Assembly: GCF_015277775.1 (NCBI RefSeq)
Contig: NZ_CP063849.1
Span: forward strand, 2,542,001 to 2,606,000
Reading direction: 5' to 3'
Length of the DNA stretch: 64,000 nt
Origin: Paludibaculum fermentans
GTDB taxonomy: Bacteria; Acidobacteriota; Terriglobia; Bryobacterales; Bryobacteraceae
Shown here: positions 1 to 64,000 of the stretch, piece after piece
Layout: each line of letters opens with the position of its first letter
How positions within the stretch are numbered: position 1 is the first letter of the stretch
The notes under the pieces: model-generated
The model's database searches: none
Told to the model about the DNA's origin: nothing
The model's input: only the letters and a program-made list of their open reading frames with translations
Made by a program: the position numbers and the translations under genes

Positions 1-399
1 TAGGTCATGAATATTTCGACAGCCCCCGGACAGGCTAAGCTGGAGGGCCCGTCCACCGGACTCTTGGCGCCGCCATCAAAAGGCGAGGAAAGGCGGACGA
101 GAATCGCCGCCGTTGCGCACGGGTCAGCCGAACGACACAGGCCATTGTCGAATCGAACTCCTGCGCGAAGACGAAAAGATTGTGGGTGTGGACGCTGAAT
201 AATGAGTAGCCTGGCAACGGGTCACGCCGAGAGCCAACACCGGTGCTCATCCGGGCCACAATGCACGTATGCGGCACGACATCGCCGTCCCGGCGAATGC
301 GTGCCTAGATGCCCTGCCCCCGCTCCACCCATTCCCTCCCGCCCCCATCTCCCATATACTTGACTAACTCGTAACCTTAGACCGCCCCAAGGAGCGCCC
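1..399. other. left-edge stretch without a supported gene
   Basis: No reading frame here combines a ribosome-binding site with protein-like composition. The short open frames are arginine- and proline-rich, as expected of high-GC non-coding or shadow frames. The last ~40 bases hold the leader of the FAD oxidase gene, with an AAGGAG box just before its ATG at 400. The neighbour to the left is outside the window, so this could be its downstream region. Confidence 0.5.
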
Positions 400-1785
400 A
401 TGCCCACTGCAGTAGTCAACTACGACGGCAGCATCACCGCCTCCCCCGCCCAGCTTGTCTTCCCCGAATCCGTCGCCGACATCCAGGCCATCCTGCGCGA
501 CCCGGCCCGCTACCCCAGTCCCGTCCGCGCCGTGGGCAGCTACCACTCCCTCACCCCCTGCGCCTCCTCCGACGGCACCATGATCAACATGGCCCGCATG
601 AACCGCGTCCTCAATATCGACGCGGCCGCCGGCACCATCACCGCCCAGGCAGGCATCCAGTTCATCAACGCGTCCAGGGAACTCCGCAAGCACGATCTCC
701 AGTTCATGACCAACATCGAGATCGGCAACATGACCCTCGGTTCAGCCGCCTGCTGCCACACGAAGGACGCCCTCGACGGCATCGAGTTCGGCCAGGTCAA
801 CTCCTACCTCACCAGCGTCAAATGGGTCACCCCCACCGGCGATCTCGCCGAAGCTTCAGAGGAAACGAGTCCCGGCCTCCTCCGCATGCTGCGCGGCAGC
901 TATGGCTTGGCCGGAGTGGTCTACGAGGTCACCTTCCGCATCAAACCCATTGAGGCTATCCATCTCACTTACCTGCCCCGCCCGGTCGACGAGCTCACCC
1001 AGGAGGAAGTCGACCAACTCATGGACACCTCCGAAGGCCTCATCTGCTGGACCGTCGGCCGAACCGCCGTCTTCCAGCAGCGCACCCGCGTCGAGGACAG
1101 GAACATCTTCGGTGGACTCCTGGCCGCCTTCCGCCGCCGCCTCTGGAACCACAGCGGCGCCTACGCCGGACACCTGCTCGAATCCTTCGTCCACAACCCG
1201 GAGGCGCGCGACAACCTCCAACAGGGCCTGTTCCAACTCGATGAGTTCATGTACGGCACCCTCCGCCTCTTCGGCGGCATCACCATCCTTGCGCCCGACA
1301 AGACCATCGACTACAGCAAGACGAAAACCTCGGCCAAATATGCCTTCACCTTCTGGGCCTTCCCGCGCGCCCGCTGGCTTTCGGTACTGCGCGACTACCT
1401 CGACTTCGCCGATCAGCACCATAAGGTCACCGGCTTCCGCTGCAACATGCCGCTGGGCGCCTACCACATCCGCCGCGACACGCATTCAGTCCTCTCCTAC
1501 AGCCACGACGAGGAAATCTTCTCCATCGACCCGATTCACGCTCCGGTCGACCTGCCCGCCTGGCAGAACTTCCTGCGGGCCTTCAACGAATTCTCCTTCC
1601 AGCGCGGCGGCATCCCCCTCTTGAACCAGAGTCCCTTCGTCGAGCGCCGGCACGTGGAGGCAGCCTACGGCCAGCGTTGGCACGAACTCTCAGACTGGGT
1701 AGCCCAGCAGGACCCCACCGGCCGAATGCTGAACCCCTACTTCGCCGCCCTGCTCTCCAAGTCCGCCGCCCAGGCGCAATCCTGA
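400..1785 (+). CDS. FAD-linked oxidase of the sugar-lactone/alditol oxidase type
   Basis: This 461-residue protein has a vanillyl-alcohol-oxidase-type FAD-binding fold. Residues ~18-185 form the PCMH-like domain. It contains a RAVGSYHSL motif (~44-51), which corresponds to the G-x-x-H-S flavin loop of gulonolactone and alditol oxidases, and a LRGSYGLAGVVYEVTFRI stretch (~165-180) typical of the second FAD lobe. The C-terminal half carries a DPTGRMLNPY ending similar to the D-arabinono-lactone oxidase domain. No signal peptide is seen, so it is probably cytoplasmic. AAGGAG lies 6 bases before the ATG. The family oxidises sugar lactones, alditols or related polyols with O2 or another acceptor; the substrate cannot be read from the sequence. 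It stands alone, facing a convergent ADOP permease gene. Confidence 0.8.
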   Translation: MPTAVVNYDGSITASPAQLVFPESVADIQAILRDPARYPSPVRAVGSYHSLTPCASSDGTMINMARMNRVLNIDAAAGTITAQAGIQFINASRELRKHDLQFMTNIEIGNMTLGSAACCHTKDALDGIEFGQVNSYLTSVKWVTPTGDLAEASEETSPGLLRMLRGSYGLAGVVYEVTFRIKPIEAIHLTYLPRPVDELTQEEVDQLMDTSEGLICWTVGRTAVFQQRTRVEDRNIFGGLLAAFRRRLWNHSGAYAGHLLESFVHNPEARDNLQQGLFQLDEFMYGTLRLFGGITILAPDKTIDYSKTKTSAKYAFTFWAFPRARWLSVLRDYLDFADQHHKVTGFRCNMPLGAYHIRRDTHSVLSYSHDEEIFSIDPIHAPVDLPAWQNFLRAFNEFSFQRGGIPLLNQSPFVERRHVEAAYGQRWHELSDWVAQQDPTGRMLNPYFAALLSKSAAQAQS

Positions 1786-2122
1786 CTGGCGCCACAACCA
1801 AAGAACTAGAGATAGAGGAGACACACCCCGATCGCGACGAGCCAGGCCCTAATGCGTATCCAGCACGGACCGTAAGGCACCCAGACGGGACGCCCCGAAA
1901 CGGAGCCGCAAACGTCAGTGATCGGATAGCTCACCCAACGGCTCCACTCAAAACAGCCAGGCGCCCCAGCGCCCTCCGCCCGCCAAATTGTAAGGAACCG
2001 CGTTCCGAGGCCGCCTTCGAGAAGCAGGGAGAGCAACCGCCCCCGACCAACTCAGGAAGCGGTCGGCACAACAGGATTGAATCCGCCGCTGTAGCGATCA
2101 CCTGGCCGCAATGTCCGCCACG
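1786..2122. other. intergenic stretch, no gene seen
   Basis: This lies between the convergent oxidase and ADOP permease genes. Open frames across it are proline- and arginine-rich without family resemblance. I see no clear hairpin followed by a T-run. Confidence 0.5.
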
Positions 2123-4621
2123 TCACTCCGACCGCAAAGCCTGCATGATGTCCACCCTGGCCGCCCGGGCCGCCGGAGCCAGCGACGCCACCAGCGCCGC
2201 CGCCACCAGCACCGCCGCCGACCCCGCCACCGGTACGAAGCCCGGCATCTTCATCCCGGGAAGAACGCTGCCCGCTGCGCTCGCTAACGCATAGCCGCCC
2301 ACCACGCCCGCCGCGATCCCCACACCCGCAATCACAGCACCCTGGCTGAGAACACCAAACACCAGGTGCCGCGGCTGCGATCCGATGGCCAGGCGAATTC
2401 CAAACTCGCGCGTCCGGCCGCTGACCGAGAACGCCAAAACACCACCTACCCCCACCACGGCGATGGCCAAGGCCACGGCCGCGAACCCTCCGAAGACCAG
2501 CGTGTTCAGGCGGTCTGGGGACAGCACCTCCGTGCGGATGTCCTCCAGGGTGGCCGCCCGTTCCACCGGTTGCTCGGACGACTTCTCGCGGATGATGCGC
2601 GTGACGGGCGTGATGAGGGAGTACGGATTGCCCCGTGTATGGATAAACAGATTCGCCGCCCAGAGGTCTTCCTGGGAGAACGGATGGTAGACAGTCATGG
2701 CCGGACCCGCCACTACATTCTCGTCGTCGACATCGGCGGTCACCCCGATAATGCGGCGAGCCTCCGTGCTGATACCGACGAACTTCATCACCGGATCGGT
2801 CCACGTCATGTGATGGTTCACTGCCTCCTGGTTGGGGAACAGCCGTTGCGCCAGGCTTTGGCTGACAATGACCACCTTCTCGCCGTCCTTCCGGTCGGCT
2901 TCATTGAAGTCGCGCCCTGCAATCAGCGGAACGCCCAGCGAAGTGAAATAGCCCGGCGAGATCGTCCGGAACCGTGCGCGCGGGTCTTCTTCGCCCGGAG
3001 CCGGCACGCGCCCTTCCGCCGTGAAACTGAAACCAGGACCGAATTTGCCGCCATCCCGCCATGGCATGAAAGTGCCCACGGCAACCCCGTCCACACTGGG
3101 AAGAGAGGTGATCTGCCGGATTGTCTCCTTATAGAAGCTCAGCACCTGCTCCGGCGTCTTGCCGTAGGACATCACGGGGACGCTTACCGTAAGCACCCGC
3201 TCCGTATCGAATCCGGTCCGCGCCGATTGCAGCGAGATCAGCGTCTTCGTCAGCATCGCCGCCCCGGCCAGCAGCACGAAAGAGGCCGCGATCTGGGTCA
3301 CCGCAAAGGCGCGCAGCCGCCGGTTGGCGCTACCCGTGATGCGGACACCTCCGCTGGCGGGTCCGAAACCGCGCGACGAGTCCGCTGAAGGCAGACGCGG
3401 GACCATCGCCAACGCCACAGCCGCCACCAACGCCAGCAGCGCACCCACCCACAGCATGCTGGCATCCACCGTCAGGTCGAGCGCCCGAACCGAGAAACGC
3501 GAAGCGTAGCGAGCCAGGACAGCCAGCATCGGACCGGCGCTGATAACCCCCAGGGCGGCTCCGGCGCCGCACAGAACAAGACTCTCCGCCAGCAGCGTCC
3601 GCCGCAACGCGCCGGTGGTGGCACCCAGGGCGGCACGCGTACAGAGCTCACCCTCCCGCCGCACGGTCCGGGCAAGAATCAGATTCGCCACGTTCGAACA
3701 GGCGATCACAAACATCAGAACCGATGCCCCCAGCAGGATCAGCAGCACGTTCCGAGCGGGAGAGGTGATCTGATCCCTCAGCAGCCGGGCGTCCACCTGG
3801 AAATTCGCCTTTGGGGAATACGCCTCCGAATGTTGCTTGATCATCGAACCGTAGACCGCACGCAGTTCCGCGCGCGCCGATTCCAGCGTCGCCCCCGGAG
3901 CCAGGCGCCCGAACAGTTCCGTCATCCGGTGCACGCGGCCGGTCACCATCGTCGCTGACAGGTGATGAGGACTGGTCACGACATTCGCGATGATCTCCGT
4001 CTCGGCCGGATAGGGAACGGCGGGCTCAAGCACGCCCACAATCGTCGCGGTCCGCTCACCCAGGCGGATGGTCTTCCCAAGCACGTTGCGGTCGCTCTTC
4101 GTCTGCGTCGTCCAGAACCGGTGCGTGAGCACGCAGGCGCCGGCCGCGTTTGGGCCGTCGTCATGCTTGTCGAGCAACCGGCCCAGCACCGGACGCAGCC
4201 CCATCACCTCGAAAAACGACCCGTCCACGACACCGGACCGAACCTCCCGCGGATCGCCCAGCCCGACCATGGTGAAGTCGATGGTGGAGAACTCTCCAAA
4301 CGCGCTCAGAGACTTGACCCCGGCGCGCAAATCCTGGATCTCCGGCACGGAGAACGCCACCTCCTCCGCCCCCATGCCGCGAGCACTCTGCTGAATGTAG
4401 ATCAGCCGGTCCTCTCCACGATTCACCAGCGGCCGCAGCAACACGCCACGCACCAGGGTGAAGATGGCCGCGTTCGCGCCGATCCCCAGCGCGAGTGTCA
4501 GCACAACCGTTGCCGTCAGCCCCTTCGCCCGGGATAGCGAACGGATCGCGAACCTCAATTCGTGCAGGAAGCTGGAAACCAGCTCGCGGTAGCGCCCATG
4601 CGTTTCATCGTGCCCAGTCAT
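2123..4621 (-). CDS. ADOP-type ABC transporter permease (MacB/FtsX fused halves)
   Basis: From an ATG at 4621, with GAGGAG six bases upstream, this encodes 832 residues; the longer open frame to 4648 lacks such a site. The architecture is that of the acidobacterial duplicated orphan permeases. An N-terminal helix (LTATVVLTLALGIGANAAIF) is followed by a periplasmic MacB-type core domain and a first permease half with the NVANLILARTVRREGE loop. A second periplasmic region follows, then an FtsX-type C-terminal half with the GRTREFGIRLAIGS loop and final helices. These proteins are encoded in many copies in Acidobacteriota without a dedicated ATPase, and their cargo is unknown; relatives export peptides, lipoproteins or macrolides, or act mechanically. 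No ATP-binding subunit is adjacent. A second member is encoded at 17820-20333. Confidence 0.9.
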   Translation of the reverse strand: MTGHDETHGRYRELVSSFLHELRFAIRSLSRAKGLTATVVLTLALGIGANAAIFTLVRGVLLRPLVNRGEDRLIYIQQSARGMGAEEVAFSVPEIQDLRAGVKSLSAFGEFSTIDFTMVGLGDPREVRSGVVDGSFFEVMGLRPVLGRLLDKHDDGPNAAGACVLTHRFWTTQTKSDRNVLGKTIRLGERTATIVGVLEPAVPYPAETEIIANVVTSPHHLSATMVTGRVHRMTELFGRLAPGATLESARAELRAVYGSMIKQHSEAYSPKANFQVDARLLRDQITSPARNVLLILLGASVLMFVIACSNVANLILARTVRREGELCTRAALGATTGALRRTLLAESLVLCGAGAALGVISAGPMLAVLARYASRFSVRALDLTVDASMLWVGALLALVAAVALAMVPRLPSADSSRGFGPASGGVRITGSANRRLRAFAVTQIAASFVLLAGAAMLTKTLISLQSARTGFDTERVLTVSVPVMSYGKTPEQVLSFYKETIRQITSLPSVDGVAVGTFMPWRDGGKFGPGFSFTAEGRVPAPGEEDPRARFRTISPGYFTSLGVPLIAGRDFNEADRKDGEKVVIVSQSLAQRLFPNQEAVNHHMTWTDPVMKFVGISTEARRIIGVTADVDDENVVAGPAMTVYHPFSQEDLWAANLFIHTRGNPYSLITPVTRIIREKSSEQPVERAATLEDIRTEVLSPDRLNTLVFGGFAAVALAIAVVGVGGVLAFSVSGRTREFGIRLAIGSQPRHLVFGVLSQGAVIAGVGIAAGVVGGYALASAAGSVLPGMKMPGFVPVAGSAAVLVAAALVASLAPAARAARVDIMQALRSE

Positions 4622-5076
4622 GGAATCTCCTCTCGGCTCTACTCTCACGTCGAACCGGCGCCCGCGAATTCGACATAGCCCTGCAAGTTTTTCTCCCCTT
4701 GCGGCTGTATCACTTACGGTTCAGGGCAGCCCAATGCCCACTCCGACTCAGCGGACCCGCCCCCCCGCCACCCGCCGCGGAACAGCTCCTGATACCTCTA
4801 TCACGCCTCCACCTCGGTCAGCGTCAGTACACCTGCATCTGCCGTGAACACTCGCTGAACTCCTGACCCGGCGGCGAAGGGCCAGACGTTCATGGAACAG
4901 TCCGCGAGGAAGCGTTGCGGTAAGATCGGTGGGTCTTTCATGGACTCTGTTCTCTCGGGACACCGCGCGAGCTTCACGCATCGTCATCTCCTGGCCCCCG
5001 GCCGGATGGCTCACCGCGGGCATTGCGTCGTCCGCCCAGGGATTCGAATCGCCGCGCGCAAGGGAGCCGCTCCACC
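4622..5076. other. divergent intergenic region between ADOP permease and sugar porter
   Basis: The two flanking genes diverge, so this 455-bp stretch should carry both promoters. I could not assign boxes with confidence. The sequence contains no frame with a plausible start and protein-like composition. Confidence 0.45.
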
Positions 5077-6414
5077 ATGAACTCTCGCATCTTCTTTTGG
5101 GCCATCACATCAGCACTGGCCGGCTTTCTCTTCGGCTTCGACACGATTGTCATCTCCGGCGCGGAACAGACCATTCAGCGTTTGTGGGGCCTCAGCCCCG
5201 GATTCCACGGCCTCGTGATGGGGTCCGCCCTCTACGGCACCGTCCTGGGCTCCCTGTTGGGCGGCTGGCCGACTGATCAATTCGGCCGCAGGAAAACGCT
5301 CCTCTTCATCGGCATTCTCTACGTAATCTCGGCGGTGGGCTGCGGCTTCGCCACCGGACCGCTGATGTTCGTCATCGCCCGCATCCTGGGCGGCATCGGC
5401 ATCGGCGTCTCCACCGTGGCCGCCCCGCTCTACATCTCCGAAATCGCCCCGCCCGCTTATCGCGGCCGCCTGTCGGGCATGTTCCAGTTCAACATTGTCT
5501 TTGGCGTCCTCGTCGCCTTCATCTCTAATGCATTGATAGCCCAGGTCGGAGGTGTAAACTCCTGGCGCTGGATGCTCGGCATCGCCGCCTTCCCCTCCGT
5601 CATCTACGCCGTCATGTGCCTCGGACTCCCCGAGAGCCCCCGCTGGCTGCTCAGCCGCAAACACGACAGGGCGGCCGGACTCAAGGTATTGCGCCTCATT
5701 GAACCGGACCTCTCCGAAGCCCAGCTGCAAGCCCATGCCGAGGAAATGTCGTCCGCAAACACATCACAGACCGTCGCCTCGGCCTTCTGGACGCCCCGCC
5801 TGCGCATCCCCATCCTTCTCGCGATCCTCGTTGCCTTCTTCAACCAGCTCTCTGGCATCAACGCCGTGAACTACTTCGCGCCCCGCATCTTCGAGATGGC
5901 CGGGCTGACCGAAAAGGCCGCGCTGCTGCAATCGGTTGGCATCGGCATCGTCAATATCATCTTCACCATCCTCGGCCTCTCCCTGATCGACAAACTGGGC
6001 CGGCGCACCCTCCTCTACATCGGTTCGTTCGGCTACATCCTCTCGCTGGGCCTGACGTCCTGGGCGTTCGCAACCCAGCACTACTCCATCGTCCCCGCCT
6101 GCATCTTCTTCTTCATCGCCGCCCACGCCATGGGCCAGGGTACCGTGATCTGGGTCCTCCTCTCAGAGATCTTCCCCAACCGGCACCGGGCGGAGGGTCA
6201 GGCCCTCGGCAGTTTCACGCACTGGCTGTTCGCCGCCTTGCTGACGACCCTCTTCCCCATGATGGTCTCGGCTTTCGCACCGGCCCAGATCTTCCTTTTC
6301 TTCTGCAGCATGATGGTGCTTCAGCTCATCTGGGTGAAAGTCATGGTGCCCGAAACCAAAGGCGTGGCCCTGGAAGACATGCAACAAACGCTCGGACTCG
6401 ACGTGGAGCACTGA
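5077..6414 (+). CDS. sugar porter, major facilitator superfamily
   Basis: The protein is 445 residues from the ATG at 5077, which has AGGGAG ten bases upstream; an in-frame upstream start at 5023 would add an arginine-rich non-membrane tail and is less likely. Twelve hydrophobic segments are apparent. Sugar-porter signatures are present in order: DQFGRRKTLL in the loop between helices 2 and 3, PESPRWLL in the central loop, INAVNYFAP in helix 7, DKLGRRTLL between helices 8 and 9, and PETKG after helix 12. The family moves hexoses or pentoses across the inner membrane, usually by proton symport. The exact sugar is not predictable. It precedes a large TonB-dependent receptor gene on the same strand but is separated from it by ~350 bases. 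Confidence 0.92.
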   Translation: MNSRIFFWAITSALAGFLFGFDTIVISGAEQTIQRLWGLSPGFHGLVMGSALYGTVLGSLLGGWPTDQFGRRKTLLFIGILYVISAVGCGFATGPLMFVIARILGGIGIGVSTVAAPLYISEIAPPAYRGRLSGMFQFNIVFGVLVAFISNALIAQVGGVNSWRWMLGIAAFPSVIYAVMCLGLPESPRWLLSRKHDRAAGLKVLRLIEPDLSEAQLQAHAEEMSSANTSQTVASAFWTPRLRIPILLAILVAFFNQLSGINAVNYFAPRIFEMAGLTEKAALLQSVGIGIVNIIFTILGLSLIDKLGRRTLLYIGSFGYILSLGLTSWAFATQHYSIVPACIFFFIAAHAMGQGTVIWVLLSEIFPNRHRAEGQALGSFTHWLFAALLTTLFPMMVSAFAPAQIFLFFCSMMVLQLIWVKVMVPETKGVALEDMQQTLGLDVEH

Positions 6415-6767
6415 CGGCCCGAATTGGCTTCACGACCCTCCATTGCCGGCGAGTTTTTCTCACACCCTTGTGAAACCACGCCATAAAGTCCCGGCTGCCT
6501 CTTGGGCTAGCCGCACCCGGCGTATGGGCAATCCGGGGCTTCTGATCGCGCGGAAGTGGCCTGCGTCTGTCCTCCTGATCACTTTTCCCACTTGTTCTGA
6601 ATGGGATCTAAATATGGATATATGAACCTTCGTTAAGCATCCGAAAACGCGACAACGAAGAAGGGAGAGATTTTGGTCCCTTAGTCATATATAATGCTGC
6701 CAACGGAAGTTCAAACAACCCGTGGGGATGAGTCTGCCCCATACCGGGTGCCTGAAAGAGGTTAGCC
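6415..6767. other. leader and promoter region of the TonB-receptor gene
   Basis: There is no gene here. The stretch is locally A/T-richer than its surroundings, particularly 6590-6700, as expected for a promoter. A perfect TATAAT lies at 6690-6695 (listed separately), and AGAGG precedes the receptor ATG. Confidence 0.5.
6690..6695 (+). promoter_or_regulatory. candidate -10 box of the TonB-receptor gene
   Basis: A consensus TATAAT lies 72 bases upstream of the receptor start in an A/T-rich patch. No good -35 hexamer sits at 16-18 bases, so the promoter may depend on an activator or another sigma factor. Confidence 0.35.
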
Positions 6768-9700
6768 ATGAAGCTGAAGCCTGTTTGGATCGCGCTAGCG
6801 ATCCTGGTTCTGTCGGCTGCGCTCGCGTTCTCGCAAGCCGTAAACGGAACACTCCTCGGAACCATCACCGACGCCAGCGGCGCAACGGTGCCAAATGCAA
6901 AAGTCACAATCACGGAAGCGAACACGGGAACGACCCGCTCCCTGCAAACCAATGAAAGCGGCAACTACGTCTTCTCCGACGTCCCCCCCGGCCTCTATAC
7001 CGTCGCGGCGGAGTTGACGGGCTTTAAGCGGTCATCACGGCCCGGCGTTGAACTCACCATCAACAGCTCGCCCCGTGTGGACCTCGTCCTCCAGCCCGGC
7101 AACGTGTCCGAGAGCATCGAAGTGACCGCGGCCACCCCGCTGCTACAGACCGACCGTGCCGATACCGGCAGCCAGTTGACCACCGTACAAACGGCGAACC
7201 TGCCGCTCGGCACCGGCCGCAACTACCAGAACCTGCTGAACCTGGTGCCCGGCACCACGCGCGCGTCCTATCAGCACTCGCAGTTCTTCAACGCCGCCAA
7301 CTCCCTGCAGACGCAGGTGAACGGCAACATGCGCCAGGGCAACAACTACATGATCGAGGGCGTGGACAACAACCAGCGCACCGGCCTGCTGCAGATCATG
7401 GTTCCCCCCATCGAAGCCATCCAGACCGTGGCCGTATCCACCTCCAACTTCGACGCCGAACTGGGCCGAGCCTCCGGCGCCGTCACCAACGTCCAGCTGA
7501 AATCCGGCGGCAACGAACTCCACGGCTCCGGCTACGAATTCCTGCGCAACAGCGAATTCAATGCCCGCAACTTCTTCGATCCGTCCATCGGCCACCAGAG
7601 CTACAACTACCTCGGCGGCAACATCGGCGGCGCCATCATCAAGAACAAGCTCTTCTTCTTCGGCGACTACCTGCGCGTCTGGGATCACCAGAGCAATACC
7701 AATCAGGTCAGCATTCCGCAGACGGATCTCCGCACCGGTAACCTGGGCCGGTCGACCTCGACAATCTATGATCCGGCCACCGGCGCCGCGGACGGCACGG
7801 GCCGTACACCCTTCGCCGGCAATATCATTCCTTCCAGCCGCATCAATCCAATCTCGACCAAACTCCTGGCGCTGGTGCCTCAACCCAACCTCGGCAGCGG
7901 CGACACCAATAATTACTTCTCGCTCCTGCCCTTCAAGAAGGACAGTGACTCGTTCGACTACAAGATGGATTGGAACATCTCCGACAAGGACCGCGTGACG
8001 GGGCGCTTCAGCTACGCTCGTCCGGTCACCTACCAGGCCCCCATCTTCGGCATCGCTGGCGGACCCACTCAGGGTTCCGGCGGCGGCTTTGCCGGCACTG
8101 GCATCCAGAAAACCTACAGCGCCGGCTTGAACTACAACCGGATGGTGACCAATACATTGATGACGGAGGTCCGTCTTGGCGTCGCCCACTACAACAACGT
8201 CGCGCAGAACTCCGACTACGGCACGAAGGCATCGGACTCGCTCGGCATCCCGGGCGTCAACCTCGATGAATATTCCAGCGGCATCGTCGGCATCATCCTG
8301 AACGGCGGCTATACCGATTACACAATCGGCTACGTGAACAGCCTCCCCTGGAAGCGCGCCGAAGCCAATATCGATGTCGTCAACTCGTGGACCAAGAACT
8401 TGTCAAACCACACCATCAAGTGGGGCGCCGACATCCGCCGCATTCGCGATGAACTGCTCCAGATGCAGACGTTCAGCTCGCGCGGTCTCTACCGGTTCGC
8501 CGACGGCCAGACATCAACGCCCGGAGCCAAGACCTCGTTCATGAACAACGTCGCCAGCTTCCTGCTCGACACACCAAACCAGGCCGGCCGCGATCTCGCT
8601 ACCTACTTCCCGGCCTATCGCGCCTGGAACTTCTTCTTCTATGCCCAGGACACCTGGGTCGTGAACTCCAAGCTGACCGTGAATATCGGGCTGCGCTACG
8701 AGCTCTATCCGCCGGCCACACCGCGGCTTGCCAAGGGCTTCTCCAACTACAACTTCGTCAACAACACCCTCGAAGTGGCTGGCGTGGGCAGCGTCCCCAT
8801 GAACCTCGGCATCGAGAATCATAAGAACTACATCGCGCCCCGCACCGGTATTGCTTACCGCTTCAACGACAAGACTGTCGTCCGCACAGGGTTCGGCATC
8901 AGCTACACCCCGTTCCCGGACAACAGCTACGCCTACAACTACCCCGTCCGCGCCAACAACCAGTTCGATCCCGCGGTCGCCAGCTACGGCGCGGCGGTCC
9001 TGCCCAACGGCCAGACGGCCTCGTTCCAGAACGGCTTCCCCGCCCCCATCCAGGTCGACATCCCGACGGACGGCATTATCAAGAATCCGCCCATCAGTTC
9101 CTCCTACAACGTCGTCAACAAGAGCTTCAAGAATCCCTCGGTGGTGAGCTGGAACTTCGCCGTTCAGCGCCAACTGCCTGGTAACTTTGTACTCGACCTG
9201 ACGTACGTCGGCAGCCACGGCGTGGATCAGGTTGTGAACTACAATCTCAACGCCGGCATGGTGCTCGGGGCCGGCAATAACGGCCGTGCACAATACCCCT
9301 CGCTCAAGCGCACAGCCGACACCAACCTGCTGTTCGCCGGCTTCTCCACCAGCTACAACGCCCTCCAGATGAAGCTCGATCGCCGCTTCACCAACGGTTT
9401 CGCGGTCACCACCGCTTACACCTACGGCAAGGGCATGGGCTTCCAGCAGGGTGATGACGGCGGCCCGCGCTTCTATATCAACTTCCGCCGCAACTACTCG
9501 CGCAACGACTTCGACCGCACCCACACCTTCGTGCAGAGCTATGTGTACGAGCTCCCGTTCGGCCACGGCAAGCGCTGGCTCAGCTCGGGCATCGGCGCCG
9601 CCACGATCGGCGGATGGCGCGTCAACGGCGTCCTGACGCTGATGACGGGTACGCCCATGTGGTTCGGCTACAGCGGCACCAACCTGAACGCACCCGGCAA

Positions 9701-10049
9701 TTCCCAGACCCCGGACATCATTGCACCCATCCAGATCCTGCATGGGATCAATAAGGGCAACCAGTGGTTCAGCACTTCGAGCTTCGCGGCTCCAGTCGGC
9801 GCCGTGTTCGGCAATGCCGGACGTAATCTCCTCTCCGGCCCCGGCTTCTTCAACCTCGACGCCTCCATCTTCAAGACCTTCAAGTTGACCGAACGGATCA
9901 ATCTGGAAGTTCGCGGAGAAAGCTTCAGCGTGACCAACACGCCGCAATTCAACAACCCCAATACCACGCTCGGTGACGCAAACTTCGGTTACGTGACCGG
10001 CGCCGGCGGCGCCCGCGGCCTGCAGTTGGGCCTCAAGCTCAACTTCTAG
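6768..10049 (+). CDS. TonB-dependent receptor with N-terminal carboxypeptidase-regulatory-like (Cna-B) domain
   Basis: The product is a 1,093-residue outer-membrane protein. Residues 1-23 are a signal peptide (MKLKPVWIALAILVLSAALA). Residues ~26-115 form a carboxypeptidase-regulatory or Cna-B beta-sandwich (VNGTLLGTITDASGATVPNA). A plug-like region follows (~120-240, with NYMIEGVDNNQRTG and SGAVTNVQLKSGGN). The remainder is a beta-barrel rich in aromatic-ended strands and finishes in KLNF, the usual terminal aromatic residue. This architecture is greatly expanded in Solibacter-type acidobacteria and is related to SusC-like and OmpA-related TonB receptors, probably for oligosaccharides or plant polymers. 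A rho-independent terminator follows immediately. The substrate is unknown; the upstream sugar porter hints at carbohydrate use. Confidence 0.9.
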   Translation: MKLKPVWIALAILVLSAALAFSQAVNGTLLGTITDASGATVPNAKVTITEANTGTTRSLQTNESGNYVFSDVPPGLYTVAAELTGFKRSSRPGVELTINSSPRVDLVLQPGNVSESIEVTAATPLLQTDRADTGSQLTTVQTANLPLGTGRNYQNLLNLVPGTTRASYQHSQFFNAANSLQTQVNGNMRQGNNYMIEGVDNNQRTGLLQIMVPPIEAIQTVAVSTSNFDAELGRASGAVTNVQLKSGGNELHGSGYEFLRNSEFNARNFFDPSIGHQSYNYLGGNIGGAIIKNKLFFFGDYLRVWDHQSNTNQVSIPQTDLRTGNLGRSTSTIYDPATGAADGTGRTPFAGNIIPSSRINPISTKLLALVPQPNLGSGDTNNYFSLLPFKKDSDSFDYKMDWNISDKDRVTGRFSYARPVTYQAPIFGIAGGPTQGSGGGFAGTGIQKTYSAGLNYNRMVTNTLMTEVRLGVAHYNNVAQNSDYGTKASDSLGIPGVNLDEYSSGIVGIILNGGYTDYTIGYVNSLPWKRAEANIDVVNSWTKNLSNHTIKWGADIRRIRDELLQMQTFSSRGLYRFADGQTSTPGAKTSFMNNVASFLLDTPNQAGRDLATYFPAYRAWNFFFYAQDTWVVNSKLTVNIGLRYELYPPATPRLAKGFSNYNFVNNTLEVAGVGSVPMNLGIENHKNYIAPRTGIAYRFNDKTVVRTGFGISYTPFPDNSYAYNYPVRANNQFDPAVASYGAAVLPNGQTASFQNGFPAPIQVDIPTDGIIKNPPISSSYNVVNKSFKNPSVVSWNFAVQRQLPGNFVLDLTYVGSHGVDQVVNYNLNAGMVLGAGNNGRAQYPSLKRTADTNLLFAGFSTSYNALQMKLDRRFTNGFAVTTAYTYGKGMGFQQGDDGGPRFYINFRRNYSRNDFDRTHTFVQSYVYELPFGHGKRWLSSGIGAATIGGWRVNGVLTLMTGTPMWFGYSGTNLNAPGNSQTPDIIAPIQILHGINKGNQWFSTSSFAAPVGAVFGNAGRNLLSGPGFFNLDASIFKTFKLTERINLEVRGESFSVTNTPQFNNPNTTLGDANFGYVTGAGGARGLQLGLKLNF

Positions 10050-10075
10050 CCGCTAATTCACCTGAGTATCGATCC

Positions 10076-10113
10076 AAGGCGCTGCGTCCCTCCAAGGCCG
10101 CGGCGCCTTTTCT
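10076..10113 (+). terminator. rho-independent terminator after the TonB-receptor gene
   Basis: AAGGCGCTGCG at 10076-10086 pairs with CGCGGCGCCTT at 10099-10109, with one G-U pair. The hairpin ends in TTTTCTC and starts 27 bases after the receptor stop codon. Confidence 0.75.
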
Positions 10114-10323
10114 CTGCCTGCAGCTAATTGATTGATCCTGCGCGCAGCTTCCGCTCCGCTGCGACCAACCCCATATAGGCACAAGCGAAAATCGCGCACG
10201 AAATGCGCACGCCCCCCTCGAAAATTTCCAATTGAAAACTCCCAGCCAAAAAGCCCCGCCGCTTTCGCTTACCAAGTGTCGCCGGAAAATTCGCCGGCGC
10301 TGAGTTTTTCGAAAGGAAAATGT

Positions 10324-11103
10324 ATGAGTCGTTTGCTGATCTTTGTCTACGGCGTGGGGAGTTACCTGGCCTTTCTCGCCACCTTCCTCTACTCCGTTGG
10401 CTTCATCGGGAATTTCGGGGTGCCCAAGTCGATGGACTCCGCACCCACGGCCGATTGGTCCACCGCGCTTCTCATCAACCTGGGCTTGCTCACCGTGTTC
10501 GCCCTCCAGCACAGTGTGATGGCGCGCCCCGCCTTCAAGCGCGTCCTGACCCGCATCGTCCCCCAGCCCGCCGAACGCAGCACCTATGTCCTGGCCAGCA
10601 GCCTGGCCCTGATGCTGTTGTTCTGGCAGTGGCAGCCCCTGGGCGGAGTCATCTGGTCTGTGGAGAGTACGACCGGCCAGGTGCTGCTCTACGGTGGCTA
10701 TGCCGCCGGCTGGCTGCTCGTCCTCGTCACGACCTTCGTCATCAATCACTTCGACCTGTTCGGCCTGCGCCAGGTCTGGCGGAATCTGCAGGGACAGCCG
10801 CAGGGCAACTTGCGCTTCGTCACGCCCGTCCTCTACCGCATGGTCCGCCACCCGCTCTATGTCGGCTGGCTCATGGTCTTCTGGTTCACACCAGCCATGA
10901 CGCTCACGCATCTCCTGTTCGCCGTCATGACGACCGCCTACATCCTGGTCGCCATCCAACTCGAGGAGCGCGACCTGATGCGGGCACACCCGGAGTACGC
11001 CGAGTATCGTAGGCAGGTGCCGATGCTCATGCCGCGCCTGCCCCAGGCCATCCAGGCGATGCCGCAATGGGAGACGGCCGGCGCCCAACGGAGACCCCAA
11101 TGA
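10324..11103 (+). CDS. mddA: methanethiol S-methyltransferase (MddA-like integral membrane enzyme)
   Basis: From the ATG at 10324, with a GAAAGGA box upstream, this is a 259-residue polytopic membrane protein. The longer open frame from 10132 adds a non-membrane, basic tail and is rejected. It belongs to the NnrU/isoprenylcysteine-methyltransferase-like group. The diagnostic RHPLYVGWLMVFW motif (~residues 176-188) and the following EERDL acidic pair form the S-adenosylmethionine site in that fold. Length, the opening (MSRLLIFVYGVGSYLAFL), QHSVMARPAFK (~60-70) and the FGLRQVW segment match MddA enzymes, which methylate methanethiol to dimethyl sulfide. It overlaps the next gene by ATGA, so the two are probably co-translated. 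An unspecified membrane methyltransferase is the alternative. Confidence 0.82.
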   Translation: MSRLLIFVYGVGSYLAFLATFLYSVGFIGNFGVPKSMDSAPTADWSTALLINLGLLTVFALQHSVMARPAFKRVLTRIVPQPAERSTYVLASSLALMLLFWQWQPLGGVIWSVESTTGQVLLYGGYAAGWLLVLVTTFVINHFDLFGLRQVWRNLQGQPQGNLRFVTPVLYRMVRHPLYVGWLMVFWFTPAMTLTHLLFAVMTTAYILVAIQLEERDLMRAHPEYAEYRRQVPMLMPRLPQAIQAMPQWETAGAQRRPQ

Positions 11104-11492
11104 AACCGGGGGACACGCGTAGAATCCTCTACACCGGCCTCGGCTGCCTGGCCGCCGCGCTCGCCTTCGTGGGCGTCGTAGTGCCAGGCCTGCCCTCCAC
11201 GGAGTTCGTGCTGGCGGCCGCCTACTGCTTTGCCCGCAGTTCGCCCCGCATGGAAAGCTGGCTCCTCCGCCATCGCTGGTTCGGCCCCACCCTGCGGCGC
11301 TTCCGGGAAACCGGCGGCATCACCCGCACCGGTAAGTTGGCCGCGCTCGGCTCCATGTGGTCGGCGGTCCTCGTCTCCTCCGCCATCCTGGCCGCGGTCA
11401 ACCGCAAGGCGGCCCTCGCCTCAATCCTGATGGCCTGCGTGGGGACGCTGACACTCCTCTTCGTGGTCCGGACGGCGCCCGACCGCGCCTGA
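11100..11492 (+). CDS. YbaN/DUF454 family small membrane protein
   Basis: The protein is 130 residues from the ATG at 11100, which overlaps the mddA stop codon in an ATGA. The family pattern is clear. A first helix (LYTGLGCLAAALAFVGVVVPGLPSTEF) contains the GxxVPGLPTTxF motif, then comes CFARSSPRMESWLLRHRWFGP, then two closing hydrophobic helices (~85-125). DUF454 proteins are inner-membrane proteins of unknown role. The tight coupling to the methyltransferase gene is the only functional hint. An in-frame upstream start at 11067 is possible but lies within the coding part of the preceding gene. Confidence 0.85.
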   Translation: MKPGDTRRILYTGLGCLAAALAFVGVVVPGLPSTEFVLAAAYCFARSSPRMESWLLRHRWFGPTLRRFRETGGITRTGKLAALGSMWSAVLVSSAILAAVNRKAALASILMACVGTLTLLFVVRTAPDRA

Positions 11493-11922
11493 CACGTCCT
11501 CCGGGCCGGGCCAAACGGCGTCTCATGACCCACGACCCGGCCAGTCCCCCCGAGGCTCCAGCCATTCTCCGGTGCACCAGCCGCCGGAGAATGGCATCCT
11601 CCAAAAGAAGGGAGCGGGAAGGGGGCCCGGCAGGTCCCGCAAGTGAATCCCCACGGCCCCCGCTACGAACCCCGACCGTCAGGGAGGGGTCCCCACCGCG
11701 TTCCGAACCGCGCTCATCCGTAAATGGGCCCCCGTTTCAGGGGCATCTTTACCGCAGCCCCCATGGCCCACCAGCCCGCCCAATCCCACAAAGCCGCATT
11801 GAGCCGCAACCGTAAGGGAGCGGAGGAGTCACCGAAAGGCCCCACTCAACGCCCCTCCAGAACGGGGATGGTGATAACATCGCCCATGCAATGCCGGGAC
11901 GGAAACCGCGAGGAGATACACG
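11493..11922. other. intergenic stretch with hairpin and short acidobacterial-looking repeats
   Basis: No gene is supported. The stretch holds a perfect 12-bp inverted repeat (11561-11572 with 11584-11595). It also holds two variants of a CCGT(C/A)AGGGAG(G/C)GG word, at 11676-11690 and 11809-11823, which look like dispersed repeat fragments. Confidence 0.45.
11561..11595. repeat. perfect 12-bp inverted repeat (hairpin)
   Basis: GCCATTCTCCGG at 11561-11572 is exactly complementary to CCGGAGAATGGC at 11584-11595, with an 11-base loop. There is no T-run on either side, so it is not a classical intrinsic terminator. It may attenuate or terminate the mddA/ybaN-like transcript or be a small palindromic repeat. 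Confidence 0.6.
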
Positions 11923-12294
11923 ATGAACATCCTGTTGTGGGTCCTCCAGATCCTCGCCGCCCTCATCTACGGAGCCTCGGGCATCATGAAGGTCTTCCTC
12001 TTCGACAAGGTCAGTGCGGACGTCCCGTCCTTCGGCGCACTGCCCCGCCCCGCCTGGAGGCTCCTCGGCATCCTGGAACTCGTCTGCACGGCCGGCCTGG
12101 TCCTGCCCGCCGTCCTCCACTGGCGGCCGGAACTCACCGTCGGGGCCGCCTCGATCCTGGCGATCGAAAGCCTCCTCTTCATCTGGGTACACGTCCGGTA
12201 CCGGGAAGTGCCAACCATCATCATGAGCGCAGTCCTCGGCCTCCTCATGGCCTTCCTCGCCTACGGCCGCCTGGTCCTGAAGCCCATCCTTTGA
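11923..12294 (+). CDS. DoxX-like family membrane protein
   Basis: This is a 123-residue protein with GAGGAG eight bases before the ATG. Four hydrophobic helices are visible (~3-20, ~45-65, ~70-88, ~95-118). The first holds the DoxX-like signature AALIYGASGIMKVF (~11-24), and R46 lies in the short loop before LLGILEL. DoxX-like proteins are small membrane proteins of uncertain function, some linked to thiosulfate:quinone reduction or to redox homeostasis. No partner gene is adjacent. Confidence 0.85.
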   Translation: MNILLWVLQILAALIYGASGIMKVFLFDKVSADVPSFGALPRPAWRLLGILELVCTAGLVLPAVLHWRPELTVGAASILAIESLLFIWVHVRYREVPTIIMSAVLGLLMAFLAYGRLVLKPIL

Positions 12295-12453
12295 ACGGTC
12301 TGGCGCGCAAAGAGGCAAGTGCGCGCAAGGGCTGGATCTACGCCGTGGTGCCGCTCCCAGCCAAGTCGTTCAAGTCCGTTCAACCGGCCATCCTGACGGC
12401 GATAGCCAGCATGCGCGACCGCCAAGCGTCCGGACGACGGCCCGTCAGCAGAT

Positions 12454-12777
12454 TCACCGGCCCTTCAGGAATGCTTTGATCGCATGGAGGGCCAAAGCGC
12501 CTACAGGCATCGCCAGCACGCCCAGTAGGATCCGAGCCCATCTCACGCGTGGGGGAATCACCTGCGTCGCCACAAGTCCGGCCGCCAGGCCCAGGGCCCA
12601 AGCAGACTCCTCCGGCAGCGGGGATTGAATCTTCAAATATTCCGCGACGATAAGTCCAACGAAGACCAACACCAGGGATTTCGTACCCTCGTTGGAGTGG
12701 CCCATCGGGGACACGGCGAGTTGATCGGGCCGGCTCATGAGGGACAAACGGGCAAAACGGCCTGCCCGGCCCGCCAT
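12454..12777 (-). CDS. small hypothetical membrane protein
   Basis: I do not recognise this family. From the ATG at 12777, preceded by GGAGAG, it encodes 107 residues; an in-frame GTG at 12813 would give 119. The N-terminal third is polar. Two or three hydrophobic stretches follow: SLVLVFVGLIVAEYL (~34-48), ALGLAAGLVATQVI (~60-73) and ARILLGVLAMPVGALALHAIKAFL (~80-103). The composition is that of a genuine membrane protein rather than a high-GC shadow frame. It sits alone between the DoxX-like gene and the left repeat of the Fic region. Confidence 0.5.
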   Translation of the reverse strand: MAGRAGRFARLSLMSRPDQLAVSPMGHSNEGTKSLVLVFVGLIVAEYLKIQSPLPEESAWALGLAAGLVATQVIPPRVRWARILLGVLAMPVGALALHAIKAFLKGR

Positions 12778-13187
12778 GCCGGCGCTCTCTCCAACCTTGT
12801 CCGAGCAATCCACACAAGCAGTCTACTACTCACGGCCACCGCCCGGATGAGTGAATGCGACCGGTGATGGCCGGGGCTCACAGCACCTCCAAGACAGTCG
12901 AACCGGCCGCCTCCGCAGCGGTCCAAGTGCGACGCGTCCAGCCCCGGCGCAAGCCGCACGCTCCGCCCGCCAGACGTCGCCGATTCCCCAGGCATGGCCC
13001 GCCCCGGGATCCAGTTTGAGAGCGATGCGAATCACTGCCGGCGCGACATCGAGGAAAGCTGTGGACAGTCACCAATAGACGGCCCAACGACCGCCCGGCC
13101 TCGACTGCGGCAACCTCGGACATTCGTTGCATGATTCCAGCCAAATCAGGATCCCGGGAAGTCTGGCCATCTGGCAGCAACCCACCC
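12778..13187. other. intergenic stretch containing the left copy of the Fic-flanking repeat
   Basis: No gene is supported. Most of it (12941-13190) is the left copy of a ~250-bp direct repeat described separately. The remainder shows no obvious structure. Confidence 0.5.
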
Positions 13188-13190
13188 TCA
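12941..13190. repeat. left copy of ~250-bp imperfect direct repeat flanking the fic gene
   Basis: By eye this stretch matches 15044-15294 over its full length, mostly by substitutions, with long identical blocks such as CGCCCGCCAGACGTCGCCGA and TTTGAGAGCGATGCGAATCA. It runs right up to and includes the fic stop codon (TCA at 13188-13190). Substitutions do not favour third codon positions in the open minus frame, so it looks non-coding. Confidence 0.8.
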
Positions 13191-14717
13191 CCGCGGATAC
13201 CCCTCAAACGCCGCTCGCACAATCCCTTCAATGAGACTCACTTCCTCGTCTCGCAATGCACCAAATTCTCCGCTCCGCCGCCGCTTCGAGAGGCTCCCTT
13301 GATTCTGCCGGATGAACGCCACCAGGTCGGCCGCCATCTGGTCGGGCATTTCCACCGCCTCCATGATTCGTCGCGTGGCCACATCGTGCCTGCCCAGGTA
13401 ATCGATCTCCCGCGGCAGATCCTCTTCGACGGTACGCCGGACACACGAGGCAAGGAACTCCGCTTCCTCGGTACAGTCGAAATACCGGTACAGATCCGCC
13501 GTCTCGTTCAGCACCTCGACGTTCCGTTGCGGTGTCGGCCGCCATTCGATGAATCGCATCAGTGGTGCGGAATGAGCCTGCAGCGTGGACCGATATTCCT
13601 CCACACGCTCCAGCATCACAGAGGATACCGGGAACACCAGTCCGGGTGGTGTAAACCGCCCTTCTGTCAGGACATGATGAATCAGGCATCGGTGCATCCG
13701 CCCATTGCCGTCCTGGAACGGATGGATGTATACGAATCCAAACGCGGTCGCGGCGGCCATCAGGACGGCGTCCAGGCTGTCCTCGCGCATGCGGTCGTTC
13801 GCTTCCAGCAAGCCCGCCATCAACTCGCCAACGTCACTCGCGCGCGCGCCGATGAACTCGGGCAAAGGGTCGCCATCCCGGTCGCGCTCGCCCAGGAACA
13901 CCCCCTCGACTCGAAGACCGGCACGAACGAATCGGGTGTCTTCGATGAGCACGCGCTGCAACCGGAGGATCTCTTCCAGAGTCAGCCGGTTCTTGCCCGC
14001 CTGCTGGATCGCCCGGCCCCATCGCTCCAGACGGGTGCGCGGCGGTCTCTCTCCTTCAATCTCAAAGCTGGCCCGGCTGTCAGCCAGCAGCAAGAAACTG
14101 GCCGCGCGGGCAATCAGATGGGCACCCGTCCGCCCAATCGTCTCGCGGGCCTTGGCCGGCAGATCCAGGTCCAGGAATTCCGTCAGGGCCTGGGTGCGCC
14201 GGATCACAGGGCAGAACCGGCCTGTGCCCAATAAATTGTCCCGCACACGGTGGCGCTTCGACGCGCGTCCCTTGCCGGTGAAATAGGTTTCCCCATCGAG
14301 TACATCGACAGCGGCAGCGCGCGGCGCATCATCGACATCCAGGGTGCGGCCCATCAACGTCTCGTAGAGGAACCAGCCTCGACGCGCGGTGCCCCCTGTC
14401 GGAGCCGACCGGACAAACGCCTCCATCTCGTGCCTCGGAACCGCTTCGAAGATTCTCTTCAGCACCAGGAGGTCGATCTCCTCATGCCTCAAGGCGAAGG
14501 TCAGTTGGTCGGCAAAGCCGTCCCCGGGCCAGTAGCGCCGGTCAAAGATGACCCAACCGTCCTCTTCCCTGGAACTGCCGCTGACATGCCGGTCGGATAC
14601 ACAACTCGGACGTCGGACAGGCGCCGCGGCAGCGAAAGTGTTCACCAGAGCCGCCCAACCAGCCAGCCGCGCACCTTTCGGAATCGTCCTCTCCTGAAAG
14701 ATCCCTTCGCCGTGCAA
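13188..14717 (-). CDS. Fic/DOC family protein (class II, probable AMP transferase)
   Basis: I choose a TTG start at 14717 because a perfect AGGAGG lies six bases upstream. The resulting 509-residue protein begins where family members usually do (IPKGARLAGWAAL at 12-24). The open frame extends to 15311, but the extra part runs through regulatory and duplicated DNA. Residues ~12-165 are the N-terminal domain of this Fic group (TFALRHEEIDLLVLK, TGGTARRGWFLYE). The inhibitory helix motif SFEIEG is at 217-222 (SxxxEG, class II). The complete catalytic loop HPFQDGNGRMHR is at 332-343. The C-terminal ~130 residues look helical. Fic enzymes transfer AMP or other phosphates to protein hydroxyls, and the SxxxEG glutamate blocks productive ATP binding. 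No separate antitoxin gene is adjacent. A repeated-box regulatory region precedes it. Confidence 0.85.
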   Translation of the reverse strand: MHGEGIFQERTIPKGARLAGWAALVNTFAAAAPVRRPSCVSDRHVSGSSREEDGWVIFDRRYWPGDGFADQLTFALRHEEIDLLVLKRIFEAVPRHEMEAFVRSAPTGGTARRGWFLYETLMGRTLDVDDAPRAAAVDVLDGETYFTGKGRASKRHRVRDNLLGTGRFCPVIRRTQALTEFLDLDLPAKARETIGRTGAHLIARAASFLLLADSRASFEIEGERPPRTRLERWGRAIQQAGKNRLTLEEILRLQRVLIEDTRFVRAGLRVEGVFLGERDRDGDPLPEFIGARASDVGELMAGLLEANDRMREDSLDAVLMAAATAFGFVYIHPFQDGNGRMHRCLIHHVLTEGRFTPPGLVFPVSSVMLERVEEYRSTLQAHSAPLMRFIEWRPTPQRNVEVLNETADLYRYFDCTEEAEFLASCVRRTVEEDLPREIDYLGRHDVATRRIMEAVEMPDQMAADLVAFIRQNQGSLSKRRRSGEFGALRDEEVSLIEGIVRAAFEGYPR

Positions 14718-14730
14718 TTCAGTCCTCCTG

Positions 14731-14869
14731 CGTCGAAATCCGCACACAAGCGTCGAAAACGGCTTCATTCGACAGCTAACCGTCGAAAAACCACCATATA
14801 CCATCCTGGCGTCGAAAACCACAATATTTCGTCGAAAACTGGCACCAATGGCACATGAGCGTCGAGAAG
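14731..14869. promoter_or_regulatory. array of phased CGTCGAAAAC boxes upstream of fic
   Basis: GTCGAA occurs at 14732, 14752, 14782, 14811 and 14831, with a GTCGAG variant at 14861. The steps are 20, 30, 29, 20 and 30 bases, close to whole helical turns. The longer unit is CGTCGAAA(A/T)(A/C). One inverted half-box, TTCGAC, lies at 14768-14773. The first box abuts the AGGAGG of fic. This is the layout of a cooperative operator array, so I infer regulation of fic by a repeat-binding protein. Confidence 0.7.
14795..14824 (-). promoter_or_regulatory. candidate fic promoter inside the box array
   Basis: On the minus strand TTGTGG (14819-14824) and TATATG (14795-14800) are 18 bases apart. One GTCGAA box lies inside the spacer and others lie on each side, an arrangement suited to repression. 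Confidence 0.35.
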
Positions 14870-15043
14870 CGAGCGCAGCGCCCGCAAGGAAGCCGCCACA
14901 AGCGGAACTGCCCGCCCTTGCTCGTCCAGCCTGGGTGGGCGAGGCTCCCTGACCTGCCCAATAATCGCCGTCAGCCTTCGGCAAGGCAGCCGCGATCGTC
15001 ACCGATGTCGGCCGGCTCGGTGGCACGCAAAGGCGCTGCATCG

Positions 15044-15294
15044 AGCCCCGGCGCAAGCAGCACGCTCCGCCCGCCAGACGTCGCCGATTCCCCAGGCATC
15101 GGTCGCCGCGGGATCCCGTTTGAGAGCGATGCGAATCACTGCCGATGCGATAGAGAGGAAAGCTGCGGACAGTCACCAACAGACGGTCCAACGACCGCCC
15201 GGCCTCGACTGCGGCAACCTCAGACATGCGCGGCTTCACTCCAGCCAAAGCAGGATCCGGGGAAGTCCGGCCATCTGATAGCAACGAACCCTCA
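15044..15294. repeat. right copy of ~250-bp imperfect direct repeat flanking the fic gene
   Basis: This is the counterpart of 12941-13190 in the same orientation, starting GCCCCGGCGCAAGC and ending at CCCTCA. In the left copy that CCCTCA contains the fic stop codon. The pair encloses fic and its operator array. Confidence 0.8.
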
Positions 15295-15572
15295 CGGCTG
15301 GACCACAGCAAAAGTCAGGCTGCCCAGGCCCTCCCGGGAAACTGGTCCGTCCGAGGATCCGCACCGCCACTGAAACGGCACCGTTGTCCTGCGTGCGATC
15401 CGTACAGTGGCAGTTCGTTACGTACAACTGGTCGCTCTGCCAGACAAGCGTCGAGCGGTTCAAGGTCACAAGGTACATGCCGCCAGCGGCGTGAAAACTG
15501 ATCATCTCCGATCGCCGGGGAAAGGCGGCACGGCGTTGCGCTATACCGCCGAGGAAGGGATGGCGCTCCTAT

Positions 15573-17561
15573 TCAATTGCCGGATTGACTGGATGCGACC
15601 TTCAAGAACACGCCGAACGGAGAATCGACGCCATTGGAGGTCAGGACGATCGCCTGATCTCCCGACGGCATGTCCGGAACCACGGCTGTAATTACAAAGA
15701 CGCCGGGTCCGACGAGCGCGGTGGTGCGAACCTTCGCGTTGATGCCGCCAATCGTAACGACGGGCATCTGCGCCTGCTGCGCCATCGACGCCACAATGCC
15801 TGCTCGCGTTGGCTCCAGGCCGGTCGCGAACAGGCTGATGACCTGGCCGGGCGTTGCGCCACCATCGGTCAGTTCCGAACCGTCGTCCTGCGAGGCACTG
15901 GCGTAGGTCACCCCATTTTCCTGGTACGTGAACAGACCAGGCGCGTTGCGCGTGATGTGCGCAAGCACCATTCCTGTGCTGACATCGTTGATCTTCACTT
16001 CCACTGGCAGCCATCCGGAAGGAAGGTCCTGCGGGGCTTGGAAGGCGATCTCCGCCGGGCTCACCGAGAAGAGGTAGGCGGGCTCGCCATTGACCAGAAC
16101 GGAGACGCCGTCAAGCGACGTTGGCATGCGGTTGCGCGAGATGTCTTCAGGAGTCCAGCCACGAGTGCCCGGCGCCAGATTGGAGCCGCGGATCAAACCC
16201 CACGAGCCGGAAACCACTCCGCGATCGAGGGTCGCGCTGTTAAGCACGCCATCGCGAGCACTGATGAATGGTTGCGCGGCGGCCTGTGCGGGATCGACGT
16301 CCGGGTATGACGTCGCGAAGTAGTCCACATCCGGCCAGGAGGTCACCTTGGACGAGGCGTTCCAGAGGCCCGAATCGATCTCGTTCTGGATGGCGTTGAT
16401 GCCGTCGTTGGTCGCAGGCCGCCAGTTCAGAAACACGATCCAATTGAAGCCGTTGCTCGAGCGGATCTGGTACGTCGTGGTGCCGTCGGTCGATCCGCTG
16501 TGCCACCAGTTCTGCCCTCCGGTCACCGGGCGGACCATGATGCCAAATCCATACCAGGCTGAGGCATTGTCCCAGTCGCGGGCACCGGGACGTGCTGTCA
16601 TCGCCGCGATGCTGTCCGGTGTAAGGAAGGAGCTTCCACGGCGACCTTCGACAGCGGTCATGAAGCGGGCATAGTCAATGACCGTCGTGACCCATCCTCC
16701 ATGGGCATCCTGGCATTCGACACACCAGCCTCCGTAGGGCCAGGGCACCTGCTGGTCAGCGTCTTCCGGGAAGACATTGTCGGTGATGCCATTGGGCGAG
16801 TATGCGACCTCGCCGGGCAGTCTTCCGGAGGCCAGTGAGTTTCCGATACGAGTGCCGGCGATACCCATTGGCGCCAGGACCTGCGTGCGAACGTACTGCT
16901 CGTAACTCATGCCGGTGACGCGTTCGATAATGCGTCCGAGGACGTTGTAGCCGAAGTTGCTATACCGGTAATAAAGACCGGGGTCGAAATCGAGTTTCTG
17001 CCCTCGCATATAGCGGATGGTGTTCTCGGAGGAAGCTGGGCCGGATACGCCAAGCGCCGCCGTGATTGTTGGACTGGCGAACATCGGGTCGAACCCGCTA
17101 CCGGCACTGCTGTCATCCCAACCGCCGGTATGCGTCAGAAGATTGGCGATTGTGATGGACGAGAGGCGGTCATCTTCCTGGGTACCGAATGGCGCCGTGA
17201 GGTCCGGAAGCAGAGCGAACGCCTTTTGATCCAGCGTGAGCTTGCCCTGCTCCACAAGGTGGAGAACCGTCACGGCGGTGATGAACTTCGACAGGCTGGC
17301 GATCCGGTAACGCGAGTCCGGCTGCGCCTGGAGCTTGTTGGCCGGGTCGGCCATCCCGTACCCGCGAGCCATGAGGAGGCGGCCGTCTTTAACGACCGCC
17401 AGGGATCCGCCCGGGATCTTATGTTTGGTCAGCAGACCATTCATGAAGTCGTCGAAGGGCGGAATGGGCGGAGTCCCGGTTTGTCCAAAGACAGACGAGA
17501 AAGGCAGCAGGACCATCAACAAAGTGACGGCAAGGCTTGAATGGCGAAATGGGGCTGGCAT
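15573..17561 (-). CDS. secreted serine hydrolase (beta-lactamase/DD-peptidase fold) with C-terminal TIGR03437-type module
   Basis: This 662-residue exported protein begins with a signal peptide (~1-26, SLAVTLLMVLLPFSSVFG). The class C beta-lactamase/EstB-like domain spans ~35-400. It has the SxxK motif S89-L-S-K92, a YSN motif in RYSNFGYNVLG (~195-205), and a WWHSGSTDG segment (~355-363) in the position of the KTG/HxG motif. Residues ~420-660 form the module common at the C termini of Solibacter secreted proteins: VLNSATLDRGVVSGSWGLIRGSNLAPG, PAEIAFQAPQDLPSG, PGLFTYQENG and VISLFATGL. That module resembles TIGR03437 and is probably an adhesion or sorting beta-sandwich. The hydrolase may cleave a D-amino-acid peptide, beta-lactam or ester. 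Its partner is unknown. It is read toward the right copy of the fic-flanking repeat. Confidence 0.88.
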   Translation of the reverse strand: MPAPFRHSSLAVTLLMVLLPFSSVFGQTGTPPIPPFDDFMNGLLTKHKIPGGSLAVVKDGRLLMARGYGMADPANKLQAQPDSRYRIASLSKFITAVTVLHLVEQGKLTLDQKAFALLPDLTAPFGTQEDDRLSSITIANLLTHTGGWDDSSAGSGFDPMFASPTITAALGVSGPASSENTIRYMRGQKLDFDPGLYYRYSNFGYNVLGRIIERVTGMSYEQYVRTQVLAPMGIAGTRIGNSLASGRLPGEVAYSPNGITDNVFPEDADQQVPWPYGGWCVECQDAHGGWVTTVIDYARFMTAVEGRRGSSFLTPDSIAAMTARPGARDWDNASAWYGFGIMVRPVTGGQNWWHSGSTDGTTTYQIRSSNGFNWIVFLNWRPATNDGINAIQNEIDSGLWNASSKVTSWPDVDYFATSYPDVDPAQAAAQPFISARDGVLNSATLDRGVVSGSWGLIRGSNLAPGTRGWTPEDISRNRMPTSLDGVSVLVNGEPAYLFSVSPAEIAFQAPQDLPSGWLPVEVKINDVSTGMVLAHITRNAPGLFTYQENGVTYASASQDDGSELTDGGATPGQVISLFATGLEPTRAGIVASMAQQAQMPVVTIGGINAKVRTTALVGPGVFVITAVVPDMPSGDQAIVLTSNGVDSPFGVFLKVASSQSGN

Positions 17562-17819
17562 CTAGACAGAACGGGGATTCTACTGGCAGAAACTGATCAA
17601 GACAGTTGCGGAATCAATCGATCTCTCTTCTTTGATCGGTTTTCCGCCCGCTTCACCGCCCGGATTCCCGTCGCCCTCCACTCCGCTTCTCCTCCACCAC
17701 CTTCCGTGCATTCGACAGCACACAACTCCTCAGCCCACCCTCCTTCCAAACGCGGAGTACTCCGAAGCATGCATCCAATCCATCAGCCCCCCGCCGCGAC
17801 AGCCCCCAGTCGCAGCAGT

Positions 17820-20333
17820 TCACGGCTCCCGCAGCACCTCCACCGGCGACGACCGCAAGGCCGCCCACGCCGGCTTCACACACGCCGGCAAGGCGCTGGC
17901 CGCCAGCACCAGCAACACTACCCCTGCCGTGCCCCCATCCTCCGGCCGCACCTCATACAGTTGACCCTCCAACACTTGGCCAGCCACCCGGAACAACAAC
18001 AAACCGGCCGCTGCGCCGGCACCGGTCAACACAAGCCCTCTCCTCAGCACCAGCCCCAGGATCCGCCGCCAATCCGCGCCCAGCGCCGCCCGGATCGCCA
18101 GTTCCCGCCTCCGCTGCCGCACCTCCAGCATCAGCGTTCCATACAGCCCCAGCACGGTCAGCAGTAACCCCACCAACGCGAACAGCCCGGTCAGCACCGC
18201 CGGAGTGCGGCGGTCGCCCAGGCTCTCACCAACCCACTCGCTCAACCGGTGCACCTGGATCCGCTCCAGCTCCGGATCCACGCCGCGCACCGCCGCCTCC
18301 ACCGCTTGCACCAGCCCGGCATCCGTCCGCGCGCTACGGACAACATAGACGCCCCCATCCAGGCCCGCGAGCCCCGCCGGCAGGTAGACCTGCGGCCGGA
18401 TCGCCGAATCGAGCCCGGTCTGATACGTATCCCCCACCACGCCCACAATCTCCCACAGCGCACCCTTTGGCACCGCTTCCGAATGGAAGCGCAACTGCAC
18501 CCGGCGGCCCACCACCGGACCCGTCAGCCCATACCGCCGTTCAAACGAGCGGTTGACCAGCACCGCCGCCGGCCGCCCCGGCCGGTCCAGCGCCCACGAG
18601 AACGGCCGCCCCCGCACCATCGGGATCCGCAGCGCCTCGAAATACGCCGGATCCACCGCATTCCACGCCACCCACGCCCACTCGACTTCCTTCAGTCCGG
18701 CCCCTTCGAACTGGAACGCCGTCGTGTTGGTGCGCCCGTTCAGCGGCAGCCGCCACGCCGCACCGGCCGCCTCCACGCCCGGGATCTCCTCCAGCCGCCG
18801 GTGCAGCGTCTCGTGGAACTGGCCCATCCGGTTCTCCGAATAGCGCACCTCGGGCAGGCCGAAGCCGAAATAGTACACCTGCTCGCTCTCGAAGCCCGGA
18901 TCACGCGCGGAAAGCTGCAGGAAGACCCGCAGGAACGCCCCCGCGCTCAACAGCAACACCAGGCTCAGCGCCACCTGTCCGGCCACCAGGCCCTGGCGTA
19001 GCCCGAAAATCCGGCGTCCGCCCGCCGGCGGCAGCAGCGAGCCGTCGTTCATCGTCGCGTTCAGCCGCGCTCGCCGCAACAACAGGGCCGGCGCCAATCC
19101 AAACAGGATCGTCACCCCCAGGCACAACGTGGTCGCGAAGAAGAGAGTGGAGAGGTCCAGGGCGACAGCGCGCGCCGGCGGGACCACTCCTCCATACCGC
19201 AGCACCAGCGGCAGCGCCTTCAACAGCGCATACGCCAATGCGAGCCCCAACGCCGCTCCACCCAGGCTCAGCAGCAGCGCCTCGGCCAGCATCTGCCTCA
19301 CCACCGCCGCCAGGCCCGCGCCCAACGCGGCGCGGATCGCCATTTCTCGCCCGCGGGACAGGGCCCGCGACAGAATCAGGTTGACGACATTCGTGCACAC
19401 GATGGCGAACAACAGCAGCGCGGCCACACTCAACAGCCCCAGCGGCCGCCGCAGACTGCCCTTCCAGGCATCGTCCAGTGGCTGCGCATCGGCGCCACAC
19501 TGCGGGTTGTCGTCCGGATACGCGGCGCCCAGCCGCCGGCCAATGGCGCGGATCTCTGCCTGGGCAAGCGCCAGCGGCACACCCGGCTTCAGGCGCCCGG
19601 CGGCGCGCAACGGACGTGCGCCGCGGCTCGAGTACTCGCTGTGCGGTAGCGGGATGTAAGCATCCACCACGGTGCCGGGATCGGGAAACACCGCGCCGGG
19701 GGGCAATATGCCCAGCACCAGGTACGGTTCCTCATTCAGGCTCACCGTGCGCCCCACCACGCCGCTCGCCCGGCCGAATTGACGCGTCCACAGCGCATCG
19801 GTCAAAACGATAACCCGCTGCCCCGCCCTCTCCTCCTGCTCGGAGAACGTCCGGCCCTGCTCCGGCCGCAGCCCGAGCACGGGGAACAGCTCCGACGTGA
19901 CCATCCCCGTCCGGATCACCGAAACCGCGGATCCCGCTTCGCCCGATCCGCCGCGCAACCCGAACGTCCGGGTCATATAGCCGGCCATGCCGAGAAACGA
20001 CGTGCTTTGCGCCCGCCAGTCCATCAGGTTCGCGAGCGACACCGGCCGGTAGCCCTTGCCCAGTTGCGTTTCGTGCAGAGCCACCAGCCGGTCCGGCTCG
20101 GCATACGGCACGGCCTGCAGCAGCAGCCGGTCCATCGCGCAGAACACCGCCGTGAGGCCGCCCAAGCCCAGTGCGAGAGTCATCAGCACCGTCAGCGTGA
20201 ACCCCGCCGAGCGCCGCAAGGTCCGCCCGCCATACTTCAGATCCGCCAGCCATCTTTCCAGTGACCCGAAAATGAAAACTCCGCCGCCCTGGCCTGTCAC
20301 GCTCGAATGCTCTCCTTCTTTCTCCGGCAACAT
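17820..20333 (-). CDS. ADOP-type ABC transporter permease
   Basis: This is an 837-residue relative of the permease at 2123-4621, with the same fused-half layout. The N-terminal tail ends in WLADLKYGGRTLRRSAGFTL, a motif shared by ADOP proteins, followed by a first helix (~46-68) and a periplasmic MacB-type domain (~70-290). Permease loops carry LSRALSRGREMAIRAALGAG (~335-355) and RRRELAIRAALGADWRR (~738-754). A GTG at 20300, with AAGGAG ten bases upstream, is an alternative start. The two loops carrying REMAIRAALGA and RELAIRAALGA are the internal duplication that gives the family its name. No ATPase gene is adjacent, which is the norm for the family. Its cargo is unknown. Confidence 0.9.
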   Translation of the reverse strand: MLPEKEGEHSSVTGQGGGVFIFGSLERWLADLKYGGRTLRRSAGFTLTVLMTLALGLGGLTAVFCAMDRLLLQAVPYAEPDRLVALHETQLGKGYRPVSLANLMDWRAQSTSFLGMAGYMTRTFGLRGGSGEAGSAVSVIRTGMVTSELFPVLGLRPEQGRTFSEQEERAGQRVIVLTDALWTRQFGRASGVVGRTVSLNEEPYLVLGILPPGAVFPDPGTVVDAYIPLPHSEYSSRGARPLRAAGRLKPGVPLALAQAEIRAIGRRLGAAYPDDNPQCGADAQPLDDAWKGSLRRPLGLLSVAALLLFAIVCTNVVNLILSRALSRGREMAIRAALGAGLAAVVRQMLAEALLLSLGGAALGLALAYALLKALPLVLRYGGVVPPARAVALDLSTLFFATTLCLGVTILFGLAPALLLRRARLNATMNDGSLLPPAGGRRIFGLRQGLVAGQVALSLVLLLSAGAFLRVFLQLSARDPGFESEQVYYFGFGLPEVRYSENRMGQFHETLHRRLEEIPGVEAAGAAWRLPLNGRTNTTAFQFEGAGLKEVEWAWVAWNAVDPAYFEALRIPMVRGRPFSWALDRPGRPAAVLVNRSFERRYGLTGPVVGRRVQLRFHSEAVPKGALWEIVGVVGDTYQTGLDSAIRPQVYLPAGLAGLDGGVYVVRSARTDAGLVQAVEAAVRGVDPELERIQVHRLSEWVGESLGDRRTPAVLTGLFALVGLLLTVLGLYGTLMLEVRQRRRELAIRAALGADWRRILGLVLRRGLVLTGAGAAAGLLLFRVAGQVLEGQLYEVRPEDGGTAGVVLLVLAASALPACVKPAWAALRSSPVEVLREP

Positions 20334-20884
20334 ACTTCAATATCCTACGCTCACCATCGAAACCGGCTCGCGCTGAATCCACCCCATCCAGCATCTCGCC
20401 CTCAAGACCTCAACGTCCATGAGAGCAGCCGCCTCAACCGCCCCTCCACTCCAAGCGCCGCCCATCGCAGGTGCATTTCCTCAGCCACCCCTCCTTTTCA
20501 AACGGCGCCCCGGAGCGAGTTGCACCGCATGACGATCAGGGGGTTGCTACTGGCCGCTCAGTGGTCATCCCCATAAGCGCTAACTGAACGATCTGTGGAA
20601 GCTGAGCCGGGATGACGATTCATGTTGGCCCGCCGGCATTCTCTCCAGACCGACCTTCTGGACCGCATCCGATGCTGCGGGACTATGACGAGTCATCCAG
20701 CCACATTGGCGGGCGAGGCCAGATCTCCGGGATAGCAACTTTACGGCCACCAGGAATAAACCGACCATCCAGACCGGAGTTGGATTCTGGCAAAACGATT
20801 CAGAGCCAGCTCTTCGAAAGCAGAATTCGCTGCTCGGTCCAGAGGCACTTTGCCAAGCTGCAGGAACCGGGAAGGCCTTGCGCG
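20334..20884. other. gene-free stretch at the left end of the accessory region
   Basis: I see no gene, repeat or terminator I can support. Base composition becomes more A/T-rich to the right of about 20.6 kb. Confidence 0.45.
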
Positions 20885-21448
20885 CTATTCAGCCATCGAA
20901 ATCACGACAAGCATTGCAGCTGCGGCCAGAGTGCAAGTTCCGAGTCCCACTAGGCCGATAAACGATAATGTGCTTCGCGTCATGACCGAAGCCTGCGAAG
21001 CCTTGGTCCAAACAAGATCTTTGTCGCCTTGAGCATCTTCAAAAAGTTGCTGTTCGCTGAGGCTTTTTTGTTTGCGTATTCGAGCAGCCTCGTCCGTTAG
21101 AACGTCGCCCCCGAGTTTTCGATCAGGCTCGTGATTACGCTTCGGGTAATAAAATGAGTACTTTACATTCGTGCGAAGCGCAATAATGAGACATGCAACG
21201 GCTATAACAAAAAGCGTAATCGTGATGGTGGCAAGCGCGATCTGGCCCACTTTTCTACCAAAAACGTACAACAACGCAATTACGACCATTGCGAGCAATG
21301 CTGCGAAGCGCGAAACGGCAGCAGGAACTGCCTCCTCAGGCGGTTGCCACTTTGACCGCTTCATAAAGGCCAGGCGCACTGCCGCCGCCGCCGAGGCCAG
21401 CGAAGCCGCAACGGTCGCCAGATTCGCGAAGACACCATAGTCGTTCAT
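20885..21448 (-). CDS. hypothetical membrane protein, second gene of a two-gene module
   Basis: I do not recognise this 187-residue family. An N-terminal hydrophobic stretch (~6-28, ATVAASLASAAAAV) is followed by two strong helices (~47-64, FAALLAMVVIALLYVFG; ~69-91, IALATITITLFVIAVACLIIAL). A charged cytoplasmic segment comes next (~97-150, rich in K, R, D and E). A final helix lies at ~160-184 (LSFIGLVGLGTCTLAAAAMLVVI). The start ATG overlaps the stop of the upstream gene by 4 bases, so the two should be translated together. Codon usage is less GC-extreme than in the surrounding core genes, consistent with acquisition. A membrane effector paired with a cytoplasmic sensor is one possibility, but this is inference. 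Confidence 0.65.
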   Translation of the reverse strand: MNDYGVFANLATVAASLASAAAAVRLAFMKRSKWQPPEEAVPAAVSRFAALLAMVVIALLYVFGRKVGQIALATITITLFVIAVACLIIALRTNVKYSFYYPKRNHEPDRKLGGDVLTDEAARIRKQKSLSEQQLFEDAQGDKDLVWTKASQASVMTRSTLSFIGLVGLGTCTLAAAAMLVVISMAE

Positions 21449-22095
21449 GGCAATCTCAACCGGACGTTTGCTGGACAGGACCAGACGATATTCTCAAAGC
21501 GCGGCCCTCCAGACTCCATGATTCCGAACGAATACCTGGATGGCACCAAATAGGCCGTCGCCGGCGTGGAAACCCCGAAGGCGGTTCCGGTGCTTAAGAA
21601 ATACCCTTTCGCGTACAGAATGGTATCGTTCGAGCGGTTGGAGTTTATCGTCGTTTCTTGTCGGCTTACAACGGTCGGGCCATTGATCTGCAGATAGGTC
21701 TCCGCGAACATCTGAGCCGCAGCTTCGGCTAGTCGATCAACGAAGGCCGTCTCCATGGCGTTCACGTCATTCAATTGTTTGACTTCGATGTTTGAGCGTT
21801 CAAGCACCCGTATTGCTTGCAACTGAGATCGCTTTATGTCGTCCAAGTCGTCGGCTCGGATTGGCACATCGAGTCCATTGGCCTTTGCATGGTCGTCTTC
21901 GTCGTACATAACTGCAACGTACGGCTTAACGGCCTTATCACGGAAACGTCTTGCTTGGGCGCGGAAATGACGGACATCGGGTAGAATGAAATCTCCGAAC
22001 GCCGCCCGGTCACTTTCCTCCAGAGGTTCGCTAGCGACACCCACGATCAGTTCGCGGATCCGAGACCGGAGATTGCTGTTAACGGTGGGTATCAT
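21445..22095 (-). CDS. hypothetical soluble protein, first gene of a two-gene module
   Basis: I do not recognise this 216-residue family and see no signal peptide or membrane helix. The N-terminal half is charged and probably helical (RSRIRELIVGVAS, RHFRAQARRFRDKAVKPYVAVMYDEDDH). A central segment (~75-130) could be coiled (DDIKRSQLQAIRVLERSNIEVKQLND). The C-terminal third is beta-rich with many S, T and G residues (TTINSNRSNDTILYAKGYFLSTGTAFG). Its stop overlaps the start of the membrane-protein gene at 20885-21448 by ATGA. Together they form an isolated bicistron in an accessory, A/T-richer stretch. Confidence 0.6.
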   Translation of the reverse strand: MIPTVNSNLRSRIRELIVGVASEPLEESDRAAFGDFILPDVRHFRAQARRFRDKAVKPYVAVMYDEDDHAKANGLDVPIRADDLDDIKRSQLQAIRVLERSNIEVKQLNDVNAMETAFVDRLAEAAAQMFAETYLQINGPTVVSRQETTINSNRSNDTILYAKGYFLSTGTAFGVSTPATAYLVPSRYSFGIMESGGPRFENIVWSCPANVRLRLP

Positions 22096-22633
22096 CCGCC
22101 ACCCTTTCGAGATGCATTATACCCCAAGCCTGCTTGCGGAGTGAACACTAGGTGTGTAAGCGGCAGCGCTGGAGTAGGCCAGCTGAGATCTTTGCCTTTG
22201 TGGCCTGTTGTATTGAGGTTTCGCTCAGCGTTACATACCTGCCCAGAGACGAGGTTCTCGGTGCTGCGGAACTGCGGGCGTTACCAGCGTCCCGACACTG
22301 TCATCCGTAAAGATTTGTGGCCCGGGTGAGGATCGCGGCTGGATTACGTCACTGCGGAAGTTTGACGGGCCGGGGCAAGTTGACGAGAAACGCCCTATCC
22401 GTAGAAGCGCCGCATCGCCGGTTCTGGGCGGCATTCCGGACAGAGATTCGCGGTAATGATTGCTCCGTCCGGCTGTCTATGAGGAGCGCGTTAACAGGCC
22501 GAACCTGTCGCGGTCGCGCCACCGTCAACAGGTAGTTGACGTGCCTTAAGCGATGCGCTGGACCCGTTCGACAGCGTGGTACACGCAAACGTATGTGACG
22601 CTTGATCGCGGCCAATCTAGGTGTTCTGGATGT
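22096..22633. other. gene-free stretch upstream of the two-gene module
   Basis: No supported coding region, RNA gene or repeat. Short open frames here have no protein-like composition. It should carry the promoter of the 22095 gene, but I could not identify boxes. Confidence 0.45.
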
Positions 22634-22864
22634 TCACCGAAGTCGTTGGAGCGCCTGGGCCGATTTCAAATAGTCAATTAACAGGAGATGAAGGCGATCG
22701 GGGATAGGCGCCCTTCCAAAGGGCTCAGATCCAACTCTGATGCTTGGCCACTTGATGCTTTTGCCTGACCGGACGCACTCGGGGCAACGGAATATATCAC
22801 TGGAGCCGGCAACTTCTTCCTGTGAAATACCATTGCCGCAGGTAGAGCAAGCATATGTCTTCAA
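22634..22864 (-). CDS. small zinc-ribbon protein (tentative)
   Basis: This 76-residue open frame starts at a TTG. The N terminus reads KTYACSTCGNG, followed ~17 residues later by FRCPECVRSG, so two CxxC pairs (C6/C9 and C27/C30) could bind one zinc. The middle has SIKWPSIRVGSEPFG and the C terminus looks helical (DRLHLLLIDYLKSAQALQRL). I see no strong ribosome-binding site. It may be a real small regulatory or accessory protein or the remnant of a larger one. Confidence 0.4.
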   Translation of the reverse strand: MKTYACSTCGNGISQEEVAGSSDIFRCPECVRSGKSIKWPSIRVGSEPFGRAPIPDRLHLLLIDYLKSAQALQRLR

Positions 22865-23024
22865 TCACAATTACATTGAGGCGCGGACCTTCAAGGCCGC
22901 CCAAGAGTCCCGCCCAGATGGTTGCCGAAAGGAACCTGAGGCTGCGGAGACGCATGTCGGTCCAAGTTCCAGCTTAGGCGTTTTGCGGCCGAGTGACGGG
23001 CAAGGTGTTCAACAGCAGCGCCTC

Positions 23025-23405
23025 TCAACCCAAATCGTCAACCACAGTGCGCTGCGGCGGGAACGTCGTTGGCTCCTGAATAGCGTAGAGGCCGGAATGC
23101 CGTGCGTCTGGGATTATGTGTCTGAATAGGTAGACCAACTTGAACCAGCCCGAGGTTTCGATGAGAAGCAGGGCTCCCCACAGATCGCTGTGATTCCCCC
23201 GGTAGCGGGCCTTCCAGTGCCAAATCGTAACGGCGAAGAGGTAGAAGAACCCGGGCACGATAGCCAAAAGGCCCGTGACAATGAAGACCGTTTGAATCAC
23301 CCCGGCGTTGCCCAGAAAGGCTCCAACTAGAATGAGCATTCCTAACAGGGCGGCAAATCCGAAGCTCTTCAACCTTTCGAACCGAGTCATCCAGAGGTCT
23401 GTCAT
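23025..23405 (-). CDS. hypothetical two-helix membrane protein
   Basis: From the ATG at 23405 this encodes 126 residues (MTDLWMTRFERLKSFG...). The open frame upstream to 23732 is basic and lacks protein-like character, and it overlaps the control region of the divergent GHKL gene. Two hydrophobic helices (~15-35, FAALLGMLILVGAFLGNAGVI; ~39-60, IVTGLLAIVPGFFYLFAVTIW) precede a polar tail (WKARYRGNHSDLWGALLLIETSGWFKLVYLFRHI). I do not recognise the family. It is divergent from, and ~290 bp away from, the GHKL-nuclease gene, so a functional link is possible but unproven. Confidence 0.5.
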   Translation of the reverse strand: MTDLWMTRFERLKSFGFAALLGMLILVGAFLGNAGVIQTVFIVTGLLAIVPGFFYLFAVTIWHWKARYRGNHSDLWGALLLIETSGWFKLVYLFRHIIPDARHSGLYAIQEPTTFPPQRTVVDDLG

Positions 23406-23513
23406 CGTGGCTATCTTAACACCAGCGACCCAGTACGACCGATCCGTGGAATTGTGGTGGAATTGCGGCGGAAAACGGCGACACGGGAGAATGGCAGGCC
23501 ACCCGGACGTCTC

Positions 23514-23552
23514 GTCGGCCACTCGGAGATTGGTCAGGTACGGGGGCGCCCG
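23514..23552. repeat. left ~40-bp direct repeat flanking the GHKL-nuclease gene
   Basis: GTCGGCCACTCGGAGATTGG and the following TCAGGTACGGGGGCGCCCG match 25626-25665 with about five or six mismatches in the same orientation. A shorter, weaker similarity (CCGGA then a GTCGG run) extends a little further left. Confidence 0.65.
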
Positions 23553-23695
23553 CGGCGTGATACGGCTGGAGCGTCGCGGATCAGCCGCCACAAGCCGACC
23601 TGTGGGGAGTAATCCGCGCTTCCAGGTGCCCCCTCTTCCCGAGCGCAACGTCCGCCAACTCATCAATGGCTTCCATGGGCTAAAGTTGTATAGCG

Positions 23696-25483
23696 ATGGC
23701 AAAGAAGAAGGCTGGTTTCCGGTTCTCGCCACGAATTCTCGATCACCTCGGAATCTCGGCGTACAACAGCGTGCAGAAGTGCCTGACGGAGTTGGGCGCG
23801 AACGCGTATGATGCCGATGCGGACAAGCTAACGATCACCTTGCCAGATGCGGTGGACGACTCATCCTTGATCGAAATTGAGGACACTGGTGTCGGCATGT
23901 CGTATCAGGACATCACAGAGAAATTCCTCTTCGTGGGCTTGAATAGGCGGGCCGACGGCCAGCGGACGGCCAAGGGCCGGCTCGTCATTGGAAGCAAGGG
24001 CATTGGAAAGCTGGCCGGCTTCGGAATTGCTTCGACTGTGGAAATTACGTCTTGGAAGGACGGCGCGCAATCCACGTTTAAGATTGAACGCGAATCCCTC
24101 GAAGACCTTAAGGCGCTTTCCGAACATGAACTCACGATCGTGACAAGTCAAACCGAGCGTTCTAACGGTACGCGGGTCCGCTTAATGAAGCTCGCTCCGG
24201 AGCTCAATCTACAAAGCGCAGAGGTGATACGCAGATATCTCTACCGAACTCTTCCCACTGTGGCCGGATTCAAGATCATTGTTAACGGCGTGGAGTGTAC
24301 CCCAGAGGACGTGCCGGGCGAAAGGCATGAATTCTCCGAAGACCTTGAAGGGGTTGGGCCGATTCGAGGATTCTACATCATCGCAAATGCAAGGCAACCC
24401 ACACCCGGCTTGGCGGTCCGCGTGCGAAAGCGTATCGTAAAGGAACCGTCGCTTTTTGGAGTGGATACCCGCAGTCACGGTTTCTTCACAGCCGAGAAGG
24501 TAATCGGTGAAATTTATGCCGAGTTTCTCGATTCTGAGGATGGCGCTCAATCCAAGCGCGACCTCATTAGCACCACCCGCGATGGTTTTCTTGAAGACTC
24601 ACCAGTTGTTCGAAAGTTAGATGAATGGGCGAAGCGATTCCTTGAGCAAGTAATTCGCGGCGTTGATGAATCGGAGGGCAAGAAGCGTGCAGACTCGCTG
24701 CTAAGCCGCCCAGCTGTCAAGGAGCGTCTGGAGCGAATGCCCCCGCACGTGCGAGGCACGGCGACCAAGGTTGTTCGCGGTATCTTGGCCAAGCTTCGAA
24801 ATGTCGAGGAGGACGAAGCGGCGGAACTCATCGAATGGGTCTTGCGATACTACGAATCCAATATCTTGCGTGAGCTGATGCGCGCAATCGTGTCCGCGGA
24901 TGTGCGAGATGCAGAGAAGCTGGCCGTGCTTGTCGAGGACTGGGGACTGAAACAAGTCAATAGTGTCGTCGACATCATAAAAGATCAAATCGGCATCATC
25001 GGGAAACTAGAGGAGGTCGTCGCTTCCGATACGGCCAAAGAAATGGATCTGCATAAGCTGATCGAGGGCAATCTCTGGCTGATCCGCGAGGGATTGGAGT
25101 TGTGGAGCTCCGACAAGCCGTTGAAGACGGTGCTCGACCAGCAGATTGACAAGATATATAAGGATCGTGAAGACATCCGACCCGACCTGATTTGCCGCTC
25201 TCGCGACAACGGCCACGAGGCGGCAATTATGGAATTCAAACGGCCCAAGGAGACAGTTGTAATGGACCATGTGAGCCAGGCCCTTGAGTACGAAGCGCTG
25301 CTAAAAAGGCATCGACCGAACATCATTTTCACGACGTATGTGGTGGGCCGGCAGTATCATCCCTCCGTTTTGGCAACGCGCGAGAAGCTGGAAGGGGCAT
25401 CACTTCACCTGTGGTCGATGGATGAAATCCTGCAAAGGGCGAGAATGCGCTTCGAGAAGATCCTTGAGATTCTCGGTCGGTAG
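23696..25483 (+). CDS. GHKL ATPase fused to a C-terminal PD-(D/E)XK-like nuclease domain
   Basis: The protein has 595 residues. The N-terminal HSP90/MutL/MORC-type ATPase shows all Bergerat motifs: ELGANAYDADAD (N box, ~32-43), EDTGVGMS (~62-69) and GSKGIGKLAGFGIA (~99-112). A transducer-like region (~150-300) and a helical middle (~300-450) follow. The C-terminal part begins LHKLIEGNLWLI and contains RPDLICRS (D497) followed by IMEFKRP (E513-x-K515), the D-(x)n-E-x-K signature of PD-(D/E)XK nucleases of the Shedu/NERD-like kind. The likely role is nucleotide-gated DNA cleavage in defence or genome conflict; the class is known from MORC/MutL-like conflict systems. There is no obvious ribosome-binding site, and TATAGC just before the ATG suggests a short or absent leader. 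The flanks are gene-poor and carry a ~40-bp direct repeat on each side. Confidence 0.8.
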   Translation: MAKKKAGFRFSPRILDHLGISAYNSVQKCLTELGANAYDADADKLTITLPDAVDDSSLIEIEDTGVGMSYQDITEKFLFVGLNRRADGQRTAKGRLVIGSKGIGKLAGFGIASTVEITSWKDGAQSTFKIERESLEDLKALSEHELTIVTSQTERSNGTRVRLMKLAPELNLQSAEVIRRYLYRTLPTVAGFKIIVNGVECTPEDVPGERHEFSEDLEGVGPIRGFYIIANARQPTPGLAVRVRKRIVKEPSLFGVDTRSHGFFTAEKVIGEIYAEFLDSEDGAQSKRDLISTTRDGFLEDSPVVRKLDEWAKRFLEQVIRGVDESEGKKRADSLLSRPAVKERLERMPPHVRGTATKVVRGILAKLRNVEEDEAAELIEWVLRYYESNILRELMRAIVSADVRDAEKLAVLVEDWGLKQVNSVVDIIKDQIGIIGKLEEVVASDTAKEMDLHKLIEGNLWLIREGLELWSSDKPLKTVLDQQIDKIYKDREDIRPDLICRSRDNGHEAAIMEFKRPKETVVMDHVSQALEYEALLKRHRPNIIFTTYVVGRQYHPSVLATREKLEGASLHLWSMDEILQRARMRFEKILEILGR

Positions 25484-26402
25484 CTCCAACACACTCGATT
25501 ACAAGACCTAATGATTAAGGCTCAAACGACCCAATCCCAGCGGATGAGGGCGAGGCGCCGTCTTGCTTTTCTGGATAGGTAATCGACAAACGTCCTTGGC
25601 TCTGCCGACACCCTCCGTCCGGATGGTCGGCCACTCGAAGTTTGGTCAGGTACGCAGGCGCTCGCCCATCAGCAGGAAGATGATCTCTAGCGCTCTTCAC
25701 GCCAAAGTCACCGCTCACGGTGTTCATCCCCCCTTTGCGTGACAAGCTCAGCCCACCCGGCGCAATAGATCAATCGGAGCGAGGCATTCCAACCAATCAG
25801 TACACCTAAGGACGAATACATCGCGCTCAAACACGAACGCGACACGCCGACACGCCGCAGCCTCGCAGCTTTCATCCAGCGTAAACCCTCCTCACCGCCC
25901 AGCCGCCGGCCCCCGGACTGGCGGATCAATGGACCACCACCACCCCCACGCTCAAATACCCGCTCGATTCCAATCGAATACCGGAGGCATTCCACCCGGA
26001 CAGGAACAAATCGCCACACCCTCGTCTTGACACAATCCACCGCTCAGCGCTATATTTTTGCCGAACCACGGGCATTCCAAAATTCGAGAAGAACGTGAGA
26101 ATGACTCGTGGGATCAGACGAAGTGCTGCGCGCCTCCGCTCGGCCGCCGCCCCACCCCTCAGTCACCGGGGTCGGAGACAAAGAATACGATCCTGCTACC
26201 GGTCGTAGCCATCTGGAAAGGCCCCTGTCGGCCCACCGGCCCTGGCAATACCATGTGAGCGGTGACGAGGGAGATCCGAAATTGTTCAACCGGAAGCCGG
26301 CCCGTGGCCCCAGTGATCCGCCACCCCCGCGCGGAAATCTGGGCATGCGCATCGCGAGGAATTCTGACTCGTTCAATCCAGCCGGGCAGACAAGAGGCGC
26401 CT
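25484..26402. other. gene-free stretch at the right end of the accessory region
   Basis: I see no supported gene across ~900 bp. It contains the right ~40-bp repeat (25626-25665). The rest shows short proline/arginine-rich frames and no clear RNA structure. Confidence 0.45.
25626..25665. repeat. right ~40-bp direct repeat flanking the GHKL-nuclease gene
   Basis: GTCGGCCACTCGAAGTTTGG then TCAGGTACGCAGGCGCTCGC matches 23514-23552 in the same orientation. It lies 143 bp after the GHKL-nuclease stop codon. Confidence 0.65.
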
Positions 26403-27326
26403 GTGGTCGAAACTGAACACGATCACCCGTCCTGTCAGTGCGCCGTGCTCGGTCCGCCGGCCGGCCCGATTGCCCGCTCCGCCTTCGCCGTCACCTTCAC
26501 ACCACCCCGGCCGGGCGCAACCTTCCGCTGGATCCAACTGCTCGTCAGCGCGTCGCCCGATGGCGGCGGTCATCCCTTCTGCTTTCTCCATCTCGATATC
26601 CCGGCCAGGGAACTCTGGCTCTATGGTGACGAGGGCGCTTTCGTCGGCCCCGTCCCCATGGGTTCCACCTCGTCCCTGCTCCAAAACTCCTTTTGCGCCG
26701 TGAACCCCGCCTCCACGCAGGCTGCCTACCTGGGCCCGGCCCTCACCTTCAAGACCAACATCGTCTTCAAGCACGCCTGCCCCGTCCCCCTTCGCCTCTA
26801 CCTGCGTTGCGAAATGGACGACGCCGAAACTACCGGCTGGATGCACAAAGCCGGCCTCTTTACGATTCGTCCCTGGTCCGGCGGCGAACCTCTGGTCGAG
26901 CCGAACAAAGGCTCCGGCACCCGGCAACTCTTCTCCTTGACCTTCCAGGACCCCGCGGAGCCCCTCGGCATCCTCAGCGGCTGGTCCCAATTCCTCATCG
27001 CGACCAGCCCCGAACCCAACGGCGAGCCATTCACCTTCCTCCACTTCGATCACGCCGGAGGCAAGCTGTGGATGTACTCCAGCGAGGAAGGCTTCTTCAT
27101 GGGACCGGCCACGCCGGGTGAACCGGACGCAGTCCTGGAAAGCAACACATGCCGGGTGGAGGTGGGCGAGATAAAAGAGACCCGGCGGGACGGCCGGCTC
27201 GCCATCGACATCCCCCTGGCTTTCAAGGAGACGATGACCGGCTCCAGAAACCTCTATCTGCGAACCCTGGACGCCCTGGGCCGCGACAGCGGCTGGCTCG
27301 AACGCGGCCAGTGGGTCATCCCCTAA
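26403..27326 (+). CDS. tandem-repeat-domain protein (Solibacter-type uncharacterised domain, two copies)
   Basis: I place the start at a GTG (26403) with AAGAGG five bases upstream, giving 307 residues; an in-frame start at 26262 is the alternative. The protein is two copies of one ~150-residue domain. Copy 1 has FRWIQLLVSASPDGG, FCFLHLDIPARELWLYGDEG, LQNSFCAV, ALTFK, LRLYLR and GWMHKAGLFTI. Copy 2 has LSGWSQFLIATSPEPNG, FTFLHFDHAGGKLWMYSSEEG, LESNTCRV, PLAFK, RNLYLR and GWLERGQWVI. The same pattern recurs in large secreted acidobacterial proteins, where its role is unknown. Here it stands alone, without a visible signal peptide or partner domain. A cytoplasmic or non-classically exported role cannot be told apart. 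Confidence 0.65.
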   Translation: MVETEHDHPSCQCAVLGPPAGPIARSAFAVTFTPPRPGATFRWIQLLVSASPDGGGHPFCFLHLDIPARELWLYGDEGAFVGPVPMGSTSSLLQNSFCAVNPASTQAAYLGPALTFKTNIVFKHACPVPLRLYLRCEMDDAETTGWMHKAGLFTIRPWSGGEPLVEPNKGSGTRQLFSLTFQDPAEPLGILSGWSQFLIATSPEPNGEPFTFLHFDHAGGKLWMYSSEEGFFMGPATPGEPDAVLESNTCRVEVGEIKETRRDGRLAIDIPLAFKETMTGSRNLYLRTLDALGRDSGWLERGQWVIP

Positions 27327-27757
27327 CAAAGCTCGCTGGAAAGCCATGCACCGCTCTGTTTCCCTGGACGCACACCCGCGCTCTACGCCCCTCAATGCCG
27401 GCTGCCAAAGGTACCTCCGCTCCAGTTCTCCCTTAAATCCGGTACCCGCCCAAACCCGGTGCCCGCCGGTCGCGGTATTTTTTCCATTTACTTTCAACCA
27501 CCTGCGGACATATAGCCCTGCAGCTCACGGACGAGCGGCTACACTCTGCACACTGGACACCGCGGTCTATCCGCCTCCAGCCGATCTTTGACTTCAGAAA
27601 CTCCACACTTCCGCCGGAGGAGTCTCTCTCCGCGACCGGAAAGGGAAGATCATTCCGGAATTTTGGCCGATCAAAGCCATCTCCTCCCCTTTTCTTCCCA
27701 TTCCGGGCGCAACACGAGACCTGCCCAGTTGCGGGCGTTGGCCAGCTCGTGACGCTG

Positions 27758-27924
27758 GCAATCCTCCGCTGCTGAGGGATCAAAGCCATTTATTCCCGTT
27801 TTCTTCCCCGTCGCGGCAGGAGCAGGAACGTCGCGTCCGCACCCGGTGCCAACAAGCCCGCAACGGTCGCAATCCACCGCTGTTGAGGGATCAAAGCCAT
27901 CTCTTCCCGTTTTCATCGCCCTGC
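27758..27924. repeat. degenerate direct repeats centred on GATCAAAGCCAT
   Basis: 27758-27803 and 27879-27924 share ~46 bases with about four differences (GCAATCC, CCGCTG, TGAGGGATCAAAGCCAT, TTCCCGTTTTC). A shorter third copy lies at 27669-27693. The 109- and 121-base periods leave ~75-base gaps, too long and irregular for CRISPR spacers. Confidence 0.65.
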
Positions 27925-27980
27925 GGCTTCCATAGCGAAGCCAGGCGCAGGCTTCCCCTCAAACCCCAACGGAACCCGCA

Positions 27981-28064
27981 CGGGGACGTTCCTCCCCTGG
28001 CCCGCAAACCCACCATGCTCCCATTCAACACTCGACCCCAGGTGGCCAGGGCGGGAACGTCCCC
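27981..28064. repeat. near-perfect 21-bp inverted repeat
   Basis: GGGGACGTTCCTCCCCTGGCC at 27981-28001 pairs with the segment at 28044-28064 (GGCCAGGGCGGGAACGTCCC and one more base), with one mismatch and a 42-base loop. A related half-unit (GGAACGTCGCGTCC) lies at ~27826. This may be a palindromic dispersed repeat. Confidence 0.6.
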
Positions 28065-28289
28065 CACCGCAATACTCTCCCCCCAACCAGGGAACAGCAC
28101 GCCAACAGCCTCTTCCCTAGGTCTACCTCCAGGTCCGCGAGACGGCCAACCAGTCCCCCAAAACCCGCCCTCCGCCACACCACTCGCTGCACGACTATGA
28201 TTGAGATTGATCGATTTTGCTGCACCTTGAGAGGCCCTCACCGTTGCACCCCTGCTTTGGGATATATTGGCAATCCGAGGAGACGCTCC

Positions 28290-28529
28290 ATGTCGATGAG
28301 TGAGCCGGCCCCGCACCAAACCTCCGGCCCCCATGGGATTTTCGAAAAGGCGCCCGTCAACGCGCCTCCATCCGCCCATCCCTCAACTCACCTCCGGCAG
28401 CCGCCCCCTCACCGCCTCAGCGCCGCGCCCGTAAGCCCGGCATCACACAAACTTCTTTCAAAAACAATCAGGGCCCGGAAATCCGGAAGCCGCCCGGCTG
28501 ATGTACACGTAGGAGATAACAATGGCTAA
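28290..28529 (+). CDS. possible short leader ORF ahead of the carbohydrate operon (tentative)
   Basis: An ATG at 28290 has GAGGAG seven bases upstream and opens a 79-residue frame (MSMSEPAPHQTSG...) that ends 8 bases inside the epimerase gene. The product is rich in P, S, A and H and matches no family I know. The good ribosome-binding site and the overlap could mean translational coupling, but the composition is also that of a chance high-GC frame. Confidence 0.22.
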   Translation: MSMSEPAPHQTSGPHGIFEKAPVNAPPSAHPSTHLRQPPPHRLSAAPVSPASHKLLSKTIRARKSGSRPADVHVGDNNG

Positions 28530-29472
28530 GAGAATTTCGATCGGATCGTGGGCCTACACCATCGGCCCATACGCGAGCCACCCCGTGCCGTTCGGCGAGG
28601 TCTGCGACCAGCTGAAGGCGCTCGGTTTCGATGGCGTGGAATTGGGAGCCTTCCCCCCGCACCCGAATCCAGGCAACCCCAATGGACCTGACTCCGAATG
28701 GCCCGGAGCCATGCCCGAGAAGTCCCAGCGCGCCGACCTCAAAGCCGAGCTCGCCGCCAAGGGACTCGCCCTCAGCGGCATCGCCGCCAACCTCTGGGGC
28801 GAGAAACTCATCAATACCGACGACCAGACCAAGTACATCTCGGAGTTCAAGCGCAACGCCGAGTTCGCACAGGACCTCGGCATCGGCGGCGTCCGCGTCG
28901 ACTCCGTCCAGCCCCCCACCATCCTGCGCGATGTCGACTACGATGTCGCCCTCAAGCGCGTCGTCAGCACCTGGAAGACCTGCGCCGAAATCGCCGCCGA
29001 CTACGGCCTCTACGTCACCTGGGAGTTCGAGCCCGGCTTCGCCTTCAATAAGCCCAGCGACATCGCCCGCGTCCACGACGGCGTCAACAAGGCCAACTTC
29101 GGCCTCATGTACGACACCTGCCACGGCCAGATGGTCGGCGTGAACGGCACCCGCCAGGAAGGCACGAAAGAGGTCTTCCCCAATCAGGTCGAGTTCCTCC
29201 GCTTCCTCACCGGCCGCATCAACCACATCCACCTCATCGATAGCGACAACACCTGCCACAAGGACGCTGAAGGCAACGACGAGACCTCGGCCCACCCGCC
29301 CTTCGGCCAGGGCGCAATCGACTTCGACGAAGTCCTCCCTGCCCTCATCAAAGCCTCCGCCGCCAACCACGACTGGTGGACCATCGACCTCTGCTTCTGG
29401 CCCGACGCCTGGAAGGCCACCGAGTCCTGCAAGAAGGCCGTCGACAAGCTCAACGCGAGGTACGGAGGATGA
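28522..29472 (+). CDS. sugar phosphate isomerase/epimerase (xylose-isomerase-like TIM barrel)
   Basis: This 316-residue protein has AGGAGA seven bases before the ATG. It has the AP-endonuclease-2/xylose-isomerase-like TIM-barrel pattern. The start reads [12 protein letters not shown], then [20 protein letters not shown] on beta-2, [17 protein letters not shown] (metal-ligand Glu ~172), YDTCHGQM (Asp and His ligands ~197-200), HIHLIDSD (His ligand) and a final acidic region. There is no signal peptide, so it acts in the cytoplasm. Such enzymes isomerise or epimerise ketoses, inosose or 3-keto sugars. It is the first gene of an operon: its stop overlaps or nearly touches the next gene, an oxidoreductase, in line with a shared sugar oxidation-epimerisation route. 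Confidence 0.85.
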
Positions 29473-29477
29473 GAGAG

Positions 29478-30635
29478 ATGAAGGAACTCCGCATCGGCAT
29501 GATGGGCTACGGCTTCATGGGCCGCACCCACTCCAACGCCTACAAGCGGCTCACTGACTTCTTCCCGGTTCACCACAAGCCCGTCCTCAAGGCCGTCTGC
29601 GCCCGCAACGCCGAAAAGGCCCAGGCCTTCGCCGACAACTGGGGCTACGAACGCGTCGAGACCGATTGGCGCAAAGTCGTCGAGGCGCCCGACATCGACC
29701 TCATCGACATCGGCACCCCCAACGACACCCACTACGAGATGGCCCTCGCCGCCGCCAAGAACGGCAAGATGGTCTGCTGCGAAAAGCCGCTCGCCCTCAG
29801 CGTCGCCCAGGCGGAAGAGATGACCAAGGCCGTCGAAGACGCCGGCGTCCCCAACATGGTCTGGTTCAACTACCGCCGTGTCCCCGCCATCGCCCTCGCC
29901 AAACAGGTCGTCGACGAAGGCCGCATCGGCCGCGCCTTCCACTACCGCGCCACTTACCTCCAGGATTGGACCATCGCCACCGACGTGCCCCAGGGCGGCG
30001 CCGGCCTCTGGCGCCTCGACTCCGATGTCGCCGGCAGCGGCGTCACCGGCGACCTCCTGGCCCACTCCATCGACACCGCCATGTGGCTCAACGGCCCCAT
30101 CACCCGCGTCGTCGCCAAGACCGAGACTTTCGTGAAGGAACGCGTCCACGCCGTCACCGGCAAGGTCCAGCCCGTCGGCATCGACGATGCCTGCATGTTC
30201 CTCGCCGAGTTCGCCAACGGCTCCATGGGCACCTTCGAATCCACCCGCTACGCCCGCGGCCGCAAGAACTTCAATACCTTCGAACTCAACGGAGCCGACG
30301 GCAGCCTCTACTTCGACCTCGAGGAACCGGAATACCTGCAGTACTTCGAATACCTGCAGAAGCAGTCCGGCAAGAAGCTCGAGAGCCATCTCACCGGGTG
30401 GCGCAAAATCCACGTCACCAACTCCGAGCACCCCTACATGAATCGCTACTGGGTGCCCGGAACCTGCATCGGCTACGAACACACCTTCCTCAACGCCCTG
30501 GCGGATTTCGTCATGGGCATCGAATCAGGAAAACCAACCGAGCCCACGTTCCGTACGGCGCTCCAGACCCAGAAGGTCTGCGACGCCGTGCTCGACAGCG
30601 CCCGGTCAGGCAGTTGGAAAGAAACAGGAGTATAG
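29478..30635 (+). CDS. Gfo/Idh/MocA family NAD(P)-dependent oxidoreductase, cytoplasmic
   Basis: From the ATG at 29478, with GGAGG nine bases upstream, this encodes 385 residues; an ATG at 29469 overlapping the previous stop is also possible. The Rossmann domain begins [17 protein letters not shown] appears as [16 protein letters not shown] (~97-112), the family catalytic lysine motif. The C-terminal beta-sheet domain includes [22 protein letters not shown], with the conserved Asp and His positions of this group. No signal peptide is present, unlike the following paralogue. It probably oxidises or reduces a sugar or keto-sugar in the cytoplasm, working with the upstream TIM-barrel enzyme. The next gene follows after 2 bases. 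Confidence 0.88.
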
Positions 30636-30637
30636 AG

Positions 30638-31825
30638 ATGAAAGACGTAACCAGACGCGGTGTCGTGGCCGGAGCGGCCGGCGGCCTGATGCTGGTGAAG
30701 CCCGAAACCGCTTTCGGCTACCAGGCCAATTCGAAGGTGGTCTTCGGGATTATCGGAACGGGCGGCCGCGGCACCTATGTCGGCACCCACATGACCAATG
30801 ACGCGAATGCGCAGTTGGGGGCCATCTGCGACATTTACCCGGATCGCATCGACCGGGGCAAGACGCAGATCCCCGGCGCCGACAAGGTGCCGGCCTATAA
30901 GGACCTCAACGAACTGCTGGCGCGCAAGGACATCGACGCGGTGCTCATCGCCACGCCGGTCTTCCTGCACCCCGTGCACTTTGAAGCCGCCGTCAAAGCC
31001 GGCAAGCATATCTATTGCGAGAAGCCCGCCGGCGCCAGCGTGGCCGGTGTCAAACGCCTGCTCGCCGCCGCGAAGAAGGCTGACCCGTCCAAGACGATCC
31101 AGTTCGGCTTCCAGCAGCGCCACAGTCCCGAGTACCTCAAGGCCTGGGACATCTACAAAGCCGGCAAGATCGGCGACGTGAAGATGATGATGAGCTACTG
31201 GGTTCTCGGCGGCACGCCGCCTACCCAGGGCCCCACCACACCCCTTCCGCCCGAGGAAGAGAAGATCCGCCGCTGGGGCAGTTGGCGCGAAACCTCCGGC
31301 GGCCCCATCGTCGAACAGGACTGCCATGGCGTCGACGTCCTCAACTGGTGGGCCGAAGCCCATCCCACCAAGGCCATCGGCACCGGCGGCCTGCGCTATC
31401 CCATCCCTTACGGCGACTGGACGTCCGACCACCACAACATCACCTACTACTACCCCAAGGGCATCGAAGGCTGGCTCATCTCCGTCAAACACACCGCCGG
31501 CTATCGCGATGTGAAGGAGCAGATGTACGGCTCCCAGGGCATGCTCGAACTGGCCCGCACTTACTACAAGTGGCACGGCCCCATCGCCACCTCGCCGTTG
31601 AAGAACGCCGACGACCTGCGCGACCGCAGCCTCATCGAGCGCGGCGACTCCAAGCGCGAAATCACCATCGACGCCATCGAGTACTTCTACAAGAGCATCG
31701 TCGACAAGAAGCCGCACAACCTCGCCCAGGACGCGGCCGACAGCACACTCACCTCGCTCCTCGGCCGCATGGCCTTCGAGAAGAAACGCGAAGTCACCTG
31801 GGAGGAACTGCTCAAGTCAGAGTAG
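30638..31825 (+). CDS. Gfo/Idh/MocA family oxidoreductase with Tat signal
   Basis: I choose the ATG at 30638, preceded by CAGGAG and two bases after the previous stop. The same frame stays open far upstream inside the neighbour, but that is coincidental. The 395-residue product starts MKDVTRRGVVAGAAGGLML, a twin-arginine signal, so it should be exported folded with its bound nucleotide. The Rossmann motif is FGIIGTGGRGTYVG, the lysine motif CEKPAGASVAGV, and the C-terminal domain includes GGPIVEQDCHGVDVLNWW with the conserved Asp/His. Exported Gfo/Idh/MocA proteins with tightly bound cofactor act on glycosides, including oxidation at C3. It is the last gene of the three-gene operon and is followed by a strong terminator. 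Confidence 0.88.
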   Translation: MKDVTRRGVVAGAAGGLMLVKPETAFGYQANSKVVFGIIGTGGRGTYVGTHMTNDANAQLGAICDIYPDRIDRGKTQIPGADKVPAYKDLNELLARKDIDAVLIATPVFLHPVHFEAAVKAGKHIYCEKPAGASVAGVKRLLAAAKKADPSKTIQFGFQQRHSPEYLKAWDIYKAGKIGDVKMMMSYWVLGGTPPTQGPTTPLPPEEEKIRRWGSWRETSGGPIVEQDCHGVDVLNWWAEAHPTKAIGTGGLRYPIPYGDWTSDHHNITYYYPKGIEGWLISVKHTAGYRDVKEQMYGSQGMLELARTYYKWHGPIATSPLKNADDLRDRSLIERGDSKREITIDAIEYFYKSIVDKKPHNLAQDAADSTLTSLLGRMAFEKKREVTWEELLKSE

Positions 31826-32150
31826 GCTTCCTGACACCGCGGCACGAACACGAAGGGCGGCGAAGGGCTCAACAGCCCCCGCCGCCCTTCTTCCTTGCGC
31901 TTCCGGCCTAAATTTAAAGCAGAACTCAAAAGAAGCCTTGCAAAGCTTCAAAAATTCATGTAATGTCCCGCAATGTAGTGGTCGCGGCTGGGCCAGACTA
32001 TGGAGGAGGGAAGTATTTTCAGGCTCCAGCCACCTCGGCATGCGTGAGTCTCCGTCGACATCAGCTGTCAGCGCTGTTTGATCCGGCTTGCTTCTGCAGG
32101 GGTCGACTCAGCCGCCATCACTGCAACCTCGTCCTCGCCTTCTCTTCGCC
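31826..32150. other. convergent intergenic region with terminators
   Basis: It holds the strong hairpin at 31852-31894. A weak minus-strand hairpin with a TTTT tail (GAAGC...GCTTC, 31932-31949) could terminate the GH2 gene. Nothing else is apparent. Confidence 0.5.
31852..31894 (+). terminator. rho-independent terminator of the isomerase/oxidoreductase operon
   Basis: GAAGGGCGGC at 31852-31861 pairs perfectly with GCCGCCCTTC at 31881-31890, followed by TTCCTT. It lies 27 bases after the stop codon of the Tat-exported oxidoreductase. Confidence 0.75.
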
Positions 32151-34448
32151 CTAGACGCGCTCAGGCGTGGCCGGGCTTACATTCACTACGGCTGTCCGGG
32201 TGCCCAGGTAGGGGTGCTTGGCCGTCAGCCGGACTGTGCCGCCCGCCTCCTTCGCCCTGATCCATACCGCGCCCGTCCCGCCAGTGATGGCGAACGGATT
32301 CTCGCCCACCAGCTCGCCTGGCCCGCTGATCGTCAGCGCCACCGCCCCCGTCGCGAACGGCCGGATGTTGCCATATTCGTCGGTGATCAGCAGCACCACC
32401 CGCGTGGCGTCGCGCCCGTCGCCCACGATGGTCTGGTCATCCGGCAGCAGCTTGAGGTCTGCGTCCTTGCCCGAGCCCGACAGCGTCAACGTCTTGGCCA
32501 GCTTGCCCTTCACATAGCCCTCGATCTTCAGGTCGCCCCACGGATCCAGCGGCAAGTCACTCAGGTTCATCATGAACGGCGGGTACTTCAGGTGGGCAAA
32601 GGTCTTGCGATCCGGGTCCAGCTCCATCTTGAGCGTCCCGGCGAAATACACCTTCAGGTGGTCGCAGTTCGAAAGGATCGGCACCGTGCCCACCCCGCCC
32701 GCCTCCGACTTGTCGCCCGACGACCAGAAGAACCCGGCCTCCAGTACGGTCTCTTCCTCCGGGTCCACCTGCGACTTGTAGAAGTAGGCCGCCGGCTTGG
32801 GGATGCGGAAGATATCGCTGACCCCGTGGTAGCAGATGTGGTCGCCCGACCCGAAGTTGGAGTGCGTGTTGTAGTCGAACGCGCACCACGAGATGCCGCC
32901 CGCATAGCGGTCGTCCGACGAGAGCTGGTTGTGGACGCGGGCATGCCGGATCACATGCTCGGCCACGCGCGTCACATTGTCGAACCGCTTGGTCGAGAAC
33001 ATGTGCCCGCTGAACTCGGTATTGAGGTACAGCGGGTGGTTCGGCATCCGCAGCGGGAAGCCGAAGTCGTTCATCGTGAAGACGTCCTCCAGCCGCTCGG
33101 AGTCGTAGATGTAGCGGATGCCGCCCGTCTGGCGCAGGTCGTCCAACTGGTGCGCCAGCGCGTTGGTCCGGGTGTAGAACTCGTGGTTGTCCTGCGACTC
33201 GTTGATACGCACGCCCCACAGGATGATGGAGGGATGGTTCCAGTCGCGCCGGATCATCTCACCCACGTTCCGCACGGCCACGTCCTGCCACGCCTTGTCG
33301 CCGATGTGCTGCCAGCCGGGGATCTCCTCCAGCACCAGCAGGCCCAGTTCGTCGCAGGCGTCCAGGAAGTCCACTGACTGCGGGTAGTGCGAGGTCCGCA
33401 CGATGTTGCAGTGCAGCTCCCGCTTGAGGATCCACGCGTCGCGCCGCTGCACGCGCGCCGGCATCGCCCCGCCCACATAGGGGAAGGTCTGGTGGCGGTT
33501 GACCCCGCGCAGCTTCACCGGAGAGCCGTTCAACCGGAAGCCCGCCGGGGTGAACCCGGCCTCGCGGAACGCAGTCCGCGTGCGGTACTCGTCCTTCGCT
33601 CCATCGCTGGTCTCCAGCCGCACCACGACCGTGTACAGCTTCGGGGTCTTCAGGTCCCAAAGTGTGATGGCACCCAACGACTCGAGGCTGATGTCGTGAT
33701 GGTCCGCCGCCGCGGATACATCGGCCGTGGCTGTCTTCAGCACGGTGGACCCGTCGCGCAGCTCGGCAGTCAGCTTCGCCGGACCGGCAATCGGCCCGTT
33801 CAGATAGCAGCGCACCCGCAGCGCCCGGCTGCTCTCCAGCGGGTTCACCGGGCTGGCGAAGACGTTCTCAATGAACGTCTGGGGGACCACCCGGAGTTGG
33901 ACGTCACGGTAGATGCCGCCAAAGGTGAGGTAGTCGATGTTGGCCCCAAACGGCGGAATGTCGGGCCGTTCCGTCGAGTCGACCTGGACGGCCAGGACGT
34001 TCTCCGCGCCTAACTTCAGGTGCGGAGTGAGGTCGAAGGAGAACGGCGTGTAGCCCCCCTTGTACTCGGGGAACGTGTGGCCGTTGATGGTCACCGTGGA
34101 GGCGGTCATGGCGCCGGCGAAGTCGGCAAAGACGCGATGGCCCTTCCACTGCGGCAGTGCCTGGAAGCGGCGGCGGTAGGCCGAGACGAACTGGAAGTCC
34201 TTCTCCTCGAAGCTGTGCCACGGCAGCACGACATTCGTGTGCGGCAGCGTGACCTTGGCCCACTGGGTGTCGTCGAACTCCGGCGCGGCGAAGCCTTGCG
34301 GAGCCTTGCCGCCAAAGCGCCAGTTGCGGTTCAGCTCATAGACGCGCTGCACGCCGGCGGGCGTGGGCTGGACCTGGGCGCTGAGGGCGGTGGCGGCGGT
34401 GCCCAGGATGAACGATCGGCGGTCGACGGGGGCGGTGAGGTGCTTCAT
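32151..34448 (-). CDS. Tat-exported glycoside hydrolase family 2 enzyme
   Basis: The product has 765 residues. The N terminus carries a twin-arginine signal (DRRSFILGTAATALSAQ, ~9-25). A GH2 sugar-binding beta-sandwich (~35-180) includes WAKVTLPHTN and FADFAGAMTASTVTINGH. An immunoglobulin-like domain follows (~190-290). The TIM barrel (~300-590) has RGVNRHQTFPYVGGAM, IVRTSHYPQSVDFLDACDELGLLVLEE and WGVRINES, where Asn-Glu is the acid/base. NTEFSGHMF supplies the likely nucleophile Glu. A C-terminal Ig-like segment is ~615-765. GH2 members are beta-galactosidases, mannosidases and glucuronidases; specificity is not readable here. The gene diverges from the DUF1080 gene over a 58-bp intergenic space, so the two may share control. 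Confidence 0.88.
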   Translation of the reverse strand: MKHLTAPVDRRSFILGTAATALSAQVQPTPAGVQRVYELNRNWRFGGKAPQGFAAPEFDDTQWAKVTLPHTNVVLPWHSFEEKDFQFVSAYRRRFQALPQWKGHRVFADFAGAMTASTVTINGHTFPEYKGGYTPFSFDLTPHLKLGAENVLAVQVDSTERPDIPPFGANIDYLTFGGIYRDVQLRVVPQTFIENVFASPVNPLESSRALRVRCYLNGPIAGPAKLTAELRDGSTVLKTATADVSAAADHHDISLESLGAITLWDLKTPKLYTVVVRLETSDGAKDEYRTRTAFREAGFTPAGFRLNGSPVKLRGVNRHQTFPYVGGAMPARVQRRDAWILKRELHCNIVRTSHYPQSVDFLDACDELGLLVLEEIPGWQHIGDKAWQDVAVRNVGEMIRRDWNHPSIILWGVRINESQDNHEFYTRTNALAHQLDDLRQTGGIRYIYDSERLEDVFTMNDFGFPLRMPNHPLYLNTEFSGHMFSTKRFDNVTRVAEHVIRHARVHNQLSSDDRYAGGISWCAFDYNTHSNFGSGDHICYHGVSDIFRIPKPAAYFYKSQVDPEEETVLEAGFFWSSGDKSEAGGVGTVPILSNCDHLKVYFAGTLKMELDPDRKTFAHLKYPPFMMNLSDLPLDPWGDLKIEGYVKGKLAKTLTLSGSGKDADLKLLPDDQTIVGDGRDATRVVLLITDEYGNIRPFATGAVALTISGPGELVGENPFAITGGTGAVWIRAKEAGGTVRLTAKHPYLGTRTAVVNVSPATPERV

Positions 34449-34487
34449 GGGTGTCTCTGCGACATCAACCTATCACAGCCGGGTGCA

Positions 34488-34496
34488 TGATATAGT
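34488..34496 (+). promoter_or_regulatory. candidate extended -10 promoter of the DUF1080 gene
   Basis: TGATATAGT reads as an extended -10 element (TGnTATAGT) only 10 bases before the ATG at 34507, implying a very short or leaderless mRNA. It sits in the 58-bp gap shared with the divergent GH2 gene. Confidence 0.35.
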
Positions 34497-34506
34497 CCAG
34501 GGCGAG

Positions 34507-35154
34507 ATGAGAGGCGCACCCTACACCCTGATCGCGGCTCTGCTCTGTGCGCCCCTGGCGGCGCAGGCGCAGGGCGAATGGAAGACCCTGTTCGACGGCA
34601 AGTCCCTGGAAGGCTGGAAAGAGACGCAGTTCGCCCGCCACGGCGAAGTGAAGCTCGAGAACGGCGCCATGCTGCTGGGCCTCGGCCAACCGCTGACCGG
34701 CGTGAACCTCAGCACGCCATTCCCCAAGATGAACTACGAGATCCGCTTCGAGGCCATGCGGGTCAGGGGCGGCGACTTCTTCGCCAGCCTGACCGTCCCT
34801 GTGGGCGAGTCGTTCGCGACCTTCGTGACGGGCGGCTGGGGCGGCGACATCGTGGGCCTGTCGAGCATCAACGGCTGGGACGCCTCCGACAACGAGACCC
34901 GCTCCTACTTCACGTTCGAGAACGGCCAGTGGTACACCTTCCGCCTGCAGGTCACGCCCGAACGGATCGTAGGCATGATCGACGATCAGGTGGTCTTCAA
35001 TCCAGGTATAGCGGGCAGGACAATCAGCATGCGGCCCGGGGAGATCAAGCTGTCGACGCCGTTCGGCTTTGCGTCGTACAACTCGGTGGGGGCAGTCAGG
35101 AAGGTCGAATATCGCCTGCTGCGGCCCCCGTCTGGAGACCGCAGCAAGGATTGA
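34507..35154 (+). CDS. secreted DUF1080 protein (3-keto-glycoside hydrolase-like)
   Basis: From the ATG at 34507 this encodes 215 residues; the open frame upstream to 34363 runs inside the GH2 gene and is not used. Residues 1-22 are a signal peptide (YTLIAALLCAPLAAQA). The mature protein starts GEWKTLFDGKSLEGWK, the DUF1080 hallmark, then adopts the concanavalin-like sandwich (YEIRFEAMRVRGGDFFASLTVP, WYTFRLQVTPERIVGMIDDQVV, FGFASYNSVGAVRKVEYRLL). DUF1080 proteins have been described as hydrolases of 3-keto-disaccharides and glycosides. Its position between a GH2 gene and an exported Gfo/Idh/MocA gene fits that role. It converges on the next gene, leaving 6 bases between stops. Confidence 0.85.
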   Translation: MRGAPYTLIAALLCAPLAAQAQGEWKTLFDGKSLEGWKETQFARHGEVKLENGAMLLGLGQPLTGVNLSTPFPKMNYEIRFEAMRVRGGDFFASLTVPVGESFATFVTGGWGGDIVGLSSINGWDASDNETRSYFTFENGQWYTFRLQVTPERIVGMIDDQVVFNPGIAGRTISMRPGEIKLSTPFGFASYNSVGAVRKVEYRLLRPPSGDRSKD

Positions 35155-35160
35155 GACAGG

Positions 35161-36762
35161 CTAACCGTTGAGCTTCCATCCGGGACGGTAATCCCGGCGC
35201 AGGTAGTCGTTCGCTTCGCTGGAGTTGGTGACCTTGCCGGTGGCCTGGTCGTATTCCAGTTTCTTGCCCGCGCGGTGGGCGACGAGGCCCAGCAGCATCT
35301 GCTCCATCATCGACCCGGAGTAGTCGAAGTCGCAGTGCGTCTTCGAGCTGGTGCCGTGCTTGACGTTGTTGTACTTGCCCTTGCAGGCATCCAACCATTC
35401 GCGCTGGAAGACGTCGCTGCCGGGCCCGCCAATCTCGCGGCCTTCCTTCTGGGCGGCCAGGATCTCGTCGACATTGGTGTTGGGCAGGCCGAGCGCCGCG
35501 GGCACGTTCCCTTCCAGCATCTGGACCGTCGGGAACCCGTTGGCTCCGACTTCGGCGCTGGGCATGGAGGTGAAGCCCGCCGGCATCGGCCGCGCCGGCG
35601 GACGCTGGCCCGACGGGCGGCGCGGCGGAGCCTGCGTCACCTGACCGGTACCCTGAATCAGCGGCAGCGTCTCGGAGGAGCCGCGGCGCTTGTAGTAGGT
35701 CAGGTCGCCGTCATCATTGTTGGGCAGGATGACGCGGGTCGTGAAGTCGGCGAAGATCGAGCCCTTGGTGCCCTCGAAGATCGCGCCATTGCCCACGCGG
35801 CTCAGGTCGATGTAGCCACGCGGCGCCTGCGGCTTCAGGCCGCCCTGGTACCACACGATCTCGATCGGACCGCGCCAGCTGTTGGCCGGGTGATGGAAGC
35901 TCGCCTTTAGCTTGACAGGGCAGATGTTGGGGTCGTACTTGTCGCTGACCTCCTGGTCGATCTCAATCCCCGCCGGAGCGCCGGCGTCGACGGAGTTCCA
36001 CAGCAGGTCCATCGTATGCGCGCCCATGTCGCCCATCTGGCCGACGCCGAAGTCGCGGTACATGTTCCAGAACAGGCAGTTCAAGCCGTTGGAACCGCCG
36101 AAATACTGCGGGCTGTAGGGATGGTACGGAGACGGTCCGATCCACTGCTCGTAGTGCAGGAACGAGGGCGGCATGCCTTCGGCCACCGGATAACCGGGCC
36201 GCGGCAGGCGGCGCGCATCCCAGCCATGAACGGTCTTCAACTCGCCGATGGCGCCGTCGAGGATCAGTTCCCGCAGCCGCTCGAAGTTCGGATAGGCGTG
36301 CCGCTGGGTGCCGTGCTGGGTGGCGATCTTCGCTTTGCGCTTGTTGTAGTTCGCGCGCAGCGTGCGGACCTCGTCCACCGTGATGCCCATGGGCTTCTCG
36401 CAGTAGACGTGCATGTCGCGGTTCATGGCCCAGTTGGCGATGAACGCATGATGGTGATCGGCCGTGCAGATGATCACCGCCTCGATGTCCTTCTGGTCGA
36501 GCATCGGGCGCCAGTCGAAGTACGGCTTCGCCTTGGGGAAGATCTGAAGAGCTTCCTTCGTGCGGTGTTCGTTCACATCGCAAAGCGCCACCACGTTCTC
36601 GTTCTGTAGCACGTTATAGTGCGCTGTGCCGCGTCCCCACACACCGACGAGGGCGACATTCAACTTGTTGCTTGGCGCATTTTGTCCGCGGAGCGTGCCG
36701 CTTTTCAAAATGGTGAGGCCGGCGGAGGCGGCGGCCGATTTCAGCAGATCGCGTCTTTGCAT
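35161..36762 (-). CDS. Gfo/Idh/MocA family oxidoreductase with Tat signal (large form)
   Basis: The 533-residue protein starts MQRRDLLKSAAASAGLTIL, a typical RRxLLK Tat signal. The Rossmann motif follows as VALVGVWGRGTAHYN (~36-50). The catalytic EKP is in HVYCEKPMGITVDEVRTL (~120-137). The C-terminal domain is enlarged compared with the ~390-residue relatives upstream. It carries a proline- and arginine-rich insert (APPRRPSGQRPPARPMPAG, ~387-405), a low-complexity loop probably exposed to solvent. This long form is common in Bacteroidota, Planctomycetota and Acidobacteriota polysaccharide loci, exported with its nicotinamide cofactor. With the DUF1080 and GH2 genes beside it, oxidation of a glycoside before cleavage is the likely theme. 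Confidence 0.87.
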   Translation of the reverse strand: MQRRDLLKSAAASAGLTILKSGTLRGQNAPSNKLNVALVGVWGRGTAHYNVLQNENVVALCDVNEHRTKEALQIFPKAKPYFDWRPMLDQKDIEAVIICTADHHHAFIANWAMNRDMHVYCEKPMGITVDEVRTLRANYNKRKAKIATQHGTQRHAYPNFERLRELILDGAIGELKTVHGWDARRLPRPGYPVAEGMPPSFLHYEQWIGPSPYHPYSPQYFGGSNGLNCLFWNMYRDFGVGQMGDMGAHTMDLLWNSVDAGAPAGIEIDQEVSDKYDPNICPVKLKASFHHPANSWRGPIEIVWYQGGLKPQAPRGYIDLSRVGNGAIFEGTKGSIFADFTTRVILPNNDDGDLTYYKRRGSSETLPLIQGTGQVTQAPPRRPSGQRPPARPMPAGFTSMPSAEVGANGFPTVQMLEGNVPAALGLPNTNVDEILAAQKEGREIGGPGSDVFQREWLDACKGKYNNVKHGTSSKTHCDFDYSGSMMEQMLLGLVAHRAGKKLEYDQATGKVTNSSEANDYLRRDYRPGWKLNG

Positions 36763-36855
36763 AAGAGGAACTCCACGAACATACTACAGGAGCTTCGGGC
36801 CTTATGCTGCCCCCACCGGACCGTTCCCTGTTTCAAGCAAACTCGACGGGCCCTA

Positions 36856-37914
36856 CTATGCAGCCGCTTCGGCCTCCACAATGCCCAGCGGCGACTTCGT
36901 CTTGTAGACGCGTAACAACCGCAGGCCGGCCGATGCCAGCAGGTCTGAAAACTCCGCAGCCGTGCGCTCGCGGCCACCGGTCATGACCAGCATGTTGAGA
37001 TCCATCATCGGGCCGAAATCGGGCACGTTGGCCTCCGGCAGCACCGCGTCAAAGATGAGTACGCGCGCGCCGGGCGCCATGGCCTTGCGGATGTTCTCCA
37101 GAATCAGCCGGGACTCGGCCTCGGCCCAGTCGTGCAGGATCCACTTCAGCGTGTAGAGGTCGCCGCCCGCCGGCACGCTCTCGAAGAAGTTGCCGGGGTG
37201 GAACTCAATGCGCTGCTTGACGGGCTCGTGCTGCAGCACTTCGCGTGCCTGTTCCACCACTGAGGCGGCATCGAACAGCACTCCGTGTGCCTCCGGGTTG
37301 GCATTGAGCATGGCCGACAGAAGCTGGCCCTGGCCGCCGCCGACATCGACGATCCTGCGGTAAGGCGTGAAGTCGTAGACCTCCAGGATGGCGCGCTGCA
37401 CCACGCGGGTGAGGTTCGTCATCGAGTCGTTGAAGGTGGCCGCAAGCTGCGGGTGTCCTTTGAGGTAAGTCCAGGGATCGGTCTGGAACGTAGTCTGGAA
37501 CGCGTACTCGCCCGAGTGAATGGCGTCGATGATGTTGCCCCACGCGGCATAGTGCATGAGGCCCAGCTCCGTGATGACAGTGGAACGCAGGGAGCCGGGC
37601 ACATCCTTGCGGAGCAGGTTCGAGAGCGTGGTGGCTTCAAAGCACTGCCCGGGCAGTTCGCGCAGGACCCCGCCGGAAGCCAGGGCGCGCAGCAGCCGAT
37701 AGAGCGAGGGCGCATGCGTGGAAGTGGCCGCCGCCAGGTCCTGTACGTCTCGCGGGCCATCGGCCAGGAGATCAGGAATCTCCAGTGTCGCCGCGACCTG
37801 TACGGCCCTGGATAGCCAGAACCCGCCGATAATTCCCAATACCTGCTGCGCCGCCGCCTGTTGTTCCAGGGCGGCTGCGTCCGCATTGACCTGTTGTACG
37901 GTCCCAGATGCCAT
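36856..37914 (-). CDS. SAM-dependent O-methyltransferase (acetylserotonin/hydroxyneurosporene type)
   Basis: The protein is 352 residues with no signal peptide. The N-terminal dimerisation and winged-helix domain (~20-110) includes GFWLSRAVQVAATLEIPDLLADGP and PSLYRLLRALASGGVL. The class I Rossmann-like fold carries motif I IVDVGGGQGQLLSAML (~191-206), an acidic position in GVLFDAASVVEQA, and the catalytic-His region LKWILHDWAEAESRLIL (~273-289). It ends with the motif GGRERTAAEFSDLLASAGL. The family O-methylates small phenolic or polyketide hydroxyls. No biosynthetic genes are adjacent, so the substrate is open. It is separated from the upstream oxidoreductase by ~90 bases on the same strand. 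Confidence 0.88.
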   Translation of the reverse strand: MASGTVQQVNADAAALEQQAAAQQVLGIIGGFWLSRAVQVAATLEIPDLLADGPRDVQDLAAATSTHAPSLYRLLRALASGGVLRELPGQCFEATTLSNLLRKDVPGSLRSTVITELGLMHYAAWGNIIDAIHSGEYAFQTTFQTDPWTYLKGHPQLAATFNDSMTNLTRVVQRAILEVYDFTPYRRIVDVGGGQGQLLSAMLNANPEAHGVLFDAASVVEQAREVLQHEPVKQRIEFHPGNFFESVPAGGDLYTLKWILHDWAEAESRLILENIRKAMAPGARVLIFDAVLPEANVPDFGPMMDLNMLVMTGGRERTAAEFSDLLASAGLRLLRVYKTKSPLGIVEAEAAA

Positions 37915-38018
37915 GATTCGTTCTCCTGATCTAAGTCGCGAGAACCCGAGCCCAGGCGGATCAGGTTTTCCGGATAAGTTGTGACTGGCGTTCGATAGGG
38001 GGCCGGCGTGCCCCCGGT

Positions 38019-39821
38019 TTACAACGATTTCAGGTACTCGATGATGGCCATCCGGTCGTCGTGCGACAGCAGCGGGCCGATCACACCGTTCCTGAGCGGG
38101 CCGTCCTTGAATTCGTGGCCGGTGTTGGCATTGCCCGGCTTGGCCGTGTCAAAGAGGCTGGCGCCGGGAAACTGTTCCGTGTGGTAGCCGACCTTCCCGG
38201 GGTCGTACTGCTTGCTGCCGGTCCAGAACGTTTTGGGGCGATCAGACTGCGGGGACAGCAGCAGGTAGAGGTTGGGCACGCAGCCGTTGTGGAGGTATGG
38301 AGCCACCGCCCAGATGCCGTCCAGCGGCCGGGCCTTGTAGATAAGATCGTCGCGCACGGCCGGGTCCTTGCGATCGCGGCCGCCGGCCCACTGCGTCCGC
38401 CGTTCGGGCGTGAAGTAGTCCTTGTCCTTGTCGAAGTAGGCGTCGACAATGCCGTGCGTGACGAGATTCAGCCCTTCCGCAGCCGACTTGACACCCAACT
38501 TTAGGTCGCCGGTATCGGCCGTGCGGTTCCGGAAGTCGACGGCCTGGTGGGGATCGGTGCCGATGTCCTCGATGCGAATATCGGTCACCTGGAGGAACCA
38601 GTTGCCGACGCCGTTCCTCCACCAGTAGGTGGGCTCGGAGGCTCCGGGCTTGCCGTAGCCCTTCAGGTCGGCCAGCAGTTCGGGTACGGGCGGCAGATGG
38701 CAGCCCTGGCAATGCTTGCGATACAGCGCCCCGCCCTGCGTCACCTTGGCCTGATCGAGCGCGGGCAGGACAGACGGCCATTTGGGCGAGGTGAGCCCCT
38801 GGAACGGCGCGGGCCCGGCGAGGAGTTCCTCCATGGCGTACAGGCCGCGGACGTTGATGGAGTTCTCGAACTTGCCGGCATCCGGCCCATTGAGCTTCAC
38901 CGCCGCGCGCACGCCGAGTGCCTCACCGATATTGCGGACCAGGGGATCGGCAATGGAAGAGTTGTACTGAACCCAGTTGAACCAGGACGCGTCCCAGATC
39001 TGCGGGAAGCGTACGGCCGCGTTGGATACGGCGAAGTTCTTCTCAATGCCCGTGTCGACGGCGAAGACCTGGTTGCCGATCCTGGTCAGCGCGTCGGTGC
39101 GGCCGAAGCCCGCCTTGTTGTCATACGCGTGCACGGCGTCGGCCGCCTTCTTTTCGGCGAGGCCATTCTTAAGGTAAGCCTCCATGCCGGCGCGTAGTTC
39201 CTGCTTCTGTTCGGCGGTGGGGTTGGGCCCGAGGACACGCTGCTCAAAGCGGCTGTAGCGGCCGATGCTCATGGGGAACTTCAGGGTGAAACCGAGAGCC
39301 AGGCCCAGCGCCTTCTGGAATTCAGTGACCTCGATCATGGCCGGCCCGCCGTCGATCTGCACGGCGTACTTGCCATAGAAGACCTCGCCCGTGTGGCAGG
39401 CAGCGCAGGTGAGCCCCACCACGGTGGCAGGCTTTTTGGTTGCGGGATCGACGAAGTCCTTGTCGACCGCGAAACCGACAGGCAGGCCATCGGGATTGAT
39501 GGCCGGATCCTTTTTGCTGGGGATGAAACCGAAGCGGGCGAGGTAGGAGGTCTCGTGGAACAGGCCGCAGCCAAAGGGGGAGAGACAGGGCTGCTCCAGC
39601 GCCATGAACCAGGGGTAAGGCAACAGCCGGGTTCCCTGCGCGGTGTGATGGAACTGGAGCCGTTGCTGATCGGTCCAGTTCTGGCTGACGGTAATGGTCT
39701 CCGGCGGCCGTTGCACATCCGGCACATTGACGCGTATTTCAGCCAGTTTTGTCTTCACCACGGGCATGGCGGCCAGGACAATGACTGCAGCCACGACGAG
39801 AAAGATGAGCGTCCGTTTCAA
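38019..39821 (-). CDS. dihaem cytochrome c of the RoxA/MauG-like type
   Basis: I choose a TTG start at 39821 because GGAGGGA lies 8 bases upstream and the protein then opens with a clean signal or anchor helix (LKRTLIFLVVAAVIVLAAMP). The open frame to 39944 adds a poor N terminus. The 600-residue product has two haem c sites, CAACH at 139-143 and CQGCH at 371-375. It also has the RoxA-like features RFPQIWDASWFNWVQYNSSIADPLVRN (~271-297), NVRGLYAMEELL and a late VAPYLHNGCVPNLYLLL. RoxA and related proteins are periplasmic or extracellular dihaem dioxygenases (rubber oxygenases) or peroxidases. Which of these applies cannot be told from sequence. It is transcribed towards the methyltransferase gene. 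Confidence 0.85.
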   Translation of the reverse strand: MKRTLIFLVVAAVIVLAAMPVVKTKLAEIRVNVPDVQRPPETITVSQNWTDQQRLQFHHTAQGTRLLPYPWFMALEQPCLSPFGCGLFHETSYLARFGFIPSKKDPAINPDGLPVGFAVDKDFVDPATKKPATVVGLTCAACHTGEVFYGKYAVQIDGGPAMIEVTEFQKALGLALGFTLKFPMSIGRYSRFEQRVLGPNPTAEQKQELRAGMEAYLKNGLAEKKAADAVHAYDNKAGFGRTDALTRIGNQVFAVDTGIEKNFAVSNAAVRFPQIWDASWFNWVQYNSSIADPLVRNIGEALGVRAAVKLNGPDAGKFENSINVRGLYAMEELLAGPAPFQGLTSPKWPSVLPALDQAKVTQGGALYRKHCQGCHLPPVPELLADLKGYGKPGASEPTYWWRNGVGNWFLQVTDIRIEDIGTDPHQAVDFRNRTADTGDLKLGVKSAAEGLNLVTHGIVDAYFDKDKDYFTPERRTQWAGGRDRKDPAVRDDLIYKARPLDGIWAVAPYLHNGCVPNLYLLLSPQSDRPKTFWTGSKQYDPGKVGYHTEQFPGASLFDTAKPGNANTGHEFKDGPLRNGVIGPLLSHDDRMAIIEYLKSL

Positions 39822-40069
39822 GTGAGTTCCCTCCAATGGAAGCCATGCGGCCAGTGGCGCCAGGGCGCTGAGGACACGAGGTGCGCATGAATCCAAAACT
39901 GCCACCCAGGCGGCAGTAATCCCAGGGTTCCTAGAATAACCCAAGTCCGCTCAAATGGTGAACGTCAACTGGAGGGAAAGTGCCGCGGAGTGCCACCAGG
40001 CGGACCTCTCCTCGCCGGGCGCGCTGCCAGCTCACTCAAACGGGCTGTGGAGAATCGGAGGCGGATGCC

Positions 40070-41101
40070 TCAGGGCTTCAACGTAACCTTGCCCACCCCG
40101 TCGACATACGCTTCCAGCGTCTCAAACGCCTTCTGCACCTGATCCAGCGGCAGGCGGTGGGTAATCATCGGTGTGAACCGCTGGGGCTGTTCCTGCAGCA
40201 GCCGGAGGGCCAGTTCGCTCTTGTGATTCGAACGCCGCACCGGGAAGAAGTGCTGCTCTTTGCGGCGCAGGTGGTGGAAGTCGATGGCCGGCATGGTCTC
40301 CGACGGCAGCCCAGTAATGACGATGCGCGCGGCCGACGCGCCCATGCGGATCGCCCAGTTGATCGAGCCATCCTTGGCCGCGCAGTCATAGACCATGTCC
40401 ACGCCGCGCTTGCCGGTATCCCGCAGCACTGCCTGCACCGGATCCGTCGCATCGGGGTCGATCACGGCATCGGCGCCCAGCACCAGGGCCAGGTCGCGCC
40501 GGTGCGCCACCTTCTCCACGCACCAGATGCGCGCCACGCCCGCCACACGCAGGGCCGCAATCGTGGTCAGCCCGATGGGGCCGCCGCCGATCACAACGGC
40601 GGTCTCGCCGATCTTCGGGTCGCCCATGCGGAACGAGTGGAGGATGATGCCCAGCGGTTCAAACAGGGTCGCTTCGTCGAAACCGAGATTCGCAGGCAGC
40701 GGTAGCAGGTTCGTGGCCGGCAGATTGGCCCGATCGCGAAACAGGCCGGGCTCGCCGGGGTTGCTGAGGAAGCGCACATGCTCGCACAAGTGATGCCGGC
40801 CGGACATGCAGAATTCGCAGTGGTAGCAGTAGATGGGCGGCTCCAGCGCCACACGGTCTCCGGCGGACCAGCCCGTCACACCCGCGCCTGTCTTCAGCAC
40901 GGTGCCCACGGGTTCGTGCCCCAGCACCATCGGATATTGCGACGGCACATCGCCGATCTGCCCTTCAGCGAAGTTGTGCAGATCGCTGCCGCAGATCCCC
41001 ACGGCCTCCACCCGCACCTGCACTTCGCCCGGCAGCGGATCGTGAATCACGTTCTCTCTCAGCGCGAATTGGTGCTGTGCAATCAGTTCAGCGACGGCCA
41101 T
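40070..41101 (-). CDS. zinc-dependent medium-chain alcohol/sugar-alcohol dehydrogenase
   Basis: The 343-residue cytosolic protein has catalytic zinc ligands at Cys37 (GICGSD) and His62-Glu63 (GHEPVG). The structural-zinc cluster is Cys92, Cys95, Cys98 and Cys106 (CYHCEFCMSGRHHLC). The NAD(P) motif VVIGGGPIGL lies at ~168-177. Length and the Cys/HE arrangement suit the sorbitol/threonine/galactitol dehydrogenase group (PDR). It probably oxidises a polyol or aminoalcohol; the substrate is not defined. Neighbours on the same strand are a secreted protein and a zinc-ribbon protein, so an operon is possible but weakly supported. Confidence 0.9.
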   Translation of the reverse strand: MAVAELIAQHQFALRENVIHDPLPGEVQVRVEAVGICGSDLHNFAEGQIGDVPSQYPMVLGHEPVGTVLKTGAGVTGWSAGDRVALEPPIYCYHCEFCMSGRHHLCEHVRFLSNPGEPGLFRDRANLPATNLLPLPANLGFDEATLFEPLGIILHSFRMGDPKIGETAVVIGGGPIGLTTIAALRVAGVARIWCVEKVAHRRDLALVLGADAVIDPDATDPVQAVLRDTGKRGVDMVYDCAAKDGSINWAIRMGASAARIVITGLPSETMPAIDFHHLRRKEQHFFPVRRSNHKSELALRLLQEQPQRFTPMITHRLPLDQVQKAFETLEAYVDGVGKVTLKP

Positions 41102-41144
41102 GGACGCTCCATTTCTCCCGCCCCGTGATGATCAGTGTGGATTC

Positions 41145-42059
41145 TCAGGGCTTATACGATTTCAACATAAGCGGACCCACGGCTCGCAGTGTGCCCGCAT
41201 CCGGCAGGCCCCGCAGCAGGCAGCCGGAGAAGCGCGCCAGCACGGCCGCGCAGGCGCCCGCATCGGCCTCTTCCACCAGCACAGGCCGCTCCACGCGCCG
41301 CGGGTCCATGCCCAGCGCGTCGCCTTGCGCGATGATCACATCGGCATCCTGCACCAGCCGCGAGTTCTCTGAGATCCGGTTGCGCGCTGACAGCGCGATG
41401 GGCAGCGCATAGTCGGTGTGCCGCAACTGGAACCGCTCGCGGATCGCCTCGGAGATCTTCTCCAGATGATTGGGGACGAAGCTGTCGAAATCCCAGCCCT
41501 GGCCGGACCAGTCGGCCGCCGGATTGAGAATCACGTGACGGTGGTTGCGGTCGATCAGCCAGTCGGTAAGATGCCGCGCGGCCTCCAGCATGGCTTCGGG
41601 AGAATCGAAGTTGTGATCCTGGTCGGCGTGAAAGAGGACGAGCTCCACCGCGATGCCCTGCTGCGCGGCGGAAACCAGGATCTGGTCGAGCCTCTGCTTC
41701 TCCGCGGCTGAGATCGATCCGTCGGCTTGAAAGGAGTTGTGGTGCTCACCCTGCAGCACGAGGCGCACCAGGCGCAGGCCGCTGGAAGGCAAAGCGTCGA
41801 ACCCTTGGGCGGGGGCGCCGCCGGCGGCCGGAACCACATCCATGGTTACGCCCACCAGGCGTCCCTGCACCTGGCGCCGGTACTCCGGCTGGGAGCAGGA
41901 CTTCTGCCAAGCCGCACCGGCGGAGGCACGGAGATAGAACGCGCGGGGATCGTACTTGGGCCCAATCAGGTAGCCGGTCGAGATCTCCAACGATTCACTC
42001 GGGGACGATCCGCCAAAAACGGGGCAGACCATGAGGGCGCAACAAAGAAAGACACGCAT
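41145..42059 (-). CDS. secreted TIM-barrel-like protein (possible glycosidase)
   Basis: The 304-residue protein begins with a signal peptide (MRVFLCCALMVCPVFGGS). The remainder looks like a (beta/alpha)8 hydrolase-like fold. LRLVRLVLQGEHHNSF is a probable strand with catalytic-side residues, followed by LDQILVSAAQQGIAVELVLFHADQDHNFDSPEAM. RHVILNPAADWSGQGWDF and later VDVIIAQ-like strands follow. I do not recognise a named family. A cellulase-like or glycoside-hydrolase-like ancestor is possible. Catalytic Glu residues cannot be assigned with confidence. Confidence 0.55.
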   Translation of the reverse strand: MRVFLCCALMVCPVFGGSSPSESLEISTGYLIGPKYDPRAFYLRASAGAAWQKSCSQPEYRRQVQGRLVGVTMDVVPAAGGAPAQGFDALPSSGLRLVRLVLQGEHHNSFQADGSISAAEKQRLDQILVSAAQQGIAVELVLFHADQDHNFDSPEAMLEAARHLTDWLIDRNHRHVILNPAADWSGQGWDFDSFVPNHLEKISEAIRERFQLRHTDYALPIALSARNRISENSRLVQDADVIIAQGDALGMDPRRVERPVLVEEADAGACAAVLARFSGCLLRGLPDAGTLRAVGPLMLKSYKP

Positions 42060-42092
42060 TGGTTACCGGAGTGCGCGCCCGTGGACGGGCGT

Positions 42093-42587
42093 TCACTTCT
42101 TGAATAAGTTATCAAATGCGATGCGCGCATCGTTGGCGGTCTTGGGCGCCAGGACTTCGGGCCTGTCAGCCGCGGGCCGCGAGGCCGCCGCCGGCGGCGC
42201 CGAATCGCGGGCCACAGTCACGCGCGCACGGAAGAACGTGCACTCGTTCGCCTTGTCCTTGTAGGCAATGCGCTCCGGAATCGGCTTCGTGCACTGGAAT
42301 CGCGTCGAGGGCTCGAAGTAGGAGCACTGCTTGCAGCAGTGCAGCGCGACGCTGCACTTGGGGCAGGCCCCCGTGAAATCCATACCTGGAGGCAGAGGCG
42401 TGGCACAGTTGTAACAACGGGAAGCCGTCACTGTCTCCACCATGCGCGGCAGGCGCGGGCCGGTGACATCAATGGGTGGGCGAGGGCCGCGGTTGCGCTG
42501 GCGATCGTCGCCCCCCCGAGCCGGCCCCTGGCCCGCGGCTTCGGTGTCCATGTAGCCCCGTTGTTTGTACTTGCGGTCGCCGTCCAT
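42093..42587 (-). CDS. hypothetical zinc-ribbon protein
   Basis: This 164-residue protein has a disordered, charged N terminus (~1-50) and then cysteine-rich elements. RCYNCATPLPPGMDFTGACPKC gives CxxC pairs ~18 residues apart (~57-78). CCKQCSYFEPSTRFQCTKPI is a second Cys cluster (~84-103). The tail is Ala/Pro-rich and ends in a short helix, DARIAFDNLFKK. The Cys spacing suits one or two zinc or iron-sulfur sites. I take it to be a real conserved acidobacterial-type protein, but the function is unknown and there is no partner gene. Confidence 0.6.
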   Translation of the reverse strand: MDGDRKYKQRGYMDTEAAGQGPARGGDDRQRNRGPRPPIDVTGPRLPRMVETVTASRCYNCATPLPPGMDFTGACPKCSVALHCCKQCSYFEPSTRFQCTKPIPERIAYKDKANECTFFRARVTVARDSAPPAAASRPAADRPEVLAPKTANDARIAFDNLFKK

Positions 42588-42838
42588 AAATGGAGTCCAC
42601 TCCTTCGTGGGATCTCAGCTGAAGTCTCGTGCCAATGGTGTTGGGATGAATGCCAACGTGGCCCTTCCCGGCGCTTTCCACATCTCACCTTGGTAAAGGG
42701 GCCGTTGGGGAATCGCTTTGGCAGGCACCGTCCCCAGATCGGGGGATGGAGCGTCTAGCGGCTCAATCCCACCCGGTCATTGGCCGGCACACCTCATTCT
42801 TAACACGGAACGCAGCCGGAATCCAGCACAGAAATTGT

Positions 42839-45397
42839 TCAGCTCCGCGTCCACTTCACCGGAGACAGGCAGGGTCTCGTCAGCGGATCGTCGCAATGGT
42901 TCGGACTCACGCGCAGCGTGTAGCCCAGCCGTCCGGTCTGGTGCGGGACAAAATCGCGCCCAAACACAACCGCCTCACTTTGTTCTGACAGCGGGGGCAG
43001 GGTGATCACGCTGGTATCTTCCAGTCCGCCGTCGGGATTGACGCGGCCCACGACGGCCTCGACGCGCACATCCTCCGGCGTCAGACCAGCCAGGCGCACC
43101 GCCGCCCGCAACTGAATCGGAGTACCGGTCAGCACACACGCGCCCGGCCCGTCGCCGGAATCTTCAATCGAGACCTGCGACCACAGGCGCTCCACCTGCG
43201 CATACCAGCTCGCCTTTTCGCGCGCCGGCTGGAAGTTGTCGCGCCTCACCGCCAGAAAGCCGATGTGGGCCGGCTCGTAGAAGCGCGTGGTGTAGTCGTG
43301 AATCATGCGCTGGCAATTGAAGCCGGGACTCAGATTCATTAACGATTGTTTCACTCGCTGCATCCAGCCGTGCGGAACGCCCTCTTCCCTGCCCTTATAG
43401 AACAGAGGGAGGATGTCGTTCTCCAGTTGGGAATAGATGGAGGACGCGTGCAGGTCGTCCATGTCGGACGAATACTGATCGCGATCGCCGATGGCCCAGC
43501 CGCCGGAGACCTCATACGCCTCGTCAAACCAGCCATCCAGAATCGACAGGTTGAGCGTGCCGTTCATGGCCGCCTTCATGCCGCTGGTGCCGCAGGCTTC
43601 CTCGCCGCGGCGCGGGTTGTTCAACCACAGGTCGACGCCGTGCACCAGTTCGCGCGCCACTTCGATGTCGTAGTCCTCGATGAAGACAACGTGCTTCGCG
43701 AAGCCGGGATCGCGCGAAAGCTGCACGATCTCCCGGATGAACTGCTTGCCCGGGTTGTCCTTTGGGTGCGCCTTGCCGGCCACCAGGATCTGCACGGGCA
43801 TCTGCGGATTGGAGAGGATCTTCTTCAGCCGTTCTTTGTCCCGGAAGATCAGCGTGGCGCGCTTGTAAGTGGCGAAGCGCCGCGAAAACCCGATGGTGAA
43901 GGCTTCCGGATCGAAGAGTTCGGCCAGGCGCCGCTGTTCGATGGAAGACGCACGCCGTTCCTGCGCACGCTTCGACATGCGTTCCCGGACGAAATTAATC
44001 AGGCGGCGCTTGCGGCGGCGCCGGATCTCCCACAACTCATCGTTGGGGATTTCGGGCACCTGCTCCCAGATCGAGCCCTCGGGGTAGCGTTCCCGCCAGT
44101 CCGGCGCCAGATACTGGTCGTAGAGCAGCGCCAGGTCGCCGTTCAGCCACGTCGGCAGATGAACGCCGTTCGTGATGGGTGTGATCGGCACCTCATGGAT
44201 GGGCAGGTCCGGCCACAGCTTGTGGAACATCTCCTGGGAAACTTCGCCGTGCAGGCGGCTGACCGCATTGCGATAGGCCGAAGTCTTCAAGGCCAGCACA
44301 GCCATGGAGAAGCGGTCGCCCTGTTCGTCCGTGCCACCCTGGCCCAGGCTCAGGAATTTGTCGAAAGGTACCCCGTACCGTTCACAATATCCGTGCAGGT
44401 ACTCATAGACCAAGCCCGGATCAAACATGTCGATGCCGGCCGGGACAGGCGTATGGGTCGTGAAGACGTTATTGCCGCGCGCCGATTCGAGCGCTTCCTC
44501 GAAGCTCAGCCGGTTCTCCTGCATGGACAGCCGGATCCGCTCCAACGCGAGGAAGGCCGAGTGGCCTTCGTTCATGTGATAGACGGTCGGCTCCAGCCCC
44601 AGCGCCTTCAGCGCCCGCAGGCCGCCCACGCCCAGCACCAGTTCCTGCTGGATGCGCGTCACGTTGTCGCCGCCGTAGAGCTGGTCGGTAATGTCGCGGT
44701 ACTCGGGATTCTGGTTCTGCGGGATGTTGGTGTCCAGCAGCAGCAGGTCCACGCGGCCTACCTTCATCCGCCAGACCTTAATGGAGCAGGTGCCGTGCGG
44801 CAGCTTCACTTCCACCAGGATCTCGTTGCCGTTGGCGTCGAGGGCCGGCTGTACGGGCCAGGTGTAGAAATCGTTAACCGGCGTCTTCTCGGTCTGCCAG
44901 CCGTCGGGATTCAGATACTGCTGCAGGTATCCTTTTTGATAGAGCAACCCGATACCCACCAGATTCAGGCCGGCGTCGCTGGCGGCCTTCAGGTGGTCAC
45001 CTGACAAAATGCCCAACCCGCCGGAATAGATGGTCAACGACTCAGACAGGCCATACTCCATAGAGAAGTAGGCAACCAACATGGTGTCCTTGCGGCTGGC
45101 GTCGGGCGGCAGGGACATGTACTGGTCATAGCGGCGGCACGCGCTCTGGTAGAGAGCGATGTAGCGCGGGTCCGCGGCGGCTTTCTCCAACGACTCTTGC
45201 GGAATACGACCCAGCATCAAGACGGGGTTGCGGTGGCATTCCTTCCAAAGAGAGGGGTCCAGCCGGCGAAACAGGGGCCGGATGGTGTGGTCCCAACTCC
45301 ACAGCAGATTGTGCGCCAGTTCGCCTAAGCGGGAAATGGCGGGCGGCAGCGCGGGGCTGACCAGGAACTCCTTCACTGGTTGAACTTGGAATGGCAT
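42839..45397 (-). CDS. glgP: alpha-glucan (glycogen/maltodextrin) phosphorylase, DUF3417-containing
   Basis: I place the start at ATG 45397, giving 852 residues; the frame open to 45475 adds a basic tail. The N-terminal ~100 residues form the DUF3417 domain (LGELAHNLLWSWDHTIRPLFRRLDP). The GT35 phosphorylase fold follows, with YHMNEGHSAFLALERI, HTPVPAGIDMFD, NGVHLPTWL, IGFSRRFATYKRATLI, VDLWLNNPRR and GTSGMKAAMNGTLNLSILDGW. The Lys in GTSGMK binds pyridoxal phosphate. The enzyme releases glucose 1-phosphate from alpha-1,4-glucans in the cytoplasm. This is the shorter phosphorylase group of thermophilic and acidobacterial type. It diverges from the Rrf2 regulator gene with ~195 bp between them. 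Confidence 0.92.
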   Translation of the reverse strand: MPFQVQPVKEFLVSPALPPAISRLGELAHNLLWSWDHTIRPLFRRLDPSLWKECHRNPVLMLGRIPQESLEKAAADPRYIALYQSACRRYDQYMSLPPDASRKDTMLVAYFSMEYGLSESLTIYSGGLGILSGDHLKAASDAGLNLVGIGLLYQKGYLQQYLNPDGWQTEKTPVNDFYTWPVQPALDANGNEILVEVKLPHGTCSIKVWRMKVGRVDLLLLDTNIPQNQNPEYRDITDQLYGGDNVTRIQQELVLGVGGLRALKALGLEPTVYHMNEGHSAFLALERIRLSMQENRLSFEEALESARGNNVFTTHTPVPAGIDMFDPGLVYEYLHGYCERYGVPFDKFLSLGQGGTDEQGDRFSMAVLALKTSAYRNAVSRLHGEVSQEMFHKLWPDLPIHEVPITPITNGVHLPTWLNGDLALLYDQYLAPDWRERYPEGSIWEQVPEIPNDELWEIRRRRKRRLINFVRERMSKRAQERRASSIEQRRLAELFDPEAFTIGFSRRFATYKRATLIFRDKERLKKILSNPQMPVQILVAGKAHPKDNPGKQFIREIVQLSRDPGFAKHVVFIEDYDIEVARELVHGVDLWLNNPRRGEEACGTSGMKAAMNGTLNLSILDGWFDEAYEVSGGWAIGDRDQYSSDMDDLHASSIYSQLENDILPLFYKGREEGVPHGWMQRVKQSLMNLSPGFNCQRMIHDYTTRFYEPAHIGFLAVRRDNFQPAREKASWYAQVERLWSQVSIEDSGDGPGACVLTGTPIQLRAAVRLAGLTPEDVRVEAVVGRVNPDGGLEDTSVITLPPLSEQSEAVVFGRDFVPHQTGRLGYTLRVSPNHCDDPLTRPCLSPVKWTRS

Positions 45398-45581
45398 GGT
45401 GGCTCTTGATGGATAGACATTCCAACATAGCAAACCCGGCAACGGACCCGTTGCCCTCTTCCTGGGGAGGGCCAAGGATTTCAGTTCCTTAATGTAAGGC
45501 CCTTCACAGTACTCAGGGTACGCTGAAACAGGGTAATCATATTTTTAAATCTTTTTATCTTCATCTAGCCAGTTTTCGACG

Positions 45582-45587
45582 TACAAT
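45582..45587 (+). promoter_or_regulatory. candidate -10 box just upstream of the Rrf2-family gene
   Basis: TACAAT lies seven bases before the ATG at 45594, which would put transcription start at or near the start codon (leaderless). A TTTTCGACG stretch immediately upstream matches the fic-region boxes in reverse; a 9-base match could be chance. Confidence 0.35.
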
Positions 45588-45593
45588 GTTGTC

Positions 45594-46094
45594 ATGAAGC
45601 TCAGCGCCCAAGAGGAATACGGGCTGCGATGCCTGTTATTTATGGCTCGCCACGGCGAGACGAAAAGCCACAGCATTCCTGAAATAAGCCGGGCCGAGGG
45701 TCTCTCGGTCCCTAACGTTGCCAAACTGATGCGGATTCTACGCCTCGGTGGACTTGTAGCCAGTGTCCGCGGTCAGGCGGGTGGGTACACTCTGTCGCGG
45801 CCGGCCGATCAGGTCACCGTCTCTGAGATCCTGTCGCTTCTGGGCGGCAGTTTCTTCAACCCGCACTTCTGCGACCGCCATTCCGGCCTGGAGCGGAACT
45901 GTGCTCACACGGGGGATTGCGCCGTGCGCCTGCTTTGGGGAGCCGTCCAGAAGTCACTGGACGCCATCCTCACGAAGACCACGCTGCGCGACCTGCTGCG
46001 CAGTGAAGAGGATATGTTGCTGTTTCTGAAGGACCACGGCGCCGCAACGGTAGCCGAAGCTCAGACGGTGACGGTCCATTCCATCACCAACTAA
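45594..46094 (+). CDS. Rrf2-family transcription regulator with three conserved cysteines
   Basis: This 166-residue protein begins MKLSAQEEYGLRCLLFMA. It has the Rrf2 winged helix (~1-75, with IPEISRAEGLSVPNVAKLMRIL as the recognition-helix region and RGQAGGYTLSRP in the wing). A cysteine loop follows, HFCDRHSGLERNCAHTGDC (~100-118), with three Cys spaced 9 and 5 residues apart. Three Cys in this position bind [4Fe-4S] or [2Fe-2S] in IscR, NsrR and RirA relatives; here the spacing differs from IscR. It probably senses Fe-S, NO or redox status and regulates its own and nearby genes. It lies next to an OpuAC-type lipoprotein gene and divergent from glgP. Confidence 0.88.
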   Translation: MKLSAQEEYGLRCLLFMARHGETKSHSIPEISRAEGLSVPNVAKLMRILRLGGLVASVRGQAGGYTLSRPADQVTVSEILSLLGGSFFNPHFCDRHSGLERNCAHTGDCAVRLLWGAVQKSLDAILTKTTLRDLLRSEEDMLLFLKDHGAATVAEAQTVTVHSITN

Positions 46095-46212
46095 TGGTTT
46101 GTCCGTCCTGCTCCGTTGAGGGACTGATTCGAGCCACCCTGATTTGCGTGATGCTCACGCAGGCGAAGGAATGGTCCGTCTCCGACCTATCGATCGAGTA
46201 TCCTCATTAGTG

Positions 46213-47109
46213 ATGATTGGTCTACGTTTAAGGGTATCTTTGTGTGTTGTGTGGGCCGGGTGTGTCCTGGTTGCCTCCTGCAGCCGGCCGCGCCCGACTC
46301 TCACTGTTGGTTCAAAAGACGGCGTTCAACAGCTGATCCTGGGAGAGATCCTCGCCCAACATCTCTCCAAACGCCTGCCGGGCGTCCAGGTCGCACGCAA
46401 GTTCGGCCTGGGTAATGTGGCCCTGGTCCACTCCTCCCTCCTCACCGGCGAAATCAACATCTACCCCGAATACTCCGGCACCGCCCTGTTCAACGTCCTG
46501 AATATGCAGCCTGACCGCGGCGACGACGCCCTGCTGGACCAGTTGCGGGAAGGCTATCGCACGACCTACCACTGCGAATGGTTCGGACCGCTGGGCTTCC
46601 GCTACAACAGGGTCTTCCTGATCCCGCGCCGCATTGCCGAAAAACGCAAAATCGAGAACCTGACGCAGGCCAGCGCCAATCAGGAAGGGTGGGCGATCGG
46701 CTCCAGCCGGGAGTTTCGAGACCGTCCCGATGGGATGGTGCTGCTGGCCCGGAAGTACGACCTGCAGTTGAGCGCCCCCGTCCAGATCCTTACCGAGGAA
46801 CAGCTGCATATCGCTATGTCCAAGGACCAGATCACCTTAGGCGTCACTCGAACAACCGACCCGCGGCTCGGCAACGGCGATCTCGTGGAGATACCCGACG
46901 ACCAGCGGGTGTTCCCGCTCTACGAAACGGGCTATGTCGTAAAGCTGGAGACACTCGAGGCGCACCCCGGCCTCGCCGATGCGATCAAGGCATTGTATGG
47001 GAAGATCACATTGGACCAGATGCGTGGAATGGTCCGCCGGGTGGAACTCGAACATGCCGATGCCGGAGCGGTCGCGGCCGGTTTTCTGAAAGAAGCAGGC
47101 CTGAACTAG
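46213..47109 (+). CDS. OpuAC-type glycine betaine/choline-binding lipoprotein (orphan)
   Basis: From the ATG at 46213 this gives 298 residues with a lipoprotein signal (VSLCVVWAGCVLVASC, lipobox VASC at ~17-20). Upstream in-frame starts (46174, 46144) lack a good signal. The mature part is the OpuAC/ProX fold: LTVGSKDGVQQLILGEILAQHL, VARKFGLGNVALVHSSLLTGEINIYPEYSGTALF, then the second lobe GSSREFRDRPDGMVLL and GYVVKLETLEAHPGL. The family binds betaine, choline or related quaternary amines for an ABC transporter. Here no permease or ATPase gene follows. Instead the next gene, a CobQ-like protein, begins 6 bases later, so it is co-transcribed with the cobamide cluster. Confidence 0.83.
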   Translation: MIGLRLRVSLCVVWAGCVLVASCSRPRPTLTVGSKDGVQQLILGEILAQHLSKRLPGVQVARKFGLGNVALVHSSLLTGEINIYPEYSGTALFNVLNMQPDRGDDALLDQLREGYRTTYHCEWFGPLGFRYNRVFLIPRRIAEKRKIENLTQASANQEGWAIGSSREFRDRPDGMVLLARKYDLQLSAPVQILTEEQLHIAMSKDQITLGVTRTTDPRLGNGDLVEIPDDQRVFPLYETGYVVKLETLEAHPGLADAIKALYGKITLDQMRGMVRRVELEHADAGAVAAGFLKEAGLN

Positions 47110-47115
47110 ACACGA

Positions 47116-47982
47116 ATGCCGGCCCAAGTCATTGCAATCACCAGCCGCCTGCCCGGAGCCGGCAAGACACACGTAGCCGCGGCGCTGGCCGCCTGGCTGA
47201 AGCGGGAAGGCCGCCACGTGGCCCCGCTCCATCTCTCCCGTCCGGAGGGCGATCCTTTCCAATGCCCGGAAGGCGGCACCGTCTCCCGCGCCACCGCGCT
47301 GCTGGCGGAGGCCTGCGGACTCCCCGCGGAACCGATCTACGAGTCCGGCTGGCCGGCCCTGCCCGCCCTCCTGGCTCGCCATGATGTCATCGTGGCGGAG
47401 CTGGCGGCCGGAGACTCGGCACCCGCCGGCTACACGGTGCTGGAGCTTCCGGTGAGCCTGCGGGACGGCTTCATCCAATTGGGTGAACTCCCGCCCTTGG
47501 CTCCGTTCGAACCCAACCTGACGCCCCAGTGCCCGGAAGACGTAGCCGCGCTTCCCCTGTGGAGCCTCATCTCGGCGCCGCGGTCCGGCATCATCTCGGT
47601 GCCCCATCTGGCCAACTTTGCCGACTTCCAGCTGATTCGCGGCGCCGAATGGCTGACCGTGCAGGCGCCCGGGCGCTTTCAGCTGCTGTTCGTCCCGGCT
47701 TCGCTGGAGCCGGCCAAGGACCTGGAGTGGATCCGCGAGGCGAGCCTCGATACCTGGATCGCCGCCCAGCACGCCTCCGGCACTCGCCTGATCTCCACCG
47801 GGTGGCCGTACCCTGGGGCGGAGCAGTTGGCAACCGGCGCATTGAAGGACAACTGGACCCTCTCCCGCATTCTTGGCCGGCGCGTCCCGCCGCCTCTCCC
47901 TACGGAGGAGTCGCTCGACCGGCTGGGCCATTGGCTGTCGGAAGCCCCCGGAGTGGCCAAGTTCGTGCACCAATCCGTCTGA
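47116..47982 (+). CDS. CobQ/BioD-like P-loop protein with degenerate amidotransferase domain
   Basis: The 288-residue protein is much shorter than cobyric acid synthase (~480-500 residues). The N-terminal dethiobiotin-synthetase-like P-loop is RLPGAGKTHVAAALAAWLKREG (~11-32). A middle segment reads VPHLANFADFQLIRG (~162-176), the counterpart of the PRISNFTDFD linker in CobQ/CbiP. The C-terminal part, LLFVPASLEPAKDLEWI (~192-208) and STGWPYPGAEQLATG (~230-244), aligns with the amidotransferase stretch but lacks the catalytic Cys-Gly-Gly core, reading GWPYPG instead. It therefore looks like a shortened, non-catalytic or repurposed CobQ relative. It begins 6 bases after the OpuAC-type gene and precedes cobD. 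Confidence 0.6.
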   Translation: MPAQVIAITSRLPGAGKTHVAAALAAWLKREGRHVAPLHLSRPEGDPFQCPEGGTVSRATALLAEACGLPAEPIYESGWPALPALLARHDVIVAELAAGDSAPAGYTVLELPVSLRDGFIQLGELPPLAPFEPNLTPQCPEDVAALPLWSLISAPRSGIISVPHLANFADFQLIRGAEWLTVQAPGRFQLLFVPASLEPAKDLEWIREASLDTWIAAQHASGTRLISTGWPYPGAEQLATGALKDNWTLSRILGRRVPPPLPTEESLDRLGHWLSEAPGVAKFVHQSV

Positions 47983-48048
47983 TGCCGGGAGTAGTAGAGT
48001 AAGAACAGAGCCTCGACCGGGACGGTCCGCCGCCCTGGCCCGCTCAGG

Positions 48049-48064
48049 ACCCCGTCCGCGGGGT
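48049..48064 (+). other. small hairpin in the cobD leader
   Basis: ACCCCGTCCGCGGGGT forms a 6-bp stem with a 4-base loop. The ~190-bp leader 47983-48175 also repeats GATCCG-type words three times and holds an inverted CCCG...CGGG. I could not fit the full cobalamin riboswitch consensus. Confidence 0.3.
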
Positions 48065-48175
48065 GGGAAGTGTTCTGGATCCGTATAGCTTCATGATCCG
48101 CAAAAGCCTGATCCGCAGAAGGATCCACCCGAGCAACCGGGACCCACTGCCATATAAGTGTTGGGGAGGAAGTGT

Positions 48176-49195
48176 TTGACCATCACGCACGGTGGAAATC
48201 TGTTTGCCATCAGCCGGGAGCGTGGCTGGGACTGGCGGGAAGTGCTGGACCTCAGCGCCAGCATCAACCCGCTGGGGCCCGCGCCGGGTGTCCGGCCTGC
48301 CATCGAAGCGGCTCTGGAACGAATCTGCCACTATCCGGGGCAACTGCCCAGTGAACTCGAAGCGGCCCTGGCCGCGGAATGGCGGGTCTCACCCCACCAG
48401 GTGATGGCCGGCGGCGGCGCCACGGAGCTTCTCCATTTCGTCGCCCGCGCCGGTTGGAACGGCCCCTCCGCCCTGGTCACCCCGGTCTGGAGCGAATTCT
48501 ACCGCGCCTTCCCCCACGCCCTGCGCCTGCCCATGGACGACCCGGAACGCTGGCCTCAACGCGGCCTGCTCGTCCTCAGCCAGCCCGTCAACCCGACCGG
48601 CGCCGAGATCCCCGTGGAGATCCTCCGCCGCGCCATCGCCGGCCGTGAGGGACCGGTTCTGATTGACGAGAGCTTCATCGAGTTTACCCGCACGGAATCG
48701 GCCGTCTGGTGGACAGAGAACCATCCCAACCTGCTGGTTCTGCGCTCCCTTTCGAAGTTCTACGCCCTGCCCGGCCTGCGCGTCGGCGCCATCGTGGGTT
48801 CGTCGGAGTGGATGGAGCGCCTGAACCGGCGGCGCGAGCCCTGGCAGGTGAGCACCCTGGCCGAGGCCGCGGCGCTGGCCGCCATCGCCGACCGCGAGCA
48901 TGCCGAGCGCACCCGCGAAGTCGTTGAAACCGAACGCCGCTGGCTGCTGGAGGAGCTCTCCGGTCTGCAGGGCCTGCACTTCGCCCCGGGGGTCGCCAAC
49001 TTCCTGTTCGCCGAAACCGACCGGCCCGCCAGCGAAATCTGTGACTGGTTCCTCGACCGCAAGATCATCCTGCGCAACTGCACCCGCCTGCCGGGCGTCG
49101 CCGGGGAAGCCATCCGGTTTGCCGTCCGCACCCGTCCGGAGAATGAACGCTTTGTCCAGGCGGCCAAGGAGTTCTTTTGCGCGCCGCAGGAATAG
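48176..49195 (+). CDS. cobD: CobD-type L-threonine-O-3-phosphate decarboxylase (PLP)
   Basis: I choose a TTG start at 48176 because GGGGAGGA lies five bases upstream; an in-frame GTG at 48158 is the alternative. This gives 339 residues. The fold-type I aminotransferase is seen as THGGNLF near the N terminus, LDLSASINPLGP (~23-34), GGGATELLHF, LSQPVNPTG, VLIDESFIEF, and LRSLSKFYALPGLRVG, whose Lys should bind PLP. RFAVRTRPENERF near the C terminus supplies the carboxylate-binding Arg. The opening and length match CobD, which makes (R)-1-amino-2-propanol phosphate for the cobamide loop, rather than histidinol-phosphate aminotransferase, its close relative. It is followed by btuF with a 19-base overlap. 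Confidence 0.82.
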   Translation: MTITHGGNLFAISRERGWDWREVLDLSASINPLGPAPGVRPAIEAALERICHYPGQLPSELEAALAAEWRVSPHQVMAGGGATELLHFVARAGWNGPSALVTPVWSEFYRAFPHALRLPMDDPERWPQRGLLVLSQPVNPTGAEIPVEILRRAIAGREGPVLIDESFIEFTRTESAVWWTENHPNLLVLRSLSKFYALPGLRVGAIVGSSEWMERLNRRREPWQVSTLAEAAALAAIADREHAERTREVVETERRWLLEELSGLQGLHFAPGVANFLFAETDRPASEICDWFLDRKIILRNCTRLPGVAGEAIRFAVRTRPENERFVQAAKEFFCAPQE

Positions 49196-50049
49196 CCAGG
49201 CAACTCGCGGTTCTCACCCTGATCACAGCCGCCGTCTGCCAGGCAGCCCAACCGCAGCGCATCATTTCCACAGCCCCCTCCATCACGGAAGTCCTTTATG
49301 CCCTGGGCCTTGGCAACCGTGTCGCGGGCGTCACGCAATACTGCCGCTACCCTGTGGAAGCCCAGCAGAAGCCCAAGATCGGTTCCTTCCTGCAGCCGGA
49401 CTTTGAGCGGATCCTGGCCCTGAAACCGGATCTGGTCCTGGTGATCAAGAATCCCATCCAGGTGGCCGACCGTCTGAGGAAGCTCGGCGTCCATGCCGAG
49501 GAAGTGAATCAGGACTCGATTGAGGACGTGTTCCGGTCGATCGAATCGATCGGCAGGTTGACGGGCACCGAAGCCGCGGCCCGCAAGCTCTCGGCGGAGC
49601 TGCGGTCGCAGTTGAACCAAGTCCGGGCCAAAGCCCAGACACAGCCGCGCATCAAAGCGCTGTTCCTGGTGGGCCGGTCCCCTGGCACTCTGCAAGGCAT
49701 GGTCGGCGTCGGCCCCAAGACCTTTATCGATGAACTGGTCACCCTGGCCGGCGGGGACAATTTGCTGAGCAACTCGCCCATCCAGTATCCCAAGGTCTCG
49801 GTGGAACAGGTGCTGGCCGGCGACCCGCAAGTCATTCTGGACATGGGCGACTTCGCCCACGTCGAAGGCAAGCCGCTGGAGCAGCAGCAGCAGTTTTTCC
49901 AGCTTTGGGCCAGATATCCCAACCTGCAGGCGGTCAAAACGAAGCGCGTCGTCCAGATCGATTCGGACGTGTTCATCCACCCCGGCCCGCGCATGGGCAT
50001 CGCCGCCCGAGCCATCTACGACCACCTGCACGGAGCAGCCGCGCGATGA
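49177..50049 (+). CDS. btuF: BtuF-like cobamide-binding protein
   Basis: The 290-residue protein starts with TTG, AAGGAG five bases upstream, overlapping cobD by 19 bases. Residues ~1-23 are a signal peptide (GIARQLAVLTLITAAVCQAA). The periplasmic-binding-protein class III fold is clear: QRIISTAPSITEVLYALGLGNRVAGVT (~27-53), KIGSFLQPDFERILALKPDLVLV (~67-89), and a helical connector. The C-terminal lobe contains VGVGPKTFIDELVTLAGGDN and ends with RAIYDHL. It delivers cobamides or corrinoids to the BtuCD transporter encoded next; iron-siderophore binders share the fold, but the neighbours favour B12. The stop overlaps the btuD start by ATGA. Confidence 0.85.
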   Translation: MRAAGIARQLAVLTLITAAVCQAAQPQRIISTAPSITEVLYALGLGNRVAGVTQYCRYPVEAQQKPKIGSFLQPDFERILALKPDLVLVIKNPIQVADRLRKLGVHAEEVNQDSIEDVFRSIESIGRLTGTEAAARKLSAELRSQLNQVRAKAQTQPRIKALFLVGRSPGTLQGMVGVGPKTFIDELVTLAGGDNLLSNSPIQYPKVSVEQVLAGDPQVILDMGDFAHVEGKPLEQQQQFFQLWARYPNLQAVKTKRVVQIDSDVFIHPGPRMGIAARAIYDHLHGAAAR

Positions 50050-50816
50050 GTGTCCGCTATGTGCTCGACCGCGTGGGCATGCGGTACGGCGACATCGAAG
50101 TGCTGGCTGACGTCACACTGACCTTCGACCAGCCGGGCATGGTCGCCCTGACCGGCCCCAACGGCGCAGGCAAGTCCACTCTTTTGAACATCATGTCCGG
50201 TCTGCGCGGCGGCTTCCAGGGCAGTTGCCAGTTGAACGGCCGGAACATCGCCGCCTGGCCGCGGCGCGAATTCGCCCGCGAGGTCGCACTGGTCCCGCAG
50301 AGCCTCAAGCTGGATTTTCCGTTCACGGCGGAGCAGGTGGTGCTGATGGGACGGACGCCCTATGCCGGGGGCCTTTTTGAGAGTCCGGAGGACTGGAAAG
50401 CCGTGGAACGGGCCTTGGAGCTGACCGACACCACGCGCTTCCGCCACCGCGATTTCCGTGCGTTGAGCGGCGGCGAGCGGCAGCGTGTCGTCCTGGCCTC
50501 GGCGCTGGCGCAGGATCCGCGCGCCCTGCTGCTGGACGAACCCACCACCTTTCTCGACCTCCAGCACCAGCTCTCGATCTACGAACTGCTGCGCAATCTG
50601 GCGCGAGAGGGCCTGCTGGTGATCGCCGTCACGCACGACCTGAACCTGGCCGCGGCTTACTCGGACCGCGTCGTGGCCCTGAAGAACGGCCGTGTGGCCG
50701 CCGACGCCGACCCCTGTTCCGCCCTCGCTACCGACAAGATCAAGGACGTGTTTGGAGTCCAGGCCGAATGGCTGCAGCGCGCGGACGGAAAGCCGTGGAT
50801 CGCGTATGGGGATTGA
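50046..50816 (+). CDS. btuD: BtuD-like ABC transporter ATPase
   Basis: From the ATG at 50046, overlapping the btuF stop as ATGA, this is 256 residues. Walker A is GPNGAGKST (~37-45), the Q-loop sits near VALVPQSLKLDFPF, the signature LSGGERQRVVLASAL is ~142-156, and Walker B is ALLLDEPTTFLD (~162-173). The H-loop is VTHDLNLAAAYSD. The sequence is that of FecCD/BtuCD-type importer ATPases. It powers uptake with the permease encoded next, whose start overlaps this stop by 11 bases. Confidence 0.92.
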   Translation: MSVRYVLDRVGMRYGDIEVLADVTLTFDQPGMVALTGPNGAGKSTLLNIMSGLRGGFQGSCQLNGRNIAAWPRREFAREVALVPQSLKLDFPFTAEQVVLMGRTPYAGGLFESPEDWKAVERALELTDTTRFRHRDFRALSGGERQRVVLASALAQDPRALLLDEPTTFLDLQHQLSIYELLRNLAREGLLVIAVTHDLNLAAAYSDRVVALKNGRVAADADPCSALATDKIKDVFGVQAEWLQRADGKPWIAYGD

Positions 50817-51810
50817 ACCGGTCACTCCGGCGCGGGCAGTCCGGATCATCCTGCTGGCCCTGATCGTCACCGCCCTGGTCGCGGTGATCACCCCGCTGAT
50901 CGGGCCGGCGAAGATCGACCTGGCCCGGGCCTTTCGCGGCGAATCGCCGGACGCCCAGATGTTTTTCGGCGTCCGCCTGCCGCGCACCATCCTGGCCCTG
51001 CTGGTCGGCGGAGCCCTGGCTACCGCCGGCGTCCTTTTCCAGGCCCTGCTGCGCGACGCGCTGGCAACTCCTTATACCTTGGGTGTTTCCAGTGGGGCTT
51101 CGCTGGGCGCGGTGATCGCGATCTGCCTGGGGATCAACCAACTGGGCGGCCTGCCCGCGGTGTGGGTCGCGGCCCTGCTGGGCGCGGCGGGAGTCCTGCT
51201 GCTGGTGGTCGCCGTAGCCGCCGAAGGCCGCCGTATGTCGTCGTTCACGCTTCTGCTGGCCGGGGTCACTATCAACAGCGTGGTGATGTCGCTCATCATG
51301 CTGCTGCACAACCTGGCCAGTGTCGGCCAGAGCTTTGCGATTGTGCACTGGCTGATGGGCAACATCGATCCCGTGGACGCGGGCACGCTGTGGTGGATGG
51401 CCGGCATCATCCTGCCTGTCTGCGGCGGGCTGTGCCTGATGGCGCGGCAATGGAATCTGATGTCGGTGGGCGAAGAGTGGGCGGCCACGCGCGGCGCGTC
51501 CCCGCAGAAGCTGCTGATGCTGGGCTACATCGCCGGATCGCTGCTGACGGCGGTGGTCACGGCGGTGACAGGGCCCATCGGCTTCATCGGCCTGGTGGTG
51601 CCTCACGCGGTCCGGCTGAAGCTGGGCGGTGATCACAGGCTGCTAATGCCTGTATCATTCCTGTTGGGTGCGGCGCTGCTGACGGTGTGCGACACGGTGG
51701 CGCGTACAATACTGGTGGTGGAGATTCCTGTGAGCGTGGTGACGGCGCTGATTGGCGGGCCGTTCTTTATCGCGCTGCTGCGAAGTCGAAGGAGGAGTTT
51801 ATGGCTTTAG
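50806..51810 (+). CDS. btuC: BtuC-like cobamide/iron-type ABC transporter permease
   Basis: The permease has 334 residues from the ATG at 50806. About ten hydrophobic helices are visible. Family signatures are RLPRTILALLVGGALATAGVLFQALLRDALATPYTLGVSSGASLGAV (~57-103) and GPIGFIGLVVPHAVRLKLGGDHR (~259-281), the coupling helix for the ATPase. The opening matches FecCD-type importers. Together with btuF and btuD it forms a complete importer. Its stop region overlaps the start of the CobU-like gene by 10 bases. Confidence 0.92.
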   Translation: MGIEPVTPARAVRIILLALIVTALVAVITPLIGPAKIDLARAFRGESPDAQMFFGVRLPRTILALLVGGALATAGVLFQALLRDALATPYTLGVSSGASLGAVIAICLGINQLGGLPAVWVAALLGAAGVLLLVVAVAAEGRRMSSFTLLLAGVTINSVVMSLIMLLHNLASVGQSFAIVHWLMGNIDPVDAGTLWWMAGIILPVCGGLCLMARQWNLMSVGEEWAATRGASPQKLLMLGYIAGSLLTAVVTAVTGPIGFIGLVVPHAVRLKLGGDHRLLMPVSFLLGAALLTVCDTVARTILVVEIPVSVVTALIGGPFFIALLRSRRRSLWL

Positions 51811-52316
51811 CAGTCGTGGGCGGGGGGCGCCGTTCCGGCAAGAGCCGCTACGCCTTGGCGCTGGCGAGCGCACACGGCCCGAAGTTGGGATTCATCGCCA
51901 CGCTGCAGCCCGACGATGAAGAGTCGGCGCAGAAAGTCGAACGCGCGCGAAGCGAACGCGGCGCCGAATTCATCACCGTGGAGGAACCGCTGGAGATCGC
52001 CCGGCTGATTGAGGAGCGGGCCTCTGTGTTTGATGCGGTGGTGATTGATGACCTGACACTGTGGGTCTCGAATCTGGTGATGGCCGGCCGTACGGACGAA
52101 CAGGTGGAGCAGGAAGCCACCCGGCTGATTGAGCTTTCGAAGAACTGTAAGGCTGAACTGATCATGGTAACCAGCGACGTCGATTTCGGCTTCCCGATGG
52201 ACGGTGAACCGTCCCGGCACTTCCGGCGTCTTGCCGGACTGATCAATCGCCAGGCGGCGGAATCCGCCTCGCGGCTCTACTGGATGGTCTTCGGAGTACC
52301 AAAGCGAATCCGATGA
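51801..52316 (+). CDS. cobU: CobU-like adenosylcobinamide kinase/guanylyltransferase lacking the usual GMP-accepting histidine
   Basis: This 171-residue protein starts at ATG 51801 after a perfect GGAGGAG. The P-loop is VVGGGRRSGKSRYA (~5-18), then LGFIATLQPDDEE and EPLEIARLIEERA, the usual CobU order. DDLTLWVSNLV (~85-95) matches the CobU segment DCLTLWLSNLL. In characterised CobU the stretch after the D/E motif has the pattern ARIQHH..RP..W, where the second His carries GMP. Here it reads SAQKVERARSERGAEF, with Arg and Ala in place of the two His. The normal NEVGxGIVP loop reads SDVDFGFPM. The kinase half looks intact and the guanylyltransferase half altered. The next gene's start overlaps by ATGA. 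Confidence 0.78.
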   Translation: MALAVVGGGRRSGKSRYALALASAHGPKLGFIATLQPDDEESAQKVERARSERGAEFITVEEPLEIARLIEERASVFDAVVIDDLTLWVSNLVMAGRTDEQVEQEATRLIELSKNCKAELIMVTSDVDFGFPMDGEPSRHFRRLAGLINRQAAESASRLYWMVFGVPKRIR

Positions 52317-53350
52317 TACCTGCAGGCATCAGGCAATGTATGGACCGGATCCGGCCGCTGCTGGATCCGGCCGTGGCCACGGCGATCAGTGAACGCTGGT
52401 CGGCCCTGACCAAGAACTCAGGCGGGCTGGGGCAGTTGGAGGCGCTCGTCGTCCACTACGGGCTGATCCACGGCACCGGCACGCCGCAGATCCAGCGCAA
52501 AGGGCTCTACGTCTTCTCGGCCGATCATGGGATTGTGCAGGAAGGCATCAGCGCCGAGGCCCAGGATGGCACGGCGCTGCTCGCCCGGCAGTTTCTGCGC
52601 GGCGGATCGGCCGCCCAGGTCATCTGCCGGCAAGCGCGCATTGAGCCGGTGCTCGTCGACATGGGCAGCCTGAAGGGTGGTGAACCCGGGGCATTGAACT
52701 ACCGCATCGCGAGCGGAACGGCCAACAGTTGCCGGGGCTCCGCCATGACCGAGGCGCAGGTGAACGCCGCGCTGGAAACCGGCCTGCAACTGGCCGAGGA
52801 TGCCGCCGGACGCTTCGACGTGGTGGGCCTGGGCCAGATTGGCGTGGGTGGTTCCGCGGCGGCCTCGGCGATGCTGAGCGCGATGGGCGGCCGCGATGCG
52901 TCGGAAACCACGGGACGCGGGGAGGTCCTGGACGATGCGACCCTGAACCGCAAGGTGCAGGCCGTGCGCACCGCCGTCACGCGCAACCAGACCGAGCTCC
53001 TCTCCCCGCAGGGCACCTTGCGCAGCCTGGGCGGGTTTGAAATCGCCGCCATGACCGGCTTCATCATCGGCGCGGCGGCGCGGCGCCTGCCCGTGGTGAT
53101 CGACGGTTTTGTGGCCGGCGCGGCGGCCATGACCGCGCGCGGGCTGGCGCCCGACTGCCTGGACGCCGTCATGTTCTCCCATCTTTCGCCGGATCGCGCG
53201 CATGCCATCCTGCTGCGCTTTCTCTCTGTTGAACCCGTCCTCGACTTCCGCCTGCGCGAGAGCGCCGGCCTGGGCGCCGCGCTGGCGATTCAACTGCTCG
53301 AAACGTCCGTGCGGCTGTACCAGGAAATCTCCCTTCCAGAAGAGGAGTGA
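52313..53350 (+). CDS. cobT: CobT-like nicotinate-nucleotide:dimethylbenzimidazole phosphoribosyltransferase
   Basis: The 345-residue protein begins with an ATG that overlaps the previous stop. CobT family order is clear: VFSADHGIVQEGISA (~63-77), AQVICRQARIEPVLVDMGS, GLGQIGVGGSAAASAML (~174-190), TGRGEVLDDATLNRKVQAV, GGFEIAAMTGFIIGAAARRLPVVIDGFVAGAAAM (~240-273), HLSPDRAH, and DFRLRESAGLGAALAIQLLE near the C terminus. In canonical CobT the last motif is LGEGSGAALA, whose Glu is catalytic. Here the Glu persists, but two extra residues separate it from the glycine run, and the NTT of GIGNTT is VGG. It activates the lower ligand of cobamides. It is the last gene of the cluster. Confidence 0.82.
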   Translation: MIPAGIRQCMDRIRPLLDPAVATAISERWSALTKNSGGLGQLEALVVHYGLIHGTGTPQIQRKGLYVFSADHGIVQEGISAEAQDGTALLARQFLRGGSAAQVICRQARIEPVLVDMGSLKGGEPGALNYRIASGTANSCRGSAMTEAQVNAALETGLQLAEDAAGRFDVVGLGQIGVGGSAAASAMLSAMGGRDASETTGRGEVLDDATLNRKVQAVRTAVTRNQTELLSPQGTLRSLGGFEIAAMTGFIIGAAARRLPVVIDGFVAGAAAMTARGLAPDCLDAVMFSHLSPDRAHAILLRFLSVEPVLDFRLRESAGLGAALAIQLLETSVRLYQEISLPEEE

Positions 53351-53435
53351 ACGGCTGCCAAAACACGCAGCCGGACGCGTAATCAACAGGTTCGAGAGGG
53401 TACAATAGGAACTTGTGTGAAGGATCTACCTCGCT

Positions 53436-54536
53436 TTGATCAACCGCCTTGTATTCGAGAATCTGAAGCATCGTAAGCTCCGCACTGCCCTCAGTTGCCT
53501 TTCCATTGGATTTCAGGTCTCCATGATCCTGGCCGTGGTGGGCCTGAGTCACGGCATGTTGCAGGACTCCATCAACCGGGCCAAGGGTGTCGGCGCCGAC
53601 ATCATGATCAAACCCCCGGGCGCTTCGGCCATCAGCCTCAGCGGCGCCAGCATGCCGGAGAAGTTCCTGAAATACTTCGCCGCCCGGCCGCACGTCACGA
53701 AAGTGGCGGGCATCAACGTCCAGGCCTACGCCGGCCTCAGCACCATCACGGGCATCAACCTGGATGAGTTCGCGGCGCTCAGCGGCGGGATGAAGTACCT
53801 CGAAGGCGGTCCGTTCAAAGAGAAGAACGACATGATCGTCGACGACTGGTATGCCGAGCAGTCCAAGAAGAAGGTGGGCGACACGGTAAACGCGCTCAAC
53901 ATCAATTGGCGCATCTGTGGCATCGTCCCGGCCGGCAAGCTGGCCCGCCAGCTCGTTTCGCTGAAGCAGCTCCAGACGGTGACCAACAGCGACGAGAAGA
54001 TCAGCCAGGCCTTCCTGAAGGTCGACTACAAGGACAACGTGGCCCCCGTCATTGCGGCCCTCAAGGCGGTGCCGGAGCTGGAAGGGTATGGCATCTACTC
54101 CATCGAGGAGTTCGTCAGCCTGTTTTCAGTGAACAACGTGCCCGCGCTGAAAGGCTTCATCTACGTGATCACTGGTCTCTCGGTGATCGTCGGGTTCCTG
54201 GTGGTGGGCCTCACCATGTACACCACGGTGCTGGAGCGAACCCGGGAAATCGGCATTCTGAAGGCACTGGGCGCTTCGCCGGGCGATGTGATGGGCATCC
54301 TGGTGCGCGAGACGCTGGTGCTGGCGGTGGTTGGGTGGATCTGCGGAATCCTGCTTTCGATGGCCGCCAACTGGTCGATCAATCACTTCATCCGCGCCAA
54401 CATGCAATCGGAACTCGCGCCGGACTGGTGGCCCACCGCCCTGGGCATCTCGCTCACCGCCGGACTTTTGGGCGCCGTCTATCCCGGTATGCGCGCCGCC
54501 ACGCAAGACGCCATTGAGGCTCTCTCGCACGAATAA
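53436..54536 (+). CDS. FtsX/MacB-type ABC transporter permease
   Basis: The 366-residue protein uses a TTG at 53436; an AAGGA box lies 11 bases upstream, so the start is moderately supported. A first helix (~18-40, ALSCLSIGFQVSMILAVVGL) is followed by a MacB-type periplasmic domain (~45-240). Three C-terminal helices come next, with ERTREIGILKALGASPGDVMGILVRETLVL (~268-297), the coupling loop of the FtsX group. The final GLLGAVYPGMRAATQDAIEAL is typical. Together with the ATPase encoded nine bases downstream it forms a two-gene exporter or mechanotransmission complex of the LolCDE/MacB class; its cargo is unknown. Confidence 0.88.
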   Translation: MINRLVFENLKHRKLRTALSCLSIGFQVSMILAVVGLSHGMLQDSINRAKGVGADIMIKPPGASAISLSGASMPEKFLKYFAARPHVTKVAGINVQAYAGLSTITGINLDEFAALSGGMKYLEGGPFKEKNDMIVDDWYAEQSKKKVGDTVNALNINWRICGIVPAGKLARQLVSLKQLQTVTNSDEKISQAFLKVDYKDNVAPVIAALKAVPELEGYGIYSIEEFVSLFSVNNVPALKGFIYVITGLSVIVGFLVVGLTMYTTVLERTREIGILKALGASPGDVMGILVRETLVLAVVGWICGILLSMAANWSINHFIRANMQSELAPDWWPTALGISLTAGLLGAVYPGMRAATQDAIEALSHE

Positions 54537-54545
54537 GTAGACCCC

Positions 54546-55226
54546 ATGGCAGACCCGATTATCCGCGTCAAAGACCTGAAGAAGATTTACCGCGTCGGTG
54601 AGATCGAAGTCCCCGCGCTGCGCGGCGTCTCGCTCGACATCCAGCCAGGGGAGTTCGTCAGCGTCGTCGGGCCCTCCGGCTCAGGCAAATCCACCCTGTT
54701 CCATATCCTGGGCGGGCTGGCTTCCCCCACCTCCGGACTGGTGAAGATCGACGGCGAAGACCTCTCGGCCATCACGGACCGCGAGCGCACGCGCCTGCGC
54801 CGTACCAAGGTCGGTTTCGTGTTCCAGCGCTACAACCTGCTGCCTACGCTGACGGCCATGGGCAACATCGAGATGGCGCGCTACTTTGGCGGCAACACAG
54901 GCCCACTCGAGCAGAGTTTCATCGACCTGCTCAAGACGCTGGGCATCCACAGCCGCCTGCATCACAAGCCGCGCGCGCTCTCCGGCGGCGAACAGCAGCG
55001 CGTGGCCATCGCTCGCGCCCTGGTGAATCACCCCACCATCCTGCTGGCGGACGAGCCCACCGGCAACCTGGACACCGAGAACTCAGTCAAGGTCCTGGAC
55101 GTCCTGCGCGATCTCAACAGCCGCCTGGGCCAGACGATCCTGATGATCACGCACAACCCGGAAGCCGCCGCCTACGGTCACCGCACCGTGCTGATGCGCG
55201 ACGGACGCATCGTCGGCGAGAACTAG
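54546..55226 (+). CDS. LolD/MacB-type ABC transporter ATPase
   Basis: This 226-residue ATPase starts at the ATG nine bases after the permease stop. Walker A is GPSGSGKST (~38-46), Q-loop VGFVFQRYNLLPTLTAMGNI (~91-110), signature LSGGEQQRVAIARAL (~140-154), Walker B ILLADEPTGNLD (~161-172) and H-loop MITHNPE. The Asn-Leu-Asp after Walker B is characteristic of the LolD/MacB subfamily. It should pair with the FtsX-type permease encoded immediately upstream. The next gene begins 16 bases later and may share the transcript. Confidence 0.93.
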   Translation: MADPIIRVKDLKKIYRVGEIEVPALRGVSLDIQPGEFVSVVGPSGSGKSTLFHILGGLASPTSGLVKIDGEDLSAITDRERTRLRRTKVGFVFQRYNLLPTLTAMGNIEMARYFGGNTGPLEQSFIDLLKTLGIHSRLHHKPRALSGGEQQRVAIARALVNHPTILLADEPTGNLDTENSVKVLDVLRDLNSRLGQTILMITHNPEAAAYGHRTVLMRDGRIVGEN

Positions 55227-55242
55227 GAACAGGGATCGCGCC

Positions 55243-56571
55243 ATGACGCGGCTGCGGTGGAAAGCGGGCGCCCTGTTGGGGGTGGTCATTTTCCTGGTGC
55301 ATGCCGCCAGCCCCGTCGCGGCCTCGGGCGACTCGCGCTGGAACGTGTTCGAGGCGCTGAGCCTGATCCACCACGGCGACCTGAATCTCGACGAATACCA
55401 GCCGCGCATCGAGGCCAGCCAGCATTACGCGATCACGAAGCCGGATGGCCACTACCGGCCCATGTTTCCCGCCGGCACCGCCCTGCTCGCGACCCCGGCC
55501 GTGGCCGCCCTCGAAGCCACACTCCACGTCCTGCAGCCAGTGTTAGAGCCGCTCGCCCGCCGCACGGCCTCTCCCGTGAGCGCCGCGCTGCTGCGAGGCG
55601 ATCTGGAGAACTCCTCGGTCGCCGTGGAGATCCTGATCGCCAGCCTGTGGATTGCCCTGGCCGGCGTGATGCTCCACTCGGCCGCCCTGGAGCTTTCGAG
55701 CGTGGGCACGGCGGCGGCCCTGGCTCTTGTCTTTGCCTTCGCGTCCCCCGCCTGGTCGACCGGTTCCCGGGCCCTGGGCATGCAGGCCGCCGACATGCTG
55801 CTGCTCTCCGGCGCGATCCTGGCCGCCGTCCGCGCGGAACGGAAGCCGGTGCTATGGGCCGTCGCAGGAGCCCTGTTGAGCTTCGCCTTCTTCACGCGGC
55901 CCACCAACGCCATTCCCGCCGCGGTCTTCGCGGTGTGGGCGATCACACGGGGCCGCCGGCCGTTCCTGCTGCTGGTCTCCGCGGCCGCGCCCATCGCGCT
56001 CCTGTTTGCGCTGCGGAACTACAGCATCTACGGAGCCCTGCTCGAGCCCTACTACCGCCCCACGGGCGCGCCCCAGGGCACCCTGGGCTGGCACGCGTCC
56101 CTTTCCACCGCCCTGGTGGGCCATCTGATCAGCCCGGCTCGCGGGCTCTTTATCTACGCCCCCATTCTGCTGGCCGCAATCCCAGGCTTCTTTCTCTGGT
56201 GGCGCCAGCCGGAGCGGCGGCCTCTTGCCGCGGCCATGGCCGCGATCGCCCTGCTCCACTACCTGCTCATTTCGTCCTTCTCCATCTGGTGGGGCGGTTA
56301 CTGCAACGGACCTCGCCTCTTTTCCGATGTGCTGCCGGTCTTCGTGGTGCTGCTGATCCCCGTTTTCGACAGGTGGCGTGGGCACAACCCTGCGTTCAAG
56401 GGGTTGCTGATGGTGGGCGTCCTGTGCGGGCTGTGGTGCAACGGCTGGCCGACCTGGAACCAGGGCCCCGCCAATTGGAATACGGTGCCTAACAAGATCG
56501 ACGGGCACACGGAGCGGTTGTGGGACTGGTCGGATCCGCCGTTCCTGCGCGGCATCAGGGGCCGTACCTGA
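55243..56571 (+). CDS. GT-C-like multi-pass membrane protein (possible glycosyltransferase)
   Basis: The 442-residue protein begins at ATG 55243, 16 bases after the ABC ATPase gene. About ten hydrophobic segments are present. The first periplasmic loop carries DSRWNVFEALSLIHHGDLNLDEY (~30-52), which resembles the acidic catalytic loop of GT-C transferases (D-x-D/E types). A later HYAITKPDGHYRPMFPAG and the FFTRPTNAIPAAVFAVW helix recur in this group. The C terminus ends GHTERLWDWSDPPFLRGIRGR. It may transfer a sugar from a lipid carrier in the periplasm. The ABC pair next to it could supply or remove its substrate. It is followed by a strong terminator. Confidence 0.72.
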   Translation: MTRLRWKAGALLGVVIFLVHAASPVAASGDSRWNVFEALSLIHHGDLNLDEYQPRIEASQHYAITKPDGHYRPMFPAGTALLATPAVAALEATLHVLQPVLEPLARRTASPVSAALLRGDLENSSVAVEILIASLWIALAGVMLHSAALELSSVGTAAALALVFAFASPAWSTGSRALGMQAADMLLLSGAILAAVRAERKPVLWAVAGALLSFAFFTRPTNAIPAAVFAVWAITRGRRPFLLLVSAAAPIALLFALRNYSIYGALLEPYYRPTGAPQGTLGWHASLSTALVGHLISPARGLFIYAPILLAAIPGFFLWWRQPERRPLAAAMAAIALLHYLLISSFSIWWGGYCNGPRLFSDVLPVFVVLLIPVFDRWRGHNPAFKGLLMVGVLCGLWCNGWPTWNQGPANWNTVPNKIDGHTERLWDWSDPPFLRGIRGRT

Positions 56572-56702
56572 GTCCTGCCTGGGCGGTACCCTCCAAGCTA
56601 CAGTACGGTCCTACTGAAAAATGGCCCACCGGTTGGATCGACGCCAGCGCCCCCAGACGGCAAACTTACTTCAGAGAAAGTTTTTCTCCTCCTCCAAAAC
56701 TC

Positions 56703-56743
56703 AACCGGTTACCCACCTCCTCCGGGTAGCCGGTTTTCTTTTT
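56703..56743. terminator. bidirectional rho-independent terminator
   Basis: AACCGGTTACCC (56703-56714) pairs with GGGTAGCCGGTT (56724-56735), one G-U pair, flanked by TTCTTTTTG on the right. It lies between the plus-strand membrane-protein gene (ends 56571) and the minus-strand gmhA-like gene (ends 56750), and A-rich sequence on the left makes it usable in both directions. Confidence 0.8.
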
Positions 56744-56749
56744 GTGGAC

Positions 56750-57322
56750 TCAGGCGCCTGTGGGCGCTTCGCGCTCCATGAAGTAATAGGCGATCATGTG
56801 GCACGCCACCATGTGGCCATCCTCGATGCGGCCCATGTGCTGCTCGGCGACATTGATCTCGAGCTTCGACAAAGGCCCCAGCCGGCCGCCATCGCGGCCC
56901 GTGAGTCCGATGGTGGTGAGACCCGCCTGATTGGCATACTCCGCCGCGCGCAGGACGTTCGGCGAATTGCCGCTGCCGCTGATGCAGATCAGCACATCGC
57001 CGGGACGGGCAAAGTTCGTCAACTGCTCCACGAACACGCATTCATAGCTGACGTCGTTGGAGTAGGCCGTGATCGTATGCAGGTTGTCGTTCAGGCTGAG
57101 AATCCGGAACCGCTTCGGACGGCCATAGCTGCCACCCTTCACCATGTCGCAGACGAAATGCGAAGCCGTGGCCGCGCTGCCGCCATTGCCGCAGACAAAC
57201 ACCTGGCGATCCTCGTCCCGCGCCGTCTTCAGGATCGAGATCGCGGCTTCCACTTTGTCCAGAGGGAGGGTGTCCAGCGCGCTGAGCAACTGGGTTTTGT
57301 AGGTGGAGCTGAAATCCGTCAT
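56750..57322 (-). CDS. gmhA: GmhA-like SIS-domain phosphosugar isomerase
   Basis: I choose the ATG at 57322, which overlaps the ROK kinase stop by ATGA; the open frame reaches 57367. The 190-residue protein has the SIS fold. The phosphosugar-binding GNGGSAATASHFVCDM (~44-59) and ICISGSGNSPNVLRAAEYAN (~111-130) are typical. A late EDGHMVACHMIAYYF (~169-183) places a His like the catalytic His of GmhA, which converts sedoheptulose 7-phosphate to heptose 7-phosphate. A general SIS isomerase is the alternative. It ends the PfkB-ROK-SIS operon and is followed by the bidirectional terminator. Confidence 0.82.
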   Translation of the reverse strand: MTDFSSTYKTQLLSALDTLPLDKVEAAISILKTARDEDRQVFVCGNGGSAATASHFVCDMVKGGSYGRPKRFRILSLNDNLHTITAYSNDVSYECVFVEQLTNFARPGDVLICISGSGNSPNVLRAAEYANQAGLTTIGLTGRDGGRLGPLSKLEINVAEQHMGRIEDGHMVACHMIAYYFMEREAPTGA

Positions 57323-58182
57323 GTCGTGATCCCTTCCATCCGGCGCGCCAGTTCCAGCGCGCCCCACAATACGCTGTCATCCCCCAGCGCGGCCGGAACC
57401 ACAATGCGCCGCGCCTTGGACCAGGCCGTCATCTGGCGATTCAGTTCGGCCCGCAGAGGCAGGAAGAGCGTGTCGCCGGCCTTGCTGATGCCGCCGCCGA
57501 TCACGATCGCCGCCGGGTTCAGCAACATCAGGGCCGCCTTCAGGCCGCGGGCCAGGTCGACGACGTACTTTTTGACGAACTCGGGGTCGGCCAGCAGTTC
57601 CTTCGCGGTCCGGCCATAGTCGCGTTCCATCCACAGGCCGCAGCACATGCGCTCAAAGCAGCCATTGGAGCCGCACAGGCAATCCGGCCCGTCCGGCCGC
57701 ACGTTCATGTGTCCGATCTCTCCGGCATAGGAGTCCGCGCCACGGTAGACCTCGTCACCCGTGAGGATCCCGCCGCCGATGCCCGTGGAAAGCGTCATGT
57801 AGAACAGCGGCCGCAGGCCCTTCCCTGCTCCGTGAATCCCTTCGCCGAGGGCGCCGACGTTGGCGTCGTTGTCCATCCAGACCGGCGCGCCAAACCGCTG
57901 CCTGAGCCAGGCGGGCAGATCGAAATCCTGCCAGCCGCCGACATGCGTGGAGAGCACCACCTGCTGTGTCTCGAAATTCACCGGACCGCCGAAGCCCACG
58001 CCGATGGCCTGGAACGACCCGCCGCCGCGCCATTCGTCCCCGATGGAACCGATCCGCGCCAGCATCCAGTCCTTGCCACCCTCGCGGTCAGTGGCCAGCG
58101 AGATCCGCTGCACCATGCGATCGCCTTCAAACAGCGCCATCGTGAACTTCGTGCCGCCGATGTCGATTGCCAGAATACTCAT
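57319..58182 (-). CDS. ROK-family sugar kinase (glucokinase-like)
   Basis: The 287-residue protein starts at ATG 58182, overlapping the upstream PfkB stop by 4 bases. The ROK phosphate-binding motif AIDIGGTKFTMALFEGDR (~5-22) and the substrate loop VWMDNDANVGALGE (~98-111) are present. The zinc motif GEIGHMNVRPDGPDCLCGSNGCFE (~146-169) matches the ROK CxCGxxGCxE cluster, indicating a kinase rather than an ROK repressor; no helix-turn-helix is present. It probably phosphorylates a hexose or amino sugar. The downstream SIS isomerase overlaps its stop, so the products act together. Confidence 0.88.
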   Translation of the reverse strand: MSILAIDIGGTKFTMALFEGDRMVQRISLATDREGGKDWMLARIGSIGDEWRGGGSFQAIGVGFGGPVNFETQQVVLSTHVGGWQDFDLPAWLRQRFGAPVWMDNDANVGALGEGIHGAGKGLRPLFYMTLSTGIGGGILTGDEVYRGADSYAGEIGHMNVRPDGPDCLCGSNGCFERMCCGLWMERDYGRTAKELLADPEFVKKYVVDLARGLKAALMLLNPAAIVIGGGISKAGDTLFLPLRAELNRQMTAWSKARRIVVPAALGDDSVLWGALELARRMEGITT

Positions 58183-59069
58183 TCGCTCCACTCCCGTTCC
58201 GCCCGCAGGATCTCCTCGGGCGAGGCGCAACGCGCGCCAGGCTTCATCATGCACACAGCCGCGGCCAGCAGCGCAAAGCGCACCGCATCGGCCGGGTCGG
58301 CTCCCGCGGCCAACGCAGCGGCAGCCGCCGCCGAAAAAGTCTCACGGGCGCCATGCGGATCGACAGGATACTCAGGCATCCGTTCGGGCACCGTCTGGCG
58401 CTCCGGCCCGTCCTGGATCTCGACTCCGCCCTGCCCGTCCGGCCGGACGATCAGCGCCGCGCGGCCGCCGCCGCGAAGCTGTTCCAGTTCGAGCGGCGTC
58501 TCATGCCAAAGCAACGGGCACGTTGCCGCCAAGCCGGCCAGGACACTCCGCGGCATCGGCGCCACCAGCCCGCCCAGCACAGCCGGCCGGTGCTCCACTA
58601 CCAGGACGCACTCCGCGTGGGCGGCCAACCGGTGCAGGTCCTCGGCAAACGCGGTGGCCACGTGCCCAGGCGGCTGGAATTGGACCACCTCGATGCGGCC
58701 CGCGTCCTCGGCTCCGGTGCGCGCGTGGATCAGCCGCGTGAGGGAAGGCGTCGGCGCGGGTCCGGAAAGAAGGGAATCCGGCGCGACGCCGGCCTGTTCG
58801 AGAGCGCGGCGCAAATCCAGGCCCGCGCCGTCGTCGCCCACAACCGCGAGTAAAGCCACCTTGGCGCCCAAGGCGGCCAGTGCAGCAGCCGAGAGCCCGC
58901 AGCCGCCCGGAGCCGTCTCCGTGGCGACGAGAACGGTGGATTCCAGGCCTGTCTCCGGTGAGGCCGAGCTGAGGAAGGGATCGTACCTGGACCAGCGATC
59001 GAGCCACAGATCCCCGGCGACTAAGACGTTCAACGTCTGGATCCGGCTCAGGATGGCGCGTGCGTTCAC
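58179..59069 (-). CDS. PfkB-family carbohydrate kinase with altered GAGD motif
   Basis: The 296-residue protein is ribokinase-like. The opening is NVLVAGDLWLDRW (~14-26). APGGCGLSAAALAALGAKVALLAVVGDDGAG (~54-84) matches the PfkB N-terminal signature, in which GGxxxNxA is expected. The C-terminal signature of PfkB kinases is normally DTTGAGDxF; here it is DPHGARETFSAA (~243-254), so the catalytic Asp aligns with Glu and the anion-hole Gly with Arg. The remaining helices and the FALLAAAVCMMKPGA ending are family-like. It looks like an RfaE/HldE- or ribokinase-derived protein with changed chemistry or loss of activity. It overlaps the next gene by 4 bases. Confidence 0.78.
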   Translation of the reverse strand: MNARAILSRIQTLNVLVAGDLWLDRWSRYDPFLSSASPETGLESTVLVATETAPGGCGLSAAALAALGAKVALLAVVGDDGAGLDLRRALEQAGVAPDSLLSGPAPTPSLTRLIHARTGAEDAGRIEVVQFQPPGHVATAFAEDLHRLAAHAECVLVVEHRPAVLGGLVAPMPRSVLAGLAATCPLLWHETPLELEQLRGGGRAALIVRPDGQGGVEIQDGPERQTVPERMPEYPVDPHGARETFSAAAAAALAAGADPADAVRFALLAAAVCMMKPGARCASPEEILRAEREWSE

Positions 59070-59114
59070 AAACTCACCACATGCGGCAGGGGCGCGGGAC
59101 GCCCTGGCGCCCGG

Positions 59115-59798
59115 CTAGAGCCAGTATTCCCAATGCCCGGTGCGCAGCACATACGCGCACAGGCATCCGTTCGTGACGGCATGCGCCAGAATCAGGTCGC
59201 TGAGCCGTTTCGTCCGGACCATCCAGAAGTTGTAGGCGAGACCGGCCAGCAGCCCGACATCCCAATAAGGTCCGTGCTCCAGTGCGAATAACAGGGCCAC
59301 CAACAGGAAGCTGGAGAGCAGGTATTTACCCAGTGGCACTTCCTCGAACTTCGGATCAATGAGCCACCGCATCAGCCAGCCACGCCAGAACAGCTCTTCC
59401 ACGATGGGCACGATGAGCGTGGCCCGCAAAACGCGCATGGCCAGCGATAGGTTGTCGGTGAGCGCATCGGAGGGCAGGCTTGTTTTGAGCTCACCCATGA
59501 TCGAGTTCTGGAAAATCCAATGCGAACGCCAGCCCGGAACCAGCACGTCCGGCGCGATCCAGAGCAGAAACACAGCCACCCCGACCAGCGTGCTCATCAC
59601 CCATTGGGCGGGGCGGAACTCCAACACCTGCCGGCTCCAGACGAAGATGGCCAGCGCACAAACCACCAGCCAGATAGCCAGGTTGACGCGGATGGGCAAG
59701 TTCAGGCGCGGCAACAGAACAAGCAGGCCCATGAAGACCCCGAAGGGTCCCACATAGGCCAGAAACTGAGGCGAGAGGGGGTTCTGCCCGGCCATCAA
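59115..59798 (-). CDS. CPBP intramembrane protease (CAAX-protease-related, exosortase-associated type)
   Basis: The 227-residue membrane protein has about six helices. The CPBP catalytic motifs are seen as EELFWRGWLMRWL (EExxxR, ~138-150), FALEHGPYWDVG (FxxxH, ~174-185) and HAVTNG (HxxxN, ~209-214). Its pattern and size suit the CAAX-related protein found in exosortase/PEP-CTERM loci (TIGR03008-like). Its start overlaps the stop of the PrsT-like gene by 4 bases, and PrsT is an exosortase-locus protein too. No exosortase gene is present in the window. It may process membrane-embedded C-terminal sorting signals. Confidence 0.83.
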   Translation of the reverse strand: MMAGQNPLSPQFLAYVGPFGVFMGLLVLLPRLNLPIRVNLAIWLVVCALAIFVWSRQVLEFRPAQWVMSTLVGVAVFLLWIAPDVLVPGWRSHWIFQNSIMGELKTSLPSDALTDNLSLAMRVLRATLIVPIVEELFWRGWLMRWLIDPKFEEVPLGKYLLSSFLLVALLFALEHGPYWDVGLLAGLAYNFWMVRTKRLSDLILAHAVTNGCLCAYVLRTGHWEYWL

Positions 59799-62113
59799 CC
59801 GACCTTGGCCAACAGCTCTCGAATCTTGTTCTCCTCGTCCTTGGCGGGCTTGAGGGAGAGCGCTGTTTGCAGGCTCTGCTTCGCCGCGGCCTTGTTCCCC
59901 TTCTGGAAAAGGGCCACACCCATATGGTGGTGATAAGTGGGGTTCTTCGGCTGCCTGCTGGTCAGATCCTTGAGGATTGTGATGGCGTTGTCGTTGAGCT
60001 GCTTCTTGATGTAGATCCAGGCCATCGTGTCAGCGACATCCTCATTGTTCGGTAGCTTCGCCTTGGCGCGCTGGGCGTAGGTGAGCGCCTGGTCGAGATC
60101 CTTGCCATCCTCGGCGTACATGAAAGCCAGATTGTTCAGCGCGACGGCGTTGTCGGGATCGACCTTCACCACCGCCTCATACAGCGGCAGCGACTCCCGT
60201 TTCATGCCGGCGATGTCCAGGGTGAGCGCCAGTTGGAGATTGGCCGCCGGGTTGGTCGGCGCCAGTTGCTGCCCCTTCTTCAGGACTTCGATCGAAGCCT
60301 GGATCTGGCCCTTCTTGCGGAGCGTCTCGCCCAGGCGCATGTACAGGTCGGTGTTCTTCGGATCCTTGTCGACCAGCTGACGATATTCGGCCTCGGCCAC
60401 ATCGCCCTGGCCGATGCGCAGTGCGGTGTTCGCCACGGCCAGCCTTAACTCGGCGTTGTTGGGCGACTTCGTGAGCTCGTCCTGCAGGAACTTCAGGGCT
60501 TCGGTTTGCCGGTTGGTGCGGATCATCACCTCGGCGATCGCGAAGGTCAGGCGGGGATCGGACTGGAACCGCGAGCGCAGCGACCGGAAGGTGGCTTCCG
60601 CTTCCTTGAGATGACCGTCAATGAAGTCGATGACCGCCACCTGGAACTGCAGGTCGGGCGAATCGGGCTTCTCTTTCAGATAGGCGGCCGAGTCGGTGCG
60701 CGCCTGCGCCAGGTTTCCGCTATTCGTCAGGGCATTGATACGAATCACGCGGGCCGCGGCATTGGCCGGATCCGCCTTCAACGCCTCATCCGCCTCACCA
60801 ATCGCCTTACCGAAATCACGCTTTGCCAGATACACCTGGCCCAGGCCCAGGTGCGACGCGGCAAAGGTCGGAGCGAGTTTGATGGCTTCCAGATACTGCA
60901 CGCGCGCCGCGTCGAGATCGCCACGGCTGTGATAGGCGCGGGCCAGGTTGTAGCGGACCACCGCGTTGCTCGGCGTCCGGCTCAACAGCGTCTGCAAATC
61001 GTTGATGGCCGCCTGCTGCTTTTCCTTGCCGCCGTACTGCAATTGCAGGGACGCGCGCAGAGTCAGGGCATCGTTGCTCTTCGGATCTTCCGCCAGCGCC
61101 TCTTCCACAATGGCCAGGGCGTCCTGGGGTTTCCCCTGCGCCACCTTGACCTGTGCGGCGCGCAGCCGGAAGCTGGTCTTCTCCGCCGGGAACCTCTTCA
61201 GCGAATCGGTGTAGACCTGAGTGGCGCGATCCAGCTCACGCAGCCGTACAAAGAAGTCGCCGACCTTCCGGAACACGGCCGGGTCGTTCGGATTGTCCGC
61301 CATCACCTTCTGGATGATCTGCTCGGACTGATCCTTCTTCTGCATGCCGCGGTAGAAGCCGGCCAACTGGAGCTTGAACTCGACGACGGTCGGATTGTTG
61401 GCGACCTTCTTCAGGACGGTCGCTTCCGCCTCAGCGGGCTGCTGGCGGCGCAGGTACTGCAGGGCGAGGAAATCATACACCGGCACATAATGCGGCGTAT
61501 CCTGGACGATCTTCTGGGCCAGCTTCTCGGCTTCGAGCCACTGATTGTCCTGGGTCAGGAGTTGGGCCAGCGCGAAGATCAGTTCCGGCTGCTTGGGACG
61601 GACCGCGTCCGCCTTGCGGAAATACTCAATCGCCTCGGCCGACTTGCTTTCACTGACGGCCATGAAGCCCCGCAAGCGCAGACCGTGGTAGGAATTGGCA
61701 TCCTTCTTCAGCAGGGTCTCAGCCAAGTCGCGAACTTCGTTCAGCAGCGGGCTGTTGCGATCCTTCTGCATCGAGTAGGCGGCCAGGTAAATGTCAGCCA
61801 GCTTACCCGCGGACTCTTCGGAATTGGGCAGCAGTTCCACCGCCCGGCGATAGGCGCCCACGGCCGCGCGGACATCGCCGCGGCGCAATTCGGCATCGCC
61901 CAGTTGAGCATACGCCTCGCCGAACTTCTGATCGCGCCGGATGGCATTCCGGTACATCAGCGCGGCTTCTTTGTACTTGCCCTGCGCCATGTATTTGTTG
62001 CCATTTTCCAGATAACGCCGCTTTACCTTTTCCGGGTCGCGCATGCAGCCGCCGAGGCTGAGCAGCGCCACCAGCAGAGTTAGGAATTGCAGGACGAGTC
62101 GACTATGTTTCAT
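59795..62113 (-). CDS. prsT: PrsT-like TPR lipoprotein (exosortase/PEP-CTERM system type)
   Basis: The 772-residue protein starts with a lipoprotein signal (LQFLTLLVALLSLGGC, Cys23). It is then almost entirely TPR repeats from ~35 to ~765 (for example KYMAQGKYKEAALMYRNAIRRD, AYAQLGDAELRRGDVRAAVGAYRRA, AASHLGLGQVYLAKRDFGKAIGEA, LNNLAFMYAEDGKDLDQALTYAQRA). Composition and length resemble PrsT proteins of PEP-CTERM systems (TIGR02917-like, usually ~900 residues), so it is on the short side. It is probably a periplasm- or outer-membrane-attached scaffold for exopolysaccharide or sorting complexes. It heads an operon with a CPBP protease and three sugar-phosphate genes. Confidence 0.83.
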   Translation of the reverse strand: MKHSRLVLQFLTLLVALLSLGGCMRDPEKVKRRYLENGNKYMAQGKYKEAALMYRNAIRRDQKFGEAYAQLGDAELRRGDVRAAVGAYRRAVELLPNSEESAGKLADIYLAAYSMQKDRNSPLLNEVRDLAETLLKKDANSYHGLRLRGFMAVSESKSAEAIEYFRKADAVRPKQPELIFALAQLLTQDNQWLEAEKLAQKIVQDTPHYVPVYDFLALQYLRRQQPAEAEATVLKKVANNPTVVEFKLQLAGFYRGMQKKDQSEQIIQKVMADNPNDPAVFRKVGDFFVRLRELDRATQVYTDSLKRFPAEKTSFRLRAAQVKVAQGKPQDALAIVEEALAEDPKSNDALTLRASLQLQYGGKEKQQAAINDLQTLLSRTPSNAVVRYNLARAYHSRGDLDAARVQYLEAIKLAPTFAASHLGLGQVYLAKRDFGKAIGEADEALKADPANAAARVIRINALTNSGNLAQARTDSAAYLKEKPDSPDLQFQVAVIDFIDGHLKEAEATFRSLRSRFQSDPRLTFAIAEVMIRTNRQTEALKFLQDELTKSPNNAELRLAVANTALRIGQGDVAEAEYRQLVDKDPKNTDLYMRLGETLRKKGQIQASIEVLKKGQQLAPTNPAANLQLALTLDIAGMKRESLPLYEAVVKVDPDNAVALNNLAFMYAEDGKDLDQALTYAQRAKAKLPNNEDVADTMAWIYIKKQLNDNAITILKDLTSRQPKNPTYHHHMGVALFQKGNKAAAKQSLQTALSLKPAKDEENKIRELLAKVG

Positions 62114-62350
62114 GGCTATTTTTACCGAGTATGAACGCGGACCCCCCGAGAGCCCTCAACTAGTTGAGCATACACGAAAAGTGATCGCAATACAGCGCGG
62201 GTCAGGGGGCATAAATTGGGTGAATCGAGCTAGTACCAGCAACGGCGGAGGCGCTGCACGCGGGCGGCCCTGCCAGGTGGCCAGTTCGCTGGCGAGTCAC
62301 GCTACACCGCCGCCTGAGCTGGGCCTGGCGGCAGGCCCGATTCCGGAACG

Positions 62351-63628
62351 CTAGCGCAGGGCGGCCACCAGCGCGTTGGTCTGCCGCAGCAGCTCCATCT
62401 GCGCCAGCTCCAGCAGGTAGGAACTGTCGTACAGCGCCAGCCACCGCTCCTGTTCCTGAAACCGGGCTTCGTCGATCTGCTTCATCGACGCCTTCCCCTC
62501 TTCCATCTGGGCCAGCAGTACCGAGACCTGCTGCCGGGCCAGCTCCAGGTCGAGCTTGGCGACCTCGCGGCCCAGTTCGGCATCCCGGATCTTCATCCAG
62601 GCGCGCCGTGTATTGGCCTCGACCCGCCCTCGCAAATCGTTGATCTGGAACCGGATGCGCCGCGACTCAATCTCCGCCTGGGCGGCCCTGGCTTCGTCCG
62701 CCGTACTCGCGAAAACAGGGATCTGCAGCGAGACGCCCAACTGGCCGTTGTTGCGCTGAAACTTGTTGAAGTAGTCCTCGTAGTGATTGAACTTGGCGAA
62801 GAGTCCATACTGCGCCACAAGGTCCACTTTGGGCATGCGATTGGCCCGGAAGCTGCGCACTTCCAGATTCTTGGCCGCCAGATCCGCTTCCATCCGCCGG
62901 ATCTCCCGGTTGTCGCTCAGCGCCTCGGCCACCGAGGTGGGTTCGTCCGGCGGCAGTTCCACCGCTGCCCGCTCCTCCGGAGCCGGAGTAATGGCGTCCC
63001 CAGGATGCAGGGCCAGCACCAACGCCAGGCTTTGCGAGGCCGCATCCCGCGCCGTCTGCAGGCCTTGCAGCCGCTGGCGCGCCTTCAGCATGTTCAGCGC
63101 CGCCCGCCTCGACTCGATGGGCAGTTCCTTCCCCTCTTCCACCCGCAACCGGATCGCCGCCTCCACTCGCCGCAGGTGCTCAATCTGGCGCTCCGCAATG
63201 TCGGTCTCTTTGTGGGCTTTCTCCAGATCCAGGAACAGCGAAGCCGTCCGTAGGGCGATCTCTTCCCTCATCGCCGCCACACCCAGCGCGGCACTGCGGG
63301 CGCTTTCCCTGGCCGACGCTACCTGATACCCCTGTACGGCATTGTAGATATTCCGGACAGCCTTGGCCTGCATCACTGACGGAGAAGCCCCCTCAATGCT
63401 CATGGGCATGCCGCTGGAGTAAGCCAGGCCGCTGCCGACAAAAACCCTGGGCAGCATCGGCTCTTTCACCGCCTGGATCTCGTACGCAGCCTTCTGCTCG
63501 TCCAGGCGCGCCAGCACCAGGTCCGGACTTTGCTTCAGGGCCAGTTCCACTGCCTGCTTCAAGGTGAACGTGCGAGGCTCCGCCATTGCCCCACAAGCCA
63601 GAATCAGGAGGAGAAAGACAGTGCGCAT
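62351..63628 (-). CDS. TolC-family outer-membrane efflux protein
   Basis: From the ATG at 63628, with AAGGGAA upstream, this encodes 425 residues; the open frame to 63658 is rejected. Residues 1-16 are a signal peptide (MRTVFLLLILACGAMA). The body shows the TolC/OEP duplication. Each half has a long helical hairpin (FTLKQAVELALKQSPDLVLARLDEQKAAYEI; ALSDNREIRRMEADLAAKNLEVRSFRANRMPKVDLVAQYG). A middle hydrophobic barrel segment (LGVSLQIPVF) follows, then long Arg/Glu-rich helices to the end. It should form the outer-membrane channel of a type I secretion or RND efflux system; no periplasmic adaptor is adjacent. A receiver-domain gene lies upstream. Confidence 0.88.
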   Translation of the reverse strand: MRTVFLLLILACGAMAEPRTFTLKQAVELALKQSPDLVLARLDEQKAAYEIQAVKEPMLPRVFVGSGLAYSSGMPMSIEGASPSVMQAKAVRNIYNAVQGYQVASARESARSAALGVAAMREEIALRTASLFLDLEKAHKETDIAERQIEHLRRVEAAIRLRVEEGKELPIESRRAALNMLKARQRLQGLQTARDAASQSLALVLALHPGDAITPAPEERAAVELPPDEPTSVAEALSDNREIRRMEADLAAKNLEVRSFRANRMPKVDLVAQYGLFAKFNHYEDYFNKFQRNNGQLGVSLQIPVFASTADEARAAQAEIESRRIRFQINDLRGRVEANTRRAWMKIRDAELGREVAKLDLELARQQVSVLLAQMEEGKASMKQIDEARFQEQERWLALYDSSYLLELAQMELLRQTNALVAALR

Positions 63629-63715
63629 ATAGGTTCCCTTCGTAGCGTACCGCGCCACGGAATAGGCGTTGGACGCATCCGGACGCCGGAAGAGGTACAG
63701 CCGCCGCGTGCCCGG

Positions 63716-64000
63716 TCAGCCGATCAGGTCGCGGACGGTTTTCAGGAATACGTCCAACGACACCGGCTTCTGCAAGCACTCGTGGGCGCCGGCCCGCCGC
63801 GCCTCCCGCCGCACGTGGTCGTCCCAATTGCCGGCGATCGCCACCAGCCGCACATGCGGCAGCTCATGCGACAACAGATGGATCTGGTCGAGCGCCTCGC
63901 TCTCGGGGGCGATCGCGTCCACTACCAGCAGATCCACCGGCTTCTGCCGGCAGCGCGCCACGGCATCGGCTCCGTCGGCGGCAATGGCTACGGTGTACCC
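63716..64000 (-). CDS. receiver-domain protein, truncated by the window edge
   Basis: The gene runs off the right edge, so its start is missing; 94 codons plus the stop are visible. The visible part is a receiver-like domain. GYTVAIAADGADAVARCRQKPVDLLVVDAIAPES holds strand 3 and a candidate phospho-acceptor Asp in VVDAIAP. RLVAIAGNWDDHVRREARRAGAHECLQKPVSLDVFLKTVRDLIG holds the conserved Lys-Pro (LQKP). It ends after the receiver domain, so it is a stand-alone receiver or the C-terminal domain of a longer protein. It lies just upstream of the TolC-like gene on the same strand. Confidence 0.75.
   Translation of the reverse strand, partial: GYTVAIAADGADAVARCRQKPVDLLVVDAIAPESEALDQIHLLSHELPHVRLVAIAGNWDDHVRREARRAGAHECLQKPVSLDVFLKTVRDLIG

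Follow-up and report, generated by a model that had tools for sequence, protein, structure and literature searches.

A fic gene in the 64,000-nucleotide stretch of Paludibaculum fermentans DNA analyzed here (the window) is preceded by six copies of a short box, TTTTCGAC, arranged on the gene strand as two triads. This geometry is conserved upstream of orthologous genes, and the type of box is associated with lineages of the Fic protein. Given the layout, conservation and phylogeny of the boxes, we consider it likely that the Fic protein itself binds this array cooperatively and represses its own gene, the array serving as its operator. The features of the locus are as follows, with the promoter elements and ribosome-binding site called from the sequence.

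13188..14717, minus strand: fic gene, 509 aa, TTG start, encoding a putative class II Fic enzyme that matches PADLOC PDC-S24
14724..14729, minus strand: ribosome-binding site AGGAGG
14731..14739, minus strand: box 6, triad 2, one mismatch (ATTTCGAC), adjoining the ribosome-binding site
14751..14759, minus strand: box 5, triad 2
14781..14789, minus strand: box 4, triad 2, directly downstream of the predicted -10
14795..14800, minus strand: predicted -10 TATATG, between the two triads
14810..14818, minus strand: box 3, triad 1, in the spacer of the predicted promoter
14819..14824, minus strand: predicted -35 TTGTGG
14830..14838, minus strand: box 2, triad 1
14860..14868, minus strand: box 1, triad 1, one mismatch (TTCTCGAC)

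An earlier note on this DNA had reported GTCGAA at 14732, 14752, 14782, 14811 and 14831 and GTCGAG at 14861 on the plus strand, spaced 20, 30, 29, 20 and 30 bases apart, and all of these positions and spacings are found in the sequence. The array is larger than first described. Read on the gene strand, four exact boxes and two with one mismatch advance toward fic in steps of 30, 20, 29, 30 and 20, forming two 30-20 triads set 29 apart. The strong start of the gene also holds (AGGAGG at 14729-14724, then TTG at 14717-14715, minus strand), as does the predicted promoter, TTGTGG-18-TATATG at 14824-14819 and 14800-14795 on the minus strand, with a box in its spacer. The inverted GTCGAA that the note pointed out exists as well, at 14768-14773, but it falls outside the conserved pattern. 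When up to one mismatch was allowed, a count upstream of 30 orthologues gave 134 forward and 0 reverse boxes, and the inverted half-box was rejected as part of the operator. Coding constraint was also rejected as a cause of the window boxes, which lie upstream of the start codon and whose steps of 20 and 29 break the frame. A 271-nt direct repeat, 87% identical between its copies at 12924-13194 and 15028-15298, flanks fic and the array. Only those two copies were found in the genome, and recombination between them would delete the whole fic cassette.

The host genome (9.53 Mb in two contigs, completeness 100) was searched for the pattern GTCGAAA-N10..24-GTCGAAA, which occurs in five places, four of them within the fic array; the reversed control pattern occurs once. 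The fifth match is locus L006, and there is no sign among these matches of a regulon elsewhere in the genome.

A scan of genome contigs for orthologues gave 42 loci, and among 61 genomes searched (the window's and 60 relatives) 41 matched at an E value of 0.001 or better, many of them to the Fic core only. In 41 upstream regions (the window and 40 loci), 188 boxes with at most one mismatch lie on the gene strand versus 3 on the other, and shuffles of the same regions gave a mean of 4.6 and a maximum of 13 (shuffling was mononucleotide throughout the box, triad and self-similarity tests). This count includes a few loci with a cut or broken gene whose upstream region is present, together with near-copies such as L054/L055. 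It leaves out the distant loci L013-L028, L074 and L077, the partial loci L067, L068, L073 and L075, and the duplicate L041. At least three boxes are present in 39 of the 41 regions and at least four in 34, the fewest being in L060 (two) and L070 (two, beside a run of N). With no spacing imposed, the most frequent distances of up to 60 between boxes in these regions are 30 (44 pairs), 20 (37) and 50 (36), followed by 27 (12). The note had named lack of conservation upstream of orthologous fic genes as grounds for abandoning its claim; the comparison instead found the boxes strongly conserved.

Fitting six boxes to 44 arrays gave 41 that score at least 36 of 48, although the fit permitted only steps of 29-30, 20-21 and 25-30, so that the unforced evidence for spacing is the pair distances above. 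The fitted steps in the 41 arrays are 30 (38) or 29 (3), 20 (35) or 21 (6), 25-29, 30 (37) or 29 (4), and 20 (30) or 21 (11). Information in the fitted boxes amounts to 1.89, 1.60, 1.67 and 1.38 bits for the tail C, G, A and C, 0.68-1.66 bits for the T-run and at most 0.35 for the flanks; because the boxes had been chosen for their resemblance to TTTTCGAC, both tail and T-run look better conserved than they otherwise would. The context of the predicted -35 is visible in the columns before box 3 (T 0.80, G 0.76, A/G 0.87 in the 41 arrays). The predicted -10 is weakly conserved in register, since only two columns stand out there (T 0.54, A 0.68). The helical phasing claimed for the array survives in part: steps of 20 and 30 are near whole turns, but they are not exact at 10.5 bp per turn. 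Arrays differ in the distance between their triads (16 in L086 and L087, 23 in L077, 25-29 in the 41 TTTTCGAC-clade arrays), while the spacing within triads stays at 29-30 and 20-21. The near-constant spacing and the overlap with the predicted promoter fit the note's suggestion of a cooperative operator.

The protein encoded downstream appears to be a class II Fic enzyme by its predicted fold and motifs, with AMP transfer as its putative activity. The Pfam Fic domain spans residues 245-350 (E 7.4e-15), and the AlphaFold model (mean pLDDT 93.5) has the predicted fold of class II Fic enzymes. The active-site motif of this class is HxFx(D/E)GNGRxxR, and the window protein carries HPFQDGNGRMHR at 332-343. 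Across 51 proteins compared, H332 is retained in 50 and D336, N338 and R340 in all, and G337, G339 and R343 are invariant. The class II inhibitory motif, (S/T)xxxE(G/N), lies N-terminal of the core; it is present as SFEIEG at 217-222, with S/T at 217 and E221 in 51/51 proteins and G/N at 222 in 49/51. The PDC-S24 profile matches the window protein nearly over its full length (E 3.7e-186; residues 17-505 of 509, profile 5-490 of 497) and also matches all 51 proteins. We take the name to stand for "phage defence candidate, single gene"; no paper that uses it was found in the literature search. The window Fic is likely an anti-phage enzyme. The operator array is not part of the PDC-S24 model.

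No helix-turn-helix (HTH) family of Pfam was recognized in the 51 Fic proteins, the nearest being a regulator-like domain in one member at E 0.37. In the model of the window Fic, C-terminal helices at 459-503 lie inside a range that aligns loosely to SoFic and CbFic2. Compared with the HTH-bearing end of SoFic, the C-terminal part gives an rmsd of 6-7, and the comparison with that of CbFic2 is by range only. The protein scores 22.5 bits against the cut-off of 550 of the SoFic equivalog family NF046030 (NCBIfam) and so falls outside that family. Nineteen sites that are conserved yet differ between two large Fic clades are scattered along the protein and point to no domain.

More distant relatives often keep the 30/20 spacing with the box replaced by TTTTCGAT (L085, L086 and L087), TTTTCAYG or TTTCCACG (L077), and a clade at 45-51% identity has TTTTCATG, TTTTCACG or TTTTCAGG. 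L093 and L095 each have seven boxes, at alternating steps of 29-30 and 20, that extend into the coding region. For part of the TTTTCAYG clade (L093, L095, L089 and relatives) the coding region contains the final two boxes; there, the operator may shape the N-terminal residues. A six-member subclade (L096, L101, L117, L118, L119 and L121) has a near-palindromic box, GTGA, about seven bases, then TTTCAC, only half of which is seen in the TTTTCGAC clade. In 21 relatives at 29-41% identity, analyzed without any motif, the leading self-similarity lags are 30 (11), 50 (10) and 20 (6), compared with means of 0.3-0.4 and at most 2-3 in shuffled sequences; lags 23, 27, 31, 37, 51 and 57, with counts of 2 to 4, also reach or exceed their shuffle maximum. 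The count for lag 60 (5) is due entirely to L025, where a tandem repeat with a period of about 60 upstream of the fic relative carries a promoter-like element. A single triad beats all 40 shuffles in 12 of these 21 relatives and does not in 9, and no clear array was seen in L016, L017, L019-L022, L024, L074 or L215. Relatives on viral contigs are compatible by eye: L135 (50%), L136 with TTTTGCCAG, and L137 and L138 with an A-rich box. In genome G038, two separate contigs each carry a Fic relative, at 47-51% identity.

Box type was compared with host on a tree of 87 Fic proteins. This is a quick tree in which long branches meet (L099, L100), and 18 of 105 loci were removed beforehand as partial, broken or duplicate. 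Box type requires 12 changes on it, compared with a shuffled mean of 40.0, and none of 200 shuffles was as low. Host group requires 18 changes, where the 11 groups need at least 10 (shuffled mean 34.1), again with 0/200 as low; groups were taken from record titles, some of which belong to metagenome bins that may be misassigned, and loci from the search of relatives' genomes all count as Acidobacteriota. Because host group clusters too, change counts alone cannot separate Fic lineage from host, and the argument for Fic lineage rests on mixed clades and a pair of paralogues. A TTTTCAYG-type clade (23/23 rows, support 99) includes Acidobacteriota, Alphaproteobacteria and Bacteroidota. A 46-row clade holds 40 TTTTCGAC, one TTTTCGAT, one TTTCCACG, one mislabeled and three other rows; labels were assigned by rule, or by hand for L088, and the rule gave CAxG to L060 though its array reads TTTTCGAC, and "other" to L010, L066 and L070. 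By record title its hosts are Acidobacteriota, Alpha- and Gammaproteobacteria, Desulfuromonadales, Gemmatimonadota, Nitrospirota, Verrucomicrobiota and one Melainabacteria bin. Conversely, several box types occur within Acidobacteriota and likewise within Alphaproteobacteria, where two Agrobacterium plasmids differ (L087 with TTTTCGAT, L093 with TTTTCAYG). One Rhodovastum plasmid encodes two Fic paralogues, L131 (49%) and L132 (38%), with unlike boxes. Scored for a 30-20 triad, L132 exceeds all 40 shuffles and L131 is matched by 1 of 100.

No widely common neighbor was found beside fic among 3,391 open frames of at least 40 aa at 46 loci; a partner shorter than 40 aa or beyond the flanks would escape this comparison. 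The widest family occurs at four loci that are close kin (L057, L060, L061 and L076), and the next consists of EAL/GGDEF-type frames in L094-L096. Among these frames there is also no adjacent partner of the kind found in two-gene toxin-antitoxin modules (Doc/Phd, FicTA). Annotated products that occur in 2 of 21 annotated plasmid loci include MucR (L089, L218), HTH proteins (L096, L099), a recombinase (two Psychrobacter loci, L099 and L217) and EAL proteins (L094, L095). The fic gene itself is present in 45 of 399 genomes of the class at E 1e-40 or better. It matches 279 of 72,556 plasmid records (251 over at least 80%) and none of 50,697 phage records. An exact-triad search of 396 genomes of the phylum matched five (the window's, G261, G372, G265 and G419), compared with one for the reversed control. 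G261 has a triad and a fic gene, and in G419 the triad lies inside a lysine-rich frame. G372 (L128) and G265 (L129) have single exact TTTCGAC triads between other genes in genomes without a fic orthologue, which counts against the autorepressor reading, though these orphan triads may be scars of lost copies. Some of their neighbors resemble defense or toxin-antitoxin genes by eye.

The earlier note had left the binder as either a protein encoded elsewhere or Fic itself, and the comparisons favor Fic. It appears the likeliest binder because box type follows Fic clades, paralogues differ and no neighbor is widely common; if the reader travels with the gene, the gene's own product would be the simplest reader. 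Fic subunits would then bind the boxes head to tail, with three boxes spaced 30 and 20 bp as one binding unit. Triad 1 would cover the predicted -35 and spacer, and triad 2 the predicted transcription start through the ribosome-binding site. A loaded array would exclude RNA polymerase, keeping a potentially self-toxic enzyme scarce, and if free Fic dropped or changed state, for example upon phage infection, the promoter would open in a burst. Against Fic as the binder we count the lack of a recognized HTH, the relatives without an array and the clustering of hosts on the tree.

The least improbable alternative, which we nonetheless regard as unlikely, is that the array is bound by another DNA-binding protein, a trans-acting antitoxin or defense regulator whose gene lies elsewhere in each genome and which controls fic. 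The missing HTH and the host clustering would suit such a protein, and RptR offers a precedent as a small repressor acting on direct repeats of defense genes (PMC12255303). It would have to account, however, for one box type across several host groups and several types within one, for unlike boxes of two paralogues on a single plasmid, for a genome in which four of five box-pair matches are the fic array, and for the lack of a widely common neighbor. It is also quite doubtful that Fic binds the array mainly so that DNA holds or sets enzyme activity, as antidote or activator, with repression secondary. The array exceeds a simple repressor site in length, and in CbFic2 DNA binding alters dimerization and activity (PMC10628234). 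Within the TTTTCGAC clade, however, the boxes overlie the predicted promoter and start region with little variation in layout, as expected for repressor sites.

Boxes that start with a T-run about two and three turns apart could curve the DNA and recruit a silencing nucleoid protein, with no dedicated binder. We find this very improbable, as the CGAC tail is as conserved as the T-run (in boxes chosen by TTTTCGAC likeness, flattering both) and is replaced in other clades, and reverse boxes are absent upstream at the 30 loci although curvature needs no single strand. It is scarcely credible that a mobile element accounts for the boxes, as its ends or as scars. The gene is patchy, occurs on plasmids and is flanked by the 271-nt repeats in the window, but the 30 loci with 134 forward boxes upstream have only 3 forward and 8 reverse boxes within 400 nt downstream, and box positions are near constant relative to the start codon and promoter. 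This one-sided layout largely refutes transposon ends. We also entertain, with low confidence, an immune switch made of one gene, with its promoter DNA as antidote, so that a parked Fic oligomer both silences the gene and is held inactive. The DNA readers of such an oligomer would be 30 and 20 bp apart and would dock it on its own promoter, and phage attack on, or takeover of, the DNA would release the enzyme. Spacing would be set by the oligomer, whereas the box would drift along with the reading helix, and paralogues on the same plasmid would therefore stay insulated.

Autorepression by Fic, the reading that we prefer, has a precedent in CccR of Yersinia pseudotuberculosis, a SoFic-like Fic enzyme of 380 residues that represses its own promoter through a C-terminal HTH and an inverted-repeat site with a 26-bp spacer (PMC9755527). 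Both are class II Fic proteins with a site at their own promoter, and both would combine enzyme and autorepressor in one protein, which was shown for CccR and is proposed here. The window differs in that its two 30-20 triads comprise six direct repeats and that no HTH is recognized, and no inverted-repeat operator was found in the 30 loci, where the boxes are direct repeats (134 forward versus 0 reverse). The proposed principle would thus be common with CccR and the family not, given the SoFic score (22.5 versus 550), the direct repeats and the unrecognized HTH. CbFic2 differs in having DUF4172 and a DeoR-type HTH, and the accessible part of its report describes tests with random DNA and gives no specific operator (PMC10628234). 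The anti-phage Fic known as Sofic is followed by a small antitoxin gene (PMC12249575). RptR is likewise a case of a defense promoter governed through short direct repeats, three of 9 bp, but this 79-aa repressor of a defense island is a separate gene product, whereas Fic itself is proposed here (PMC12255303). The literature searched, which lacks preprints and the majority of subscription papers, yielded no array that combines fixed spacing with boxes specific to a lineage.

Should Fic prove to read its own operator, this would be a compact way to quiet a stand-alone, potentially self-toxic defense enzyme without an antitoxin gene. The family forms a natural experiment in DNA recognition, with near-constant spacing and diverging boxes at about a hundred loci and more on plasmids. 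The reading residues and oligomer geometry are directly testable across it, and it may be a source of repressors without cross-talk.
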